Assembly: GCF_029201445.1 (NCBI RefSeq)
Contig: NZ_CP102381.1
Location: forward strand, 806,001 to 870,000
Source: Thiomicrorhabdus lithotrophica
GTDB taxonomy: Bacteria > Pseudomonadota > Gammaproteobacteria > Thiomicrospirales > Thiomicrospiraceae
Direction: 5' to 3'
Length of the DNA stretch: 64,000 nucleotides
The position numbers and the translations under genes are program-made. The notes under the pieces were generated by a model. That model had not been told where the DNA came from. It ran no database searches and saw nothing but the letters and a program-made list of their open reading frames with translations. Below, piece by piece: positions 1 through 64,000 of this stretch. Positions within the stretch are counted from its first letter, which is position 1, and each line of letters starts with the position of its first letter.

Positions 1-766
1 AATCATCGATCATTTTGCGTTAGACTCACTCTGGGAAACGCAAGTTCGTAAAAAATTTCAATTCAAAATGGTGGCCATAGATGGACAAGCAGATCGTACC
101 CATGCTGTGGATGCATTAATCGATCCTTCTGTGTCGATTTCGGAAACAAAGTGGTCAGGCCTGCTTAGCGTTGAAACTAAATTATTTACTGGGTTGTCTT
201 TTGTTCCGATTCAGGAGCGTTATTACGCTATGAGCGAATCGGTTTCAAGAGGAAATGATTTGCATACTGTGTTGGTGGCCTTTGGAGGCGTTGATGCTGA
301 AGAGTATTCGTTACTGACGCTTCAATCTTTAATTAAATTGCCGATACAGTTAAAAGTACTAATGGTGGTCGGACGGAACTATCCGAACTTAGAAGCGCTG
401 AGTAAACTATGCGATCAATATGAACAGGTTGAATTGTTTGTGCAAACTGATTTAATGCCCGAGTTAATGTCTCAAGCAAATTTAGCTATTGGCGCAGGTG
501 GCACTATGGCATGGGAGCGTTGTGTTATGACTCTACCGAGTTTAGTTGCTGAAATTGCAGATAATCAAAAACAGCAGGTTTTAAGTTTGGAAAAGCTTGG
601 TCTTGCAATTAATTTAGGGCGGTCTAAAACCGATTATGTTGCAAATTTGGATGCGGCTTTAAATCTAATTATAAACCAGCCGAGTCTATTGCACGAGATG
701 ACCAACAATCTTCAAACTTTGACGTCAAAAATCGAACCAAATGCTTGGAAAAAAGTATTTTTATAA
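1..766 (+). CDS. pseG: PseG, UDP-2,4-diacetamido-2,4,6-trideoxy-altropyranose hydrolase (5' end outside window)
   Basis: The frame is open from the window edge: codons from base 2 read as coding (IIDHFALDSLWE) in frame with the internal ATG at 68, so the gene begins upstream and about 255 of an expected ~340 residues are visible. PseG removes UDP from the bacillosamine-like intermediate of pseudaminic acid synthesis in the cytoplasm and has a glycosyltransferase-B-like fold. Seen here are the family motifs AIDGQADRTH (DDxxDR-type) and, near the C terminus, AIGAGGTMAWERC followed by an NQ pair, the nucleotide-sugar binding region. The N-terminal catalytic His region is off the window. The gene lies 11 bases before the methyltransferase gene and 3.6 kb before pseI, which supports the pathway call. 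Confidence 0.85.
   Translation, partial: IIDHFALDSLWETQVRKKFQFKMVAIDGQADRTHAVDALIDPSVSISETKWSGLLSVETKLFTGLSFVPIQERYYAMSESVSRGNDLHTVLVAFGGVDAEEYSLLTLQSLIKLPIQLKVLMVVGRNYPNLEALSKLCDQYEQVELFVQTDLMPELMSQANLAIGAGGTMAWERCVMTLPSLVAEIADNQKQQVLSLEKLGLAINLGRSKTDYVANLDAALNLIINQPSLLHEMTNNLQTLTSKIEPNAWKKVFL
156..163. repeat. Core of the iterated palindrome (CAGGCCTG only)
   Basis: Eight-base core inside pseG, read TCA GGC CTG (SGL). The weakest copy in the window; the outer C/G and A/T pairs are missing. Confidence 0.4.
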
Positions 767-777
767 GGACTGTATAA

Positions 778-1668
778 ATGGAAAATAATACTTCTAAATT
801 GAGCCAAAATTCGCTAGGTTACTGGGAAGTGACAGAAAAACCTACGGATGAGATGTTACAAGAATATTATGCTCAGAAGTATTATCAGCAATGTAAAGGC
901 GCACATCAAAAAGTCTATAGTCAAGATGAACTTGCTTTTTATGAAGCTAAAGTCATACAACGTGCTGCGATGATCAATCGTTTATTACCAACGCTTGAGA
1001 ATAAGACTTGTTTGGATGTCGGTTGTGGAGAGGGTTTTGAATTGCAGTATTTTAAGAATAATGGTTGGGACGTTAAGGGTATAGATTTCAGTTCTGACGG
1101 TATGGCAAAGCAAAACCCTAGTTGTTTAAATTTACTTGAAACAGGCAATGTATACGAACTTTTGGATAAAGAAATTGAGTCTAATAAGAAGTACAGTGTT
1201 GTCTGGCTGCAGAATGTTTTAGAACACGTAATCGATCCCCAGGCATTATTACAAAAGTTATTAAAGTTAGTTGTACCTGATGGTTGTGCGGTTATAACTG
1301 TACCAAATGATTTTTCAGCTTTACAAAAACATGCCCTAGAAACAGGTAAAATTGATCGCGATTTTTGGGTAGCACTGCCAGACCATTTGTCTTATTTTGA
1401 CGCAAAAAGTCTGCGAGCCACTAGCGAAGCCAATGGTTGGTTTTGTCATTCAGTTACTGCGGACTTTCCAATTGATTGGTTTTTAATGAATGAGTCTTCA
1501 AATTATATTCAAAACAACCAAGTTGGTAAAGCGGCACATCACGCGCGTGTTGATTTAGAAAACTTGATTCAACAGCAAGATATGAATAAGGTGTTAGATT
1601 TTTGGGTGGCTTTAGCCGGCATTGGCATGGGACGCAATATTACAGCATTTATTAGTCCAAAAGATTAA
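778..1668 (+). CDS. Class I SAM-dependent methyltransferase in flagellin-glycan locus
   Basis: 296 residues. Motif I, LDVGCGEGFE, lies at about residues 79-88 and is followed by GIDFS, the acidic strand-2 end that binds the SAM ribose. WLQNVLEHV at about 141-150 is the post-motif region typical of Methyltransf_23 / UbiG-like enzymes. There is no signal peptide or membrane segment, so it should be cytoplasmic. It sits between pseG and the ComA-ComB fusion in a tightly packed run, so it probably O- or N-methylates the nonulosonic acid, its acyl substituent or a precursor. The substrate cannot be read from sequence. Start is the ATG 11 bases after pseG, preceded by an AAGGA-like ribosome site (ataaggac). 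Confidence 0.75.
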   Translation: MENNTSKLSQNSLGYWEVTEKPTDEMLQEYYAQKYYQQCKGAHQKVYSQDELAFYEAKVIQRAAMINRLLPTLENKTCLDVGCGEGFELQYFKNNGWDVKGIDFSSDGMAKQNPSCLNLLETGNVYELLDKEIESNKKYSVVWLQNVLEHVIDPQALLQKLLKLVVPDGCAVITVPNDFSALQKHALETGKIDRDFWVALPDHLSYFDAKSLRATSEANGWFCHSVTADFPIDWFLMNESSNYIQNNQVGKAAHHARVDLENLIQQQDMNKVLDFWVALAGIGMGRNITAFISPKD

Positions 1669-1702
1669 TGCGGTTCAATCTGCAATAAGAGAAATCAAAT
1701 AT

Positions 1703-3169
1703 ATGAATAGTCAAAGTTTTCCATTTATTAATTTACCAGTGAGAACTCGTAAACCGAGAACTTCTGGTGTAACGATGGTGTTGGATAAACATCTGGGAAT
1801 GCATGAAGCAATGGACCTCGTGGAAACGGCTGGTGCATATATTGATATCGTCAAGCTGGGGTGGGGAAGTGCCTTGCTCTATGACGTTGAAATCTTAAAA
1901 AGTAAAATTCAACTGTATAAAAAACATAAGATAAAGGTTTGTACAGGAGGGACCTTTATGGAGCTAGCATTTGAACAAGACAAAGTTGACGAAATGCTGA
2001 TTCAAGCCAAAAAATTAGGTTTTGATGCTGTGGAAGTTTCAAATGGTATTCACCCAGGAATGACAGCTGAGCTAAAACAGAAATTGATTCGTCAGGTTGT
2101 GAGTCATGGTTTTTATACCCTGTCAGAAGTAGGTAAAAAACTGACCGAAGAGGATTCAGCAATGACAATTCAAGATCGTGTTTCTGAAGTCTTAGCGGAT
2201 CTTGAAGCAGGTTCTGATAAGGTGATTATGGAATCAAGAGAAGCGGGTAATGTCGGTATTTTTGATGAAAACGGTAAAGTTAATACCGAGTTAGCTAACT
2301 GCTTATTTCAGCAAATGGATCCAAACGATATTATTTGGGAAGCACCAAAAAAAGAACAGCAAGTATGGCTTATACATCAGCTAGGGCGTGATGCAAACAT
2401 TGGTAATGTTTCTCCATCTGAAGCGATGAGCCTTGAATCTTTACGTTTAGGGGTGCGTGGTGATACCTTCCGAGATAACCTATCAGATGCCACAATTGTG
2501 TATCTTGAACTGGGTGTAGGTGGTGCATTAAGAGCTCAGCGTAGGGATGATATTGTCGTGGTTGTTGATGCCTTACGTGCTAGTGCCACGATTATTCAAT
2601 GTTTTGAGCAGGGTGCAAACGAAGTTAAACCCGTTGTCAGTGCGGATCAGTTGCATGGAGAAATCACGATTGGCGAGCGTGGTGGAGAAAAGTTGCCTGG
2701 AGCGACCTATGGTAATTCACCAATAGAAATCCAAAAGCAATCTTTTAAAGGGAAGAGCATTGTTTTATCTTCGACTAATGGTGCGGAATGTATCTGTACT
2801 TCAAAAGGTGAGAGTAACAAAGTGTTAGTTGGTAGCGTAATTAATGCTCAAGCCGTTGGAAAAAAAGCATTAGAAATAGCTTTGGAACAGGGTAAGAACA
2901 TTACTTTATTGGCTGCTGGTCGTAATAACCTACCTGCCATTGAAGATCGGATTGGGGTTACTGAAATTCTAAAACATATTGGTAGCCCAATTGTACGAGG
3001 GCTGTTAGATCCACATTACAGTAAAAACATTGAACGGGATTTTCTAGCCAGTGACAGTGGTATGAACTTAGCAAAGCTGGGTTATGTACAAGATGTTATC
3101 CATTGCTCAAATGTTGACATCTCTCAACTTGTACCTTGCTATAACGGTGAGACGTTAAAGCTAGTTTAG
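1703..3169 (+). CDS. ComA-ComB fusion: phosphosulfolactate synthase / 2-phosphosulfolactate phosphatase
   Basis: 488 residues, two enzymes in one chain. Residues ~1-255 match the ComA TIM barrel (VKLGWGSALL, CTGGTFMELA, EVSNGIHPG, DKVIMESREAGNVGIF, IWEAPKKEQQ), which adds sulfite to phosphoenolpyruvate. Residues ~280-488 match ComB (VDALRASATI, GERGGEKLPGA, GNSP, STNGAECI, LLAAGRNN), the Mg-dependent phosphatase giving sulfolactate. The lengths of the archaeal ComA and ComB sum to about this size. In methanogens these are the first steps to coenzyme M, and ComA also makes sulfolactate in Bacillus spores. No later coenzyme M gene is nearby; the neighbours are pseG, an ATP-grasp gene and pseI. 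The longer frame from 1622 overlaps the methyltransferase, so the ATG at 1703 is preferred. Confidence 0.85.
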   Translation: MNSQSFPFINLPVRTRKPRTSGVTMVLDKHLGMHEAMDLVETAGAYIDIVKLGWGSALLYDVEILKSKIQLYKKHKIKVCTGGTFMELAFEQDKVDEMLIQAKKLGFDAVEVSNGIHPGMTAELKQKLIRQVVSHGFYTLSEVGKKLTEEDSAMTIQDRVSEVLADLEAGSDKVIMESREAGNVGIFDENGKVNTELANCLFQQMDPNDIIWEAPKKEQQVWLIHQLGRDANIGNVSPSEAMSLESLRLGVRGDTFRDNLSDATIVYLELGVGGALRAQRRDDIVVVVDALRASATIIQCFEQGANEVKPVVSADQLHGEITIGERGGEKLPGATYGNSPIEIQKQSFKGKSIVLSSTNGAECICTSKGESNKVLVGSVINAQAVGKKALEIALEQGKNITLLAAGRNNLPAIEDRIGVTEILKHIGSPIVRGLLDPHYSKNIERDFLASDSGMNLAKLGYVQDVIHCSNVDISQLVPCYNGETLKLV

Positions 3170-3195
3170 CTTACTTTAAAGAAATTGATTAATTG

Positions 3196-4410
3196 ATGAA
3201 ACAGCAAAAAACATTACTGATTATTGGTGCAGGGTTTGAACAAGTTCCTGCAATAAAGATGGCCAAATTAATGGGCCATAAAGTGGTTGTTACTGATTTA
3301 AACCCTCAAGCCGCTGGTGTAAAGTTCGCCGATGATTTTGGTTTGGTTAGCACCAATGATAAACAGGGTAATCTGATTTTTGCTCAGCAGCAGAAAATTG
3401 ATGGCGTGATGACTTTAGGTTCTGAACTTGCGGTGCCAGTGGTTGCATTTGTTTGTGAACAACTAAATCTTCCTGGTCTCTCATCTGAGACGGCTTTAAA
3501 AGCTACCAATAAAAACGTTATGCATGAAGCGTTCATTGCTGGCGGCGTTCCTACGCCACATTCTAATAAAATTAACCAGCTGTCTGAGTTGCAAGAATTT
3601 GTCGAGTCAAATGGTTGGCCGGTTGTTGTTAAACCGAGCGATAGTAGTGGGCAGCGCGGTATCGGGATTTTTCATGAGGGTGGGGATTTAGCCTTTGCAT
3701 TAAAAGATGCTGTTAAATATTCATCAGATGGCTATGCCATTGTTGAGAATTATATTGATGGACCAGAAATTAATGTCACAGCAGCCGTTCAAGATGGAGA
3801 AATTGAATTTTTATCGTTTTCACATCGTGTCACAGCTTCGTCACCACACTTTGGAATTGCTATAGAGCATAGAGCGCCTGTTGCAATTAGCTCTGAAAGA
3901 CTTAATCAAGTGAAGCTGGCGGCAATTAAAGCAATAAAAGCGATTGGTTTAACCAATGGTATTGCTTATCCACAAATTATTTCTTCTGTTGATAGAGGGG
4001 CGCAAGTCTTAGAAATTGCGGCGCGTATTCCTGGTGGTTACATGCGTGAAGTAGCTTTGGTATTAAGTGGTATCGATATGATTGAAGTGGCAATTAGACA
4101 AGCTCTAAATGAATCTTTATCGTTGAGTGAGTATGCCAAAAACCAACCAAGTGAAGCGGTCGTTGTAAAATTTTATACACAGCTTGATCTGGGAGAAGGG
4201 GTGGAGAAAATTACTCGGATAGCTGGATTTGATGAAGTAATTACCAGGCCTGGTGTGTTTTTAGCGAACTGTCGTCTTAAAGCACTGGATACAGTACCCC
4301 CTTTAGAAAGTTCTACCGCTCGTTTTGGTGCATTGATTGTTCGTGCGGACTCTTCTGAAGAGGTGCAAACTCGCTTACAAGAGGCAATGGCTGCGGTGGA
4401 GGTGTTATGA
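3196..4410 (+). CDS. ATP-grasp carboxylate-amine ligase family protein
   Basis: 404 residues from ATG 3196 (a TTG lies one codon earlier). N terminus is a Rossmann-like pre-ATP-grasp domain (LLIIGAGFEQVPAIKMAK, VVVTDLNP). The ATP-grasp fold follows: VVKPSDSSGQRGIG near residue 145 is the nucleotide-binding loop, IVENYIDGPEINV the adenine-side strand, and LEIAARIPGG near 275 the Mg-binding strand. The family (PurK, carbamoyl-phosphate synthase, D-Ala ligase and amino-acid ligase types) couples ATP cleavage to joining a carboxylate to an amine or other nucleophile through an acyl phosphate. Lying between the sulfolactate fusion and pseI (4-base overlap with pseI), it is the natural candidate to attach an acyl group such as sulfolactate to an amino sugar. 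That role is an inference. Confidence 0.7.
   Translation: MKQQKTLLIIGAGFEQVPAIKMAKLMGHKVVVTDLNPQAAGVKFADDFGLVSTNDKQGNLIFAQQQKIDGVMTLGSELAVPVVAFVCEQLNLPGLSSETALKATNKNVMHEAFIAGGVPTPHSNKINQLSELQEFVESNGWPVVVKPSDSSGQRGIGIFHEGGDLAFALKDAVKYSSDGYAIVENYIDGPEINVTAAVQDGEIEFLSFSHRVTASSPHFGIAIEHRAPVAISSERLNQVKLAAIKAIKAIGLTNGIAYPQIISSVDRGAQVLEIAARIPGGYMREVALVLSGIDMIEVAIRQALNESLSLSEYAKNQPSEAVVVKFYTQLDLGEGVEKITRIAGFDEVITRPGVFLANCRLKALDTVPPLESSTARFGALIVRADSSEEVQTRLQEAMAAVEVL
4243..4254. repeat. Iterated palindrome ACCAGGCCTGGT
   Basis: Perfect 12-mer inside the ATP-grasp gene, read ACC AGG CCT GGT (TRPG), the only copy in this frame. Next copy downstream is 12.7 kb away. Confidence 0.9.
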
Positions 4411-5405
4411 GTTTATTTATCATCGCTGAAATGTCTGCTAATCATAATAATGATTATGAATTGGCATGTGAAACGATTCGTCAAATAGCAACCACGGGTG
4501 CTGATGCCGTTAAAATTCAAACGTTTAAAGCAGAGTCTTTAGCTTTAAATGTTGATAATGAATACTTTGGACCAAAAACGGCAGGCGCGTGGAAGGGATG
4601 GCGACCTTGGGATTTGTATCAAAAAGCAGCCATGCCATATGAATGGCAAGCAAAATTAAAAACCTTAGCTGAAAGTTTAGGACTTGTATTTTTTTCAAGC
4701 CCTTTTGATTTAGAAGGTGTCGACTTTCTAGAAGAACTTAAAGTGCCGATGTATAAAATTGCATCGTTTGAAATAAATGATATTCCACTCATTGAAAAAG
4801 TAGCTTTAACAGGTAAGCCAATTATTATGTCAACAGGGGTGGCAACCTTAGAGGATATTGAACTTGCGGTGAAAACTTGTTTGGATGTTGGTAATACTGA
4901 TATCACTCTACTTAAGTGTACTTCTGAATACCCAGCTAAAATTGAAGATGCTAACTTAAAAACGCTTTTGGATTTAAAGGTTCGTTTTAACGTTAAGGTT
5001 GGTTTATCAGACCACACAATGGGTTCTATGTTGCCGATAGTCGCTGTAAGTTTAGGTGCCGAAGTCATTGAGAAACACTTTATTGTAGATCGAAGTTTAG
5101 GCGGTTTGGACTCTGCATTCTCGATGGAAACCTCAGAGTTTAAACAGATGGTCGAAGATGCACATGCCGCTCAAAGGGCTTTAGGGCAAGTCAGTTATCA
5201 AAAAACTGAGTTCGACCATTCTCGTAAACGTTCATTGTTTGCATCTCAGGATATTGCCGCTGGCGAGCATCTTTCAAAAGATAATATTAAGTCATTAAGG
5301 CCCAATGTCGGCCTAGAGCCGAAACACTTCAAAAGCCTTCTAGGAAAAGTTGCGGCCACTTCGATTAAAAAGGGCCAACCAATTACATTCAATTTATTGG
5401 TCTAA
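4407..5405 (+). CDS. pseI: Pseudaminic acid synthase
   Basis: 332 residues. NeuB-type TIM barrel: IIAEMSANHNNDYELA at the N terminus, ADAVKIQTF, FSSPFDLEGVDFLE, MYKIASFEINDIPLI, STGVATLEDIE, LLKCTSEYPA, GLSDHTMG and EKHF. Residues ~270-332 form the C-terminal SAF (antifreeze-like) domain (KRSLFASQDIAAGEHL). NeuB-family enzymes condense phosphoenolpyruvate with a six-carbon sugar to give a nine-carbon nonulosonic acid. The WxxW plus PYEW segment at about residues 63-80 and the presence of pseG favour pseudaminic over sialic or legionaminic acid. ATG overlaps the ATP-grasp stop (ATGA), indicating translational coupling and a shared operon. Confidence 0.85.
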   Translation: MSLFIIAEMSANHNNDYELACETIRQIATTGADAVKIQTFKAESLALNVDNEYFGPKTAGAWKGWRPWDLYQKAAMPYEWQAKLKTLAESLGLVFFSSPFDLEGVDFLEELKVPMYKIASFEINDIPLIEKVALTGKPIIMSTGVATLEDIELAVKTCLDVGNTDITLLKCTSEYPAKIEDANLKTLLDLKVRFNVKVGLSDHTMGSMLPIVAVSLGAEVIEKHFIVDRSLGGLDSAFSMETSEFKQMVEDAHAAQRALGQVSYQKTEFDHSRKRSLFASQDIAAGEHLSKDNIKSLRPNVGLEPKHFKSLLGKVAATSIKKGQPITFNLLV

Positions 5406-5504
5406 AAACTGCTATGACCTAAAAAACTGTTATAAAGTAGATATAAAATTAAAAGAACTACCAAAGTTCTGACACAGTGAACACTCAAAGGATGATATTG
5501 GAAA

Positions 5505-7997
5505 ATGCAAGGAATTACTCTTTCTGACGTACAAGAAAATAAATTTGGTGAGAAATACTTTAGTGAAATTAACCACTTAGCTTTCGAGACGCTTTCTTCT
5601 GATGTCATTTTCAATAAACTATATTCAAATTTGCTAGATAAAGAAGAACACCTATACATTATAGTTGGTACTGATTCAGGTCTGTTATTTAAGCACTTTC
5701 AAAATAAAGAGCTACCTAAAAATCTCAAACTAATTTTTGTTGAGTTTTCTGAGGTAATTCAAGCGACAGGGTTGCTAGAATCGGGTACAGAGCTTTGGGA
5801 AGGTAACGTCCGTTTAGTCACGCCTGATTTTAATTTTGGTCGTATTGGTTCAGCTTTTAACTCCTATGTCTTGCGCCGTAAGATAGATTTAATAAAGTCT
5901 CTTGGTGTTATTGATGCACAGTCTAATTCTGCATATAGAGAGTTGTGGACGCAGATGGAAGTAGCCTTTAACGCTTTTAGGCGGAGTGAATTTAATGCTC
6001 AAAGTACACGTGTTTTTGAAATCGAGCGTGTTTTAAATGCTGCAGACAATATCATTCCTGTCAGAGAACTTGCCAATACATTACAAGGTCGTGATGTTGT
6101 GGTCTTAGGTGGCGGTCCAACCTTGGATGATTCTATTGATTGGTTGCGTGAAAATCAACACCGTTTGGTCATATTTGCTGCAGCCCGAATTGCGAAACGT
6201 TTAATCAATGAATCAATTGTTGCGGATTTTTATGTCACGGTTGACCCATTTGATTGGAGTTTTGATAACTCGAAAAGCGTTATGGCCTGTGCCGATGAAA
6301 GCGTTTTAATCCATAGTTTTCATGCTCAGCATAAAATTGTCAGTCAATGGAATGGTCTTGCAACCTTCTCTGGTGCTCGTTACGGCTGGAAGGTTGAAGG
6401 AGAATTGCCAAATATTGAAACTCCTGGCCCAACGGTGACTAATTCAGCAATGCATATTGCTTGTTCATTAGGTGCTAATAGAGTTTTTCTTTCCGGCATT
6501 GACTTTTGTTTTGCACATGGTCTAACGCATGAATCGGGCAGTGAAGAAGCGAAAGTTGCAGATACCTTTGGTTTTAATACACGCGCTAAGCTTGAAGATA
6601 ATGCTGGTAATCTGACTGAAACCAGTGATGATTTCTACGGTGCTTGGCAGTCAATGGAGAGTTCCGTAAAACTATATCAAGCTGCTAGAAAAATTGATAT
6701 TTTTAACCTGGGTTTGCATTCGGCAAAAATTAAAGGGGTTGAATATATCTCTTGTGAAGATGTGACCTTTCAAAAAGAAGATAAAATTGATTTAACGCAA
6801 TTAGTTAGAGACAAGCTTAAATTGAGTGTTGAGGATAAATTTGATTTTGCAAAAAAAACGGTCAAAGATTTACAAGTTCAATTGAAACGTTTTAGTAAGC
6901 TACAGAAGCTAGCTCATGATGGTCATAGTGTTGCGGGTAAGCTTTACGATGAAAAAACGTTAGAACCACGTGATAAACAGATGATACGTGTTCAGAAGTT
7001 GAGAAAAAAAATTGATAACCTGGTTGCTGAAGATGGTGACATGATTATGAATTATCAAGCTAAGTTTTTTTACGACTCATTTAAACCCGTTGAAGATGAA
7101 TCAAATATGTCTCCTAAGGAGATTGAGGAGCAACTTAAAGCCTTTTTTAGTGGAGTTGAAAAACTTTCTGAACATTTTGTCGATGCCATTAAAGATGGTA
7201 TCAAGCGTGCCGAATTACGACGAGATGAATTGAGTCAAAAAGTATTGCCTTCTGCTTTATTTTCACAGTGGGAAAAATGGCATGAATTCGGACGTTCAGA
7301 GCAGTGGTTAAAGTGGCATCCTGATACAGAATTGAATTCTGAAGAGCAAGCTGTTCTGGATAAGGCTTTAAAGAATTATCAAAATGAATATGAAAAACAA
7401 GATCATAACTATAGCAATCGAGTTCAAAAAAGAATCAGTAATGTCTCTACCCTTTTGACGAGGGCTGAAAAAGCTTATGACAACAAAGATATCGAAGAGC
7501 TTAATGGGTTGATTAAGCATTCGAAGACCCTGGATGCAGCGAAAGAGTCACAGAAACAGTCATTCATATTTTTGCTGGAAGGTATGCTTGATGAGATTTT
7601 AGACAAGCCAGAATCGGCAATGCAAAGTTATTTGCAAGTTGAAATGCCAAGTTTAAGACATAAGGCTTTAAAACGAGCTTTAACGCATTTTATGAATACT
7701 AAGAATTATGAGCAAAGCATGTTAGTTTTGGAGCAGTTATGTAGTTTTTCTTTGGAATACATGGTTCCATATTCTGACATGCTTAATATGATGGGGCAAA
7801 AAATCTCTGCTGCTCAAATCTTGCAAATGTATCTAACGCAGCACCCAGAACATTATGCTATTCAGAATAAAATGGCGCAATTATTGATGGATCTTGGTGA
7901 GACTGAGGCGGCCTTAGCCACAGCGAATTTTGTCTTAGAGAATGAACCCACGGATAAGACTGCATTGCATATTAAGCAAGAGCTTAGCATAGTTTAA
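5505..7997 (+). CDS. Maf-type motility-associated glycosyltransferase (DUF115)
   Basis: 830 residues. A DUF115 / MAF_flag10 core spans about residues 175-400, with VVVLGGGPTLDDS near residue 198 and FYVTVDPFDW near 240. GPTVTNSAMHIACSLGA and FLSGIDFCF are typical of the sugar-nucleotide binding half. The C-terminal ~400 residues are helical and highly charged, ending in TPR-like repeats (about 690-830). Maf proteins transfer nonulosonic acids such as pseudaminic acid to Ser/Thr of flagellin before export. The position between pseI and the flagellin genes fits this. A 99-base gap follows pseI, so it may be part of the pse operon or have its own promoter. Confidence 0.8.
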   Translation: MQGITLSDVQENKFGEKYFSEINHLAFETLSSDVIFNKLYSNLLDKEEHLYIIVGTDSGLLFKHFQNKELPKNLKLIFVEFSEVIQATGLLESGTELWEGNVRLVTPDFNFGRIGSAFNSYVLRRKIDLIKSLGVIDAQSNSAYRELWTQMEVAFNAFRRSEFNAQSTRVFEIERVLNAADNIIPVRELANTLQGRDVVVLGGGPTLDDSIDWLRENQHRLVIFAAARIAKRLINESIVADFYVTVDPFDWSFDNSKSVMACADESVLIHSFHAQHKIVSQWNGLATFSGARYGWKVEGELPNIETPGPTVTNSAMHIACSLGANRVFLSGIDFCFAHGLTHESGSEEAKVADTFGFNTRAKLEDNAGNLTETSDDFYGAWQSMESSVKLYQAARKIDIFNLGLHSAKIKGVEYISCEDVTFQKEDKIDLTQLVRDKLKLSVEDKFDFAKKTVKDLQVQLKRFSKLQKLAHDGHSVAGKLYDEKTLEPRDKQMIRVQKLRKKIDNLVAEDGDMIMNYQAKFFYDSFKPVEDESNMSPKEIEEQLKAFFSGVEKLSEHFVDAIKDGIKRAELRRDELSQKVLPSALFSQWEKWHEFGRSEQWLKWHPDTELNSEEQAVLDKALKNYQNEYEKQDHNYSNRVQKRISNVSTLLTRAEKAYDNKDIEELNGLIKHSKTLDAAKESQKQSFIFLLEGMLDEILDKPESAMQSYLQVEMPSLRHKALKRALTHFMNTKNYEQSMLVLEQLCSFSLEYMVPYSDMLNMMGQKISAAQILQMYLTQHPEHYAIQNKMAQLLMDLGETEAALATANFVLENEPTDKTALHIKQELSIV

Positions 7998-7999
7998 GT

Positions 8000-8956
8000 A
8001 TGTCCGTTCAACTAGAGTTTATTGAGTCTAAGTGTATTTCAAATCAAGCACCTCACAGTGCTTTTACTGATTTGATTTTTTATCAAAATGAGTGGTATTG
8101 TGCTTTTCGTGAAGGTTCAAGTCACATGTCTTTAGATGGCCAGGCAAAGGTTTTAAAATCGAAAAATGGCCTGGCCTGGGATGAGTTTGCTGTTCTCACA
8201 TGGCAAGGAGGGGATGTAAGAGATCCTAAGTTTGTAATTAGGCATGATGGCAAGCTTTTAATTACCGTAGGCGTTCGTCTTGCGGTTCCCACCGTACTTT
8301 CTGAAAAAATATTCTCAACAAGCTGGTTGTTTGATTCTGATAATGGACTTTCTGGGCCATTTTATTGTAATACCAGTAGCGGCACATGGCGATGGGGGCC
8401 GACTCAGTATGGTTCTGATATTTTTAGTGTGGGGTATGCGGGTAAAGACCTTGAAGGTTGTTTATACAAGTCTGCTGATGGAAAAAATTGGCAGGCATAT
8501 GTGAGACCATTTTTTCCAGAATCTCCTTGTTTTACAAATGAATCTTCATTGGTGTTTACTCAATCCGAGACTGCTTTTTGTTTGTTACGTCGTGACGGTG
8601 CAAATTGCTCCGGTCTTTGGGGAGTCGCAAAAAAACCATACACTCGCTGGAACTGGTTTAATCTGCCTTTGGCAATTGGTGGCCCGAAGTTAATTGAGCT
8701 TTCTACAGGTCAATTAATTGCCTGTTTTAGATTGATTGAAGTCGATTCTGAGGGGGCGCTGGAGGCAAAAACAGTTTTATATGAGATTTCTCCAGTCGGT
8801 GAAATGACGTTTTTAATTCAATTGCCCTCGGATGGTGATACGAGCTATGCAGGCATGGTGGAATGTGATAAAGACCTTTGGGTAAGTTACTACTCTTCTC
8901 ATGAAGAGAAATCTTCAATTTATATTGCCAAATTACACATCAATTTGACGAATTAA
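8000..8956 (+). CDS. Sialidase-like beta-propeller protein, probable glycan-related
   Basis: 318 residues, starting three bases after the Maf stop, so almost surely co-translated. No signal peptide is visible, so it should be cytoplasmic. Sialidase-like signs are WYCAFREG at 32-39, VRDPKF at 73-78 (an FRDP/RDP-type strand), and two Asp-box-like hairpins, SKNGLAW at 54-60 and SADGKNW at 158-164. The repeated W/F strands fit a six-bladed propeller. Family members are exo-sialidases or other glycosidases. Here it could trim or proofread a nonulosonate glycan, or only bind it. The complete catalytic Arg triad cannot be confirmed by eye. Confidence 0.55.
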   Translation: MSVQLEFIESKCISNQAPHSAFTDLIFYQNEWYCAFREGSSHMSLDGQAKVLKSKNGLAWDEFAVLTWQGGDVRDPKFVIRHDGKLLITVGVRLAVPTVLSEKIFSTSWLFDSDNGLSGPFYCNTSSGTWRWGPTQYGSDIFSVGYAGKDLEGCLYKSADGKNWQAYVRPFFPESPCFTNESSLVFTQSETAFCLLRRDGANCSGLWGVAKKPYTRWNWFNLPLAIGGPKLIELSTGQLIACFRLIEVDSEGALEAKTVLYEISPVGEMTFLIQLPSDGDTSYAGMVECDKDLWVSYYSSHEEKSSIYIAKLHINLTN

Positions 8957-8988
8957 ATTATTCTAATTTAGGTCTTAAACTAGAACTG

Positions 8989-9012
8989 ACCAGGCTTTTG
9001 CCTGGTTTTTTA
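8989..9012 (+). terminator. Intrinsic terminator of the glycan operon
   Basis: Stem ACCAGGC / GCCTGGT with a TTTT loop, followed by a run of T. Its stem arms resemble half sites of the iterated palindrome but are separated by the loop. It ends the pseG-to-sialidase transcription unit before the flagellin genes. Confidence 0.85.
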
Positions 9013-9358
9013 CATTTATCAACTGTAAAAATCCTGACTTTATCTTTTTAAAGGTTTTCATACCCTCACTTGTATTCTGTACACCAAAAATAATCTGTTT
9101 TATATGGTGCATCTTTTAGTAATAAAGTTATGTTTCTCGGTCCTCTCTTGTCGGAATTATCGCTTTTTAGAGTTAACCCATAGCTTTTCCCCTTCTCCTT
9201 TACCGTTTAAAAACTCAAGAAATCCTTTAAAACCATTGTTTTAATAAAATTTAATGATTTTTTTTAGAAAACGGCTAAACATATCTGCGTACTTGTCGTT
9301 AAAGAAATTGTAGTAAGCAAGTTTGTATTATTTTTAGAAAATAAAAATGATTTTTTAT
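9013..9358. other. AT-rich intergenic stretch before flagellin 1
   Basis: About 350 bases between the glycan-operon terminator and the sigma28 promoter. Very A+T rich with several T and A tracts (for example around 9255-9265). I see no convincing open frame, RNA gene or sigma54 element. Probably upstream regulatory or curved DNA. Confidence 0.5.
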
Positions 9359-9384
9359 TAAAGAAATAACTGCTATGCCGATAC
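9359..9384 (+). promoter_or_regulatory. Sigma28 (FliA) promoter of flagellin 1
   Basis: TAAA at 9359-9362, a 14-base spacer, then GCCGATAC at 9377-9384, matching the FliA consensus TAAA-N15-GCCGATAA in all but one -10 base and one spacer base. It lies about 95 bases before the flagellin ATG. fliA itself is at 39885. Confidence 0.85.
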
Positions 9385-9477
9385 ATATAGAGAAGGCGGG
9401 AAACACTGCCTCATATAAAAAAGTATTACACATACACACAAATGAAAGTACTAAAAGTACTTCTAGGGAGAACTATC

Positions 9478-10395
9478 ATGGCAATGGTAATTAATACAAA
9501 TATGGCATCTTTGAATGCTGTTCGAATGTTAAATGGAACACAAAACGCACAACAAAGCGCGATGGAACGTTTAACAAGTGGTTTACGAATCAATACAGCC
9601 GCAGATGATGCAGCTGGATTAGCAGTTGCAACAGGTATGACTACACAAATTCGTGGTACAGATATGGCGTTGCGAAATGCTAACGATGGTGTTGGATTAT
9701 TGCAAACCTTGGACGGTGCTTCAGAAGAAGTGGTAAGTATGTTTCAAAGAATGCGAGAGCTTGGTATACAGGCATTGAACGGAACCTACAACTGGGAAAA
9801 CCGTAAGCAGATGGATTTGGAATTTACACAGTTACAGAATGAGATTCAAAGAATTTCTGATACGACTAAATTCAATGGCATGAATATTATGAATGCTTCC
9901 AGCTTTTCGGCTTTAACTGCAGCATCGGTTTTTCCAGCGGCTTCGGTTGGTTTTAGTATTCCTCTTTCAGGTATGAAGTTACACATTGGGTGGGAGGCTG
10001 AAAGTCTTAACCAAATGAAGATTCCATTAATGAATTTTTCAACGCTTTCAGCGATTAATACTGCGGCGTTTGGTTTAGCAGCATCAGGATCTTCTGATTA
10101 TACCGCTAATGTTAGCTTTATAAGATCTACCCTAAATAGAGTGGATACCGCTATTTCTGTATTAAAGACAATGCGTGCTTCTTGGGGTGCTTTGCAGAAC
10201 CGTTTGGAATATACGATTTCCAACTTGCAAAATGTGCAAGAAAATATTGAAGCCTCAAGATCGCGAATTATGGATGCTGATTTCGCTACAGAAAGTGCCA
10301 ACTTAGCAAGAACACAGGTTCTGCAACAAGCAGGAATGAGTATGTTAAGCCAGGCAAACCAACAATCACAACAAGTTTTGCAGTTGCTGCAATAA
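9478..10395 (+). CDS. Flagellin 1
   Basis: 305 residues. Conserved N-terminal D0/D1 helices (MAMVINTNMASLNAVRML, MERLTSGLRINTAADDAAGLAVA, LRNANDGVGLLQT) and C-terminal D1/D0 helices (IEASRSRIMDADFATESA, ARTQVLQQAGMSMLSQAN). The central region is only about 100 residues, so the outer D2/D3 domains are essentially absent. Ser/Thr-rich patches there (SSFSALTAAS, ASGSSDYTAN) are plausible O-glycosylation sites for Maf. The ATG at 9478 follows an AGGGAG site and gives the canonical MAMVINTN start. An in-frame ATG at 9442 would add 12 atypical residues and is rejected. Confidence 0.95.
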   Translation: MAMVINTNMASLNAVRMLNGTQNAQQSAMERLTSGLRINTAADDAAGLAVATGMTTQIRGTDMALRNANDGVGLLQTLDGASEEVVSMFQRMRELGIQALNGTYNWENRKQMDLEFTQLQNEIQRISDTTKFNGMNIMNASSFSALTAASVFPAASVGFSIPLSGMKLHIGWEAESLNQMKIPLMNFSTLSAINTAAFGLAASGSSDYTANVSFIRSTLNRVDTAISVLKTMRASWGALQNRLEYTISNLQNVQENIEASRSRIMDADFATESANLARTQVLQQAGMSMLSQANQQSQQVLQLLQ

Positions 10396-10660
10396 AGAGT
10401 GATATAAGTAATTTCAATAGATCGTTGAGATGAAATATATAGTCGACATTTATATTTAAATGCTCAACGCTCTATACCTATGGTAGGTTTCCTACTGTAG
10501 CAGTGACTGTCTATCTTGACCTGTAGATATGTTGTTGAAACTGTTATTTAAGAAAATAGAAAACAGTTGATAAAGGTTTTTTGTTGTGGCTTAGGCGGCA
10601 TTCAAAAAAAGTAAGAGGCTCAATTTTGAGTTCTTTTTTGGTCAAAAAAGGAGATTTATC
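10396..10660. other. Flagellin intergenic region with weak hairpins
   Basis: 265 bases. A wide inverted repeat (CGTTGAG near 10424 with CTCAACG near 10463) and a short hairpin GTAGG-TTT-CCTAC near 10485-10497 are visible. Neither has a clear T tract. No convincing sigma28 or sigma54 element was found, so flagellin 2 may depend on read-through or on a promoter too divergent to recognise. Confidence 0.4.
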
Positions 10661-11575
10661 ATGGCAATGGTAATCAACACAAATATGGCGGCTTTGAATG
10701 CCCAAAACTCTTTGGCGTCAACGTCTAAAATGCAAAGCCAGTCAATGGAACGATTGACTTCTGGTTTGAGAATTAACGGAGCATCTGATGATGCGGCGGG
10801 ACTTGCAGTAGCAACGGGTATGAGTACCCAAATTCGAGGTACTGATCAAGCGATTCGTAACGCGAATGATGGTATGGGACTGTTGCAAACTGCTGATGGA
10901 GCCTCGGAAGAAGTGGTTAGCATGTTGCAACGTATGCGTGAACTTGGCATTCAGTCAATGAACGGTACCTATAACTATGATAACCGTAAACAAATGGACT
11001 TAGAGTTCAACCAGCTACAAAAAGAAATTCAGCGTGTTGCTGATACCACTAAGTTTAATGGTTTAAATATTATGAATGCCTCTAGTTTCTCCGTTTACAC
11101 GGCAGGATCTGTAGTAAGTGCGGCAGGATTAGGTTTTAGTACTGGTATGAGTGGGCTAAAGCTCCAAGTTGGTTGGGAAACTGACAGTGCTAACACTATG
11201 AAAATTGCTTTGATGAACTTTTCATCATTATCAGCAATTGGCGCTAATATCACTATTTATGCTAGTGGTGCATCAGCGTTTAGTGCAAACGTATCTATGG
11301 CTAAATCAGCTATTGCAGCAATTGATAATGGATTGTCGGCAATTAAAATGATGCGTGCTGGCTGGGGTTCTTTACAGAACCGTCTAGACTATACTGTATC
11401 TAACTTGACGAATGTTAATGAAAATATTACAGCTTCTAGATCTCGAATTGAAGATGCTGATTTCGCTAAAGAAAGTGCAAACTTAGCTAGAACACAAGTT
11501 TTACAACAAGCGGGTATGAGTATGTTGTCTCAAGCCAATGCTAATTCACAAAATGTTCTCTCTTTATTGAGATAA
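10661..11575 (+). CDS. Flagellin 2
   Basis: 304 residues, a close paralogue of flagellin 1 (same N-terminal MAMVINTNMA, same MERLTSGLRIN and ADFAKESANLARTQVLQQAG blocks) with a divergent central segment (SSFSVYTAGSVVSAAGLG, TIYASGASAFSANV). An AAGGAG ribosome site lies 8 bases before the ATG, stronger than that of flagellin 1. It ends NVLSLLR rather than QVLQLLQ. Tandem flagellins are common in polar flagella, where they often differ in expression level and filament position. The two genes look like an old duplication rather than a recent one, since synonymous codons differ widely. Confidence 0.95.
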   Translation: MAMVINTNMAALNAQNSLASTSKMQSQSMERLTSGLRINGASDDAAGLAVATGMSTQIRGTDQAIRNANDGMGLLQTADGASEEVVSMLQRMRELGIQSMNGTYNYDNRKQMDLEFNQLQKEIQRVADTTKFNGLNIMNASSFSVYTAGSVVSAAGLGFSTGMSGLKLQVGWETDSANTMKIALMNFSSLSAIGANITIYASGASAFSANVSMAKSAIAAIDNGLSAIKMMRAGWGSLQNRLDYTVSNLTNVNENITASRSRIEDADFAKESANLARTQVLQQAGMSMLSQANANSQNVLSLLR

Positions 11576-11729
11576 ATAGAGTGAGCTTTTAAGGGGGGAT
11601 GCAGAATGTTACCTGGTTCTTCCTTAAAGGATGCTAATGGTATAATAATGAATATGGGGTTGTTAGCTTAGATAGTTCAATAGCGCTTACATTATTAATC
11701 ATGGTTTGACTGACGTCTTATTTAATGGT

Positions 11730-11756
11730 TAAAGTTTGTTATATTTATAACGACAT
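11730..11756 (+). promoter_or_regulatory. Possible sigma28 promoter of flaG
   Basis: TAAAGTTT at 11730-11737 is a perfect -35. At the canonical 11-base spacing the -10 region is AACGACAT, matching GCCGATAA in only about half its bases. Late flagellar genes such as flaG are usual FliA targets, but the -10 is poor. Confidence 0.35.
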
Positions 11757-11780
11757 AATGTCATTAAAAAGGAGGTAGTT

Positions 11781-12185
11781 ATGGATGTTAATTCAGTAAA
11801 CCCACTAGCTTCTAGTCAAGGGGTTAAATCAACTGCAGAGTTGAATGAACCGACTAATCTAAAAGTTATAACTGAATCATCAGCCGTCGCTCCAAAATCA
11901 GATACTCAGAAAGAATCAACAGAAGTATTAAAAGCCCAAGCAGATTCATTGAATAATGTCTTGAGCCAGCTTGGTCAAACGGTTACTTTTGATGTGGATG
12001 AAAGCACTCAGTATTCTGTGGTGAAAGTAGTTGATAAAACGACGGATGAAATTATTAAACAGTACCCAAATGAAGGATCTTTGCAGATGATGAAAAACAT
12101 CCAAGATTATCTCGATTCGGTACAAAAAACAGGTTCATCAAGTAAAGAAGGTTTGACAGGTACCTTATTCAATGAAATCATATAG
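11781..12185 (+). CDS. flaG: FlaG family protein
   Basis: 134 residues. The N-terminal half is low complexity (Ser, Thr, Lys, Glu). The FlaG domain occupies about residues 60-125: NVLSQLGQTVTFDVDEST, VVKVVDKTTDEIIKQYPNE and MMKNIQDYLD. In Vibrio, Pseudomonas and Campylobacter, FlaG lies between flagellin and fliD and limits filament length or affects its stability by an unclear mechanism. A strong GGAGG site precedes the ATG. The next gene is a second member of the same family only 29 bases on, so the pair is likely co-transcribed. Confidence 0.85.
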   Translation: MDVNSVNPLASSQGVKSTAELNEPTNLKVITESSAVAPKSDTQKESTEVLKAQADSLNNVLSQLGQTVTFDVDESTQYSVVKVVDKTTDEIIKQYPNEGSLQMMKNIQDYLDSVQKTGSSSKEGLTGTLFNEII

Positions 12186-12214
12186 ATGATTATGCGTTGA
12201 ATATTGGAGCACGT

Positions 12215-12661
12215 ATGAACGAAATAACGAGCATACAACCTAATAACTTGATTAAACCATCTTATGGTAAGCCTGAAAAACCCATCACCTCCAGTGACTT
12301 TAAGGAGGTAAATAATCAGAATTTGCAGCAAGAAATTGCAAGCGAAAAAACTGATTTTAGCAAACTAAAGAATCAAGAGGTTGATGGCCAAATTGACGTT
12401 GCTGAGTTAGATAGCCAAATGGCAAGTCTTAATTCTCAGCTGCAGAAACTTCAAAACTATTTGAAGTTTGAAAGAGATGAAGATTCCAATCGAATGGTGA
12501 TTTTTATCAAAGACAGTGAAACTGATGAGATTATTCGTCAGATTCCTACAGAGGACTTTTTAAATATATCTAAAAGCATTACTCAGTATTTAGATGTGAA
12601 TAAACAAATCTCTGAAAAAGTTTCACCGCCCGTTGGTATGTTTACCAATGAAACTGTATAA
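12215..12661 (+). CDS. Second FlaG-like protein
   Basis: 148 residues from ATG 12215, chosen because GGAG lies 5 bases upstream; an in-frame TTG at 12197 has no ribosome site. The C-terminal half repeats the FlaG pattern: LQNYLKFERDEDSNRMVIFIKDSETDEIIRQIPTE then SITQYLD, alignable with the preceding gene. A coiled-coil-like segment (MASLNSQLQKLQ) precedes it. It looks like a tandem duplicate of flaG that has diverged strongly outside the conserved core. Its function is presumably related to filament control, without direct evidence. Confidence 0.75.
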   Translation: MNEITSIQPNNLIKPSYGKPEKPITSSDFKEVNNQNLQQEIASEKTDFSKLKNQEVDGQIDVAELDSQMASLNSQLQKLQNYLKFERDEDSNRMVIFIKDSETDEIIRQIPTEDFLNISKSITQYLDVNKQISEKVSPPVGMFTNETV

Positions 12662-12692
12662 GATATGGCGGTAACAGTTCCCTTGTGTGTTT

Positions 12693-12719
12693 AGCGGTCT
12701 TTTGGCCGCTTTTTTTGTT
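12693..12719 (+). terminator. Terminator after the flaG pair
   Basis: AGCGG (12693-12697) and CCGCT (12706-12710) pair around a short loop, followed by seven T and then more T. It separates flaG from the sigma54-driven fliD unit. Confidence 0.8.
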
Positions 12720-12777
12720 TTTTTTATTCCTTCCTATCTAAAGAAATTCTTCGTTATGCCGTTATCCTTAATAAGCT

Positions 12778-12793
12778 TGGCATTTATAGTGCT
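12778..12793 (+). promoter_or_regulatory. Sigma54 promoter of fliD-fliS
   Basis: TGGCATTTATAGTGCT: GG at 12779 and GC at 12791 are exactly 12 bases apart, as the -24/-12 geometry requires. One base of the TTGC box differs. Predicted start is near 12803, 70 bases before the fliD ATG. Confidence 0.65.
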
Positions 12794-12873
12794 ATCACCA
12801 AATAAATACGTTAAAAAATATATAATAATAGATAATTTAATAGTCCTACGGCCTTTTGACCAGGAGTAAAGTT

Positions 12874-15228
12874 ATGAACGAAATAGGCAATACACTCCTA
12901 AATAGTTTGACAAACAGCACATTTGATATAGGTAATATGTCTAAAGCTCTAGCAGAGGCAGAAGTTGCCGGCCCTAGAGCGATTATTGAGCGTAATCAAG
13001 ATAAAGCAAGCACCGAAGTTGATGCCTTTGCTTATTTAGAATTAAATTTAAACGCCTTTAAAAGCTATGTTACTGATTTGTCGAATCCAGAGACTTTTTT
13101 ATCTAAAAGCGCAAGCTCATCAAATGAGTCGGTTGTATCAGTTACCGCGAATAATTCAGTCTCAGAGGGCTCATATCAGATTGAATCTAAGCAGATGGCG
13201 CTTTTTCACACTCAAGTGGCCAATAAATCATTCGCATCGCCTTATGAAACCTTATCAACAGGTACTCTTGATATTACTGTCGGCGGACAAGTTCAATCTA
13301 TTACTGTGGATGCATCTAATAATACGGTTGAAGGACTTCAAAAATATATCAATAACGGTGATTATGGCGTAAATGCATCTGTTATTAATAACGGTGGTAG
13401 CTATCAATTGATGTTTACTTCAAAGCAACAAGGTTCGGCTGGTGAAGTTTCTATTTCTGGTCTAACTGAATTTGATACGGAAGGTTTAACAACCACTGCC
13501 GAAGCACAAGATGCTGTAATGGTGATTAATGGTTTATCGGTTAGTAATAGCTCAAATACCTTTGATGACGTTATAGAAGGGCTTTCGTTCAAGCTTAATT
13601 CTGTATCGATAGGGCAGACAAATACTGTTTCTATTTCTAATGATACTGAAGCCGCTGTAGAGAGCATTAAAAGTTTTGTTGATGTTTATAATCAACTTGA
13701 TACCATTTTGGATGAAATAAGTAGTTATGACACTAGTGACTTAACTGATGAACAGTTAGATTCTGAAGAATATCAGTATTATGGTGATTTAGCAGGGAAT
13801 AGTTCATTAAAGCAAGTCCGTTCGTCTATAACAGAGGCCCTTTCAGGGGCGATTGATGAAATTTCTGGTAACTATAATTCTTTGATTTCTATTGGTATTA
13901 AAAGGACGCTTGATGGTGAGTTAGAGTTAGATGAATCAGTGTTAAATGATATTGCGGTTAATAACTTTGAAGCATTATCAGGATTATTTGCTAAAGGCGG
14001 GAGTTCTGACGATGGACAAATTAACTTTTTGAGTAGTACAGAAAATACTATTACTGGTGGATATCAATTAGATATAACTCAGTTAGCTGAGCGAGCCAGT
14101 GTAACTGGAAATCTTGCTACGGTAAGTTCAGATGAACGTGTTTCAGGGGACCGTGTTACTGATCCGACGGCAGTTCTAAGTGTCGAATCAGGTGCAAGCC
14201 TTGATGTCACAATTGGAGGAGTGAATCAATCTATTGATTTATCTGCTTTAGCAAATACGTATTCTTCAAAAGATGAGGTCGCTCTCGCTATACAGGGTGC
14301 TTTAGACACTGCTTTTGGAGGAAGTGTTGCTACTTTTAATTATGACGTAAGCCAGTCTCGCTTTGAACTGAGTGCTAATGCTGGGCAAGGCGCTGTAGTG
14401 ATTAATAGTGCAACTGGCTTATCTAATCAAGGTTTTGACATCGGAAAAACATATTCAGGCGAGGGTTTGATTACTTTGGGAGCTTCTTCTTTTGATATTA
14501 AAGTTGACGATGCAGAAGTGACATCTATCAATCTTGCTGGAGATCGCTATACCTTATCAGAGTTAGCTCGTGTGATGACAGAGTCCATTAACAACAACAC
14601 AACGGTCAAAGAATCCGGTAACTCTGTGACCGTTTCAGAAAATGCTGGTGCTTTAACTATGGCTTCAAATCGATTTGGTGGTTTTTCTAAAGTTGAACTT
14701 ACCAATATTTCAGCTTCTTTAGCAGATTCAGGTTTTTCCGCTGACATCAGTGACGCAGGACAAAGTGTTGATGGAACGATTACAACCGCATCCGGCACGT
14801 TAAATGTTGGAGCTTACGCAGACTCTTTAGATGGAAGAATTATTAATATTAGTGACTTTGCAATTATTAATGGTGAGGCTGCAGAAGTTAGAGGGTTAAA
14901 GTTTGAGGTGCTTGGTGGTCAATACGATGGCGGTGGAGCATTAATAACGGATCGTGGTGAATTGAATTTTGCAAAAGGTTTTGGTAGCCGTCTAGAAGAT
15001 GCTATTACTGGATTTTTCGATGAAGATACAGGCATTATTGCAAGAAGGGTCGATAGCTTGAGCGAAAAGTTAGAAATATATAAAGAGAAAGCAACGGATC
15101 TTGATGCTCGTTATGAAAAATTAGAACTGAAATACCAAATGCAGTTTTCGATGTTACAGGCGCTATTATCGAGTTCAGAAGCAACAAGAAATCAATTAGC
15201 TGCACAGTTTAGTAATAACAATAATTAA
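12874..15228 (+). CDS. fliD: Flagellar filament cap protein FliD
   Basis: 784 residues, longer than usual (about 450-680). FliD_N at ~20-115 (LNLNAFKSYVTDLSN, YQIESKQMALFHTQV). FliD_C parts are at ~220-380 (VINGLSVSNSSNTFDDVIEGLSF, IKSFVDVYNQL, GIKRTLDGELELDE) and ~640-784 (GLKFEVLGGQYD, IIARRVDSLSEKLEIYKEKATDLDARYEKLE). Between them an additional ~250-residue Ser/Thr/Gly-rich region contains a second GGYQLDITQLAERASVTG block resembling the N-terminal domain, so part of the cap fold seems duplicated. FliD is exported, caps the filament and guides flagellin polymerisation. An AGGAG site precedes ATG 12874; a frame from 12856 would use TTG and lacks a ribosome site. Confidence 0.92.
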   Translation: MNEIGNTLLNSLTNSTFDIGNMSKALAEAEVAGPRAIIERNQDKASTEVDAFAYLELNLNAFKSYVTDLSNPETFLSKSASSSNESVVSVTANNSVSEGSYQIESKQMALFHTQVANKSFASPYETLSTGTLDITVGGQVQSITVDASNNTVEGLQKYINNGDYGVNASVINNGGSYQLMFTSKQQGSAGEVSISGLTEFDTEGLTTTAEAQDAVMVINGLSVSNSSNTFDDVIEGLSFKLNSVSIGQTNTVSISNDTEAAVESIKSFVDVYNQLDTILDEISSYDTSDLTDEQLDSEEYQYYGDLAGNSSLKQVRSSITEALSGAIDEISGNYNSLISIGIKRTLDGELELDESVLNDIAVNNFEALSGLFAKGGSSDDGQINFLSSTENTITGGYQLDITQLAERASVTGNLATVSSDERVSGDRVTDPTAVLSVESGASLDVTIGGVNQSIDLSALANTYSSKDEVALAIQGALDTAFGGSVATFNYDVSQSRFELSANAGQGAVVINSATGLSNQGFDIGKTYSGEGLITLGASSFDIKVDDAEVTSINLAGDRYTLSELARVMTESINNNTTVKESGNSVTVSENAGALTMASNRFGGFSKVELTNISASLADSGFSADISDAGQSVDGTITTASGTLNVGAYADSLDGRIINISDFAIINGEAAEVRGLKFEVLGGQYDGGGALITDRGELNFAKGFGSRLEDAITGFFDEDTGIIARRVDSLSEKLEIYKEKATDLDARYEKLELKYQMQFSMLQALLSSSEATRNQLAAQFSNNNN

Positions 15229-15252
15229 GGAATATCAACAAGGGAGTTTGAG

Positions 15253-15690
15253 ATGAACCAATTAAGACAAAAGCAGTTCGCTCAAAAATATGCGAGTAAT
15301 TACGTTGAAACATCTGTTTCGGAAGCGACTCCACATAAATTAGTACAAATGCTATATGAGGGAGTTATTAGGCATTTGAAAGTTTCAAAGGTATTTATGG
15401 AGCAAAAGAATTATGAAAAAAAGGCTTTTCATTTAAACAAGTCACTATCGATTATTAATGGATTGAAAACTGGTGTAGATATTGAAAATGCTGGAGATGT
15501 TGCAGCTAATATCTATGAATTGTATGACTACTGCTATAGAACAGTGTTTTCTGCTTCAAGAGACAATGACCTAAGTAAAATAGATGAAATTTTGACTATT
15601 TTTTCTGATTTAGATGAATCTTGGAAGCAGATGCCTTCAGAAATTAAGCAGGCGACTCGCTCTAAAATTAAAACGTTGGCTCATCAATAA
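15253..15690 (+). CDS. fliS: Flagellin chaperone FliS
   Basis: 145 residues, all-helical. Family features are YVETSVSEATPHKLVQMLYEGVIRHL at the N terminus and KKAFHLNKSLSIINGLKTGVD in the middle. FliS binds the flagellin C-terminal D0 helix in the cytoplasm, prevents early polymerisation and hands it to the export gate (FlhA). It follows fliD by 24 bases with a GGGAG site and overlaps the next ATG by one base, so fliD, fliS and the FliT-like gene form one unit. Confidence 0.92.
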   Translation: MNQLRQKQFAQKYASNYVETSVSEATPHKLVQMLYEGVIRHLKVSKVFMEQKNYEKKAFHLNKSLSIINGLKTGVDIENAGDVAANIYELYDYCYRTVFSASRDNDLSKIDEILTIFSDLDESWKQMPSEIKQATRSKIKTLAHQ

Positions 15691-15980
15691 TGAATGAACT
15701 AGAGTTAATTAAACTCAAACTGCTTAGCCACTCAAAGTGTATGCTAAACATGGCAAGTCAGTCTGAGTGGCAAACGTTTTCGGAATTGGATTCTATGTGG
15801 ACAGTATTGTTAAAGGATGCTGATGAAAAGTTTGGAAGCCAGTTAGATAGTATTGGTCAAGCGTTGATTCAAGATAATCTAGAAATCCAAAAAATAATCA
15901 AATTAGAACAAGAAACAATATCACAAGAAATCCATAAAAATAGCAAATCTTTATCTTCAATTAAACAGTATCTTAAATAA
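15690..15980 (+). CDS. Small FliT-like protein
   Basis: 96 residues, helical and charged, starting on the last base of the fliS stop (TAATG). The sequence is poorly conserved (LELIKLKLLSHSKCMLNMASQSEWQTFSELDSMW, then LIQDNLEIQKIIKLEQE). Its size, the SEWQTFSELDSMW segment (resembling the FliT helix-2 'W..l..le' pattern) and its place directly after fliS point to a FliT/FlaH-type export chaperone for FliD. The family is too divergent for a firm call by eye. Confidence 0.5.
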   Translation: MNELELIKLKLLSHSKCMLNMASQSEWQTFSELDSMWTVLLKDADEKFGSQLDSIGQALIQDNLEIQKIIKLEQETISQEIHKNSKSLSSIKQYLK

Positions 15981-16002
15981 AGCAAAAAAGATTGCCAAAG
16001 TT

Positions 16003-16031
16003 TTGACATCTTATCGAAACCTCTATATAAA
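16003..16031 (+). promoter_or_regulatory. Sigma70 promoter of flrA
   Basis: TTGACA at 16003-16008, exactly 17 bases, then TATAAA at 16026-16031. Near-consensus housekeeping promoter, 38 bases before the flrA ATG. It fits a class I role for the master regulator. Confidence 0.85.
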
Positions 16032-16068
16032 GGGTACCTAGGTGTTAAACAATTAAACGGCGACTAGA

Positions 16069-17169
16069 ATGTCTCAAGAAATTTTTAATTCACTCGTTGG
16101 CAGTGGTCCGGCGATGCAGCAAGTTAAAAAACTAATCCTTCAAGTAGCTCAAACCGATGCGAGTGTTCTGATTTTAGGTGAATCAGGAACGGGTAAAGAG
16201 GTGGTAGCTCAAGCTCTTCATAATTTATCTGATCGAAATAACAGGGCTTTTATTCCTATAAACTGTGGTGCAATACCTGCGGAACTTCTTGAAAGTGAAC
16301 TGTTTGGTCACGAAAAAGGCGCATTTACAGGGGCTATTACGGCCCGTAAAGGCCGTTTTGAGATGGCTGAAAAAGGTTCTATTTTCTTAGATGAAATTGG
16401 TGATATGCCTTTGCCTATGCAGGTGAAACTGTTGCGTGTTCTTCAGGAACGTATCTACGAAAGAGTTGGTGGAAATAAGAGTTTTGAGTGTGATGTAAGG
16501 GTTATTGCGGCAACACATAGAAATCTCGAGGATAATATTGAAGCTGGAGATTTTCGAGAAGATCTATTTTATAGATTAAATGTATTTCCGATTGAAATGC
16601 CTTCACTCAGAGAGAGACCAGAAGATATTCTTGAATTACTCGAATTCATGTTTAGTCGTATTGAGTCTAACGGCCGAAAAGTTCCTTCATTAACAACTCG
16701 AGCTTTAATTGCATTACAGAATTACACTTGGCCAGGAAATGTTAGAGAGCTGGGGAATTTATCAGAACGTCTGTCGATACTGTTTCCTGGGTTAACCGTC
16801 GACTATTCTGATTTGCCACAAAAATACCAAGTAGAGCTAGCTGATGATGCGCAGCTTCTTGTACCAACACCAACTGAGATAACTGTAATTGCCAACTCAG
16901 AAGTTTCTGAATCAGAGAAAATTGTTCGAAATGAAGTAGAGGAAGAAGGTTCTGCTGAAATTAAAAGTTCACCAGGCCTGGTAATGTCAGCTCCAGACCT
17001 AGATCTAGACGAAGGGTTAGATCTAAAGTCTTATTTGGTTGATATGGAGGTTCAGTTGATTCAAAAGGCTTTGTCTCAAACGGATGGTAATGTTTCCCAG
17101 GCGGCCAAATTGTTGCAAACGAATCGAACTACTTTGGTAGAAAAAATTCGTAAGTATGATTTAACTTAA
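16069..17169 (+). CDS. flrA: Sigma54-dependent flagellar master regulator FlrA/FleQ, lacking the N-terminal domain
   Basis: 366 residues. The AAA+ domain begins almost at residue 1: GESGTGKE (Walker A) near 38, GAFTGA (sigma54-contact loop) near 84, FLDEIGDMP (Walker B) near 105, and [16 protein letters not shown] with WPGNVREL. A variable acidic linker (~255-315) is followed by a Fis-type helix-turn-helix ([22 protein letters not shown]). FleQ/FlrA proteins are normally about 470-490 residues with a ~120-residue N-terminal receiver-like domain; here that domain is missing and only 88 bases separate this ATG from the previous gene, so no room exists for it. It should open sigma54 promoters of class II flagellar genes. 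Confidence 0.85.
16971..16982. repeat. Iterated palindrome ACCAGGCCTGGT
   Basis: Perfect copy in the flrA linker region, read CCA GGC CTG GTA (PGLV). First copy after the long palindrome-free interval. Confidence 0.9.
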
Positions 17170-17189
17170 TAAGTTGTAGGTGAGTTATT

Positions 17190-18338
17190 TTGATAAACAT
17201 TGAAGAACAGGCACGTTTAAAAGAGTTAGAAGATGCTTTTAATTTGTTTAATCAAACTTCAATGCAACTTACCACTTCATATGATGCTTTACAAGCCCAA
17301 ACGGCACATCTACAAAAACAGCTTGCTGAAAGTGATCAAGAAAAAAATCAAGTTGCTGACAAGCTAAGCCGCTTACTAAATCTGCTGCCAGCCGGTGTTA
17401 TTGGTCTAGATAAAAAAAACCAAATAGTTGAGATGAATCCAAGTGCTCAAGAGATACTAGGTGCTGATGCCGTTGGACGTGATTGGGACGTAGTTATCAT
17501 GAATGTGTTTCTCAGTACCAACGATGCAGGGGAATTAATCAGACATGACGGTTCGGTTTATCAATTGTCTGAAACGCCTGCGGATAATGATTTAAATCGA
17601 ACATTGTTGATTCAAGATGTGACTTCTGCACGACACTTACAAGAACACGTTAACCGCCATCAACGATTACAATCAATGGGTGAAATGGCAGCCTCATTAG
17701 CTCATCAGATACGAACTCCTCTCTCTTCCGCTCTGCTTTATGTTTCGCAAATGAACTCTAAACATTTAGATGAAGACAAGCGTGAAAGGTTTGTGGGCAA
17801 AGCGCTGAACAGTCTGAATCATCTTGAGGCTCTAGTAAAAGATATGCTGCAGTATGCAAAGGGCGGAAAAGGCAGTGAAAAGGAGATTGTCATTGATACT
17901 TTAATGGCGAGTCTTGAACAAGGTGTTGAAGCGCAAATCCATCAATCTCAAAGTACTATTCGCTTTAACGCGTTTATACCAGGCCTGGTAATTACTGGAG
18001 ATAAAGACGCTCTGTTGACTGCTTTGCAGAATCTGGTTGGAAATGCAATCGATGTGGTGGGAAGAACTGCTGAGATTGAGGTGACTGTAAACAAAATATC
18101 AGATGACAAGGTTGATTTGGTAATTAGTGATAAAGGGCCTGGAATTGAGTCAGAACACCTAGAAAAAATATTTGAACCATTTTATACAAGCCGGGCAAAA
18201 GGAACAGGTTTGGGTTTAGCTGTGGTTAGGGCTATTGCAGAAGCACATAATGGTGAGATTTGGGTTAAGTCGATAGTAGGTTATGGCACGCAATTTGGTT
18301 TGCGATTACCGTTAACATCTAGAAAGGAAATTGCATGA
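17190..18338 (+). CDS. flrB: Flagellar two-component sensor kinase FlrB/FleS
   Basis: 382 residues, no membrane segment, so cytoplasmic. An N-terminal coiled coil (~1-60) and PAS domain (~60-145, LPAGVIGLDKKNQIVEMNPSAQEILGAD) precede the kinase: H-box MAASLAHQIRTPLSSALL with the phosphorylated His near residue 171, N-box LVGNAIDVV, G1 DKGPGI, F-box FEPFYTSRAKGTGLGL. It phosphorylates FlrC, encoded next with a 4-base overlap. TTG is used as start, 6 bases after an AGGTGAG site; no earlier ATG fits and a later start would remove the coiled coil. Known Vibrio relatives activate middle flagellar genes through FlrC. Confidence 0.9.
   Translation: MINIEEQARLKELEDAFNLFNQTSMQLTTSYDALQAQTAHLQKQLAESDQEKNQVADKLSRLLNLLPAGVIGLDKKNQIVEMNPSAQEILGADAVGRDWDVVIMNVFLSTNDAGELIRHDGSVYQLSETPADNDLNRTLLIQDVTSARHLQEHVNRHQRLQSMGEMAASLAHQIRTPLSSALLYVSQMNSKHLDEDKRERFVGKALNSLNHLEALVKDMLQYAKGGKGSEKEIVIDTLMASLEQGVEAQIHQSQSTIRFNAFIPGLVITGDKDALLTALQNLVGNAIDVVGRTAEIEVTVNKISDDKVDLVISDKGPGIESEHLEKIFEPFYTSRAKGTGLGLAVVRAIAEAHNGEIWVKSIVGYGTQFGLRLPLTSRKEIA
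17978..17989. repeat. Iterated palindrome ACCAGGCCTGGT
   Basis: Perfect copy in flrB, 1 kb from the flrA copy, read CCA GGC CTG GTA (PGLV), with flanking T/TAATT extending the symmetry. Confidence 0.9.
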
Positions 18339-19744
18339 GTATTGCTAAAATTTTAGTAGTTGAAGATGATTCTGAGCTACAAGAAGCCTTGGTTGATACT
18401 TTAAGCTTGAATGGTTTTGAAATTATCAGTGTAAGTAGTGCTGAAGAAGCTTTGCATGCGTTGGATGATGAGATCGGTATGGTGTTCAGTGATATTCGTA
18501 TGGATGGTATGGACGGTTATGCTTTAATGATGAGAATTCGAGCAATTAAACCTTATCTGCCAATTGTGTTAATGACCGCGTACGGAACTATAGAACAAGC
18601 GGTTGATGCAATGAAAGCTGGAGCGGTTGACTACATTGTTAAGCCGTTTGAAGCGAATGTATTAGTTGAAAAGGCTAAGGTTTATTTTAATCGTGATGCT
18701 TCTAGTGAAGATGATTTTATCGTTGCTGATCCTGCCACACAACAGCTAAAAAATATGGCTAAAAAAGTAGCCGAAAGTGAGGCGAGTGTTTTAATTAGCG
18801 GTGAAAGTGGGACTGGTAAAGAGGTCCTGGCACGTTACATTCATATGCAGTCTCCTAGAGCCAAGCAGCCTTTTGTCGCGATTAACTGTGCTGCGATTCC
18901 TGAAAGCATGCTTGAAGCGATGCTGTTTGGTTATGAGAAAGGAGCGTTTACAGGTGCGGCTAAGGCGATGCCAGGTAAGTTTGAACAAGCTCAGCAAGGT
19001 ACGATATTTTTAGATGAAATTGGTGAAATGAAACCAGATTTGCAAGCCAAGTTATTGCGTGTTTTGCAAGAAAAAGAAGTCGAAAGAATTGGTAGTACTA
19101 AGGTTGTAGAACTTAATGTCCGAGTTTTAAGTGCCTCTAATATCGATATGAAAAAAGCGATTGCAGATGGAACTTTTAGGGATGATTTATTTTATAGGCT
19201 TAATGTTTTCCCTATGATGTTGCCACCCCTGAGAGAACGTCAACGAGATATCGCCGCAATAGCTGAGCGCTTAATTCAGAGACACTGTGGTTCAGCACGA
19301 GTACAGCCTATGATTTCAGCTCCTGCAATGAAGCGTTTAATTCAATATAACTGGCCTGGTAATATTCGTGAACTCGATAATGTTATTCAACGCGCATTAG
19401 TGATGATGTCGGGTGACACCATTAAAGAACAGAATATTTTATTAGATGATGGTTTTGACACGCATATTACATTAAATTCTAAAGACACGGATACAGTGTT
19501 TAATAGTCATGAGGAGCAGCAGCCTAAAGAACCTCCTGAAGAAGTTGTAGCGCAGGATAATACCGACTTTAAACCCATAGAGTTACCAATGGATTTAAAG
19601 GCAAGAGAAACTCAGCTTATTTTGGAGACTTTACGTCAGAATTCAGGGCATAGACAAAAAACCGCCGAAGCTTTGAATATTAGCCCGAGAACCTTGCGTT
19701 ATAAGATAGCTAAGCTAAAAGAACAAGGTGTTGATGTTCCTTAA
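18335..19744 (+). CDS. flrC: Sigma54-dependent response regulator FlrC/FleR
   Basis: 469 residues. Receiver domain 1-120 with acidic pocket EDD, phospho-accepting Asp in MVFSDIRMDGMDG (near residue 53) and VKPF Lys. AAA+ domain ~135-370: [38 protein letters not shown] and WPGNIREL. C-terminal Fis-like helix-turn-helix (RQKTAEALNISPRTLRYKIAKLKEQG). Phosphorylated by FlrB, it should activate sigma54 promoters, of which five are visible in this window. ATG overlaps the flrB stop by four bases. No terminator is clear before the fliE promoter. Confidence 0.92.
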   Translation: MSIAKILVVEDDSELQEALVDTLSLNGFEIISVSSAEEALHALDDEIGMVFSDIRMDGMDGYALMMRIRAIKPYLPIVLMTAYGTIEQAVDAMKAGAVDYIVKPFEANVLVEKAKVYFNRDASSEDDFIVADPATQQLKNMAKKVAESEASVLISGESGTGKEVLARYIHMQSPRAKQPFVAINCAAIPESMLEAMLFGYEKGAFTGAAKAMPGKFEQAQQGTIFLDEIGEMKPDLQAKLLRVLQEKEVERIGSTKVVELNVRVLSASNIDMKKAIADGTFRDDLFYRLNVFPMMLPPLRERQRDIAAIAERLIQRHCGSARVQPMISAPAMKRLIQYNWPGNIRELDNVIQRALVMMSGDTIKEQNILLDDGFDTHITLNSKDTDTVFNSHEEQQPKEPPEEVVAQDNTDFKPIELPMDLKARETQLILETLRQNSGHRQKTAEALNISPRTLRYKIAKLKEQGVDVP

Positions 19745-19808
19745 AACCGAACTTTATCGGCCAGGATTACGAATAGTTTAGCGATTTGTTGGTTTTTTGA
19801 CAGAAATA

Positions 19809-19824
19809 TGGCATATCAATTGCT
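19809..19824 (+). promoter_or_regulatory. Sigma54 promoter of the fliE operon
   Basis: TGGCATATCAATTGCT matches the -24/-12 consensus with both TTGC and TGGCA intact and the required 12-base GG-to-GC distance. It lies 89 bases before the fliE ATG, just after flrC, and probably drives the long fliE-to-fliK or longer unit. Confidence 0.85.
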
Positions 19825-19912
19825 GAAAGACTGATAGAACTATGTGATAATAAATCACATTCTTTAGAATTAGTTGAAATAGCTTATAGCCTATTTGGAG
19901 TTGATAATACAG

Positions 19913-20251
19913 ATGAACCCGATTGATACACAAAGTTTAATGTTACAAATGCGATCTTTAGCTGCTCAAGCAGAAGCTAAACCGGTTGCTGATGTCACTG
20001 AAACTGCTAAAAGTGGTCAAGATCAAGTGGCTAATTTTGCCGATTTGTTGGCTGAATCTGTTCAGTCGGTAAATCGTGAACAGCATAAATCAGGTGATAT
20101 GAAAAAAGCATTTGAACAAGGTGATCTAGACATTGAGTTATCTGAAGTGATGCTTCAAGCTCAAAAGGCCAGTTTATCTTTTCAGGCCATGACAGAGGTT
20201 AGAAACAAACTGGTTGAAGCTTATAAGACAGTAATCAACATGCCTATGTAG
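19913..20251 (+). CDS. fliE: Flagellar hook-basal body protein FliE
   Basis: 112 residues. The family C-terminal signature is [40 protein letters not shown], with [13 protein letters not shown] earlier. FliE is the MS-ring/rod junction protein, exported early by the type III apparatus. ATG 19913 gives the usual length; a TTG at 19895 would add six residues. It heads the fliEFGHIJK block as in Vibrio and Pseudomonas. Confidence 0.92.
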
Positions 20252-20318
20252 TGAAAAGTAGCTAGAGAATTATTTTCTGGCTTTACTGCATTAATTTTAA
20301 AGACAAGAAGATTTCATA

Positions 20319-22010
20319 ATGGCCGAACAGCAAGCGTCTATCGACAATTCATTAAATACCCAACTTCCCGCAGGTGCAGGGTCTACGCTGCTAAATAATC
20401 TCACATCTCTATCTGTAGCCAAACAAGTAAGTATTGTTATTGCCCTTGCTGCATCCTTAGCATTAGTCGTTGGTATTGTTTTGTGGTCGCAAAATACGCC
20501 ATACACTCTTCTTTTTGGCAGTGTTGATGCCAAGGATATGAATGAGATTGTTCAAACTCTCGAACAAGATGGCATCCAATATAAGATTGATCAAGGAAGT
20601 GGGGGTATCCTTGTCCCTACTGATAAGGTTTATTCATTACGTCTGAAACTTGCTGCGGCAGGTTATCCAAAACAAGCCGCAACTGGTTATCAGCTTCTTG
20701 ATGTTGAGCAAGGCTTTGGAATATCTCAGTTTAAAGAGACTACTCGATATCACCGAGCTTTAGAAGGGGAGCTAGCCAAGTCTATTTCATCCATTAATTC
20801 AGTGAAGTCTGCACGAGTTATGCTGGGTTTGCCAAAGCGCTCTGTCTTTGTAAGAAAACAACAAAAACCTTCCGCTTCCGTTGTAGTGAAGCTTTATCCT
20901 GGTAGAACACTGAATGAAGAGCAAGTCAGTGCGGTTGTGTACTTAGTAGCATCCAGTATTCCCAACATGGAAGCTAAATCTGTTACGGTTGTGGATCAGC
21001 ACGGAAACCTCTTGACTGGTTCAACTTCAAGTACTGGCATGCTAAATATGAGCATGAAACAATTGGATTATACCCGCCAAGTCGAAGAGACGCTTTCTAG
21101 TCGTATCGTTAAGTTATTAGCCCCAATTGTGGGGGGTGAAAATAAAGTAAGAGCGCAAGTTACAGCTGAATTAGATTTTACACAACAAGAACAAACACGC
21201 GAAAACTATGAGCCTGATCCAGAAGCCATTCGTTCCGAACAAGAAGTTAAAGAGATTAACCGTAATCAGGGACCCACTGGAATCCCTGGTGCTTTAACTA
21301 ATCAACCACCTAGAGCGGGCCTGGCACCTGAAGAAGGTTACACGCCAGATGGTGATCCAAACCTAAAAAGCTCCAGTGAGAAGAAAACTAAAAATTATGA
21401 ATTAGATAGAACAGTTAGTCATATCAAAAACTCAGTGGGGAATATTCGCAGATTATCAGTGGCGGTGGTTTTAGATGACAAAATTAGTCTAGATGAAAAT
21501 GGTTTAATTGTCCGTCAACCACTAGATGAAGCAGAGCTACTTCGTTACAGAAGATTGGTGAGCGATACTGTTGGTTTGGATGAAACTCGTGGAGATACTT
21601 TAAGTGTGGTTAATGCCTCATTTGTTGTAGCCCCTACAGAGGAGTTAGACACGACTCCAATTTGGAAAGAATCATGGTTCTGGAACTTAATTAAACAACT
21701 GTTAGCAGGCCTGGCTGTTTTAATTATTATCTTTGGTGTGATACGTCCAATGCTTAGAGACCTTTCGAAGAAGGAAGAAACTTATCTTGAGTACCCAGAT
21801 GATGTTCCTGAGGAAGAGGAAGAGTTAGAAAATGTAGATGAAATATCTAAGGCTCTAGAGCAAATGAATGAAGAAGTTGAGCAGACCGCAGCAGAGTCGG
21901 AAGCGGAGTCGGAAGCCGAACACGAATTATTAGAAAAAGTTAGAGCCATAGTAGCAGCAAATCCAAAAGTTGCTGCTCATGTTATTAAACAATGGATGTC
22001 TGGAGAATAG
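20319..22010 (+). CDS. fliF: Flagellar MS-ring protein FliF
   Basis: 563 residues. First membrane segment at ~38-60 (VSIVIALAASLALVVGIVLWSQ), the ring-building domain next (YTLLFGSVDAKDMNEIV, SPINSVKSARVMLGLP-like block at ~165-180), a long periplasmic region, and a second membrane segment at ~450-475 (LIKQLLAGLAVLIIIFGVIRPML). The acidic C-terminal tail (EEEEELENVDEI, ending KVRAIVAANPKVAAHVIKQWMSG) binds FliG. FliF oligomerises in the inner membrane as the base of the motor. ATG follows fliE by 67 bases; one base separates its stop from the fliG start. Confidence 0.95.
   Translation: MAEQQASIDNSLNTQLPAGAGSTLLNNLTSLSVAKQVSIVIALAASLALVVGIVLWSQNTPYTLLFGSVDAKDMNEIVQTLEQDGIQYKIDQGSGGILVPTDKVYSLRLKLAAAGYPKQAATGYQLLDVEQGFGISQFKETTRYHRALEGELAKSISSINSVKSARVMLGLPKRSVFVRKQQKPSASVVVKLYPGRTLNEEQVSAVVYLVASSIPNMEAKSVTVVDQHGNLLTGSTSSTGMLNMSMKQLDYTRQVEETLSSRIVKLLAPIVGGENKVRAQVTAELDFTQQEQTRENYEPDPEAIRSEQEVKEINRNQGPTGIPGALTNQPPRAGLAPEEGYTPDGDPNLKSSSEKKTKNYELDRTVSHIKNSVGNIRRLSVAVVLDDKISLDENGLIVRQPLDEAELLRYRRLVSDTVGLDETRGDTLSVVNASFVVAPTEELDTTPIWKESWFWNLIKQLLAGLAVLIIIFGVIRPMLRDLSKKEETYLEYPDDVPEEEEELENVDEISKALEQMNEEVEQTAAESEAESEAEHELLEKVRAIVAANPKVAAHVIKQWMSGE
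21706..21714. repeat. Iterated palindrome, imperfect (AGCAGGCCTGGCT)
   Basis: In the second membrane segment of fliF, read GCA GGC CTG GCT (AGLA). Core intact, outer positions changed symmetrically (GC...GC). Confidence 0.6.
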
Positions 22011-22011
22011 T

Positions 22012-23034
22012 ATGCCTGAATCAGCAATCGAAGAAATGGGTGATGATAACGATATCTCAAAGCTTGATAAGGCCGCAATCTTATTGCTTTCTTTGGGTAA
22101 AGATTCGGCCGCCAAAGTTTTGAAACACCTTAATCCTAGAGAAGTGCAACAGATTGGTTCAGCAATGACTTCTGTTGAAAATGTCTCGCACGATGATATT
22201 CATAATGTCATGCGTTCTTTTTTAGATGAGCTTGGTGAAGATGCTCTGGGTGTTGATCCTAGTGAGTATGCCCAGTCGTTAATGGCTGATGCTTTAGGAG
22301 ATGGTGGTGGTCATCTTATGGATGCGGCATTACTTGGTGACCAAGTTAAAGGCCTTGAAGCGCTCAAGTGGCAACACCCATCAACTATTTCAAATATGCT
22401 TCGTAATGAACACCCTCAGGTGGTGGCTATTGTTTTATCCTATTTTGATTCAGATCAAGCGGCTGAAGTGCTTAGAGGGATACCTGAAAGGTTTCAAGCA
22501 GAAGTTATTTACCGTATCGCTACCCTAACGACTATTCAACCACGCGCACTGTTCGACTTAAACGATGTGCTTGAAAATGCATCGAGTGATGGTGAAGGCG
22601 GTAAATTGGCTTCTATTGGTGGTGAGAAGCGAGCTGCCGAGATCTTAAACTTAGTTGGTAGCGGTGTTGATTCTCGAATCCTTGATGATATATCAATAGA
22701 GCATGAAGAAGTCAGTAAGGCGATTCAGGATAAAATGTTTGTCTTTGATGATATTGGTGGTATTGACGATAGAGGTATTCAAGCGATTGTTGCTGAGGTA
22801 CCAAGTGATGTACTTATTGTGGCTCTTAAAGGTGCTGATACTGAAATTAAAGAGAAGTTCCTTTCTAACCTTTCAAAACGTCAGGCAGATATTATGCGTG
22901 ATGACCTTGAAACGGGAGGGCCTGTTAAACTGAGTGCTGTTGAAGAGGCACAACGTACAATTATTCAGACTGTTCGTCGCTTAGCGGATGAAGAGAAAGT
23001 TATGATGCCTGGCGGTGGTGAGGAGTTTGTGTAA
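22012..23034 (+). CDS. fliG: Motor switch protein FliG
   Basis: 340 residues from ATG 22012, which lies 2 bases after the fliF stop with a GGAGA site; an upstream in-frame start at 21970 would overlap fliF and is not needed. N-terminal domain binds FliF (KLDKAAILLLSLGKDSAAKVLKHLNPREVQQIG). The middle domain has the EHPQ motif (RNEHPQVVAIVLSYF). The C-terminal torque domain includes FDDIGGIDDRGIQAIVAEV and EKFLSNLSKRQADIMRDDLE with the charged residues that meet MotA. It forms the rotor switch with FliM and FliN, also encoded here. Confidence 0.95.
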   Translation: MPESAIEEMGDDNDISKLDKAAILLLSLGKDSAAKVLKHLNPREVQQIGSAMTSVENVSHDDIHNVMRSFLDELGEDALGVDPSEYAQSLMADALGDGGGHLMDAALLGDQVKGLEALKWQHPSTISNMLRNEHPQVVAIVLSYFDSDQAAEVLRGIPERFQAEVIYRIATLTTIQPRALFDLNDVLENASSDGEGGKLASIGGEKRAAEILNLVGSGVDSRILDDISIEHEEVSKAIQDKMFVFDDIGGIDDRGIQAIVAEVPSDVLIVALKGADTEIKEKFLSNLSKRQADIMRDDLETGGPVKLSAVEEAQRTIIQTVRRLADEEKVMMPGGGEEFV

Positions 23035-23820
23035 GTGAGCAATCAACTGCTAGACACAGAATCCGCCTTTAAAGAAGATGAACCAGGTGTGACAAAACTA
23101 GTTCAATCTTCAGAACTCGATTCGCCTAATATTGAACCTTGGATGCTCTCTAATTTTGAAAGTGAAGATGAAGTTAATTCAGAAGATGTTTCGGATAAGG
23201 TTTATGAAAAAATGCAGAAGGCGTTGCAACCAAAATTGCAACAACAAGCTGAGTTATTAAAGCAAGAAGCTTATGATAAAGCTTTTCAAAAAGGTTTCGA
23301 AGAAGGATTAGTAAAAGGTCAGGAAGAGGGTTCTAGGCAAGGCGAATCCGAAGCTAAGGCTGAAGTTATGAAGACTTTAGAGCCTAAGCTAGAACAGTTT
23401 GATTCTATCTTAACTGCTTTACAGCAACCTTTTGATTCTTTAGAGAAAAAGCTCTATTCAGAACTTGTTGATTTTGCACTTCATGTAACGCAAACAGTTA
23501 TTAAAAAAAGTGTGCTTGAGCAAAAGGATTGGGTCTTGCATGCCGTTCAAGAAGCTGTTGCTCAGCTGCCTGAATCATCAAATGTCATTAATGTTTATTT
23601 ACATCCTGATGATTTAGCTTTCTTACAGATATCAAAGCCATCAATTTCAGAAAACTGGCAATTACACGAAAGTATGAATGTAGAGACAGGTACCTGTTTA
23701 GTTAAGCAAGATTACTCAACTATATTAAATAGTTGGATAGCGCGTTTTGATGAGGTTGTACAACAGGTATCACAAGATGTTTCTGAAGAATCAGAACAAG
23801 AACCATCTCTAGATAAATAA
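23035..23820 (+). CDS. fliH: Flagellar export ATPase regulator FliH
   Basis: 261 residues, starting GTG immediately after the fliG stop. The centre (~60-105) is Gln/Glu/Lys-rich and coiled, with the GxxxG-type run FQKGFEEGLVKGQEEGSRQGE typical of FliH. The C-terminal domain (FALHVTQTVIKKSVLEQKDWVLHAVQEAVAQLP, VYLHPDDLAFL) matches the HrpE/YscL-like part that forms the ATPase peripheral stalk. It works in the cytoplasm with FliI, encoded next. GTG is supported by its exact adjacency and by the absence of a nearby ATG. Confidence 0.88.
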   Translation: MSNQLLDTESAFKEDEPGVTKLVQSSELDSPNIEPWMLSNFESEDEVNSEDVSDKVYEKMQKALQPKLQQQAELLKQEAYDKAFQKGFEEGLVKGQEEGSRQGESEAKAEVMKTLEPKLEQFDSILTALQQPFDSLEKKLYSELVDFALHVTQTVIKKSVLEQKDWVLHAVQEAVAQLPESSNVINVYLHPDDLAFLQISKPSISENWQLHESMNVETGTCLVKQDYSTILNSWIARFDEVVQQVSQDVSEESEQEPSLDK

Positions 23821-23875
23821 AGCCAGATTTTAACTCGGTGGTTTTTTGTCATCTACAAATCTATAGAAGAACGCC

Positions 23876-25222
23876 ATGGAACTGACTAAACGATTAAATC
23901 AAAATCTAAGTGATAAGTTAAAACACTTGCGAGAGTCAGCTATTAAGCCACAAGCTCTAAAAGTGGCAGGACGTTTGGTGCGAATGGTTGGAATGACTTT
24001 AGAAGTGGTCGGGACTTTTGCTCCGATTGGTTCTCGATGTCAAATTATGCGTGGTCGCGACTTCCCCCCTATTGAAGCAGAGGTTGTTGGCTTTCATGAG
24101 GGGCGCCTGTTTTTAATGCCTATTGGGGATACCAATGGTTTAGCACCCAATGCTGAGGTTTTACCTGTAGATGGCGGTGTTAAAGTTGGTGTAGGTTATG
24201 GCATGCTTGGACGAGTTGTTAGTGGCACAGGAGAACCTTTAGATGGACTTGGTTCAATTGAGGTAACGGACTATATTCCACTGACTGGCGAAAGAATTAA
24301 CCCTCTTAGCCGTCATCCAATTACTGACTCATTAGATGTTGGAATTAAAGCTATAAATGGTTTGCTTACCCTTGGTAAAGGCCAACGTATTGGCTTGATG
24401 GCTGGTACTGGTGTAGGTAAGAGTGTTTTACTTGGAATGATGACCCGTTATACCGATGCGGATGTTGTGGTAGTGGGTTTGGTTGGTGAACGTGGACGAG
24501 AAGTGAATGAATTCGTTCGTCAAAATTTAGGTGAGGAAGGCTTGAAACGATCGGTTGTTGTTGCAACGCCTGCTGATGATCCGCCGCTCATGCGTTTACA
24601 TGGTGCAATGTTAGCAACTGCAATTGCAGAATATTTTAGAGAGCAGGGAAAGAATGTACTTTTACTCATGGATTCTTTAACTCGTTTTGCACAAGCTCAG
24701 CGTGAAATTGCTCTCGCCGTTGGTGAGCCACCTGCTAGTAAGGGGTATCCACCTTCGGTTTTTGCAAAGCTACCCCAGTTAGTTGAGAGGGCTGGAAATG
24801 GAAAGATGGGTGGCGGTTCAATTACAGCAATTTATACAGTTTTGGCAGAAGGCGATGATCAATCTGATCCAATTGTAGACTCCGCACGAGGGGTGCTTGA
24901 TGGTCATATCGTTCTTTCAAGGGACATTGCAGATAGTGGTCGCTATCCAGCGATTGATGTCGAATCATCTATTAGTCGAGTCATGGTGGATATTGTTCCT
25001 GAAGAGCAGTTAAAAATGGCAAGAAAGTTTAAAAGCTTGTACTCCACGTATCAGCAAAATCATGATTTGATCAGTGTTGGAGCTTACCGTAAAGGAGCCG
25101 ACTCAGAAATTGATGAGGCTATTGCTAAGCATTCAACATTAAATGAATTCCTGTCTCAAGGGATTCACGAGCATTTCTCTGTTCAGCAGTCGTTGGATGG
25201 TTTAAAAATTGCGCTCAGCTAA
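23876..25222 (+). CDS. fliI: Flagellum-specific export ATPase FliI
   Basis: 448 residues. Walker A GTGVGKS near 174-180, GERGREVNEF, Walker B LLMDSLTRFAQAQRE, and GEPPASKGYPPSVF, all diagnostic for the F1-beta-like type III secretion ATPase. The N-terminal beta-barrel (~25-95) and the C-terminal substrate-binding part are complete. It energises export-substrate unloading at the C ring with FliH and FliJ. It follows fliH by 55 bases and precedes fliJ by 47. Confidence 0.95.
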   Translation: MELTKRLNQNLSDKLKHLRESAIKPQALKVAGRLVRMVGMTLEVVGTFAPIGSRCQIMRGRDFPPIEAEVVGFHEGRLFLMPIGDTNGLAPNAEVLPVDGGVKVGVGYGMLGRVVSGTGEPLDGLGSIEVTDYIPLTGERINPLSRHPITDSLDVGIKAINGLLTLGKGQRIGLMAGTGVGKSVLLGMMTRYTDADVVVVGLVGERGREVNEFVRQNLGEEGLKRSVVVATPADDPPLMRLHGAMLATAIAEYFREQGKNVLLLMDSLTRFAQAQREIALAVGEPPASKGYPPSVFAKLPQLVERAGNGKMGGGSITAIYTVLAEGDDQSDPIVDSARGVLDGHIVLSRDIADSGRYPAIDVESSISRVMVDIVPEEQLKMARKFKSLYSTYQQNHDLISVGAYRKGADSEIDEAIAKHSTLNEFLSQGIHEHFSVQQSLDGLKIALS

Positions 25223-25269
25223 ATAGGTGGAAAAGCGCTTTATTCTTATTTTTAAAGGTTGTTAGATTT

Positions 25270-25719
25270 GTGTCGAACCGTTTGCAGAGAGTTCAAAAGT
25301 TAATCGAGTTAGCAGAGGTTGAATTAGATCAAGCTGCGCAAACCTATTCTTATATGCAAAATAAATTAGCGGACGCTCAAACTCAACTGATCTCTCTCGA
25401 AGAATATCAAGGTGAATACGCTAAAAAACCGAGTTCAGTGACACATATTTCACCTATACAACTGCAAACTCATAATGCATTTGCTGATAAGCTTGTTCAA
25501 GCATTAGCGGCCCAAAAAAACCAGGTAGAAGAATCCGAAAAAATGCTCGAGCTTGCTCAGCAAGCTTGGGTTGAAAAACGTTCCCGTATTAAGGTACTAG
25601 AGGCTTTGTTTAAACGTATTGAGTCTAATGAAATAGTGAAGTTAAATAAGCAGGAACAACATATGCTTGATGAATTAGCTACCCAAAAACACATTCAAAA
25701 AAAAACGGGGTTTATCTAG
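25270..25719 (+). CDS. fliJ: Flagellar export protein FliJ
   Basis: 149 residues, almost entirely a long two-helix coiled coil (RLQRVQKLIELAEVELDQAAQTYSYMQ, ESEKMLELAQQAWVEKRSRIKVLEALFKRIE). That is the FliJ/gamma-subunit-like stalk inserted into the FliI hexamer. GTG start at 25270; no ATG lies nearby in frame. Assignment rests on its length, coiled coil, the SRIKVLEALFKRI family segment and position between fliI and fliK. Confidence 0.82.
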   Translation: MSNRLQRVQKLIELAEVELDQAAQTYSYMQNKLADAQTQLISLEEYQGEYAKKPSSVTHISPIQLQTHNAFADKLVQALAAQKNQVEESEKMLELAQQAWVEKRSRIKVLEALFKRIESNEIVKLNKQEQHMLDELATQKHIQKKTGFI

Positions 25720-25785
25720 TTTTGTATATAGGCATGTATATTGCTTTTCTTGGGTTACGAATCAAAGTAAAGATGAGAGTCAAAA

Positions 25786-27375
25786 ATGCTTACATCCACT
25801 AAAATATCACAGTCTGAGCCAGCAATTATAGGGCTAGAACCATTAGATAAAGGGCAAGCTTTGCCACAAGAGGCAAAATTTTCAGAGCTTTTTTCTTCAA
25901 TGTATAGCGCTTCTAAAGAAGAGTCAGCAACTGTTATAGAGTCAACAACATTAAGTGAGTTGCCTGAAGAGCCTGGGGTGATGGAAAAGTTTTCTATTGC
26001 TAATGAATTGCTTAAGACTTCTGCGAGAGGGGAATTACCAGGCCTGGTAACATTTCAATTTGAGAGCGAGGCTTTAGGTGGTGATGTTAGAAAAGCTGGT
26101 AATGCAGAGGCCAATACCGATATTATAACGCTGGTTGAAAATGCTTTAGCTACAAACCACCCTGTTGCTGAAGAAGCCAAGCTCAATAATATTATTCCAG
26201 GTACGGCTAGCACTGAAACGGCACTCAATAATATTATTCCAGTTACGGTTGATATTGACACCACCCTTGTTGATAAACCTGTTTTACCAGAGGGATTAGA
26301 TTCATCGTTTTCAGAGTTGTCGGAACTACCTGTAGTGGAAACGTTAGCATTATCTGACGTTGCTGAATTAACAAATGTAAGTTCTTTTCCTGGGGATAGT
26401 GCTGATATTTCTAGTGTTGAAAAACACTTAACTGAAAATTTTAATGTTCATCAAATACATGATAAAAAAGTACCAACTAATAATGTGAATTCTGTTGATG
26501 ACATTATCTCTGAGCAGTTGGTCGGATCTGAAGAAACGGTTGAACTGGCTTTACAGCAAAGAATGGCTGAAATGCCTATAGCTAACTCTGCATCAGTTGC
26601 AGCCCAAGTGGCTAATTCTTCAGTTGTTTCAAATGGTAGCCAACCCCCCCAGAGTATTGCTAGCTCACAAACACTAACACAATGGGGTGCTGCCACTAGT
26701 GAAGCGCAGGCAGCTTCTTCAACTACTGGACAAAATAGTCAGTCTTTTTCACAAGGGAGTCAGCATCAATTTTCTGGACAGCAGCAAATGATGCAGTTTC
26801 AAGCTCAAAAGTCTCAAGCGATTGAACAGCAAATGGCAGTTAAAGCAACTGACGAATTGATGGTTAAGTCTGACTCGAAAGAGAGTTTGTTAACTGGAGA
26901 GTTTTCGACGTTTGATAGGCGTATGCAGCTACCAGTTGGCTTACAGAGTATTCCTATTCCTGTTAGGTCACCGCAATGGGGACAGGCTTTAGGTCAAAGA
27001 GTGGTGTTTATGGCAAATAACCAACTCCAGCAAGCACAAATTACTCTAAACCCTGAGAAGTTGGGACCTGTTCAAGTTAAGCTTCATATGGATAGGGATC
27101 AACAAGTTCATGTCACTATGACCGCTCAGCATGGAACAACTCGAGAAGCAATGGAAAATGCCTTACCACGATTGAGAGAAATGTTGGAACAGTCAGGTAT
27201 AAATTTGGGATCCGTTGATGTAGGGGATAATAAACAGTTCTCCGAGAAAAATTCATCAGATTCTGATTCTAATCATTCTCATACTCAAGCAGATGGGGAT
27301 GAAGCGGATTTAACAAATGATATGTCGCCTACCAAGGTGATAGCTACAGATAATATTGTCGATTTTTACGCCTAG
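25786..27375 (+). CDS. fliK: Flagellar hook-length control protein FliK
   Basis: 529 residues. The N-terminal ~370 residues are low-complexity Ser/Thr/Glu/Gln-rich molecular-ruler sequence. The C-terminal Flg_hook domain (~390-480) has WGQALGQRVVFMANNQLQQAQITLNPEKLGPVQVKL and the MTAQHGTTREAMENALPRLREML block that switches FlhB export specificity. A tail rich in Asp/Ser follows. A 14-codon tandem repeat occurs at 26182-26242 (LNNIIPxT twice). It is exported during hook growth. A second Flg_hook protein is encoded at 46349. Confidence 0.88.
   Translation: MLTSTKISQSEPAIIGLEPLDKGQALPQEAKFSELFSSMYSASKEESATVIESTTLSELPEEPGVMEKFSIANELLKTSARGELPGLVTFQFESEALGGDVRKAGNAEANTDIITLVENALATNHPVAEEAKLNNIIPGTASTETALNNIIPVTVDIDTTLVDKPVLPEGLDSSFSELSELPVVETLALSDVAELTNVSSFPGDSADISSVEKHLTENFNVHQIHDKKVPTNNVNSVDDIISEQLVGSEETVELALQQRMAEMPIANSASVAAQVANSSVVSNGSQPPQSIASSQTLTQWGAATSEAQAASSTTGQNSQSFSQGSQHQFSGQQQMMQFQAQKSQAIEQQMAVKATDELMVKSDSKESLLTGEFSTFDRRMQLPVGLQSIPIPVRSPQWGQALGQRVVFMANNQLQQAQITLNPEKLGPVQVKLHMDRDQQVHVTMTAQHGTTREAMENALPRLREMLEQSGINLGSVDVGDNKQFSEKNSSDSDSNHSHTQADGDEADLTNDMSPTKVIATDNIVDFYA
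26037..26048. repeat. Iterated palindrome ACCAGGCCTGGT
   Basis: Perfect copy in the ruler part of fliK, flanked TT...AA to give a 16-base palindrome, read CCA GGC CTG GTA (PGLV). Confidence 0.9.
26182..26242 (+). repeat. Two-copy 42-base tandem repeat in fliK
   Basis: CTCAATAATATTATTCCAG occurs at 26182-26200 and again at 26224-26242, encoding LNNIIP each time. Period 42 bases keeps frame and changes ruler length by 14 residues. Confidence 0.75.
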
Positions 27376-27384
27376 GAGCGAATT

Positions 27385-28383
27385 ATGAAGTTTGTAAATA
27401 GTATTGCCATGTTGTTTGCTTTAACAGCAACAAATGCATACGCTGATTCAACCATTGCTGGAATTCCATTCGTCGGATTTGTTGTTATGGCGATGGTCGT
27501 TACGGCAGTAGTGGTTGGTGCCTTCGTTTACTTGATGTTATGTAATAAGTCAGGTAGTTGTGATCAATCTGAGTTGGTTGATGATTTGAAAAAAGTTGTA
27601 CAAAGTGAAGATTTTTCGGTAACGCTTAACGTACCTAACACAGATCCAAAATTACTAAGTGTTCTAAATGCGTTACTTGAGTCAGCCTCAAATCAAGTAA
27701 CTAAAGAGATGGTTGCTAAATCAACAGTAGAGTCAAAAGTATCTGATTTAGAAATGCAGATGGAAGAATTAAATGAAACCTTAGCTGCTTCTTACGCACA
27801 GCAACAAGAAGCACCTATGACAGCGGTTTCTGCTGGTTTTGATAATAGTGAGTTGATGCAGTTGTCAGCTAAACTTTCTTCCAAACTAGACGAATTAAAT
27901 AGTGGTTCTACCCAAGGAATGGAATCTGCTGCCAATGTTATTACCGAAGTGACTGGACTAACAGACGAAGTTACTCATGCTTCAGGTGTGATTAAGCGAC
28001 TCGAAGAAGACAGTAGTAATATCGGAACGGTTTTAGTTCTTATTCGAGATATAGCAGAGCAAACTAACTTACTAGCTTTAAATGCTGCAATTGAAGCTGC
28101 CCGTGCAGGAGAGCATGGCCGAGGTTTTGCGGTGGTGGCTGATGAAGTGCGAATTTTAGCTGGCAAGACCCAGCAAGCTACAACTGAGATTCAGTCAATT
28201 ATTGAAGAGTTACAGCAGCGTGCACGTAATGCTGTTCAGGTTATGGAAAATGGTCAGAATAGAGTTGGTTCGACTCAAGAAGAAGCAGGGCGTGTAAATG
28301 ATATATTTAATGGTATTGTAGCAAACCTTTCTGAGTTAAAATCTGCGCAAGAAGAATTATCAGCTGTAATTCAGAGCAGTTAA
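27385..28383 (+). CDS. Receptor-like chemotaxis protein without sensor domain, between fliK and motA
   Basis: 332 residues. An N-terminal hydrophobic segment or signal ([20 protein letters not shown]) is followed by one strong membrane segment (~27-50, [22 protein letters not shown]). Then comes a cytoplasmic coiled coil and the methyl-accepting hairpin tip: [37 protein letters not shown] at ~215-250. No periplasmic ligand-binding domain exists. The tip contacts CheA and CheW, so it could join chemoreceptor arrays or sense motor or membrane state. Lying in the basal-body operon next to motAB, it may be a stator- or flagellum-linked receptor. That is inferred from position only. Confidence 0.75.
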
Positions 28384-28426
28384 ACAGCCAAAATCGTAAA
28401 GCACTGGAAAATAGGAAGAAGTTAGT

Positions 28427-29278
28427 ATGAAGGCAATTTTAGGTACATTAGTTGTTGTAGGTACCCTATTAGGTGGGTACTTGCCACATGGTAGCTTTGG
28501 AATATTAATCCAGCCACTCGAAGTTGTTATTATTTGTGGTGGTGCTTTAGGTGCTTATATTATTGCCAACCCAGGTTGGGTTGTAAAAGCAGGTTTTTCT
28601 TTAGGGCTTGGTTTGGCTAAACCGCACCATGTTAATAAAGAGCTGTTTATGGAGCTTTTAGGTTTAATGTTTAAGGTTTTTAACAAGGCTCGTCGTGAAG
28701 GTTTAATGTCGATTGAAGCGGATGTTGAAGATCCACATGCCAGTGAACTTTTTAATAGTGCGCCACTGGTTGCCGCAGATCACCATGCAATGGACTTTAT
28801 TTGTGATTACCTGCGTTTAATGATTAGTGGGGCAAGTAATCCATATCAATTAGAAGATCTAATGATTCTAGAATTGGATGCTCATCATCACGAAGCGATG
28901 ATGCCCAGTGGGGCTGTTGGTAAAGTAGCTGAAGCACTACCGGCATTTGGTATCGTTGCGGCTGTATTGGGTATTATCATTACCATGAGTTATTTAGATG
29001 CGGGTCCAATGGAAATCGCTCACCATATGTCCGTTGCGCTTGTTGGTACATTCTTAGGTATCTTAGTAGCCTATGGTTTTGTTGCGCCAATTGCTTCCGA
29101 ATTGGCTAACCGAGCGGAAGCAGAGAGTGCTTTTTTTGGTGTGATAAAAACGTGCTTAATGGCAAACTTAAATGGATACGCACCACAAGTTGCTGTTGAG
29201 TTTGGGCGTAAAGCTATACCAAGTCATGAACGACCAACTTTTGCAGAAGTTGATGAATTCTTGCAAAGCCAAAAATAA
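28427..29278 (+). CDS. motA: Flagellar stator protein MotA
   Basis: 283 residues with four membrane segments, the last two around residues 170-190 (FGIVAAVLGIIITMSYL) and ~205-222 (VALVGTFLGILVAYGFVAP). PAFGIVAAVLG and GTFLGIL are the MotA/PomA signatures. The cytoplasmic loop with charged residues (KVFNKARREGLMSIE, MMPSGAVGKVAEALP) meets FliG. The 283-residue length and long loop resemble the proton-type MotA of E. coli more than sodium-type PomA (~255). It forms the stator with MotB, next. Confidence 0.93.
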   Translation: MKAILGTLVVVGTLLGGYLPHGSFGILIQPLEVVIICGGALGAYIIANPGWVVKAGFSLGLGLAKPHHVNKELFMELLGLMFKVFNKARREGLMSIEADVEDPHASELFNSAPLVAADHHAMDFICDYLRLMISGASNPYQLEDLMILELDAHHHEAMMPSGAVGKVAEALPAFGIVAAVLGIIITMSYLDAGPMEIAHHMSVALVGTFLGILVAYGFVAPIASELANRAEAESAFFGVIKTCLMANLNGYAPQVAVEFGRKAIPSHERPTFAEVDEFLQSQK

Positions 29279-29308
29279 TTAAATAAAAAGAACTCTAGTT
29301 GAATAGTC

Positions 29309-30190
29309 ATGAGTGATGATCAATCCATAATCATAAAACGTTTAAACAAGTGTCCCCATGTTGCGCATGGCGGGGCATGGAAAATAGCGTTTGCTGATTT
29401 TATGACAGCGACAGCTGCTTTTTTCCTCATGCTATGGATATTGGGTGGAACGAATGATGAAGAGATGAAAGCTATGGCTGAGTTCTTTAGGGATCCTACT
29501 GTGGTTGAATCATCCCCCATGACTTTGGTTGAATCTAAAGAAGCGGGTAGAACTTCTGATGCTATGATTGATATGGGTGGTTTCAAAGATTCACCAAAAG
29601 GTGAAGAGGGTGATGAGGATGGTTCAGGAAAAGCGCAAGAAAAAGCCCAAATGGAAGCCATGAAGCTCGAACTCGAACAGAAGATTTCCGAAAATGAATC
29701 TCTTAACGAATTAAAAGAACAGTTAAAAATTGAAGTAACGCCAAATGGTCTACAGGTGCAAATTTTAGATGACCGTAAACGCCCAATGTTTGGATCAGGG
29801 GTTGATTTACCAAAAGAATATGCTTCAAAATTGTTGCGAGAAGTAGGTAAGGTGTTATCGAGTACTAATAACAAAATCAGTATTGCAGGGCATACAGACT
29901 CATCCGGCTATCACGACAGTTCGGAGTACACTAACTGGGAGCTTTCTGCTGACCGTGCTAATGCAGCAAGGCGATTGTTATTAGATGGGGGGGTAAATTC
30001 AGATAGAATAGCTCAAGCAGTAGGGATGGCTGATACCGTGCCTTTTGATAAAGAAAACCCGTATAATCCAAGAAATAGACGGATCAGTATTATTGTATTG
30101 AATAAAGAAGCTGAAGAGCGTTTGCGTAGTTTAAGTGATGCACCAGATGTTGAAAATTTGAGTCAGCAATTACAGTTAACACCTTATTAG
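29309..30190 (+). CDS. motB: Flagellar stator protein MotB
   Basis: 293 residues. HGGAWKIAFADFMTATAAFFLMLWI at ~20-44 is the single membrane segment with the ion-binding Asp at residue 30. The WKIA(Y/F)ADFMTA pattern is that of proton-driven MotB. A Glu/Lys-rich plug and linker follows, then the OmpA-like peptidoglycan-binding domain (~175-275: ISIAGHTDSSG, NWELSADRANAARRLL, NPRNRRISIIVL). It anchors the stator to the cell wall. Whether the motor uses protons or sodium is an inference from sequence style. Confidence 0.93.
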   Translation: MSDDQSIIIKRLNKCPHVAHGGAWKIAFADFMTATAAFFLMLWILGGTNDEEMKAMAEFFRDPTVVESSPMTLVESKEAGRTSDAMIDMGGFKDSPKGEEGDEDGSGKAQEKAQMEAMKLELEQKISENESLNELKEQLKIEVTPNGLQVQILDDRKRPMFGSGVDLPKEYASKLLREVGKVLSSTNNKISIAGHTDSSGYHDSSEYTNWELSADRANAARRLLLDGGVNSDRIAQAVGMADTVPFDKENPYNPRNRRISIIVLNKEAEERLRSLSDAPDVENLSQQLQLTPY

Positions 30191-30214
30191 TTATTGAGCA
30201 GTAAAGGAAAAAAT

Positions 30215-30811
30215 ATGTCTGAAGAAGTTCAAGAGGAAAAGAAAAGTGGTGGTAAAGGCCTCATTATTGTTTTGTTAGTTGTGGTCATTCTTCTTTTAGT
30301 TGGTATTGGGGTGATGGCTTTCTTGCTTTTAAGTGGCGACAAATCAGGCGACAATGGGTCTGCAGATACTGGATTACATGGTTCAGCTGAACATGGTTCG
30401 GAAAATGGGCATGCTGATGAAAATAGTCATGCAAAAGAGTATTCACCTAAGTACAAGCAATTTGAACCTCCAGCTCCTGAATCCCCTCCCACTTACTTTA
30501 CCATGGAAAAATTTGTTGTGAATTTTAATGGTAATGGGCAAGCTAAATTTTTAGCAGTTGATTTAAAATTTATGTCTTATTACCCTCAAGTGGTTGGTGA
30601 TGCAGGGGAAATGGAGCCTTTGCGTCCAATTCTTAAGAATGATATTGAGCGTTTATTGCGTAACCAAAGCTATAACGAATTAAGTAAGGCAGATGGTCCT
30701 GATAAATTGCGTGCTGAAATTTTAGATGTAACTCGTAAAGTTTTAGAAAATCATAATATTTATCCAGGGTTACTAGAAGATGTTTTTATGACACGTTTTG
30801 TCATGCAATAA
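30215..30811 (+). CDS. fliL: Flagellar protein FliL
   Basis: 198 residues from ATG 30215, which has an AAAGGA site 6 bases upstream; a TTG at 30194 lacks one. A membrane segment at ~17-42 (GLIIVLLVVVILLLVGIGVMAFLLL) is followed by a Gly/His/Glu-rich spacer and the periplasmic FliL domain (YFTMEKFVVNFNGNGQAKFLAVDLKFM, RPILKNDIERLLRNQSYNEL, GLLEDVFMTRFVMQ). FliL rings surround the stator and aid torque. It begins the fliLMNOPQR run. Confidence 0.9.
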   Translation: MSEEVQEEKKSGGKGLIIVLLVVVILLLVGIGVMAFLLLSGDKSGDNGSADTGLHGSAEHGSENGHADENSHAKEYSPKYKQFEPPAPESPPTYFTMEKFVVNFNGNGQAKFLAVDLKFMSYYPQVVGDAGEMEPLRPILKNDIERLLRNQSYNELSKADGPDKLRAEILDVTRKVLENHNIYPGLLEDVFMTRFVMQ

Positions 30812-30821
30812 GGTTAAATAA

Positions 30822-31841
30822 ATGGATGATATCTTAAGTCAAGATGAAGTCGATGCCCTATTAAAAGGGATGGGCGGAGGTGATGTCGAAACTGAAGGGG
30901 ATGATACTTCAGATGGGCAGAGTGCCAAAGTCTACGACTTTACTAATCAGGAACGCATAGTTCGTGGTCGTTTACCTGCTTTAGATATTATTAATGAACG
31001 TTTTGCTCGAGGTTTTCAACGTCATTTCAATGAAATGGTTATGGCAAGTGTTGAGGTGACGGCAGGTGAAGTTAAAATCATCAAAATGATTGATTACCTC
31101 CGTAATCTTTTTGTCCCAACGAGTTTAAATATTTATCGTATTAATCCGTTGAACGGTGTCTCTCTTTTTACATTAGATTCCAAGTTGATATTTACTGCGG
31201 TAGATATTTATTTTGGTGGTACAGGGTTGTTACCATTTAAAATTGAAGGTCGTGAATATACGCCTGTTGAGATGAGTATGGTGCGAAGTATTCTTGATAT
31301 TGCTTCTGAAAACATGCGTAAAGCATGGGGGCCAGTAATGGATATCGAGATTGAATATATGCACTCGGAGATGAACCCTAAATTTGCAGGAATTGTAGAT
31401 CCAACCGATATGATTGTTGTCAGCCCTATCAATGTACGATTTGAAGGGGTTGAAGGTCGTGTTGATATTGTCATGCCATACGCAATGCTGGAGCCGGTTA
31501 GAGATAAACTCGAAGAGGGGATGCAGAACCTTCAAGGTGAAAGCGATAACCGTTGGTCTAGAACGCTTAAAGAAGAAGCAAAAAATATTGAAATTGATCT
31601 TAGTGTCAATTTAGCTGAGCTACAGATGAACGTAGATGATTTAATGAAAATGGAAAAAGGCGATATTATTCCTTTAGAAATGCCAAAAATCGTTACCGTT
31701 AAAGCTGAAAATATTGCCATTATGCGTGGTAAACTCGGCGAGAGTCATAATAAGAAAGCAGTAAAAATTGAACAAGTGTTACGTCACCCCGCTTATCAAG
31801 AGCGAACGATAGAGAATGTTAAGGAGTGGTACGATGAGTGA
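30822..31841 (+). CDS. fliM: Motor switch protein FliM
   Basis: 339 residues. The N-terminal CheY-P binding peptide MDDILSQDEVDALLKGM is intact. The CheC-like middle domain (GEVKIIKMIDYLRNLFVPTSLN, FFGG-type segment DIYFGGTG, IEIEYMHSEMNP) and the C-terminal SpoA/FliN-like domain (SVNLAELQMNVDDLMKMEKGDIIPLEMP) follow. It forms the C ring and switches rotation when CheY-P binds. The fliN start overlaps its last codons. Confidence 0.95.
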   Translation: MDDILSQDEVDALLKGMGGGDVETEGDDTSDGQSAKVYDFTNQERIVRGRLPALDIINERFARGFQRHFNEMVMASVEVTAGEVKIIKMIDYLRNLFVPTSLNIYRINPLNGVSLFTLDSKLIFTAVDIYFGGTGLLPFKIEGREYTPVEMSMVRSILDIASENMRKAWGPVMDIEIEYMHSEMNPKFAGIVDPTDMIVVSPINVRFEGVEGRVDIVMPYAMLEPVRDKLEEGMQNLQGESDNRWSRTLKEEAKNIEIDLSVNLAELQMNVDDLMKMEKGDIIPLEMPKIVTVKAENIAIMRGKLGESHNKKAVKIEQVLRHPAYQERTIENVKEWYDE

Positions 31842-32292
31842 TGAAGAAGATTTAAGTGCGTGGGGCGACGCCTTAGCAGAACAGGCTGATTCTGAAGATG
31901 GAGCATCAGATGATCCTTGGGGAGATGCTTTATCTGAACAAGCTGATGTTGAAGCAGCAAATGCAGATGCTGAATCAATTAGCTCTGCTGCATTTGATGA
32001 ATTAGCGTCCGAACGCGGCGATAGTAAAAATAAAGTCGATCTAGATGTATTGATGGATATTCCTGTTACTCTTCAGCTAGAAATTGGGCGAGCAAAAGTT
32101 TCTATCCGTAACTTACTATCTTATACACAAGGATCTGTTGTTGAGATGGATCGCTTAGCAGGCGAACCACTCGATTTATTAGTTAATGGAACGCTTATCG
32201 CTCATGGTGAGGTTGTCGTGATTAATGATAAATTTGGTGTACGTTTAACGGATGTTGTGAGTCCTCAAGAACGTATTAAAAAGTTAAAATAG
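31834..32292 (+). CDS. fliN: Motor switch protein FliN
   Basis: 152 residues from ATG 31834 with AAGGAG 7 bases upstream; it overlaps the fliM end by 8 bases. The N terminus is acidic and contains a repeated WGDALxEQAD motif (two copies at ~6-40). The SpoA domain occupies ~75-150: VLMDIPVTLQLEIGRAKVSIRNLLSYTQGSVVEMDRLAGEPLDLLVNG and VINDKFGVRLTDVVSPQERI. FliN completes the C ring and docks the export ATPase. Longer starts upstream would add residues read from within fliM. Confidence 0.93.
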   Translation: MSDEEDLSAWGDALAEQADSEDGASDDPWGDALSEQADVEAANADAESISSAAFDELASERGDSKNKVDLDVLMDIPVTLQLEIGRAKVSIRNLLSYTQGSVVEMDRLAGEPLDLLVNGTLIAHGEVVVINDKFGVRLTDVVSPQERIKKLK

Positions 32293-32300
32293 TTGGGAAT

Positions 32301-32759
32301 ATGAGATTTATTAAGCAGGCCTGGTTATTTGTTCTTTTAGCGTTAAGTTCTATGCAAGTGTTAGCAGAAACAACAGCATCTTCTCCTATTGGAGAAGGCG
32401 TTACTCAGCCGAGTGAGCATTTTGGGCAAATTGTCTTGTCTTTAGTTTTAGTTTTACTGATAATTTTTATTTCTGCTTGGTTGCTAAGACGTTATGGTCG
32501 ATTTCCTGGTGTCGCTGAAGGTAATTTAAAAGTATTAGGTGCTTTGTCAGTAGGGCAGCGTGAGCGTATACTTTTGTTGCAGGTAGGTGAAGATCAGATT
32601 TTAGTTGGGGTGACGAGTAGCCGAATTTCTCGTTTACATCAGCTTGAAGTCCCTGTTGAAGTAAAGGATAATGTTCCGGTAACGAGCCAGTTTTCACAAC
32701 GGCTTCAAGACGCACTGAAACCTAAGGGAAATAATCAACAAGCCCGTGAAGATACTTAA
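32301..32759 (+). CDS. fliO: Flagellar biosynthesis protein FliO
   Basis: 152 residues. A signal peptide-like N terminus ([22 protein letters not shown]) is followed by a membrane segment (~45-65, [21 protein letters not shown]). The cytoplasmic FliO domain is [30 protein letters not shown]. FliO is a scaffold for FliP/R assembly in the export gate. The fliP GTG overlaps its end by 14 bases. The iterated palindrome lies in the signal-peptide codons. Confidence 0.88.
32316..32325. repeat. Iterated palindrome (AGCAGGCCTGGTT)
   Basis: In the signal-peptide codons of fliO, read CAG GCC TGG (QAW), one of two copies in this frame. Left outer base pair altered. Confidence 0.65.
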
Positions 32760-33498
32760 ACCACTTCTTTTTATTGCCTTAACGTTTTTCCCAATTTTCA
32801 CCTGGGCTATGCCAGGTATTCCCGCTTTTACCGTAGAGACGGATGCTGCTGGTAATCAAGATTACACGTTAACTATCCAAATTTTGTTGTTAATGACGGG
32901 TTTAACGTTATTACCAGCGGCATTAATAGCCACCACTTCTTTCTTACGAATAGTCATTGTTTTAGCTTTATTACGTCAAGCTTTAGGAACGATGCAAACT
33001 CCTTCAAACCAAGTTCTTATCGGTTTATCTTTGTTTTTAACTTTATTTATTATGACGCCAGTATTAGATAAGGTCTACAGTAATGCGGTAGCGCCTTATC
33101 TTGAAGAAGAAATTCAGTTTCAAAAGGCTATCGAGCTTGGTGCTAAACCCATGCACCAGTTTATGTTGCAGCAAACACGTGAAGATGATTTGGGCATGTT
33201 TGCCGAAATGGCTGACATTACTTTAACGGATCCTCAAGAGGTGCCTTTTAAAGTTTTAATTCCAGCGTTTATGACGAGTGAGTTAAAAACTGCATTTCAA
33301 ATTGGTTTTATGCTTTTTATTCCGTTCTTAATTATTGACCTTGTTGTGGCTAGTTTATTAATGTCCATGGGGATGATGATGTTATCTCCAATGATAATTT
33401 CTTTGCCGTTTAAACTGATGCTCTTTGTATTAATTGATGGCTGGGCATTGGTGGTAGGAACTTTAGCTAACAGTTTTGTTGTGCCCGGAGGTATATGA
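32746..33498 (+). CDS. fliP: Flagellar export gate protein FliP
   Basis: 250 residues with a cleavable signal ([21 protein letters not shown]), usual for FliP. Membrane regions carry the family signatures [34 protein letters not shown], the DLGMFAEMA periplasmic loop, and [41 protein letters not shown]. It builds the FliP5Q4R1 export gate. GTG at 32746 is required for the full signal peptide; the overlap with fliO suggests translational coupling. Confidence 0.94.
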
Positions 33499-33767
33499 TG
33501 CAACAAGAATTCGTGCTTACACTTGGACAAAAAATGTTGGAAGTGGTGACGATGTTAGCCGCACCGCTTTTAATTCCAGCCTTAGTTATAGGGTTATTAG
33601 TCGGTATGTTTCAGGCGGCCACACAAATCAATGAAATGACTTTAAGTTTTATTCCTAAGTTAGCCGTAGTAGGTGTTGCGTTGGTTGTTGCGGGTCCCTG
33701 GATGCTGGATACCTTGATTTCTTTCACTCGAGAGTTGTATCAAAATATTCCTGCTTTAATAGGTTAG
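33495..33767 (+). CDS. fliQ: Flagellar export gate protein FliQ
   Basis: 90 residues, two membrane helices (~18-42 [26 protein letters not shown] and ~55-78). [16 protein letters not shown] is the FliQ signature. Two adjacent ATGs (33495 and 33498) overlap the fliP stop; either is possible. Confidence 0.94.
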
Positions 33768-33771
33768 TCAA

Positions 33772-34548
33772 ATGACTTTTAACTATCCAGAATTTCTACA
33801 GCTGGTTGGTTTGTATTTTTACCCTTTTGTGCGTATTGGCGCAATGCTTTCAATTATTCCTTTGTACGGTATCAGGGCTGTTCCAGTTCGAACTCGAGTC
33901 ATTCTAACCGTCTTTTTAACTATTGTGATTGCTCCGGCGCTTTCTCTCCCTCCCCCTGTGGATCCTTTTACCTGGAAAGGTGTGTTATTTATTCTACAGC
34001 AGGTGTTGATAGGTTTAGCGATGGGGCTTATCTTCTTAGTCGTTTTTCAGGCATTTGTCATAGCCGGTCACTTAATTGCAATGGGAATGGGATTAGCATT
34101 TGCTCAAATGGTTGATCCAGGAACAGGAGTAAGTTCACCTATTGTTTCTCAGTATTTTACAATTATTGTTACACTTCTATTTCTAGCTCTCAATGGGCAT
34201 CTTCTTGTTATTCAGGTAATGGCAGACAGTTTTGAGTATCTTCCGATAGGAATTAACTTTTTAAACTCCGATAGTTTAAGGTTGTTGGTTGAATTTGGTA
34301 GTTATATGTTTTCGGCTGGAGTCTTAGTTGCTTTGCCTGCAATAACAGCTTTATTATTGATTAACGTCTCTTTTGGTGTCGTCACTAGAGCCGCACCAGC
34401 ATTAAACATCTTTGCCGTAGGTTTTCCAGTTACATTGTTAACAGGCCTGGTAATGTTGTCCCTAACGACCCCTTTAATTTTGCCACATCTTCAGGAATTA
34501 ATTCATAGAGCCTTAGATGTAATTTCTCAGTTGAAGTTAACAGGATAA
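33772..34548 (+). CDS. fliR: Flagellar export gate protein FliR
   Basis: 258 residues, about six membrane helices, with FVRIGAMLSIIPLYGIRAVPVRTRVILTVFLTIVIAP near the N terminus and AFAQMVDPGTGVSSPIVSQYF plus LLINVSFGVVTRAAPALNIFAVGFPVTLLTGLVML later, all FliR signatures. It completes the export gate with FliP and FliQ. It starts 4 bases after fliQ and ends 6 bases before flhB. Confidence 0.94.
   Translation: MTFNYPEFLQLVGLYFYPFVRIGAMLSIIPLYGIRAVPVRTRVILTVFLTIVIAPALSLPPPVDPFTWKGVLFILQQVLIGLAMGLIFLVVFQAFVIAGHLIAMGMGLAFAQMVDPGTGVSSPIVSQYFTIIVTLLFLALNGHLLVIQVMADSFEYLPIGINFLNSDSLRLLVEFGSYMFSAGVLVALPAITALLLINVSFGVVTRAAPALNIFAVGFPVTLLTGLVMLSLTTPLILPHLQELIHRALDVISQLKLTG
34442..34451. repeat. Iterated palindrome (ACAGGCCTGGT)
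   Basis: In a membrane helix of fliR, read ACA GGC CTG GTA (TGLV). One base from the perfect 12-mer, flanked AA...AAT. Confidence 0.7.
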
Positions 34549-34554
34549 TAGTCT

Positions 34555-35679
34555 ATGGCTGAAAATGCAGACGGTAGCGAGAAATCCGAAGAACCCACCC
34601 AGAAAAAAATCCAGGAATCACGTGATAAAGGCCAGGTTCCGCGATCAAAAGAGTTGACTACTGTATTAATGACTCTTTCTGCAGCTGTATTTTTTCTGAT
34701 GTATGGAAATGTCATGATAGAGGACTTCATGACTTTAGGAACTAGAGGGTTGAGTTTTGATAGGGATGTTGCTTTTGATACGCATAAGCTCTTTGATTTA
34801 ATAATTGCCCTAGTTCTGCAAGCTATTTACCTTGTAACGCCTTTTATTTTAGTTATGGTAATCATTGCCCTAATATCTCCTGTGTTGCTTGGTGGTTGGT
34901 CTTTTAGCGCCAAGGCTTTAGCTCCAAAAGTGAGTAAGTTAAACCCTGTTTCAGGGATTAAGCGTATGTTTTCGGCCAAGGCGTTGCTTGAGCTTTTTAA
35001 GGCGTTAGCTAAATTTGCATTAGTTATGGCTATGGCGACTTATTTTTTGTATTTTGCTTTTGGTGAAGTACTTGCTCTTGGACTTGAACCGCTAATGTTT
35101 GCTATGGCCCATGCAGGTACCTTAATTATTCAAGCATTTATTTTTGTTAGTTTATCCTTACTTGTTGTAGCGGCAATAGATGTTCCATTTCAGTTATGGG
35201 ATCATAATAGACAATTAAAGATGACTAAGCAGGAAGTCAAGGAAGAGCATAAACAACAAGAGGGTAATCCAGAGGTTAAAGGACGTATTCGTCAAGTTCA
35301 AAGAGAGATGTCTCAGCGTCGAATGATGCAAAAAGTTCCAGAAGCGGATGTCATCATCACTAACCCGACACACTTTGCCGTGGCTCTTAAGTATGATCCT
35401 GAAAATATGCAAGAACCGTTAGTGATTGCAATGGGAGTTGACTTTATGGCGGCACAAATGAGAACGATAGCTAAAGAGAATAATATTACTATTGTAGAAG
35501 CACCCCCTTTAGCCAGGGCTTTATACTATAATGCTGAAATAGACCGGCCTATCCCTTATGATTTATTTAAAGCCGTAGCATCTGTACTTGCATATGTTTA
35601 CCAGCTTAAAGAATCAGGAAGTGCCGAAGAGGTGGATTTTGCAAAATTGCCAATTCCAGAAGATATGAAAACAGAGTGA
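34555..35679 (+). CDS. flhB: Flagellar export switch protein FlhB
   Basis: 374 residues. The N-terminal basic segment GSEKSEEPTQKKIQESRDKGQVPRSKEL is conserved, four membrane helices follow, then the cytoplasmic domain (KMTKQEVKEEHKQQEGNPEVKGRIR) and the autocleavage site NPTH in ADVIITNPTHFAVALKY near residue 268. Cleavage between N and P allows the switch from hook to filament export under FliK control. A separate short FlhB-C homologue lies at 44490 on the other strand. Confidence 0.95.
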   Translation: MAENADGSEKSEEPTQKKIQESRDKGQVPRSKELTTVLMTLSAAVFFLMYGNVMIEDFMTLGTRGLSFDRDVAFDTHKLFDLIIALVLQAIYLVTPFILVMVIIALISPVLLGGWSFSAKALAPKVSKLNPVSGIKRMFSAKALLELFKALAKFALVMAMATYFLYFAFGEVLALGLEPLMFAMAHAGTLIIQAFIFVSLSLLVVAAIDVPFQLWDHNRQLKMTKQEVKEEHKQQEGNPEVKGRIRQVQREMSQRRMMQKVPEADVIITNPTHFAVALKYDPENMQEPLVIAMGVDFMAAQMRTIAKENNITIVEAPPLARALYYNAEIDRPIPYDLFKAVASVLAYVYQLKESGSAEEVDFAKLPIPEDMKTE

Positions 35680-35727
35680 TGCTTGAATTGAGAGTCTCTC
35701 TATACCTAGGTTGTTAAAGTTACTTAA

Positions 35728-37821
35728 ATGGACTTCACACAAATCACTAACAAAATTAAGGCAAACCTTAACAGCAGTTTAGGTGTGCCCATTGCCGTCT
35801 TAGCTCTGTTAGGAATGGTGACCATTCCGCTGCCAACATTTTTGTTAGATGTCTTCTTTACTTTCAATATCGCTTTATCACTTGTTGTCTTAATGGTGAC
35901 GCTTTATGCTAAACGCCCGTTAGATTTTGCTGTCTTCCCAACGATTATTCTTCTAGCCACTCTATTCCGGCTCTCATTAAATATTGCCTCTACACGCGTC
36001 ATCCTCTTGGAAGGGCATAATGGGGGGGCTTCTGCAGGCCAGGTGATTGAGGCTTTCGGTGAGTTTGTTATTGGTGGTAACTTTGCTGTTGGTTTAGTGG
36101 TATTTGCCATTCTTGTTGTTATTAACTTTGTTGTTATTACCAAAGGTGCAGGGCGAGTAGCTGAAGTAAGTGCACGTTTTACCTTAGATTCTATGCCCGG
36201 TAAACAGATGGCGATAGATGCAGATTTAAATGCAGGTTTAATTACTCAGGAAGAGGCCCAAGTTAGACGTTCGGAAATTGCAACTGAGGCTGATTTTTAC
36301 GGTTCAATGGATGGTGCAAGTAAATTTGTTCGAGGGGATGCTGTTGCCGGTATTCTTATCCTGTTTATTAACTTAATTGGTGGCTTTGCAATAGGGGTTG
36401 GCCAGCACGATCTATCCTTTAGTGATGCCGCAGAGGTTTACACATTATTAACTTTGGGGGATGGGCTTGTTGCACAGATTCCAGCTTTGCTACTCTCTAC
36501 CGCCACGGCAATCATTGTTACTCGTGTTACAGGGAGTGATAAAAAAGATATGGGAGAACAGATGCAAATGCAAATGTTCTCCAGTCCAAAAGCACTAGGA
36601 ACAACGGCAGGAATTGTTGGTTTTATGGGGTTAATTCCAGGCATGCCAAATTTAGCATTTTTAGCTTTTGCTAGTGTTGCTGGTGGGGGGGCTTATTTAA
36701 TTTATAAACAGCAAAAATCATTAACTAAGGTTGAGCCAGTTATTCCTGATGATACAGAGACAGAATCTAAACCTGCTGATTTGAGTTGGGATGATGTACA
36801 GGCAGTTGATGTGTTGGGTTTAGAAGTTGGATACCGTTTGATACCCATGGTTGACCAGGCTCAAAATGGTCAGCTATTAGATAGGGTTAAAGGTGTACGT
36901 CGTAAGGTTTCACAAGAGCTCGGCTTTTTAGTGCCTCCTGTACACATACGTGATAATTTAGATCTTAAACCTAACCAGTACAGAGTGATGTTAATGGGCG
37001 TTCCATCAGGCGAAGGTGAGGTTTTTCCGGATAAAGACTTGGCGATTAATCCAGGGCAAGTATTTGGCGAAATATCAGGAGTGGCAACTAAAGATCCAAC
37101 CTTTGGTTTAGATGCTGTTTGGATTGCAAATAGTGATCAAGATCAAGCTCAAGCTCTGGGTTATACCGTTGTTGATGCAAGTACAGTTGTTGCAACTCAT
37201 GTTAGTCAACTGGTGCAAGACTATGCATATGAACTACTCGGGCATGATGAAACTCAGCAATTATTAGATAAGCTCAAGGTATCGTCGCCTAAGTTGGTTG
37301 AGGAGTTAGTTCCTGATAAATTACCATTAGCAACGGTTGTACGAATTTTACAAAACTTGCTTCAAGAAAAAGTTTCTATTCGTGATATGCGAACTATTTT
37401 AGAAACATTAACTGAAAAAGCAGCGACTACACAGGATTCCAGTGAATTAACTATCTATGTACGTACAGCTTTAGGACGATCTATTATTCAAGATATTGTT
37501 GGTCAGGATGAAGAGCTAAAGGTCATCACTCTTGACCCTAGCTTGGAACAGATATTGCTCCAAGCTACCCAAGGCGCGCCTGAGGGACAGCTTGCTATTG
37601 AACCAGGCCTGGCAGAAAGGTTACATACTACTCTCAAAGAAGAGTCTCAAAAGCTCGAGTTGGCAGGGCAATCAGCAGTTTTGCTAGTCGCACCACAGAT
37701 CCGGTCTCAGCTTGCAAGGTTGTTTAGATATAGTTTACCGACACTATATATTTTAGCGTATTCTGAAGTGCCAGAAAATCGACAGATTAGTGTTGTGGCC
37801 AGTGTAGGGCAGGGAGGTTAG
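35728..37821 (+). CDS. flhA: Flagellar export gate protein FlhA
   Basis: 697 residues. About eight N-terminal membrane helices (to ~310), with the family signature RFTLDSMPGKQMAIDADL near residue 150 and the cytoplasmic FHIPEP loop. A large C-terminal cytoplasmic domain (~365-697; LGFLVPPVHIRDNLDLKPNQYRVMLMG, LPLATVVRILQNLLQEKVSIRDMRTI) forms the nonameric docking ring for chaperone-substrate complexes such as FliS-flagellin and FliD. It begins 48 bases after flhB, so it may be in the same unit; no sigma54 element was found between. Confidence 0.95.
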   Translation: MDFTQITNKIKANLNSSLGVPIAVLALLGMVTIPLPTFLLDVFFTFNIALSLVVLMVTLYAKRPLDFAVFPTIILLATLFRLSLNIASTRVILLEGHNGGASAGQVIEAFGEFVIGGNFAVGLVVFAILVVINFVVITKGAGRVAEVSARFTLDSMPGKQMAIDADLNAGLITQEEAQVRRSEIATEADFYGSMDGASKFVRGDAVAGILILFINLIGGFAIGVGQHDLSFSDAAEVYTLLTLGDGLVAQIPALLLSTATAIIVTRVTGSDKKDMGEQMQMQMFSSPKALGTTAGIVGFMGLIPGMPNLAFLAFASVAGGGAYLIYKQQKSLTKVEPVIPDDTETESKPADLSWDDVQAVDVLGLEVGYRLIPMVDQAQNGQLLDRVKGVRRKVSQELGFLVPPVHIRDNLDLKPNQYRVMLMGVPSGEGEVFPDKDLAINPGQVFGEISGVATKDPTFGLDAVWIANSDQDQAQALGYTVVDASTVVATHVSQLVQDYAYELLGHDETQQLLDKLKVSSPKLVEELVPDKLPLATVVRILQNLLQEKVSIRDMRTILETLTEKAATTQDSSELTIYVRTALGRSIIQDIVGQDEELKVITLDPSLEQILLQATQGAPEGQLAIEPGLAERLHTTLKEESQKLELAGQSAVLLVAPQIRSQLARLFRYSLPTLYILAYSEVPENRQISVVASVGQGG
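37602..37613. repeat. Iterated palindrome, last base changed (ACCAGGCCTGGC)
   Basis: In the cytoplasmic domain of flhA, read CCA GGC CTG GCA (PGLA). The 10-base core CCAGGCCTGG is intact. Confidence 0.75.
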
Positions 37822-37822
37822 G

Positions 37823-38998
37823 TTGAAAATTAAACGTTATTTTGCACCTAATATGCGTCAGGCGATGAATCTCGTTAAAGAAGAGCATGGTGATGATGCG
37901 GTTATTTTATCGACTAAAGATACTGATGGCGGTGTCGAGATTGTCGCAGCTCTGGATCCTGATTCAAATCAATATCAACCTACAAAAGTTGCGCCTGAAA
38001 AAGGGAGTACTTTTCATTCTCATGAGATGAATAGTGCGCAGACCTCTCAGCAACAAGACAGTAATTCGGCTGAAATTTCAAATATGGCTGGTGAGCTAAA
38101 AGCTGTTAGAGCGATGCTAGAAAACCAACTCTCTGGATTGGCTTGGGGGCAAAGCGAGCAAAATGAACCAGCAAGGGTTGAACTGATTAAGAAGCTGATT
38201 AAATTAGGTATTGGTTGGGATTTAAGCGAAGGTTTAGTCAAAAGTTTACCTTCAATAAATAACCAGGCCTGGTCAAGTATACTGGCAAAAATGGAATTTC
38301 AAATTCCAATGGAAGAACGAGATATCCTTGAACGTGGCGGCATTGTCGCTTTAGTTGGGCCAACTGGAGTAGGTAAGACAACCACTATTGCTAAAATGGC
38401 TAGCAGGTTTGTTATGAGAAATAGCCCAAATGAATTAGCATTGATCACCACTGATTGTTATAAAATTGGGGCTCAGGCTCAATTAAAAACATTTGCAGAA
38501 TTAATTAATGTTCCTGTTCATGTTGCTAAGACACAAGGTGAGCTTTATGCTTTATTAACATCCTTAACCAATAAAAAATTAATATTGATTGATACTGCTG
38601 GTATGAGTCAAAGAGACTTACAATTGTCACAACAAGTGACTTCTGCACATGAAGGTTTAATAACGGTAAGAAATTATTTAGTTATGTCTGCAGCAACCCA
38701 GTTATCAGTCATGAAAGATATCGTTAAATCTTTTAGTCAAGTCGTATTAAAAGGCTGTATCTTGACCAAAGTCGATGAGGCTTTACAATTAGGTAATGTG
38801 TTAACGGTTCTGATTGAAGAACAATTACCGATTGCTTATCTTTCAAATGGGCAAAGAGTACCAGAGGATTTAGAAACGGTGAGAAGTAGAGAGTTGATTG
38901 ATCGTGCTATTGTATTAGGTCAACAAAACATTCAGAGTTCCGATAATGAGCAAGCGTTCCGTTTAGGAATGGGTAAGGAGATTTCAGATGCTCAATGA
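37823..38998 (+). CDS. flhF: Flagellar GTPase FlhF
   Basis: 391 residues. An N-terminal B domain (MKIKRYFAPNMRQAMNLVKEEHGDDAVILST), an N domain, and the SRP-type G domain follow: GPTGVGKTTTIAKMA, TTDCYKIGAQAQLKTFAELI, LIDTAGMSQRD and LTKVDEALQLGNVLTVL. FlhF marks the cell pole where a polar flagellum is built and recruits FliF. Its presence with FlhG indicates a polar, probably single, flagellum. TTG start at 37823 has a GGGAGG site 6 bases upstream. Confidence 0.94.
   Translation: MKIKRYFAPNMRQAMNLVKEEHGDDAVILSTKDTDGGVEIVAALDPDSNQYQPTKVAPEKGSTFHSHEMNSAQTSQQQDSNSAEISNMAGELKAVRAMLENQLSGLAWGQSEQNEPARVELIKKLIKLGIGWDLSEGLVKSLPSINNQAWSSILAKMEFQIPMEERDILERGGIVALVGPTGVGKTTTIAKMASRFVMRNSPNELALITTDCYKIGAQAQLKTFAELINVPVHVAKTQGELYALLTSLTNKKLILIDTAGMSQRDLQLSQQVTSAHEGLITVRNYLVMSAATQLSVMKDIVKSFSQVVLKGCILTKVDEALQLGNVLTVLIEEQLPIAYLSNGQRVPEDLETVRSRELIDRAIVLGQQNIQSSDNEQAFRLGMGKEISDAQ
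38262..38273. repeat. Iterated palindrome ACCAGGCCTGGT
   Basis: Perfect copy in the N domain of flhF, read CAG GCC TGG (QAW), the only perfect copy in this frame. Confidence 0.9.
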
Positions 38999-39866
38999 TC
39001 AAGCCGCAGGATTACGTGCGATGCAGACAAATAACACACAATCACAAAAGTCTGAAGCTCAGCCAGTGAGAGTGATTGCTGTTGCAAGTGGAAAAGGTGG
39101 TGTTGGTAAAACCAATGTTTCTGTGAATTTGGGGATTTCTCTAAGCGAACAAGGTAACCGAGTCTTATTGATGGATGCTGACATGGGTTTAGCCAATGTT
39201 GATATTATGCTTGGCTTACAAACTCAATATAACTTATCTCACGTTTTAGATGGCGAAAAAACTCTACAGGAAGTGATTGTAGAGGGCCCTGGAGGGTTAA
39301 AAATTATTCCAGCGGCCTCTGGTGTACGTCGTATGGCACAGTTAAGCGCTATGGAAAATGCAGGGATTATTAATGCGTTTTCTGAATTAAATGGTGAGAT
39401 AGATGTTCTTATTGTTGATACGGCAGCAGGTATAGCAGATAGTGTAATAAGCTTTTGTAGAGCAGCTCAAGAAGTGGTTGTCGTAGTGACCGATGAGCCA
39501 GCATCTATTACCGATGCTTATGCCCTAGTTAAGGTGTTAAGTCGAGATTATCAATTGTCACGATTTAGATTATTAGCTAATATGAGTAAAAGCCCTGCAC
39601 ATGGTAGGCAGTTGTATGAAAAATTTGCTAAAGTTTGTGAACAGTTTTTAGATGTGAGTATTGATTATTTTGGAACGGTTCCTTTTGATCATGATTTACG
39701 AGAAGCGGTACAAAAACAGATACCTGTAACGGTATATCGTCCTAATAGCTTGGCAGCAAAATCCTTTAAAGGTATGGCTCAGCAAGTTGAAAGGTGGCCA
39801 ATCCCTAGAGGTGTGACAGGTTATTTACAGTTCTTTGTTGAAAATTTATTTCAGTCTGGGCATTAA
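38988..39866 (+). CDS. flhG: Flagellar number regulator FlhG (FleN), MinD-like ATPase
   Basis: 292 residues. Deviant Walker A SGKGGVGKTNVSVNLG near 33-48, MDADMGLANVDIMLGL, and LIVDTAAGIADSVISF are the MinD/ParA ATPase motifs. The N-terminal helix carrying RAMQTNNT is the short DQAxxLR-type segment (DQAAGLRAMQ) by which FlhG stimulates FlhF GTPase. In Vibrio and Pseudomonas it limits flagellar number and represses FlrA/FleQ. It overlaps flhF by 11 bases. Confidence 0.93.
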   Translation: MLNDQAAGLRAMQTNNTQSQKSEAQPVRVIAVASGKGGVGKTNVSVNLGISLSEQGNRVLLMDADMGLANVDIMLGLQTQYNLSHVLDGEKTLQEVIVEGPGGLKIIPAASGVRRMAQLSAMENAGIINAFSELNGEIDVLIVDTAAGIADSVISFCRAAQEVVVVVTDEPASITDAYALVKVLSRDYQLSRFRLLANMSKSPAHGRQLYEKFAKVCEQFLDVSIDYFGTVPFDHDLREAVQKQIPVTVYRPNSLAAKSFKGMAQQVERWPIPRGVTGYLQFFVENLFQSGH

Positions 39867-39884
39867 TAAGGTAGCGATTAGAGC

Positions 39885-40610
39885 ATGAGCGGTACAAATG
39901 TTTACGAACAAGTACAAAAACAATCGAACAATGAATTACTCGATTTAGAATCGTATTTGCCGTTGGTTAAGCGTATTGCTTATCATCTAAAAGGGCGTTT
40001 GCCAGATAGCATTTTTGTTGATGACTTAATTCAGTCCGGTATTATTGGATTAATAGAAGCAATGCAAAAATTCAATGCGAATCAGGGGGCTAGTTTTGAA
40101 ACCTATGCGGGTATTCGTATTCGTGGAGCCATGTTGGATGAAATACGAAAAGGGGATTGGACACCACGTTCTGTACATCGGAAATCTAGAGAAGTAAGTG
40201 CGGCAATTTTTCGTGTTGAGGCTAAATATGGCCGTGAAGCACGAGATGAAGAAATTGCCCTTGAGATGGGTATCGATATTACGCAATACCACCATGTGTT
40301 GCAAGATACTAACTCTGCTCATTTATTGTCTATAGATGAACCTGATCATGAAGAACTTTCTGAAGAACGTCTTGTTTCAAAAGGACAAACACCACTGAGT
40401 GAGCTCGCTGAAAGTGGATTTCAAGAAGCTTTAGTTGCTGAGATTGCTAACCTGCCTGAGAAAGAAAAATTAGTGATGGCGCTTTATTATGATGAAGAGT
40501 TAAATTTAAAAGAAATTGGTGAAGTGTTAGAGGTTAGTGAATCTAGAGTGAGTCAAATTCATAGTCAGGCTATTAAACGTATTCGCTCAAGGATGGTGAA
40601 TTGGATATAG
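39885..40610 (+). CDS. fliA: Flagellar sigma factor FliA (sigma28)
   Basis: 241 residues. Region 2 (LVKRIAYHLKGRLPDSIFVDDLIQSGIIGLIEAMQKF), region 2.4 to 3.0 (FETYAGIRIRGAMLDEIRKGDWTPRSVHRKSREV) and region 4 (LPEKEKLVMALYYDEELNLKEIGEVLEVSESRVSQIHSQAIKRIR) are complete; like other FliA proteins it lacks region 1. It transcribes late genes such as flagellin 1, whose promoter is at 9359. The anti-sigma factor gene flgM is not in the window. Located after flhG as in Vibrio and Pseudomonas. Confidence 0.95.
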   Translation: MSGTNVYEQVQKQSNNELLDLESYLPLVKRIAYHLKGRLPDSIFVDDLIQSGIIGLIEAMQKFNANQGASFETYAGIRIRGAMLDEIRKGDWTPRSVHRKSREVSAAIFRVEAKYGREARDEEIALEMGIDITQYHHVLQDTNSAHLLSIDEPDHEELSEERLVSKGQTPLSELAESGFQEALVAEIANLPEKEKLVMALYYDEELNLKEIGEVLEVSESRVSQIHSQAIKRIRSRMVNWI

Positions 40611-40649
40611 ATAATTCACATTTTAAGCTATTTGGCCAGGTAAAAATAC

Positions 40650-41054
40650 ATGCAAATAGATAGAGATATGGAAATACTCGTTGTAGACGATTTTTCGACC
40701 ATGCGAAAAATTGTAAAGGATTTGCTAATAGAATTAGGCTTTAGTAAATTTGATGAAGCAGACGATGGCTCTTCAGCCTGGCCAATGATTCAATCAGCTA
40801 ACTACGGCCTTATTGTCAGTGACTGGAATATGCCACAAATGACTGGCATAGAATTATTAAAAAGGGTTAGAAGTCATTCAGAGTTAAAAGAAACACCTTT
40901 TTTACTGATAACCGCAGAAGCACAACGATCACAGATTGTAGAGGCAGATGAAGCTGGTGTTGATGGCTATATCGTTAAGCCTTTTACAGCGGAAACATTG
41001 CACAAAAAAATTCATAATATTTTTGAACAACGAAGAGCAAGGCAGAATGGATAA
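40650..41054 (+). CDS. cheY: Chemotaxis response regulator CheY
   Basis: 134 residues, a stand-alone receiver. Acidic pocket VVDDFSTMRKIVKDLL, phospho-accepting Asp in LIVSDWNMPQMTG (near residue 62), Thr in LLITAEA and Lys in IVKPFTAE. CheA phosphorylates it; CheY-P binds FliM to change motor rotation. The first ATG adds six residues (MQIDRD) before the usual MEILVVDD; the second, at 40668, is also possible. A strong terminator follows before cheZ. Confidence 0.94.
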   Translation: MQIDRDMEILVVDDFSTMRKIVKDLLIELGFSKFDEADDGSSAWPMIQSANYGLIVSDWNMPQMTGIELLKRVRSHSELKETPFLLITAEAQRSQIVEADEAGVDGYIVKPFTAETLHKKIHNIFEQRRARQNG

Positions 41055-41087
41055 CTTGTTTTGCGTAAATCTATAATATTAAATAGT

Positions 41088-41126
41088 AAAGCTCTTACTG
41101 GTATGCAGTAACTGAGCTTTTTTTTT
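41088..41126 (+). terminator. Strong hairpin terminator between cheY and cheZ
   Basis: AAAGCTCTTACTG pairs with CAGTAA-CT-GAGCTTT around a GTATG loop (two-base bulge), then nine T. It sits within what is normally one operon and should end or attenuate the flhA-to-cheY transcript. Confidence 0.85.
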
Positions 41127-41152
41127 GTAAACTTGTTAGCTAGGATTATTTA

Positions 41153-41833
41153 ATGACATTCTCTACGAAAATTACACTCGATATCGCTCAGGATTTAGTC
41201 CAAGCAATTGAATCTTCAGATAGTATTAAAACCGCTGAAATAATTGATCAAATTACTCAAATAAGAGAATCAGAGCTCTATCAGCAAGTAAGTACTTTAA
41301 CCAAGAATTTACATAAAACATTAGATGAACTAGATGACACGACTCTTCTTATGCAGACAAAGCATGACATTCCTGATGCAACCGAACGTTTAGAATACGT
41401 CATTCAAACAACAGAAGAAGCGAGCGGTAAAACGTTGGATCAAGCTGAGCAGGCTTTGCAATGTGTTGATAAAGTGAAAGATTTAATGGACTCTGAATTA
41501 ACTGAAAGCATACAGCAATCACTTGATATCGAACTTAATAAAATTTCAGAGAAATTAACAGAGATTATGTTGGCACAATCTTTTCAAGATTTAACAGGAC
41601 AAGTTTTGAATCGGGTAATTTTTATTATCAGCTCTCTTGAGCAAAGTCTGATTCAATTGATTGAAAATTCTGGTCATGACTACCATTCCATTCCAGCCAG
41701 AGCGGAAAGTGATGAAAATAAAAAAGCATCTGAAATGAAAGGTGTTGGACCAAATGTTACACAGAAGTCTAAGCAAGATATTGTTGAATCCCAAGATGAT
41801 ATTGATGATTTACTGAGTGATTTAGGTATTTAG
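41153..41833 (+). CDS. cheZ: CheY-P phosphatase CheZ
   Basis: 226 residues, mainly a long helical hairpin (LDEDLDDTTLLMQTKHDIPDATERLEYVI-type helix, then IMLAQSFQDLTGQVLNRVI, the catalytic segment with AQxFQDLTGQ and the catalytic Gln). The C-terminal tether ends in SQDDIDDLLSDLGI, the CheY-binding peptide. It dephosphorylates CheY-P at receptor arrays or poles. A terminator lies 27 bases upstream of its ATG, so it needs read-through or a nearby promoter that I cannot place. Confidence 0.9.
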   Translation: MTFSTKITLDIAQDLVQAIESSDSIKTAEIIDQITQIRESELYQQVSTLTKNLHKTLDELDDTTLLMQTKHDIPDATERLEYVIQTTEEASGKTLDQAEQALQCVDKVKDLMDSELTESIQQSLDIELNKISEKLTEIMLAQSFQDLTGQVLNRVIFIISSLEQSLIQLIENSGHDYHSIPARAESDENKKASEMKGVGPNVTQKSKQDIVESQDDIDDLLSDLGI

Positions 41834-41891
41834 CTCTAAATTTGTCAGAATTTTAAAAACTTATCACCAAGCCTTTATAGTGCTTGATTAG

Positions 41892-41907
41892 TGGCATAAG
41901 GATTGCT
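41892..41907 (+). promoter_or_regulatory. Sigma54 promoter of cheA-cheW
   Basis: TGGCATAAGGATTGCT has intact TGGCA and TTGCT boxes with 12 bases from GG to GC. Predicted start is near 41917, about 65 bases before the cheA GTG at 41982. Confidence 0.8.
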
Positions 41908-41981
41908 TTTAATTTTGGTATAAATTTATTCAGTGTTGACTCAAATGACGCTGTACTAAGAATTACCAAGAGGTGAAGATT

Positions 41982-43907
41982 GTGGATGAAGAAATTTTAC
42001 AAGACTTTTTAGTTGAAGCATCTGAGTTGGTTGATCAACTAAATGAGCAGTTAGTAGATTTAGAGCAATCACCTACTGATGCAGACTTGTTGAATGCCGT
42101 GTTTAGGGGGTTTCATACTGTTAAAGGTGGTGCTGGATTTCTTGGTATAACACCACTGATTGAAGTCTGCCATAGAGCTGAAAATGTCTTTGATAAAATT
42201 CGTAACGGTGATGTCAGTTACGATGCGGTTGCTGCAGATGTTATTTTGCGCGCTTTTGATGTGATAAGCGATTCAATAGAATTGCTTAATGACGGTGAAA
42301 GAGAGCTTCCTGAAAATGATCCACAACTTCTTATTGATCTTGACGTATTAACTAAAGGTGGGGCGGCAGCCGAACCCGAACCTGTTGTCGAAGAGCCTAA
42401 AGTGCAAAGTGGTCTTCAATTGCAAGAAGGTGTTGATCCAGATGGCGATATGACAGATGAAGAGTTTGAGGCATTACTCAATCAGCGAGACTCTTCATCG
42501 GTTCAACAAAGCTCTTCTCCGTCTGGACTTTCTTTGGCAGAAGGTGTTGATCCAGATGGTGATATGACAGATGAAGAGTTTGAGGCTTTACTTAACCAGC
42601 GTGATTCACAGCCAGCACAAGCTTCTCCCCAAGTTATTAAGGAATCTAATCCTCAGCCTGAAGTAGTTCCTGTGGCCGAGCCAAAACCTATTGTCAAACC
42701 AAAACCTGTTGAGAATAAGGCTACTAAAGCACCTGCAAAAAACAATGCTGAATCAACTGTTCGAGTTGATACCAAACGTCTAGATGAAATAATGAATCTT
42801 GTTGGTGAATTGGTTTTGGTCAGAAACCGTTTACTAACCTTAAGAGGTCCTGATCAGAACGTTGAAGATATTTCAAATGCAGTTGGAAATTTAGATCATG
42901 TAACAACGGATTTGCAAGCGTCAGTAATGAAAACTCGCATGCAACCTGTTAAGAAAGTATTTGGACGTTTTCCACGAGTGGTTCGCGACTTGGCAAGAAA
43001 GCTTGGAAAAGAGATTGATTTAGAGTTGAAAGGTGAAGAAACCGATTTAGATAAAAACCTTGTTGAAGCTCTAGCAGATCCGTTAGTACATCTAGTCCGA
43101 AATTCAGTGGATCATGGGGTTGAAATGCCAGATGTCCGTATGGCAGCAGGAAAGCCTAAGAATGGAACCGTTGTATTAGCTGCACAGCAAGAGGGTGATC
43201 ACATACTACTTTCGATTACTGATGATGGTAAAGGTATGGATCCTGAGTTGTTGCGCCGCAAAGCGGTTGAAAAAGGCATGATGGATGAAATGACAGCTAA
43301 TCAACTTGATGATAAGTCAGCGTTTGAATTAATCTTGTCAGCAGGGTTTTCAACAGCAGAAGCCATAAGTGATATCTCTGGGCGTGGTGTAGGGATGGAT
43401 GTAGTTAAAAATATGATTACCAAGTTAAACGGTAGCATAGAGATTAACTCTGTTCTTGGCCAAGGTACAGAAATAAGTATCCGTGTACCTTTAACATTAG
43501 CAATCCTTCCGACTTTAATGGTTTCTTTCGATGAAGATAGTTACGCAATACCATTAACCAGTGTTCAGGAAATTTTTGACTACGATAGTAGTAAAACCAA
43601 TAAAATTGATGGGCTGATGATGGTAAGGCTAAGAGAAAGAAGTGTCCCTTTGTTTTTCTTGTCAGAGTGGTTAGCGCCAAGTTCGGTTAAAGACGATTAC
43701 CGAGGCGACAAGGTTATTATCGTCTCTGTCGGTAATCAAAGAGCAGGCCTGGTAGTAGATCAAGTAAATGGCCAGGAAGAGGTTGTTATTAAACCTCTAG
43801 GAGTGGCTTTAAAGCACGTTAATGGTTATGCTGGGGCAACGATTACTGGAAATGGTAATATTGCCCTTATTTTAGATTTACCTGGCGTTGTAGAGCGTTT
43901 TCAGTAA
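41982..43907 (+). CDS. cheA: Chemotaxis histidine kinase CheA
   Basis: 641 residues from GTG 41982, placed 3 bases after an AGAGGTGAAG site; a GTG at 41973 lies inside that site. P1/Hpt domain has the phospho-accepting His45 in RGFHTVKGGAGFL. A linker (~125-255) contains two copies of a TDEEFEALLNQRDS element at ~149-209 and a Pro/Lys-rich part, with no obvious globular P2 domain. P3 dimerisation, P4 kinase (LVRNSVDHGVEMP, DDGKGMD, GRGVGMDVV) and P5 CheW-like domains complete the chain. It senses receptors through CheW and phosphorylates CheY and CheB. It is followed by cheW after 11 bases. Confidence 0.95.
   Translation: MDEEILQDFLVEASELVDQLNEQLVDLEQSPTDADLLNAVFRGFHTVKGGAGFLGITPLIEVCHRAENVFDKIRNGDVSYDAVAADVILRAFDVISDSIELLNDGERELPENDPQLLIDLDVLTKGGAAAEPEPVVEEPKVQSGLQLQEGVDPDGDMTDEEFEALLNQRDSSSVQQSSSPSGLSLAEGVDPDGDMTDEEFEALLNQRDSQPAQASPQVIKESNPQPEVVPVAEPKPIVKPKPVENKATKAPAKNNAESTVRVDTKRLDEIMNLVGELVLVRNRLLTLRGPDQNVEDISNAVGNLDHVTTDLQASVMKTRMQPVKKVFGRFPRVVRDLARKLGKEIDLELKGEETDLDKNLVEALADPLVHLVRNSVDHGVEMPDVRMAAGKPKNGTVVLAAQQEGDHILLSITDDGKGMDPELLRRKAVEKGMMDEMTANQLDDKSAFELILSAGFSTAEAISDISGRGVGMDVVKNMITKLNGSIEINSVLGQGTEISIRVPLTLAILPTLMVSFDEDSYAIPLTSVQEIFDYDSSKTNKIDGLMMVRLRERSVPLFFLSEWLAPSSVKDDYRGDKVIIVSVGNQRAGLVVDQVNGQEEVVIKPLGVALKHVNGYAGATITGNGNIALILDLPGVVERFQ
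42426..42608 (+). repeat. Duplicated segment in cheA (114-base period)
   Basis: Two ~69-base copies start at 42426 and 42540, each encoding EGVDPDGDMTDEEFEALLNQ followed by RDS. Codon 149 and codon 187 begin the copies. Their DNA is nearly identical, so the duplication is recent or kept by conversion. Confidence 0.9.
43744..43753. repeat. Iterated palindrome (GCAGGCCTGGT)
   Basis: In the P5 domain of cheA, read GCA GGC CTG GTA (AGLV). One outer base differs from the perfect 12-mer. Confidence 0.7.
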
Positions 43908-43918
43908 GGAGAAAGTAA

Positions 43919-44413
43919 ATGGAATTAGCTAAAAAATCTTTATCCTCTGCAGGGCAATCTATGGAAGCGATGGATGATGAGGACGAATACACAGGCCCTA
44001 GGGCTCGTTGTGTATTGTTTACTCTTGATAGTGAAATATATGGTATCCATGTAAAAAAGATTCGTGAAGTTTTAAGGGTTGGTAAAATTCGAGACGTCGC
44101 TGGTTCTGATTACAATGTATTAGGGGTGATTAACGTTAGAGGTGTGATTGTTACGGTTATTGATGTTCGCGTAATGTTTGGCATGCCTTCTAAAGAAGTT
44201 ACAGATTTATCTCGTATTATTATTGTTGAGCTTGATGACGAACGTACCGTAGGGATGTTAGTAGATTTTGTAATGGAAGTAAAAGATATTCCAGAAAACC
44301 GCTTTGAGGCATTATCTTCAACGAAAGATAATGCTTCAAAGTATATTCAAAGCATTGCCCACTTTGAAGATAATGTAATTATTTTAATAGAAGTAGATAA
44401 TATGTTTGGCTAG
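43919..44413 (+). CDS. cheW: Chemotaxis coupling protein CheW
   Basis: 164 residues, a single CheW domain: VLFTLDSEIYGIHVKKIREVLRV, VLGVINVRGVIVTVIDVRVMFGMP and VGMLVDFVMEVKDIPENR. It links receptors to CheA P5. A charged N-terminal extension of ~30 residues (DDEDEYTGPRA) precedes the domain. GGAG lies 8 bases before ATG. It ends the plus-strand flagellar block, followed by a bidirectional terminator. Confidence 0.94.
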   Translation: MELAKKSLSSAGQSMEAMDDEDEYTGPRARCVLFTLDSEIYGIHVKKIREVLRVGKIRDVAGSDYNVLGVINVRGVIVTVIDVRVMFGMPSKEVTDLSRIIIVELDDERTVGMLVDFVMEVKDIPENRFEALSSTKDNASKYIQSIAHFEDNVIILIEVDNMFG

Positions 44414-44441
44414 CTTATCTAGTTGTTTGACTACTAAAAAG

Positions 44442-44463
44442 ACCGCTGAAATGCGGTTTTTTT
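44442..44463. terminator. Bidirectional terminator between cheW and the minus-strand flhB-like gene
   Basis: ACCGC (44442-44446) pairs with GCGGT (44453-44457). Seven T follow on the plus strand and an A run precedes it, giving a T run on the minus strand. It serves the two convergent units. Confidence 0.8.
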
Positions 44464-44489
44464 GTGTTGAGTTATTAATAGAGTATGGG

Positions 44490-44831
44490 TTAGCGGTCTT
44501 TTTTGGGGTTTGTATCTACGGTTTGCTCTAAAGGATTAGAAGTCTGGCTTGAGTTTTCTGGAGGGGATTTACCACTTACTTGGTAGGCAAAAATCAACAC
44601 TTGAGCAACGGCTTCATATAACGCTTCAGGTATCTCTTGGTTAAGCTCAACCTGGCTTAAAAGATTAATTAATTCAGGATCTTGCTGTATAGGTATGTTA
44701 TGCGCTTTAGCGGTTTCAATAATCTCTTGTGCAATGTAACCTTTTCCCTTAGCGGTAACTTTTGGTGCGCCGCTACCTTCATACTCAAGTGAAACAGCAA
44801 AGTTATCAGCTAAGGTTTTAGTGTCAGCCAT
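44490..44831 (-). CDS. FlhB cytoplasmic-domain homologue (FhlB-like)
   Basis: 113 residues corresponding to the C-terminal cytoplasmic part of FlhB only: GAPKVTAKGKGYIAQEIIETAKAHNIPIQQDPELINLLSQVELNQEIPEALYEAVAQVLIFAY. The membrane part and the NPTH cleavage site are missing. Such short proteins occur in many polar-flagellum bacteria, where they may replace the cleaved FlhB C-terminal piece or act in export switching. Full-length FlhB is at 34555. A terminator lies between it and the STAS gene upstream, so it may need its own promoter. Confidence 0.85.
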   Translation of the reverse strand: MADTKTLADNFAVSLEYEGSGAPKVTAKGKGYIAQEIIETAKAHNIPIQQDPELINLLSQVELNQEIPEALYEAVAQVLIFAYQVSGKSPPENSSQTSNPLEQTVDTNPKKDR

Positions 44832-44881
44832 AAGAGTAAAATATCACGGTAAAAAAGGTTAGATAAAGAATATTTAGATAT

Positions 44882-44909
44882 AAAAAAAGCGGTTTAAAAC
44901 CGCTTTTTT
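44882..44909 (-). terminator. Hairpin terminator after the STAS gene
   Basis: AAAAAAGCGGTTT pairs with AAACCGCTTTTTT around a one- or two-base loop. It has T runs on both strands but lies just downstream of the minus-strand STAS stop. Confidence 0.85.
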
Positions 44910-44910
44910 G

Positions 44911-45183
44911 TTAAAAGGCTAACGCTTGGTCAATACCAATTTTTTTAGCACTGGTAGTTAATATTTCTGGAACATCTTGCCACGTAACCGTTTTTCCATT
45001 GTCGCTAGCGGTTTTAACTAACACTAATAGTGCTTGTAAGCCAGAGGTGTCAATGGTTTCTAGAGCAGAAGCTTCAATAACTATTTCATCACTCATATCG
45101 TTAAGTTTTTTGTTGAGGTCATTAAAATGACTTTCAATTTGATGAATCGTTAAGCTTTCTGGAAGTTGAATTGTATCGCTCAT
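44911..45183 (-). CDS. STAS-domain protein
   Basis: 90 residues, a single STAS domain (IQLPESLTIHQIESHFNDLNKKL, IVIEASALETIDTSGLQALLVLVKTA). The DTSGLQ segment carries the Ser/Thr at the site phosphorylated in anti-anti-sigma factors such as SpoIIAA. No partner anti-sigma kinase is in the window. It follows a CheY-like and a CheW-like gene on the same strand, so it probably works with a chemotaxis-like phosphorelay, for example as part of a receptor array output. The role is not known. Confidence 0.85.
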   Translation of the reverse strand: MSDTIQLPESLTIHQIESHFNDLNKKLNDMSDEIVIEASALETIDTSGLQALLVLVKTASDNGKTVTWQDVPEILTTSAKKIGIDQALAF

Positions 45184-45207
45184 GAGGTTACCCCTTGAAA
45201 AGGCTGA

Positions 45208-45567
45208 TTAAAGCACTCGACTAATAACAGAAAGAAGTTTTTCTGGGCTAAAAGGTTTAACAATCCAACCCGTTGCACCCGCTTCTTTACCTTTTGTTTT
45301 CATATCACCTGATGATTCGGTAGTTAAGCAAAGAATAGGTGTAAACTTAAAGTTAGGCATTGCTCTTAAAGCGGTAATCAATTCAATACCATTCATATTA
45401 GGCATATTGATATCGGTAACAATCAAGTCAAATTGATTCTGTTTTGCTATTTCTAGAGCAACCGCACCATCTTCAGCTTCAGTTACATCATGTCCAGCCG
45501 ATTTAAGGGACATGCCTACCATTTGTCTCATAGATTTAGAATCATCAACAGCTAAGATTTTTGACAT
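45208..45567 (-). CDS. CheY-like response regulator, second copy
   Basis: 119 residues, receiver only. MSKILAVDDSKSMRQMVGMSL, phospho-accepting Asp in LIVTDINMPNMNG near residue 53, Thr in LCLTTESS and Lys in IVKPFSPEKL. It is closer to the CheY subtype found with STAS/CheW genes than to motor CheY at 40650 (which has SDWNMPQMTG). It lies between the CheW-like and STAS genes in a minus-strand unit. Confidence 0.88.
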   Translation of the reverse strand: MSKILAVDDSKSMRQMVGMSLKSAGHDVTEAEDGAVALEIAKQNQFDLIVTDINMPNMNGIELITALRAMPNFKFTPILCLTTESSGDMKTKGKEAGATGWIVKPFSPEKLLSVISRVL

Positions 45568-45634
45568 CTTAATACTCTCACTTTTAAATTTAATATTTAT
45601 AAAATTTAGTTAATTGGTACCATTATACAGAGGG

Positions 45635-46189
45635 TTATTCGATATTTAAGGCTTTTTTAATTGAAGCAAGAATACCATCGTTAATTAATTGATCAACGTG
45701 CAGAACAATAACCATTTTGTCAGCAACCGTAGCCAAGCCATTTACATACTCGGTATGAACAGTACCTGACATCTCAGGCGAGGGTTGAAGTTGACTATCG
45801 TTTAATGAATAAACATCTGATACACCGTCAACAACAAGACCAATGATTTTTTGGTTGCCTGTGCTGTCTTCTGAACGAACAATGATGACAACGGTAGAAT
45901 CGTTATAAGTCAGATTTTCTAACCCAAAACGAACTCTTAAATCAACAATAGGAACAACTGAACCTCTTAAGTTGATTACACCCATGACGTAGTCAGGAGT
46001 GTTAGGTATAGCTGTGGTTTTCTCCCAGCCCTTAATCTCTTGAACTCTCAAGATATCCACACCATATTCTTCATTGCCTAAAACAAAGCTTAATACTTGG
46101 TCTTCAACCGTTTCGCTTTGTTCAATATGTTCTTGAATAGCATCCAAGTTTTTGTCCATGTTGGCTATCTCTCTTTGATTTTCTGACAT
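45635..46189 (-). CDS. CheW-like coupling protein, second copy
   Basis: 184 residues. An N-terminal ~28 residues (EIANMDKNLDAIQEHIEQSET) precede the CheW domain: VLSFVLGNEEYGVDILRVQEIKGW, TAIPNTPDYVMGVINLRGSVVPIVDLRVRFGLE and IIGLVVDGVSDVYSL. With the CheY-like gene 67 bases downstream it resembles the two halves of CheV encoded separately. A sigma54 promoter at 46307-46322 reads into it. The second in-frame ATG (MDKNLDA) is an alternative start. Confidence 0.9.
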   Translation of the reverse strand: MSENQREIANMDKNLDAIQEHIEQSETVEDQVLSFVLGNEEYGVDILRVQEIKGWEKTTAIPNTPDYVMGVINLRGSVVPIVDLRVRFGLENLTYNDSTVVIIVRSEDSTGNQKIIGLVVDGVSDVYSLNDSQLQPSPEMSGTVHTEYVNGLATVADKMVIVLHVDQLINDGILASIKKALNIE

Positions 46190-46306
46190 TTATTGAATAA
46201 ATTAACCGATTCACTATAAAAGGTCTAGTGTTGCGCAAATCTATTTAAGTAAATATTCGTTTTAAAATTACAATTTAAATGACAAAGGGTTGTTTATCCA
46301 AGAACA

Positions 46307-46322
46307 AGCAATAATATTGCCA
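46307..46322 (-). promoter_or_regulatory. Sigma54 promoter of the minus-strand cheW-like operon
   Basis: On the minus strand this reads TGGCAATATTATTGCT, with full TGGCA and TTGCT boxes and 12-base GG-to-GC spacing. The start would be near 46295, about 105 bases before the cheW-like ATG. Confidence 0.8.
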
Positions 46323-46348
46323 GTTTTAATATTGGAGGGCTATAAACT

Positions 46349-47398
46349 TTAAATCTTAATGTCAATTAGCGCCATTTTTGTCGTGTTGTCTGTCTTAACT
46401 GGTTTTTTATGGGTGATTTGAACGCTGTTTAATTGTAATTCATTACTATTTAGTAGTTGCTTTAGTGATTCAATTTGAGAAGCTACGTTACTTTCTAGTT
46501 CTTCCGTTTCACACCATAAAAAGCAATCTAAAAGACCTTGTTCAGAGAGTTTCAACTTTGCTGAAAGCAACCCACTAGGTAGAGTCAAGTCTATATACGC
46601 TTCCCATTGTGTTTGTTCACTTTGTTCATTTTTTCTTAATTCTATATAATCTTTGTTGTTGCCCTTGGTTCGTTCAAATGGGACTTCTAGTGGCGTAATA
46701 TTTGGATTTTCAAAAAGTTGAACTTGCTGAACAGTAAGCCGACTAAGCGCTTGATTAAGTAGGGTTGATAGTTTATTTAAACTACTTGATGCACTCTGTT
46801 GTTGTAAACTTGAAACTTGTTGTTGAAGTTGCAAAATTTGCGCTTTTACGTCATTTTTGAGAGTGGTTGCAACTTTGTTTTTATTTGTACTTCCGAGTTT
46901 TGATTCTAAAAATAGGCCGCTTTCAGTTAACTTTTGTTTAATGCTTTGTCCATTTATCCCTTGATTGCTTTTTGAAAGCTGGTCTAAAAGCTGTTGTAGT
47001 GGTGTTTGTATGCTTGGCGGCAAAGATTGCAATAGATTAATTTGTTGAAATACCTGGGTTAAAGGCGTTTGATTGGGAATAAATTGCCGGTAGGCAGTCT
47101 GAATAGCCTGTTGGCTAGTTCCACTATTATTTGGTTTAGCTTGTGAAGTGATGATTGAGAGTTGTATATCAGGTTTAATCTGATTAACTCTGATTTGTAT
47201 CGTTCCACTCTCTTGTATGGGTGTTCTAGTGTTAGCAAGTAAGGTTTGGTTGCCGATTGTTATTTGGGCTTGATTATTGCTGATAGGTTGAACGTTAGCC
47301 GAGAGAGTTTGTCCTACTTTTAGTAGGCTGGTAACAGCGTTGCTTGACTTTATAGTCAAAGCTTGGGCATTGATGAGGTTATTGGATATGGTTACCAT
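46349..47398 (-). CDS. FliK-like hook-length control domain protein, second copy
   Basis: 349 residues from ATG at 47398; a TTG 48 bases upstream is an alternative. The N-terminal and central parts are Gln/Ser/Asn-rich (SLLKVGQTLSANVQ, LQQQVSSLQQQSASSS). The C-terminal ~90 residues resemble Flg_hook: YIDLTLPSGLLSAKLKLSEQGLLDCFLWCETEELESNVASQIESLKQLL. Members next to flhB-like genes are known in other gammaproteobacteria. It may be a second ruler or an accessory export protein. There is no clear ribosome site, so the start is uncertain. Confidence 0.65.
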   Translation of the reverse strand: MVTISNNLINAQALTIKSSNAVTSLLKVGQTLSANVQPISNNQAQITIGNQTLLANTRTPIQESGTIQIRVNQIKPDIQLSIITSQAKPNNSGTSQQAIQTAYRQFIPNQTPLTQVFQQINLLQSLPPSIQTPLQQLLDQLSKSNQGINGQSIKQKLTESGLFLESKLGSTNKNKVATTLKNDVKAQILQLQQQVSSLQQQSASSSLNKLSTLLNQALSRLTVQQVQLFENPNITPLEVPFERTKGNNKDYIELRKNEQSEQTQWEAYIDLTLPSGLLSAKLKLSEQGLLDCFLWCETEELESNVASQIESLKQLLNSNELQLNSVQITHKKPVKTDNTTKMALIDIKI

Positions 47399-47545
47399 AG
47401 TGTCAATACTAAGTTTAAGGTTTTGCTTGCAAGGCTTGGTAATCAATTATATTCTTAATTACAGTTAATTAATTTTTTCTTTCTTAAATTTTAGCTTAAG
47501 TAGAATAAATTCAAACACTATAAGATTTTAAGGTACGGTTTAAGC

Positions 47546-48373
47546 ATGAATGAGCGCGAATTTGATTTTAAAGATAAAGATTTTAATAGAGTAAAAACTA
47601 TTGTCTATGATTATGCAGGTATCGATTTAAACGAATCTAAGAAAAATTTAGTATATAACCGTTTATCAAAACGAATTCGTTTTTTAAATATGCAAACTTT
47701 TTCTGAATATCTTGATTTTGTTGAGGCACAAGGAGAAGCTGAATTTGTTCATCTTATCAATGCCATCACCACAAATTTAACCTTCTTTTTCAGAGAAAAT
47801 CATCATTTTGAATATCTAATCAATACGGTTATACCAGGCCTGGTAAGTCAGAATTCAGCAAAAAAGAAGATTCGTATTTGGTCTGCTGGTTGTTCTACAG
47901 GTGAGGAGCCATATTCAATTGCTATCGCTTTAAAAGAAGCTGTACCTATGGGTTGGGATGCGAAGGTTATTGCTACTGATTTAGATTCTAATGTTGTTAA
48001 TACAGGGCAGCGTGGTGTCTATAAAGATGACCGTTTAAAAGGCGTGAGTGAAGAGCGTAAAAAACGCTGGTTTTTAAAAGGTTCAGGTTCTCAAGAGGGT
48101 TATGTAAAAGTCAAACCAGAGTTACAAGACATTATTGAATTTGGACAACTGAATTTAATGGATGAGTGGCCTTTAAAAGATGCAATTGATGTAATATTTT
48201 GTAGAAATGTGGTGATTTATTTTGATAAACCAACACAAAGTAAATTGTTTAATCGTTATGCGGACAGGCTGCCAAATAATGGACATTTGTTTATAGGGCA
48301 TTCAGAGTCATTGTATAAAGTCTGTGATCGTTTTGAGCTTTTAGGGCAAACGATTTATAAAAAACTTCATTAA
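47546..48373 (+). CDS. cheR: Chemotaxis protein methyltransferase CheR
   Basis: 275 residues. An N-terminal helical CheR_N domain (FDFKDKDFNRVKTIVYDYAGIDL) is followed by the SAM domain: RIWSAGCSTGEEPYSIAIAL (SAM binding) near 115, KVIATDLDSNVVNTGQRGVY, and FCRNVVIYFD near 225. It methylates receptor glutamates. It heads a cheR-cheB pair, with no cheD between. Confidence 0.94.
   Translation: MNEREFDFKDKDFNRVKTIVYDYAGIDLNESKKNLVYNRLSKRIRFLNMQTFSEYLDFVEAQGEAEFVHLINAITTNLTFFFRENHHFEYLINTVIPGLVSQNSAKKKIRIWSAGCSTGEEPYSIAIALKEAVPMGWDAKVIATDLDSNVVNTGQRGVYKDDRLKGVSEERKKRWFLKGSGSQEGYVKVKPELQDIIEFGQLNLMDEWPLKDAIDVIFCRNVVIYFDKPTQSKLFNRYADRLPNNGHLFIGHSESLYKVCDRFELLGQTIYKKLH
47833..47844. repeat. Iterated palindrome ACCAGGCCTGGT
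   Basis: Perfect copy in cheR, just before the SAM motif, read CCA GGC CTG GTA (PGLV), flanked T...AA. Confidence 0.9.
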
Positions 48374-48442
48374 TTATGTGTGGCATTAGTCACCAAACCA
48401 GAATACACAGAATAAAGAACGTTTCAAAATTAAAGGAATAAC

Positions 48443-49567
48443 GTGAGCACTCCAATAAAAGTTTTAATCGTTGATGATTCAGCACTTGTAAGAAAAATGT
48501 TGCAGGAAATGTTGTCAACCGATCCAGCAATCCAAGTTGTTGGAACTGCGTTTGATCCATTTGATGCACGAGAAAAGATTAAGCAACTACATCCAGATGT
48601 TTTAACGTTGGATGTTGAAATGCCTAAAATGGATGGCGTGACTTTTCTAAAAAACTTAATGCGATTGCATCCGGTTCCAGTAGTTATGGTTTCTACTTTA
48701 ACTGAAAAGGGAGCGGATGTTACCTTTGAGGCGATGGATTTAGGTGCGGTTGATTTTGTAACTAAACCTAAAATAGATTTAGCCCATACGTTTGAAGATT
48801 ATACGGTGGAAATTTGTACTAAAGTTAAAACTGCTGGCAAAGTTAGTAAAAGGATGCTGGAACGTCAATACGCTCGTTATGTTGCAAACCAAACAAAAAG
48901 ACCTGTTATGGCTAGCGCTTCAGTAACCAGTGAGCAAAAAAGATCTACAGATGCCGTGTTACCCAAATCAAGTTTTAATAGTAAACATTTTAAAACCACA
49001 GACAAAGTTGTTGCCTTAGGCGCCTCTACTGGTGGTACTGAAGCAATTAAAGAAGTACTGATGCGTTTGCCTGCAACGGCTCCTGGTATTGTCATTACTC
49101 AGCATATACCAGCGGCGTTTAGTGGGCCTTTTGCTAAAAGGATGGATACGATTACTGAAATGACAGTTCAGCAAGCGCAAGATGGTCAGCAAATATTGCC
49201 AGGTCACGTTTATATTGCGCCAGGTGACAAACATCTAATGATTGCACGAGATGGCGCTAGGTACGTTTGTCGTTTAAATGATGGCCCACCAGTAAACCGC
49301 CATAAACCTTCTGTTGATGTCATGTATAGAAGTGTTGTTCAAAATGTCGGGCCAAATGCAATTGGAGTCTTATTAACCGGTATGGGGGCTGATGGTGCAG
49401 CAGGTATGAAAGAACTGCAAGATGTCGGTGCTCCAACAATGGCGCAAGATGAAAAAACGAGCGTTGTTTGGGGAATGCCAGGTGAAGCAGTGAAATTAGG
49501 CGCTGCAAATTTTGTTATGCCATTAGAGCAAGTTGCAAGCAAGATTTTAGAACTTGCAAATCGTTGA
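48443..49567 (+). CDS. cheB: Receptor methylesterase / glutamine deamidase CheB
   Basis: 374 residues. Receiver domain (~1-125; IVDDSALVRKML, phospho-accepting Asp in LTLDVEMPKMDG near residue 56) and catalytic domain (~190-374). The catalytic triad motifs are GASTGGTEAI (Ser), TQHIPAAFSGPFAKRM (His) and LLTGMGADGAAGM (Asp). CheA-phosphorylated CheB removes methyl groups from receptors. GTG start has an AAAGGA site 9 bases upstream. It follows cheR by 69 bases. Confidence 0.94.
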   Translation: MSTPIKVLIVDDSALVRKMLQEMLSTDPAIQVVGTAFDPFDAREKIKQLHPDVLTLDVEMPKMDGVTFLKNLMRLHPVPVVMVSTLTEKGADVTFEAMDLGAVDFVTKPKIDLAHTFEDYTVEICTKVKTAGKVSKRMLERQYARYVANQTKRPVMASASVTSEQKRSTDAVLPKSSFNSKHFKTTDKVVALGASTGGTEAIKEVLMRLPATAPGIVITQHIPAAFSGPFAKRMDTITEMTVQQAQDGQQILPGHVYIAPGDKHLMIARDGARYVCRLNDGPPVNRHKPSVDVMYRSVVQNVGPNAIGVLLTGMGADGAAGMKELQDVGAPTMAQDEKTSVVWGMPGEAVKLGAANFVMPLEQVASKILELANR

Positions 49568-49624
49568 TAATTGAATTTAAAAACACATTCTTTAGAATAT
49601 TAATAATCAGCAAAAACTCAATAC

Positions 49625-49659
49625 GCCCATGGTTAAAATGTTTTTTACCATGGGCTTTT
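49625..49659 (+). terminator. Terminator after cheB
   Basis: GCCCATGGT (49625-49633) pairs with ACCATGGGC (49647-49655), extended by A/T pairs inside, followed by TTTT. Confidence 0.75.
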
Positions 49660-49710
49660 GTATGCATAATACCCTAACGGATATTGATCTTAATTATAGC
49701 GATGAATCCT

Positions 49711-49726
49711 TGGCATATTAACTGCT
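49711..49726 (+). promoter_or_regulatory. Sigma54 promoter of the receptor gene at 49805
   Basis: TGGCATATTAACTGCT: TGGCA intact, 12 bases between GG and GC, one mismatch in TTGC. Predicted start near 49736. It closely resembles the fliE promoter (TGGCATATCAATTGCT). Confidence 0.7.
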
Positions 49727-49804
49727 TAAACGATCTGCATAGACGTTATATTTATCATTCGCCATTACCATTTTGGTAGGCAAAAAGTTTTAAGGAAGAT
49801 TATC

Positions 49805-51061
49805 ATGCTTGATGTCATAAAAGCCTATTGGCCGGCTTGGTTGCTAACACTTTTAGGTGTTGGCCTGAGTTTTATGGAGATACCTTTTATTGGAATCATC
49901 ATGCTATTGCTGGTTTCGATTGTTTGGAGCCTGTTAGTGGCAAATTTTGCCAAGAACAATGTGAATAATGATGCTTCTGAAAATTTTGAACCAGCTGCGC
50001 CTGTTAAAACAAGGACAAGTGAATTTGGTGATGAGGCCGTGGTAAGAGTTATCACGGCAGATGAATCATTACGTTTGATCATGAGTGATATTGATGCAGT
50101 TATCTCACAAGAGGTTGGTGTGGTTGATGATGAGCTATTGCAGGTTAAGACTTTGGTTTCAGAATCTATCGACACCCTAAACAGCAGTTTTTCTAGTCTA
50201 CATGAACAGACACAAGCGGAATATAAATTAGTTATCTCTTTATTAGATAACCTAGGTGGCGGCGAAGATTCAAGTTCAATGAGTATTCAAAAATTCTCAT
50301 CTGAAATTAAAGTGGTTCTTCAGTATTTGATTGATTTATTAACCAACGCTAGTCAGCGTAGTACTCAAACAGTTTCTAAAATTGATGATATGGTTGGGCA
50401 AATTGAATCTATCTTTCACCTTTTAGAAGATGTAAAAGGTATTGCGGATCAGACTAACTTATTGGCATTGAATGCGGCTATCGAAGCAGCTCGTGCAGGT
50501 GAGGCGGGTCGTGGATTTGCGGTTGTTGCCGATGAGGTTCGTAAATTATCATTGAACTCAAATGTATTAAATGAACAGATTCGTAAACAAGCAGAGCAAG
50601 CGCGTGTGACCGTTGACCAGGTTCGTCATATTGTGAGTGAAACGGCAACCAAAGATATGGAGCATGCGGTTTCTTCTCAAGATAAAGTAGGCCATATGTT
50701 GGGTGATTTAGAAGAAATGAATGATGGTATTTCTTCTAAATTAGGCGATGTTTCGGGGATGATTTCTGAAATTGAATTGAGTGTCTCTAATGCGGTACGT
50801 TCTCTACAATTTGAAGATATCGTTAGGCAACTCGTAGAACAAGTCATGAGTCATTTGGGTAACTTAAATGAATTTACCAGTGAAATTAGTGAGTTTATTA
50901 AAGAGTCTCAGGCGAATCCTGCCCAATCTGAAGATGAGCACAAAGAGCGTGTTGAAGAGTTTAGAGCTCGAATTCATCAAAAACGCCAAGAGATTGAAGA
51001 TGGTCGTATGACTCGTGTGAATGCAGCAAGTATGGATGAAGGTGAAATAGAGTTATTCTAA
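49805..51061 (+). CDS. Membrane-anchored methyl-accepting chemotaxis protein without periplasmic domain
   Basis: 418 residues. Two closely spaced membrane segments (~10-25 and ~27-48, [35 protein letters not shown]) leave no room for a periplasmic sensor. The rest is cytoplasmic coiled coil with the conserved tip [35 protein letters not shown] at ~220-255 and helical return arms. The C terminus is Glu/Arg-rich. It is likely a receptor sensing internal or membrane signals. It is preceded by its own sigma54 promoter and followed by a strong terminator, so it is a single-gene unit next to cheRB. Confidence 0.88.
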
Positions 51062-51110
51062 TGCCTTAGTGAAATACCAGTATTATGGATATATGAATAC
51101 TCAAAAACAA

Positions 51111-51147
51111 AAAGCCCCGCAATTTTAATGAAATTGCGGGGCTTTTT
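51111..51147. terminator. Bidirectional terminator between receptor gene and small membrane protein gene
   Basis: AAAGCCCCGCAATTT pairs with AAATTGCGGGGCTTT around TAATG, with T on the plus side and A (T on minus) on the other. It serves convergent genes. Confidence 0.9.
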
Positions 51148-51195
51148 TATTTCTACATGATGTGTAAGCGAGCTTATTTCAATGAAAGTTACATT

Positions 51196-51462
51196 CTATG
51201 ACGCCATATTCCCCATATGATTATTCCAGAAGCTTCCAAAAATTATACTAAAGAAAATTCCAGTAGCAAAAACGGCATACCAATAGCGACGCATTTTAAT
51301 CTGAGTCTCAGTTTCTTCTTCAGGTCGGTCTTTAAAGAAAACAAGCATAAAACCAATAGCGGAAATAAAACCAGCAATATTCGCTAGGTAGTGAATACCG
51401 CTTAGCATAGCACCAATTCCAAGAAGTAGAATGACTGCATAGGTGATGAGTAGTAAACGCAT
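51196..51462 (-). CDS. Small hypothetical membrane protein
   Basis: 88 residues with three predicted membrane helices: ~3-22 (LLLITYAVILLLGIGAMLSG), ~26-43 (ANIAGFISAIGFMLVFF) and ~63-80 (VFATGIFFSIIFGSFW), with a charged loop DRPEEETETQIKMRR between. I do not recognise a named family. It is a single minus-strand gene between two plus-strand units; nothing in context gives a function. Confidence 0.6.
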   Translation of the reverse strand: MRLLLITYAVILLLGIGAMLSGIHYLANIAGFISAIGFMLVFFKDRPEEETETQIKMRRYWYAVFATGIFFSIIFGSFWNNHMGNMAS

Positions 51463-51597
51463 TTAAAGTCCTTAAAAAGTGGATTCATTGCATGATACAA
51501 GTGAATTGTAAGTTTGTTAACATGGGTTGTTGAATTAATATTTTGAACATATTGTATTGAATTTCTTTTCAAATAAAGAGTTTTTTAGGTAAATATT

Positions 51598-51918
51598 ATG
51601 TATAAAGTTGTTTTTTTTGTACCAGAAAGTCATTTAGAAAATGTTAAAACGGCCATGTTTTCAGTTGGTGCAGGTTTGATTGGAAATTATGATTGTTGCG
51701 CTTGGCAGATAAAAGGGGAAGGGCAGTTTAGAGCTTTAGAGGGAAGTCAGGCTTTTATAGGAAAGCTCAACCAGTTAGAAAAAGTTGAGGAATTTCGGGT
51801 TGAATTAGTTTGTCCTGAGATGCATATAAAAGCCGCAATTCAGGCCCTAATAGAAGCCCATCCTTATGAGACGCCAGCTTTTGAAGTACTAAAAATGATT
51901 GATGTCTTTTCTAGTTAA
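51598..51918 (+). CDS. NIF3-like / CutA-fold small protein
   Basis: 106 residues: YKVVFFVPESHLENVKTAMFSVGAGLIGNYDCCAWQIKGEGQFRAL and HIKAAIQALIEAHPYETPAFEVLKM. The PESHLExVKxAxFxxGAGxIGxYxxC and HPYExPAxxV motifs define the small protein corresponding to the inserted domain of NIF3/YqfO proteins, a PII/CutA-like trimer fold. The function of the free-standing form is unknown; metal or nucleotide-related roles have been suggested for the fold. A candidate sRNA follows. Confidence 0.8.
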   Translation: MYKVVFFVPESHLENVKTAMFSVGAGLIGNYDCCAWQIKGEGQFRALEGSQAFIGKLNQLEKVEEFRVELVCPEMHIKAAIQALIEAHPYETPAFEVLKMIDVFSS

Positions 51919-52020
51919 AATAAATAGAAAGTTATTAAGTCGATTGGTTTAAGAATTTCAAAGTATGAAAGAACACCTAAGCTATCCAAAATATCTTAAT
52001 ACTTTTTATATTAGAAGATG

Positions 52021-52049
52021 TTGATATGAATCGCTGGTTAGATTAATAT
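52021..52049 (+). promoter_or_regulatory. Sigma70 promoter of candidate sRNA
   Basis: TTGATA at 52021-52026, exactly 17 bases, then TAATAT at 52044-52049. Predicted start 52055-52057. No coding frame follows. Confidence 0.65.
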
Positions 52050-52055
52050 GGGCGC

Positions 52056-52148
52056 GTTGTTTCATTACAACACTCCTCAAAAAGAGCTAAGATTGTTCCC
52101 CTATATTATGGAACCCCCCAGTTAAGATTGCTTAACTGGGTTTTTTTT
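52056..52148 (+). ncRNA. Candidate ~93-nt C-rich small RNA
   Basis: It lies between a near-consensus sigma70 promoter and a strong terminator, in a 270-base interval without a gene. The RNA can fold as hairpin GUUGU-UUCAUU-ACAAC, a single-stranded ACUCCUC, a hairpin GUUCC...GGAAC, and the terminator stem. The unpaired CUCCU complements Shine-Dalgarno sequences, and further C runs (UCCCC, CCCCCC) flank the second hairpin, as in sRNAs that block ribosome binding. No start codon with a reasonable ribosome site follows the promoter. It is not a homologue I recognise; 6S RNA and CsrB-type GGA repeats are not evident. Alternatively this may be only the 3' region of the upstream gene. Confidence 0.5.
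52114..52148 (+). terminator. Intrinsic terminator of the candidate sRNA
   Basis: CCCAGTTAAG (52117-52126) pairs perfectly with CTTAACTGGG (52131-52140) around ATTG, then eight T on the plus strand. On the minus strand the sequence after the stem is GGGTTCC, so it cannot terminate the FKBP gene. Confidence 0.9.
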
Positions 52149-52178
52149 GCCTATAGATTAATAACTTTTAGTAAGTTG

Positions 52179-52188
52179 CCAGGCCTGG
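52179..52188. repeat. Iterated palindrome, 10-base core (GCCAGGCCTGGTT)
   Basis: Abuts the stop codon of the minus-strand FKBP gene (52189-52191). In intergenic DNA just beyond the coding end. Confidence 0.8.
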
Positions 52189-52878
52189 TTATTCACCTTT
52201 ATCAAATTGAATTAATTCAATAGTGAATAGTAGTGTTTTGTTTGGTCCAATGCTTTCACCAGCACCTTTTTCACCATAGGCTAATTCAGCAGGAATAACT
52301 GTTTCCCATTTATCGCCAGGCTTCATGTTTTTAAGGACTTCTCCCCAACCCTTAATGACGTTACCCATTTGGAACTTCAGTGGTGTACCACGCTGGTAAG
52401 AGCTATCAAATACGGTTCCATCAATAAATGAACCTTGGTAGTGAGCGAATATAGTATCTTCGTCTGTAGGAGAGTTTCCTTTGCCTTCCTTGATTACTTT
52501 GTACTGAATACCGTTATCAAGTGTTTTAACGCCTGGTTTTTTAGCATTTTCAGCTAAAAACGCTTTGCCTTCTTTAGCGTTTGCTTCACCTTGTGTTTTA
52601 CGCTCAGCAAGTTGTTTTTGCATCATACTTTTTTTAACTTCAGTGATGGCTTTCATCATTTCTTCTTCAGTTAAGCGTGACTCGCGTTTGTTGATAGCGT
52701 CTTCTAGACCAAGGGTAAAGGCTTTAATGTCGATATTTAAACCTTGTTGAGTGAAGTTTTTTGCTAGGTCGCTGCCTAAGGTGTAACTGGCTTTTTGTTC
52801 GGTGGTGGCTAAAGGATCAGCCGCAATTGCATTTTGAGATGCAAATAAGCCTAATGATAAAAAAAGAATCTTTTTCAT
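52189..52878 (-). CDS. FKBP-type peptidyl-prolyl isomerase, Mip/FkpA-like, periplasmic
   Basis: 229 residues. Signal peptide MKKILFLSLGLFASQNAIAA (~20). An N-terminal dimerisation domain (TEQKASYTLGSDLAKNF, AFTLGLEDAI) and a long alpha linker (~75-120, LTEEEMMKAITEVKKSMMQKQLAERK) precede the FKBP domain (~125-226; VHYxG-type AHYQGSFIDGTVFDSSYQRGTPLKFQMGNVIKGWGEVLKNMKPGDKWE, IPAELAYGEKGAG). It is a proline isomerase and chaperone of the periplasm, like Legionella Mip. It lies 101 bases downstream of trxB but a strong terminator stands between them. Confidence 0.92.
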   Translation of the reverse strand: MKKILFLSLGLFASQNAIAADPLATTEQKASYTLGSDLAKNFTQQGLNIDIKAFTLGLEDAINKRESRLTEEEMMKAITEVKKSMMQKQLAERKTQGEANAKEGKAFLAENAKKPGVKTLDNGIQYKVIKEGKGNSPTDEDTIFAHYQGSFIDGTVFDSSYQRGTPLKFQMGNVIKGWGEVLKNMKPGDKWETVIPAELAYGEKGAGESIGPNKTLLFTIELIQFDKGE

Positions 52879-52927
52879 TGGTATGCCTTCTATGTAATGT
52901 CTTGGAATGGGTTTGAATAAACTTAAA

Positions 52928-52955
52928 AAACACTTACCAGGCCTGGTAAGTGTTT
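52928..52955 (-). terminator. TrxB terminator built around the iterated palindrome
   Basis: A 28-base perfect inverted repeat centred on 52941/52942 contains ACCAGGCCTGGT at 52936-52947. On the minus strand T runs follow the stem directly, downstream of the trxB stop. The palindrome is the top of the stem, leaving only a minimal loop. Confidence 0.75.
52936..52947. repeat. Iterated palindrome ACCAGGCCTGGT
   Basis: Perfect intergenic copy extended by eight further symmetric base pairs on each side; serves as terminator stem for trxB. Confidence 0.9.
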
Positions 52956-52979
52956 AATCAATATTTAACGATTAGTTTG

Positions 52980-53939
<960 letters not shown>

Positions 53940-54050
53940 TTAATCAAATAACATTTAATTGAGTTGTAATTTTATAAGAAAAAGACAAGTCTTCTCAGCT
54001 TTCTGATTCAAAAACTGTCAAGGTTATAGTCAGATTCTCATTTATATCTA

Positions 54051-54066
54051 TGCTAAAATTTTAGCA
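54051..54066. promoter_or_regulatory. 16-base perfect palindrome between trxB and ftsK
   Basis: TGCTAAAATTTTAGCA, followed by GTTTTTAA on the plus strand. It could be a regulator binding site for the divergent pair. As a terminator it is unlikely, since no transcript would come from upstream on the plus strand and the minus side lacks a T run. No named regulator consensus fits well. Confidence 0.4.
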
Positions 54067-54164
54067 GTTTTTAAAGGATAAACGAGACTAAAATCTAGTT
54101 TGTTCATAATATAGAATAAGTTCAACTTGTTACTAAATCATAAATAGGGTGAAAGTCTTAATAC

Positions 54165-56702
54165 ATGTCGTTTAAATCAGCAAAATTAGATAAAAAGCCA
54201 ACGCCAGTCGTAGATGAAAAAATTACGACCATGAAGCGTTTTGGGTGGATTTTAAAAGACGGGGTTGTTTTGAGTTGCATCGGACTCGCATTCTTTTTAT
54301 TCATTGTTTTGTTCAGTTATTCACCTACTGATTCAGGATTTGATTCTGTCGGTAAAGTACAAGATATTCAAAACTATGGCGGCAAGACAGGAGCGTGGAT
54401 TTCATCCATGTTGCTTTATGTCTTTGGTGTGTTTGGGTTTTTAATTCCCTTTGGAATTTTGTTGGCAGGGTGGGTGACGCTTAAAATCCGCACTGGAAAT
54501 GAACTCGATTATTTGCGTTTTATTCTCAGTTTATTGGGGTTGTTGCTATTGATCTCATCTGGAGCAGGCCTGGCAAACTTATATATGCACCCTAATACTT
54601 TGATTGAGCTTCCTTATTCTGCGGGTGGAGTCTTAGGTTATGAACTCAGTATTGGCTTAGTAGGCTCTGTTGATTTATTAGGTGCAACATTGGTTTTATT
54701 AGTGATGTTTGCAGTGGCATTTAGTATGTTAAGTAGTTGCTCATGGTTAACCATTATTGAGTTTACTGGTGAAGCTACGATTAAGTTAACCGACAAGGTT
54801 AAAAGCTTATTTCAAGATAAGGTCATGGAATCAGATAAGGTTCAAGACAAGGTTCAAAAAATTCAAGATAAGGTGAAGCAGGGCGTTTCTAAAATCAATG
54901 TGACTGGAAGCGATGCCGCAGAAGCCAGAAAACAATGGCTTGCTAAAATCTTGCCTGCTAAATCAGAAGACGAAAATTTATCTAAAACAGAAGGGCAAAA
55001 GGCTATAGCAGATTCATTAGATGGCATTGCTAAAACTGAACCGACTATTGATCTTAATCGAGTTGCTGATGTCTCAGTGCCAGTTAAAGGCGTTTCTCCT
55101 TCAACCAATGCTGTTCAAGCGGATACCGTTACTGCTCCTGAGCCAGTAGGTCTTACTGTAGGTACTAAGCAGGTGCCTAATAGCGTAACATCCATTGTAG
55201 AAAGAGCTGAATTACCAAGCTTGGATTTATTAGATTTAGCACCGAGTTATGACGAAGGGTTTAGTAAAGACGAGTTAACCGCATTATCAGGTCTGTTAGA
55301 ACAACGTTTATTAGAGTTTGGAGTAACCGTTCAAGTTGAATCGGTACAACCTGGCCCTGTCGTTACACGTTTTGAAATCCTACCTGCACCGGGTGTGAAA
55401 GTAAGTCAAATTAATAACTTAGCTAAAGATTTGGCTCGTGTGCTTTCTGTGCAGTCGGTACGTGTAGTGGATGTTATTCCTGGTAAAGCCGTAGTCGGGA
55501 TTGAAATACCTAATGAACAGCGTGAAATTGTTGGGTTCAGAGAGGTGCTTGCCTCTCCAGAGTTCCAAAATGCAACATCACCTCTGACGGTTGCCTTAGG
55601 TAAAGATATTGCAGGTAAACCCGTTGTGGCAGATATTGCCAAAATGCCACATCTACTGGTTGCAGGTACAACAGGGTCAGGTAAATCGGTTGGTGTGAAC
55701 AGTATGATTTTGAGTTTACTGTATAAAAGTACCGCTGAAGAAGTGCGCTTGATTATGGTTGACCCAAAAATGTTGGAGCTTTCTGTATACGAAGATATCC
55801 CGCATTTATTGACGCCTGTAGTTACCGATATGAGTGATGCGGCTAATGCATTACGCTGGTGTGTCTTTGAAATGGATCGTCGTTATCAATTGATGGCTAA
55901 ATTAGGTGTGCGAAATATTGCAGGTTATAACTTAAAGGTTCAAGAAGCGATTGATAAAGGTCAGCCGTTGATTGACCCGCTTTACCAACAAGCTGCAAAC
56001 TTTGGGCATGAATTAGGTGAAGAGCCACCTACACTGGAGAAGTTACCGTTTATTGTGGTCGTGGTAGATGAATTTGCTGACATGATTATGGTGGTGGGTA
56101 AAGAAGTTGAACAGTTGATTGCACGTATTGCTCAAAAGGCTCGTGCAGCAGGTATTCATTTAATTTTAGCGACACAGCGTCCTTCTGTAAATGTGATTAC
56201 CGGTTTGATTAAAGCGAATATTCCAACTCGAATTTCCTTTATGGTGAACACTAAAATTGATTCACGTACTATTTTAGATCAAGGTGGAGCCGAACAACTT
56301 TTAGGAATGGGTGACATGTTATTTATGCCACCGGGTTCTGGAAATCCACGCCGTGTTCACGGTGCCTTTATGACGGATGAAGAGGTGCATAAAGTCGCTT
56401 CATTTATCAAGACGCAAGGCCAACCACAATATTTAGAATCTATTACGCAGGCGAATAATCATGGTGATAGTAATAATAGTGGCGATCCTGCTGATGCTGA
56501 ACAAGATGCGCTTTATGATGAGGCCGTCGAATTTGTGGTTAATGGTCGCAGAGTCTCCATTTCTTCGGTACAACGTCGCTTCAAAATCGGTTATAACCGA
56601 GCGGCACGAATTGTAGAAGCAATGGAATCTTCAGGCATTGTTTCAACAGCGGGTTCAAATGGTAACCGCGAAGTTTTAGCGCCTAAACCCCAAGATATGT
56701 AA
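54165..56702 (+). CDS. ftsK: DNA translocase FtsK
   Basis: 845 residues. Four N-terminal membrane helices (to ~195), a Lys/Gln-rich linker (~200-370) containing the repeat SDKVQDKVQKIQDKV, then the alpha/beta motor domain (Walker A GTTGSGKSVGV near 505, Walker B VVVVDEFADMIMVV near 640) and the C-terminal gamma winged helix (VVNGRRVSISSVQRRFKIGYNRAARIVEAME). It pumps DNA at the division septum toward XerCD/dif and helps resolve chromosome dimers. The linker is short relative to E. coli FtsK. It begins a run with lolA and rarA. Confidence 0.95.
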   Translation: MSFKSAKLDKKPTPVVDEKITTMKRFGWILKDGVVLSCIGLAFFLFIVLFSYSPTDSGFDSVGKVQDIQNYGGKTGAWISSMLLYVFGVFGFLIPFGILLAGWVTLKIRTGNELDYLRFILSLLGLLLLISSGAGLANLYMHPNTLIELPYSAGGVLGYELSIGLVGSVDLLGATLVLLVMFAVAFSMLSSCSWLTIIEFTGEATIKLTDKVKSLFQDKVMESDKVQDKVQKIQDKVKQGVSKINVTGSDAAEARKQWLAKILPAKSEDENLSKTEGQKAIADSLDGIAKTEPTIDLNRVADVSVPVKGVSPSTNAVQADTVTAPEPVGLTVGTKQVPNSVTSIVERAELPSLDLLDLAPSYDEGFSKDELTALSGLLEQRLLEFGVTVQVESVQPGPVVTRFEILPAPGVKVSQINNLAKDLARVLSVQSVRVVDVIPGKAVVGIEIPNEQREIVGFREVLASPEFQNATSPLTVALGKDIAGKPVVADIAKMPHLLVAGTTGSGKSVGVNSMILSLLYKSTAEEVRLIMVDPKMLELSVYEDIPHLLTPVVTDMSDAANALRWCVFEMDRRYQLMAKLGVRNIAGYNLKVQEAIDKGQPLIDPLYQQAANFGHELGEEPPTLEKLPFIVVVVDEFADMIMVVGKEVEQLIARIAQKARAAGIHLILATQRPSVNVITGLIKANIPTRISFMVNTKIDSRTILDQGGAEQLLGMGDMLFMPPGSGNPRRVHGAFMTDEEVHKVASFIKTQGQPQYLESITQANNHGDSNNSGDPADAEQDALYDEAVEFVVNGRRVSISSVQRRFKIGYNRAARIVEAMESSGIVSTAGSNGNREVLAPKPQDM
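54565..54573. repeat. Iterated palindrome, imperfect (AGCAGGCCTGGCA)
   Basis: In an FtsK membrane helix, read GCA GGC CTG GCA (AGLA), the same variant as in the fliF copy. Confidence 0.6.
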
Positions 56703-56716
56703 AAAGGAAATTAAGA

Positions 56717-57355
56717 GTGAAATCATTTTTTAAACACTCATCAGGTCTGTTTGTATTGATGACTAGTCTACTGTTTGCTAACCAAGTTTTGTCAAGTAGT
56801 ACGGGTCAAGGCCTACAAGATTATGTGAACCAACTGCAAACCTTTAAAGCGGATTTTGTACAAACCCAGCCTGATGAGGCTATTTTTGCTTTAAACACTT
56901 CAACAGGGCATTTTGAACTGAATCGTCCTGGCCAATTAGTTTGGGAATATTTCCAACCTGAAGAGCAAAAAATTGTGGTGGATGGCCCAAATCTTTGGGT
57001 GCATGACTTAGATCTGGATCAAGTGACGGTTCGTCCAATTGATGACGTCAAAGCTGAACTCCCTTTAAGTTGGTTACTCTATAGAGAGCCGATTCAGTCT
57101 AAGTTTATGATTATTGAGTCAGGCGATAAAAATGGCATGCATTGGTTTAATCTAACGCCTAAACAAGCTACCTATTTTCAAAGTATTGAAGTGGGGATGA
57201 AAGATGGTGAAATGGTGGAAGTTTGGATGTATCAAAGTTCTGATAATATTACCAAAGTGCGTTTTACCAATATTCAGTCCAACCTAGTTATTCCATATAA
57301 AACCTTTCAATTTCAAGTTCCTGAGGGCGCTGATTTGGTCGGTACACCGCAATAA
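56717..57355 (+). CDS. lolA: Outer-membrane lipoprotein carrier protein LolA
   Basis: 212 residues, signal peptide MKSFFKHSSGLFVLMTSLLFANQVLS (~26). LolA domain: LQDYVNQLQTFKADFVQTQ, STGHFELNRPGQLVWEYFQPEEQKIVVDGPNLWVHDLDLDQVTVRPID and the C-terminal VRFTNIQSNLVIPYKTFQFQVPEG. It ferries lipoproteins across the periplasm from LolCDE to LolB. GTG start has AAAGGA 7 bases upstream. The order ftsK-lolA-rarA is conserved in gammaproteobacteria. Confidence 0.94.
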   Translation: MKSFFKHSSGLFVLMTSLLFANQVLSSSTGQGLQDYVNQLQTFKADFVQTQPDEAIFALNTSTGHFELNRPGQLVWEYFQPEEQKIVVDGPNLWVHDLDLDQVTVRPIDDVKAELPLSWLLYREPIQSKFMIIESGDKNGMHWFNLTPKQATYFQSIEVGMKDGEMVEVWMYQSSDNITKVRFTNIQSNLVIPYKTFQFQVPEGADLVGTPQ

Positions 57356-58695
57356 TGTCTGTATACCAACCGCTATCCGACAGATTAAGACCTACCAAGC
57401 TTGAAGACTATGTGGGTCAAAAGCACCTTTTAGGCGAAAAGCGTGCTTTGTCACGCATGTTGGATTCAGGGCGTTTGCACTCAATGGTTTTTTGGGGGCC
57501 ACCTGGCGTTGGTAAAACCACGTTAGCGCGGTTGATAGCCTTGCAGTCGGATTTACAGTTTATTAATCTATCTGCAGTATTGGATGGGGTAAAAGAAGTT
57601 CGTGCCGCAGTAGAACAAGCCAAGTTACACCGTGAACAATTTCAGCAAGGTACCTTATTGTTTGTGGATGAAGTTCACCGTTTTAATAAAGCGCAGCAAG
57701 ATGCCTTTTTACCTTTTGTGGAAGATGGTACATTTGTGTTTATTGGCGCGACCACTGAAAATCCTTCGTTTGAATTAAATAATGCCTTACTCTCAAGAGC
57801 TAAAGTCTATGTTTTACGAATTTTGGAAGAGGATGAGCTAGAGTTAGTTCTTGAAAGAGGCCGTGCACTATTAGAAACAGATTTAAGTGACGATGAATCG
57901 GTAAAAATTCAAATAGAAGATAAAGCGATTCAACTTCTGGTTGAAGCCGCAGATGGGGATGCGAGACGTTTATTAAACAGTTTGGAACAGGCGATGGATT
58001 TCGCCGAATATGAACAAAAACAAGACTTACCAGGCCTGGTAACTTTAACAACCGAAAACTGCAAAGAAGTGATTCAAGGTGGGGTAAGAAGATTTGATAA
58101 AGGTGGTGAAGCTTTTTATGATCAAATTTCAGCTTTGCACAAATCCATACGCGGTTCAGATGCCAATGCGGCTTTATATTGGTTGGTAAGAATGCTTGAT
58201 GGAGGCGTTGACCCTCGTTACCTTGCAAGACGTTTGATTCGTATGGCAAGTGAAGAGATTGGTAATGCGGATCCTAAAGCACTGCAAATTGCCGTCAATG
58301 CGGCAGAATCCTATGAACGATTAGGTTCGCCAGAAGGCGATTTAGCCTTGGCACATGCAGCCACTTATTTAGCGGTAGCACCAAAATCAAATGCGGTTTA
58401 TATGGCCTATAAAGCGGTACTAGCGGATATTAAAGAAAACGGTTCACATGAAGTGCCACTGCATTTACGTAATGCACCAACTAAATTAATGGCCGAATTG
58501 GATTATGGGCAAGGTTATCGCTATGCGCATGATGAACCGGAAGCGTTCGCAGCAGGTGAATGTTATTTCCCGGATGACATGATTGAAAAATCTTACTACA
58601 CGCCTGAAGAGCGCGGTTTAGAAATAAAAATCTCCGCTAAGATGGAACACTTACGTAAATTAAACGAGAACGCGATTTATAAACGTCGCTCTTGA
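57355..58695 (+). CDS. rarA: Replication-associated recombination ATPase RarA (MgsA)
   Basis: 446 residues. Walker [14 protein letters not shown] near 48-60, Walker [20 protein letters not shown] near 100, [21 protein letters not shown], and the C-terminal tetramerisation part ([43 protein letters not shown]). The AAA+ clamp-loader-like protein acts at stalled forks. ATG overlaps the lolA stop (TAATG). Confidence 0.95.
58029..58040. repeat. Iterated palindrome ACCAGGCCTGGT
   Basis: Perfect copy in rarA flanked TT...AA, read CCA GGC CTG GTA (PGLV), at a poorly conserved linker of the protein. Confidence 0.9.
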
Positions 58696-58729
58696 TGCAA
58701 AATTTATCGACTTTGAAAGGTATCACAAA

Positions 58730-59113
58730 ATGATGACAGGACTGGGGTGGTTTGCCATTGCTATGGGGGGCGCGTTAGGCGCAACGGCACGTTTTGCACT
58801 GTCGCATCAAGTATACCAATGGTTTGGTCGAGAGTTTGCCTGGGGTACCTTGTCGGTCAATGTGTTGGGCTCTTTTGTCATGGGTCTAATTGCCGTGTTA
58901 CTTGTGGATAAACTTGCCCTTTCGACAGAGTGGCGTGCTTTTGTTATGGTCGGTTTTTTAGGTGCGTTTACCACCTTCTCAACATTTTCTTATGAAACGA
59001 TGCAATACATTCAAGTGGGTGAGATTAATAAAGCCTTTATTAATATTGCCGTTAGTGTCGTTACCTGTCTAGTTGCGGTGTGGATAGGAATGCTTGCCGC
59101 ACGCCAGTTTTAA
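58730..59113 (+). CDS. crcB: Fluoride ion channel CrcB/Fluc
   Basis: 127 residues with four membrane helices. GGALGATARFALS near residue 14, NVLGSFVMG near 45 and GFLGAFTTFSTFSYET near 75 are Fluc signatures. The dimer exports fluoride across the inner membrane. Two adjacent ATGs (58730, 58733) follow an AAAGG site. No fluoride riboswitch is visible in the 34 bases upstream, so it probably depends on the rarA transcript. Confidence 0.95.
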   Translation: MMTGLGWFAIAMGGALGATARFALSHQVYQWFGREFAWGTLSVNVLGSFVMGLIAVLLVDKLALSTEWRAFVMVGFLGAFTTFSTFSYETMQYIQVGEINKAFINIAVSVVTCLVAVWIGMLAARQF

Positions 59114-59246
59114 GCGCTGTTTTGAGAAGCCATTTCTCTAAAAAAATTTATTTTCAAATATTTCAAAATAAGCGATTAATTCTCATTTAATCCTTTCTCA
59201 AAAAACAGTAGAATCAATATTCAACAGGCGCTTAGGAAAACAATGT

Positions 59247-60371
59247 ATGGCGAATCAGGAAAGTTCTCTACAACAAACACCTTTATATAACTTACACCAA
59301 GAGCTCGGAGCTAAATTAGTGCCTTTTGCGGGCTATGAAATGCCTGTGCAATATCCACTCGGGATTAAAAAAGAACATTTGCACACACGTCAGAAAGCAG
59401 GTTTATTTGATGTATCTCACATGGGTCAAATTCGTTTAAAAGGTAAAAGAGCAGCAAAGGCATTAGAGCGTTTGGTGCCTGTTGACATCATCGACCTTCC
59501 TGAAATGTGTCAACGCTATGCTTTGTTCACTAACGAGCAAGGTGGTGTAATGGACGACCTCATGGTGACGAATGCTGGTGATTATCTGTTTCTGGTTGTC
59601 AACGCAGGTTGCAAAGCGCAAGATATTCAACACTTGAAAATGCATTTACAAGATCAGTGTGAAATCGACGTTTTAGAAGATCACGCTTTATTAGCCCTAC
59701 AAGGCCCAAAAGCGGGTGAAGTTTTAGCTAAGCTAGCGCCAGAATCCAAAGAGATGGTGTTTATGACGGCCAAAAACCTGGTGATTAATGGAATAGCCTG
59801 CTTTGTGACACGTTCTGGTTATACGGGCGAAGATGGGTTTGAAATCTCGGTAGCAAATAACGATGCAGAAAAATTGGCTAGAGTATTGTTGGCAGATGAT
59901 GCTGTAGAAGCTATAGGCTTAGGTGCGCGAGATTCTTTGCGTTTAGAAGCGGGCTTATGCTTATATGGTCATGATTTAGATAATGATATAACACCTGTAG
60001 AAGCGAGCTTGCTCTGGGCATTATCAAAACCACGACGAGCGGAAGGTGCTAGGCCTGGTGGTTATATCGGTGCAGAAACCATTATGGCTCAAATACAAAA
60101 TGGCGTTGATCGTAAACGTGTAGGCTTAAAACCTCAGGGTAAAATGCCAGTGCGTGATGGTGCAGAAATAGTTGATGAAAATGACCATGTCATTGGGTTA
60201 GTCACCAGTGGTGGATTTGGTGTGTCGTTAAATTGCCCAGTCGCTATGGGTTATGTTCCTTCTGAGCTTGCTAAAGAAGGTACCGTTTTACAAGCCGTAG
60301 TCAGAAACAAAAAAATACCGCTAGAAGTCGTTAAACTTCCGTTTGTTAAACAAAATTATTATCGAGGCTAG
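59247..60371 (+). CDS. gcvT: Glycine cleavage system T protein (aminomethyltransferase)
   Basis: 374 residues. VPFAGYEMPVQYPLGIKKEHLHTRQKAGLFDVSHMGQI at the N terminus, the folate-binding RSGYTGEDGFEISV region near 190, and ARDSLRLEAGLCLYGHDL near 230. It releases ammonia and makes methylene-tetrahydrofolate from the aminomethyl group on GcvH. The 133-base upstream region holds no glycine riboswitch I can recognise. First of gcvT-gcvH-gcvP-gcvR. Confidence 0.96.
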   Translation: MANQESSLQQTPLYNLHQELGAKLVPFAGYEMPVQYPLGIKKEHLHTRQKAGLFDVSHMGQIRLKGKRAAKALERLVPVDIIDLPEMCQRYALFTNEQGGVMDDLMVTNAGDYLFLVVNAGCKAQDIQHLKMHLQDQCEIDVLEDHALLALQGPKAGEVLAKLAPESKEMVFMTAKNLVINGIACFVTRSGYTGEDGFEISVANNDAEKLARVLLADDAVEAIGLGARDSLRLEAGLCLYGHDLDNDITPVEASLLWALSKPRRAEGARPGGYIGAETIMAQIQNGVDRKRVGLKPQGKMPVRDGAEIVDENDHVIGLVTSGGFGVSLNCPVAMGYVPSELAKEGTVLQAVVRNKKIPLEVVKLPFVKQNYYRG

Positions 60372-60381
60372 TCTTGGACTT

Positions 60382-60393
60382 ACCAGGCCTGGT
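60382..60393. repeat. Iterated palindrome ACCAGGCCTGGT
   Basis: Perfect copy in the 55-base gcvT-gcvH spacer, preceded by T and followed by GG, not T; no terminator T run, so not a terminator. Confidence 0.9.
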
Positions 60394-60426
60394 GGATTTA
60401 AAAATTAAACTTTTTAGGAGAAATCT

Positions 60427-60798
60427 ATGAGCAATATTAAATTTAGTGCAGAGCATGAGTGGATTCAAGATAACGGCGATGGAACAGTATTAATTGGTAT
60501 TACGGACTTCGCTCAACAGCAATTGGGTGATTTAGTGTTTGTTGAAATGCCTGAGCTGGGTTCTGAAATAGTTAAGGGTGAAGAAATTTCGGTTATTGAA
60601 TCTGTTAAAGCCGCAAGTGATTTATTTGCACCTGTTGATGGAACGGTTGTAGAAGTGAATGAAGCACTGGAAGACGAACCAGAACTGATTAATGAAGATG
60701 CGATGGCAAACTGGATTCTTAAGGTTGAATTATCAGACCCTTCTGATTTAGATGATTTGATGGATGAAGATGCCTACAACGAATTAACAGAAGATTAA
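60427..60798 (+). CDS. gcvH: Glycine cleavage system H protein
   Basis: 123 residues. Lipoyl Lys61 lies in VIESVKAASDLFAP. The N-terminal FSAEHEWIQDNGDGTVLIGITDFAQQQLGDLVFVEMP is classic. The C-terminal tail is acidic (DLDDLMDEDAYNELTED). It shuttles the aminomethyl group between GcvP and GcvT in the cytoplasm. GGAG lies 7 bases before the ATG. Confidence 0.97.
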   Translation: MSNIKFSAEHEWIQDNGDGTVLIGITDFAQQQLGDLVFVEMPELGSEIVKGEEISVIESVKAASDLFAPVDGTVVEVNEALEDEPELINEDAMANWILKVELSDPSDLDDLMDEDAYNELTED

Positions 60799-60861
60799 TT
60801 TAGAGCATAATCTAGAACTTTCAAAAATGTAATGGATGGATTTGAGCACCGGAGAATGTTA

Positions 60862-63780
60862 ATGAATCAAACCACTTTATCTCAGTTAGCGGGTTGTTCA
60901 ATCAGTGAACTTCAACAGAGCGAAAAGTTTGTAAACCGCCATTTAGGACCTGACAATTCTGAACAAGTTGCCATGTTAAACACATTGGGAATGGCTTCCT
61001 TAACTGAATTGCTAGAAAAAGTGGTACCAACTTCAATTCGTCGTCAGCAACCAATGGCATTGGCTCAGGGGTTAACGGAACATCAATCTTTAGAGAAGTT
61101 AAAATCCATTGCTAGTAAAAACAAAGTACTCAAATCTTTTATTGGTATGGGCTACTACAACACCTTAACGCCGCCAACCATTCAGCGTAATATCTTAGAA
61201 AACCCTGCCTGGTATACCGCCTATACACCTTATCAGGCTGAAATTTCTCAAGGCCGTCTTGAGGCTATGTTGAATTTTCAAACCATGGTTTCTGATCTAA
61301 CGGGGTTAGAGTTAGCCAACGCATCGATGTTGGATGAAGCCACGGCTTGTGCTGAGGCCATGACGCTTTGCCAGCGTATGAGTAAGTCTAAAGGTAAGGT
61401 GTTTTTTGTAGCCGAGGATTGTCATCCACAAAATATTGAGGTGGTGCAAACTCGAGCGGAACCGCTGGGTATTGAGGTGGTTGTCGGTAATCCATTAGAT
61501 GGGTTTGATGACTATGATTTGTTTGGTGTGTTACTGCAGTATCCAGGCACTTACGGTGAGGTTACCGACTTTAGTTCGCTTATTGAGCAAGCACACGCTA
61601 AAAAAGCATTAGTCACCATGTCGGCTGATTTATTAGCCTTAACGTTATTGAAAACACCGGGTGAAATGGGGGCAGATGTTGCAGTGGGTAACACGCAACG
61701 TTTTGGCGTGCCTTTAGGGTACGGTGGACCTCATGCGGCTTATATGGCAACCAAAGATAATTTTAAACGTTCAATGCCTGGTCGTTTGATTGGTGTGTCT
61801 TTAGACAGCCGCGGTAAAAAAGCGTATCGCCTAGCATTACAAACTCGAGAGCAACATATCAGGCGCGAAAAAGCCACCAGTAATATCTGTACAGCTCAAG
61901 CTTTATTAGCGGTTATGGCAAGTATGTATGCGGTTTATCACGGTGCAGAAGGGCTAACCAAAATAGCCTATCGTGTGCATCGTTATACCCAAGTGTTTGC
62001 TACTGGTTTAGGCGAATTGGGTATTGAAATTGGTAACAAAGTGTATTTTGATACGCTGACTATTTCAGTACCAGGTAAAGCACAAGAGATTCATTCTCTA
62101 GCGGTAAATCAGGGATACAACTTAAGACCGATTGATGCCGACCATATTGGTGTTTCATTTGATGAGTCCACCACCGTTTCAGACCTGGAAACATTATGGA
62201 AAATTTTTGGCGGTGAAGAGGCAGATAAACTTAATGCCGATGCATTAGTTCAACAGCAGGGCGAGGTTATTCAAGGCGAATTAGCGCGTACCTCTGGCTT
62301 CTTAACTCACCCTGTATTTCATGAACACCGCTCCGAAACAGAAATGATGCGTTATATGCGCCATTTGGCCGATAAAGATTTAGCTTTAGATCGTGCAATG
62401 ATTCCGTTGGGTTCTTGCACTATGAAATTAAATGCTACGGCTGAATTAATGCCGGTATCTTGGCCAGAGTTTGCCAATATTCATCCGTTTGTGCCACTTG
62501 ATCAAGCTCAGGGTTATCAGCAAATGGTAACCGAATTAGAAAAAATGCTCTGCGAAACCACAGGTTATGATGCGGTTTCATTGCAACCTAATTCAGGTGC
62601 CCAAGGTGAATATGCCGGCCTGCTAGCAATACGTGCTTACCATAAAAGTCGAAATGAAGCGCATCGAGACGTTTGTTTAATTCCCGCCTCGGCACATGGA
62701 ACGAACCCTGCATCAGCACAGATGGTGGGTATGAAAGTAGTCGTAGTGAAAACCAACGCTAAAGGTGAAATTGACTTAGATGATTTGCAATCAAAGTTAG
62801 AAAAGCATTCAGTCAACCTAGCGGCAATCATGATTACTTATCCCTCTACTCACGGTGTATTTGAGCAAAATGTTAAAACGGTATGTGATTTAGTTCATCA
62901 GCACGGTGGTCAAGTGTATATCGATGGGGCTAACATGAATGCGATGGTTGGTGTAGCAGCGCCTGGCCATTTTGGGGGTGATGTCTCTCACTTAAACTTA
63001 CATAAAACCTTTGCTATTCCGCATGGCGGTGGTGGCCCGGGTGTTGGGCCAATTGGCGTAGGTAAGCATTTAGCGCCATTTTTGCCTGGTTATGCGGTTG
63101 TAAACGCAGAAAACGAACCTAAACAGGTTGGTGCGGTGTCAGCCGCTCCATGGGGAAGTGCTGGGGTCTTGCCGATTAGTTGGAGTTACATCGCAATGAT
63201 GGGACGTGATGGCTTAATTGAAGCTACGGCAACCGCTATTTTAAACGCCAATTATATTGCGCAACGTTTAGCACCACACTATCCGATTCTCTATAGCGAT
63301 GATAATGGCCTGGTGGCGCATGAGTGTATTATTGATTTACGCCCGATTAAAGAAGAGTCAGGTATTTCAGTAGATGATATTGCCAAACGTTTAATTGATT
63401 ATGGTTTTCATGCACCAACCATGTCTTTTCCTGTGGCTGGGACGCTCATGATTGAGCCAACCGAATCAGAATCCAAGGTGGAATTAGATCGTTTCTGTGA
63501 TGCAATGTTAGCCATTAAAGAGGAAATTAACGATGTCATGAATGGCGCGTTGGATGAAAATGATAACCCTCTAAAAAATGCACCTCATACTGCTGACTCT
63601 GTTATGGCCAGCGACTGGCCTCATGGTTATTCAAGAGAGTTAGCGGCATACCCCGTTGATAGTCTGCGTGATGTGAAATACTGGTGCCCGGTTGGTCGTG
63701 TTGACAATGTTTACGGAGACCGTAATCTAGTTTGTTCTTGTCCTCCGTTAAGTGATTACAGTGAAGAGGGAGAAGCGTAA
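60862..63780 (+). CDS. gcvP: Glycine dehydrogenase (decarboxylating), GcvP, one-chain form
   Basis: 972 residues from ATG 60862, which has GGAG 7 bases upstream; in-frame ATGs at 60832 and 60856 are less favoured. N-terminal half: [62 protein letters not shown]-terminal half holds the PLP Lys in [23 protein letters not shown] near 715. It decarboxylates glycine and loads GcvH. The undivided chain is the usual gamma/betaproteobacterial form. Confidence 0.96.
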
Positions 63781-64000
63781 TGAAAAAGTCTATTGTGATA
63801 AGCGTATTAGGCAATGACTCACCAGGCCTGGTTGAATCGCTTTCTAAAATCATTGTGGCACATGAGGGTGAATGGATAGAGAGCCGAATGGCGAGTCTTG
63901 CAGGTAAATTTGCAGGAATCTTAAGAATAGATTTACCTGCTACCAAAGTCAGAAGTTTTCAAATTGCATTACAAAATGCCGAGAATTTAGGTCTCAGTGT
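63780..64000 (+). CDS. GcvR-like ACT-domain regulator (cut by window end)
   Basis: ATG at 63780 overlaps the gcvP stop by one base. The first 73 residues are visible (SIVISVLGNDSPGLVESLSKIIVAHEGEWIESRMASLAGKFAGIL), matching the ACT domain of the glycine cleavage repressor GcvR family. GcvR binds GcvA in E. coli; the gene lying directly after gcvP supports glycine-linked control, but the C-terminal half is outside the window. An iterated palindrome falls in codons 15-18. Confidence 0.75.
   Translation, partial: MKKSIVISVLGNDSPGLVESLSKIIVAHEGEWIESRMASLAGKFAGILRIDLPATKVRSFQIALQNAENLGLS
63821..63832. repeat. Iterated palindrome ACCAGGCCTGGT
   Basis: Perfect copy at the start of the GcvR-like gene, read CCA GGC CTG GTT (PGLV); this DSPGLV segment is naturally conserved in ACT domains. 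Confidence 0.9.

Follow-up and report, generated by a model that had tools for sequence, protein, structure and literature searches.

The gene at the centre of this analysis lies in a 64,000-nucleotide stretch of the Thiomicrorhabdus lithotrophica genome (NZ_CP102381.1, positions 806,001 to 870,000), hereafter the window, and carries ComA and ComB domains in a single chain. It belongs to an operon that reads, in order, PseC, PseF, a Pse-associated methylase, PseG, the methyltransferase MT2, the ComAB fusion, an ATP-grasp ligase, PseI, an MptE-like/Maf-type protein, a conserved protein and two flagellins (Table 1). The genes 5′ of the window (PseC, PseF, the methylase and the start of PseG) were read from locus L003, which contains the whole PseG gene (11642-12766; TIGR03590, 240.7 bits, over the cut-off). 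Both PseC (571.5 bits) and PseF (329.4 bits) score over their curated cut-offs, and the methylase, just outside the window, matches TIGR03587 with 288 bits. The run of genes that starts with PseC and ends with PseI is tightly packed, with intergenic gaps of no more than 34 bases, and the genes directly upstream of the operon look flagellar by eye. The first-pass annotation had described the fusion as flanked by pseG, a methyltransferase, an ATP-grasp gene and pseI, all ahead of a Maf gene, and family profiles recovered every one of these. The MptE-like/Maf-type protein is presumably a flagellin glycosyltransferase. Homologues of the conserved protein that follows it were found by tblastn, among the loci fetched, near Maf or Pse genes (L101, L103, L106, L107, L111, L112, L114 and L115).

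Table 1. Genes of the pseudaminic acid (Pse) and flagellin operon within the window.
Feature	Coordinates	Strand	Basis
PseG, UDP-sugar hydrolase	2..766	+	TIGR03590, 166 bits on the in-window part; 5′ part precedes the window
SAM methyltransferase MT2	778..1668	+	PF13489, 77 bits
ComA-ComB fusion: phosphosulfolactate synthase and ComB-family phosphatase	1703..3169	+	family profiles, model, residue comparison
ATP-grasp carboxylate-amine ligase, proposed sulfolactate:4-amino-sugar ligase	3193..4410	+	PF02786, LAL_C2
PseI, pseudaminic acid synthase	4407..5405	+	TIGR03586, 448.2 bits (cut-off 340)
MptE-like/Maf-type protein, probable flagellin glycosyltransferase	5505..7997	+	PF01973, 118.5 bits
Conserved protein without a Pfam family	8000..8956	+	tblastn homologues in family loci
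Flagellin, likely target	9442..10395	+	PF00669, PF00700
Second flagellin, likely target	10661..11575	+	ORF resembling the first flagellin

PseB is not found in the window operon. It is present elsewhere in the genome, at another Pse locus (L099; 555.5 bits), and with it the Pse biosynthesis set PseB/C/F/G/I is complete in the genome, the four members in the operon all scoring over cut-off. This second locus (L099 7196-15621) holds PseB together with PseC-, PseG- and PseI-like genes and, between PseG and PseI, a gene that Pfam marks as formyltransferase-like, a gene content that suggests an N-formyl Pse.

The earlier reading of the central gene as one 488-residue chain, ComA first and ComB second, held up. 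Its ORF is uninterrupted by stops in translation, residues 14-254 match PF02679 (288 bits, E 5.4e-86), residues 279-481 match PF04029 (136 bits against a cut-off of 26.4, E 1.2e-39), and the predicted structure matches solved ComA and ComB folds. The ComA half reaches the cut-off of the NCBIfam model arch_ComA (TIGR03849; 284.2 bits against 280). The ComB half falls below the equivalog cut-off of TIGR00298 (129.9 against 175.05 bits) and is, by its sequence, a divergent member of the ComB family rather than a TIGR00298 equivalog. An AlphaFold2 model, the structural comparison with ComA and ComB proposed by the first-pass annotation, was built from 17 sequences with a mean pLDDT of 88.3; in Foldseek it matched Methanocaldococcus jannaschii ComA 1qwg (TMt 0.93), 9cm1, a designed protein derived from ComA (0.92), Bacillus subtilis 1u83 (0.91) and ComB 1vr0 (0.79 to 0.81, the latter for 1vr0_A). 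The fusion is no misreading, since a chain with these two domains and a linker of equal length recurs in four further genomes, at 52-72% identity.

Loss of key residues was looked for through invariant columns, rather than a list of known catalytic residues, using seven unfused ComAs (two solved, five from uncharacterised loci) and six ComBs (three solved, three from uncharacterised loci). The window fusion retains 39 of the 48 columns invariant across the ComAs and 18 of the 21 invariant across the ComBs. All of the invariant charged residues are kept in both halves; the retained ComA positions include K51, E87, E142, K146, E177, R179, E180, E213, R248, R252 and D254. The twelve changed positions are mostly mild substitutions (for example T to S, F to M and I to V), with two that are not, G30 to H and G409 to N. 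Judged from sequence and model, both halves look intact. This bears on the possibility that the ComA half has drifted to add another nucleophile to phosphoenolpyruvate (PEP), making a different lactate-like acid that would still be ligated to Pse. We consider such drift improbable: the charged residues are retained throughout, the fold is close to that of 1qwg and the ComB partner is fused to it, although TIGR03849 is only narrowly reached, the ComB half is under its cut-off, and a Pse cluster with ATP-grasp, HAD phosphatase and MT2 genes (L106, described below) would suit a glycerate-type acid.

The window genome (2,516,205 bases) contains a single ComA over cut-off, with a second match of 19.4 bits under it, a single ComB, and no match to ComD (TIGR03845), the sole further coenzyme M family searched; these results agree with the earlier statement that no other coenzyme M gene is present. 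Coenzyme M synthesis was accordingly judged unlikely because no ComD match was found, and the coenzyme M operons seen elsewhere look different. In the Methanosarcinales operon L118 the same two families occur, and its ComA is 45.7% identical to that of the window, but ComA and ComB are separate genes there and are followed by ComC- and ComDE-like genes, whereas in the window they are fused and no ComD was found. In L030, which we take to be the bacterial coenzyme M type, two lyases follow ComA. ComA and ComB also serve in the production of spore sulfolactate.

The fusion was found in five genomes representing at least two families: the window genome, Thiomicrorhabdus sp. Milos-T2, Hydrogenovibrio sp. 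UBA650, a further genome of the class sample (G328) and a Halothiobacillaceae MAG (L117). ComA is present in three of the 62 genomes of the order sample, namely the window genome, Milos-T2 (G032) and UBA650 (G033). Of the 369 genomes in the class sample, ComA was matched in 14 and exceeds the cut-off in 13, and by inspection only the window genome and G328 carry it in fused form. A scan of genome contigs, which added the Halothiobacillaceae fusion, returned eight loci, three with the fusion and five in which no fusion was seen (L122 from tblastn only). A search of 398 genomes of the phylum at 1e-30 matched the window genome and just one more, which has ComA alone.

A search for fused ComA-ComB near pseI had been proposed from the window sequence, and all five fusions found lie within a Pse cluster, where this ATP-grasp ligase and MT2 recur each time; the L117 contig begins inside MT2, so that this copy is truncated, and L116 is broken off at either end. 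Two gene orders are seen, MT2-ComAB-ligase-PseI and MT2-PseI-ComAB-ligase, and ComAB and the ligase are adjacent in both. In L117, PseB, PseC, PseF and PseI score over cut-off and PseG under it (126 against 153.55 bits). It could be argued that ComAB makes sulfolactate for some other use, such as coenzyme M, an osmolyte or export, and that its place in the operon is incidental, coenzyme M synthesis being a known use of ComA and ComB as in L118. With every fusion inside a Pse cluster, a constant ligase partner and no TIGR03845 match in the window genome, we regard that explanation as highly improbable.

A shared, specially adapted PseI was looked for and not found. In a tree of 31 rows (29 different), for which the tool warns of long branches, the PseIs of the five fusion clusters require two changes and form one group in 0% of 200 bootstrap trees. 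Because these PseIs are not one clade, no single PseI fitted to a new acyl group is seen, and what stays constant appears to be the pairing of ComAB with the ligase. MT2 is more widely distributed, with homologues in two Pse clusters of the family that have no ComAB (L106 and L107).

PseH, the acetyltransferase of the Pse pathway, was not found in the ORF lists of the five fusion clusters as far as their contigs reach. TIGR03585, the PseH model, has no match at E 0.001 in the window genome, Milos-T2, UBA650 or G328, and in the fifth fusion genome (G427, the source of L117; 1.2 Mb) a single match scores 27.9 bits against a cut-off of 93.1. Taken alone, this absence is weak evidence, because 17 of 60 family genomes likewise have no match at E 0.001, TIGR03585 is one of many GNAT models, the UBA650 genome is 83% complete and G427 has its sub-cut-off match. 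The matches in the other 43 family genomes are mostly far under cut-off, as expected for the broad GNAT family. Among the operon genes scanned with profiles there is no acyltransferase family besides, and none of the genes from PseC to PseI scored as an acetyltransferase.

The stretch between PseG and PseI is more informative. PseI scores over cut-off in 24 of the 60 family genomes (60 of the 62 in the order sample), and PseH does so in ten, all of them among the 24; three more (G001, G002 and G004) have a TIGR03585 match of 70 to 75 bits adjoining PseI, and ComAB is present in three of the 24. A formyltransferase-like gene occupies the stretch in G031 and at the second locus of the window genome, by Pfam, and in G026 and G034, by likeness. 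In G012 (L106 6310-9677) it holds an ATP-grasp gene, a HAD phosphatase, a TylF-like methyltransferase and MT2, a set that could be a methylglycerate-type acyl route, and in G054 a WbqC-like gene, MT2 and an amine-oxidase-like gene. The survey covers the PseI-bearing genomes apart from G055 and G011, with G039 cut by a contig end. Since relatives hold such varied acyl enzymes there, the stretch looks like a place of acyl-enzyme exchange, filled in the window by ComAB and the ligase.

The ligase itself is an ATP-grasp enzyme by family profile (PF02786) and by its solved-structure matches, the nearest solved chains to its model (pLDDT 81.6) being 4dim and L-amino acid ligases such as 3vot. Its substrates are not readable from the sequence, and we infer them to be sulfolactate and an amino sugar. 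Its distribution follows that of the fusion. In the 60 family genomes, searched at 1e-20, a relative of at least 58% identity occurs in exactly three, the same three that have ComAB, and the two further matches are only 23 and 25% identical. In the order of G328, relatives above 40% identity occur in two of 27 genomes, G328 and G430, the latter probably the L117 MAG, the other genomes giving weak ATP-grasp matches. Among the 369 class genomes, 14 match at 1e-25; apart from G328 and the window genome itself, none exceeds 40% identity. Of the remaining twelve, six were looked at (L157-L162, with L159 and L162 viewed only via query-protein searches). In L158 an ATP-grasp gene about 32% identical to the window ligase lies with a TPP enzyme, a short-chain dehydrogenase and a methyltransferase beside flagellin-like and Maf-type genes. 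The ORF starts in L157, L160 and L161 are partly alike by eye.

From these gene contents we propose, with a probability of roughly 0.6, that the operon makes a pseudaminic acid bearing sulfolactate as an N-acyl group and destined for flagellin. The individual reactions, taken from family membership, and likewise the acyl site and the flagellin target, are put forward as predictions. The ComA half would join sulfite to PEP to form phosphosulfolactate, and the fused ComB half would strip the phosphate to give sulfolactate. The ATP-grasp ligase would then activate the carboxylate of sulfolactate with ATP and form an amide with the 4-amino group that PseC leaves free on the sugar, standing in for PseH, which uses acetyl-CoA. 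MT2 may O-methylate the sulfolactyl group or the sugar, a weak step in the scheme because MT2 homologues occur without ComAB in L106 and L107. PseG would free the sugar, PseI would add PEP, PseF would form the CMP-sugar and the Maf-type enzyme would pass it to flagellin. The expected product, Pse5Ac7-sulfolactyl, is calculated to have the formula C14H22N2O11S and to add 426.094 Da to a glycopeptide, which is 109.967 above Pse5Ac7Ac (316.127), or 440.110 Da once methylated; a further computed increment is 454.126 Da, and the oxonium ion is expected at m/z 427.102. The first-pass annotation had left open whether sulfolactate is a building block of a new sulfonated sugar backbone or of an acyl group; the intact fusion, the Pse cluster in all five cases and the paired carboxylate-amine ligase favour an acyl group on Pse in the place of that added by PseH, and the backbone is less favoured.

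Flagellin glycans of other bacteria provide partial precedents for this arrangement. Clostridium difficile type B flagellin carries a sulfonated glycan containing taurine, with taurine-Ala-Gly on Fuc3N (PMC5207245, PMC5207246), and the ATP-grasp gene CDR20291_0245 is required for its sulfonated cap (PMC5207246). The earlier statement that no flagellin glycan of this kind had been described therefore does not stand (PMC5207245): sulfonated flagellin glycans have a precedent in the taurine cap, and the sulfolactate route is the new part. The two systems are alike in a flagellin sulfonate borne on an amide chain and in an ATP-grasp gene; they differ in that the C. difficile group is taurine-Ala-Gly on Fuc3N, with ComA, ComB and Pse not figuring in the accessible parts of its description.

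In Shewanella oneidensis, loss of the ATP-grasp gene SO_3265 (sfm) shifts the mass of flagellin and makes cells spread less on soft agar, with swimming retained (PMC3765264). The sfmABCDE genes resemble the window operon in serving a gammaproteobacterial flagellin with a Pse-like sugar and in having an ATP-grasp gene and a methyltransferase, but a TPP enzyme and a reductase replace ComAB, and sulfur does not enter the accessible part of that account (PMC3765264). The content of L158 matches this operon, a likeness of gene content rather than of alignment with SO_3265 (PMC3765264). In Campylobacter jejuni, Pse can carry a 2,3-di-O-methylglyceryl amide at N-5 (PMC3068675). Here too, in the accessible text, a hydroxy-acid amide replaces acetyl and is O-methylated, but the acid is glycerate, the position is N-5 and, on the authors' hypothesis, the exchange follows acetylation (PMC3068675).

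These precedents also lend some weight to the view that sulfolactate is made for the operon and placed elsewhere: on another sugar or a hydroxyl, at N-5 rather than N-7, or first on an amino acid through the ATP-grasp enzyme. The dimethylglyceryl group of C. jejuni is at N-5 (PMC3068675), in the S. oneidensis flagellin a mono-N-acetyl Pse-like sugar bears an outer unit of 236-264 Da, according to the accessible part of that report (PMC3765264), and the proximity of the window ligase to amino acid ligases makes an amino acid intermediate conceivable. We nevertheless find a placement elsewhere unlikely, since N-7 would then stay free, no PseH or other acyltransferase family having been found among the operon genes scanned. 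In the open-access literature no co-occurrence of phosphosulfolactate with pseudaminic acid was found, and the co-occurrences of sulfolactate and flagellin look unrelated at first sight.

If sulfolactate is indeed the N-acyl group, a pathway familiar from the making of coenzyme M and from Bacillus spores has been turned to a new end, giving flagella a strong, pH-independent negative charge. A sulfonate would join the N-acyl groups of nonulosonic acids, inorganic sulfite would be linked to a surface glycan, and some of the Pse pathways that run without PseH would be accounted for.

Other ComA genes raise the question of whether ComA serves more generally to sulfolactylate surface glycans, a hitherto unnoticed role that would have arisen on separate occasions and in two forms. 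In one, the ComAB fusion and an ATP-grasp ligase would take the place of PseH within the Pse clusters of flagellin; in the other, a Bacillus-type ComA would act with a histidine phosphatase in polysaccharide clusters that hold ligases. The latter is represented in two other genomes of the class, by gene clusters of polysaccharide-like appearance. In L029 (1677-4182; G290) a PAPS reductase directly precedes a Bacillus-type ComA, which is followed by a glyoxalase-fold gene, a histidine phosphatase and two ATP-grasp genes, and in L026 (8451-10202; G356) the same ComA, glyoxalase-fold and phosphatase set occurs with an AMP-binding enzyme. Their gene content suggests that these sets would supply the synthase and phosphatase, and in L029 also the sulfite, for the transfer of sulfolactate into other surface glycans. 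The two clusters are large, however, with no single ligase standing out, and for most other ComA genes of the class sample no sugar genes were noticed nearby or the view was only coarse. We therefore hold the general use tentatively, with the balance tipped slightly against it.

Two further ComA contexts were observed. A Legionella lytica plasmid (L123 6622-11493) encodes a 970-aa chain combining an AMP-binding domain, a carrier domain and ComA, with a class I/II aminotransferase before it and ComB after it; this set might make a sulfonated product, for which a lipid is our guess. In G088, two ComA-like places in one genome (L018, L020, L021 and L022) contain internal stops and are probably decayed copies.
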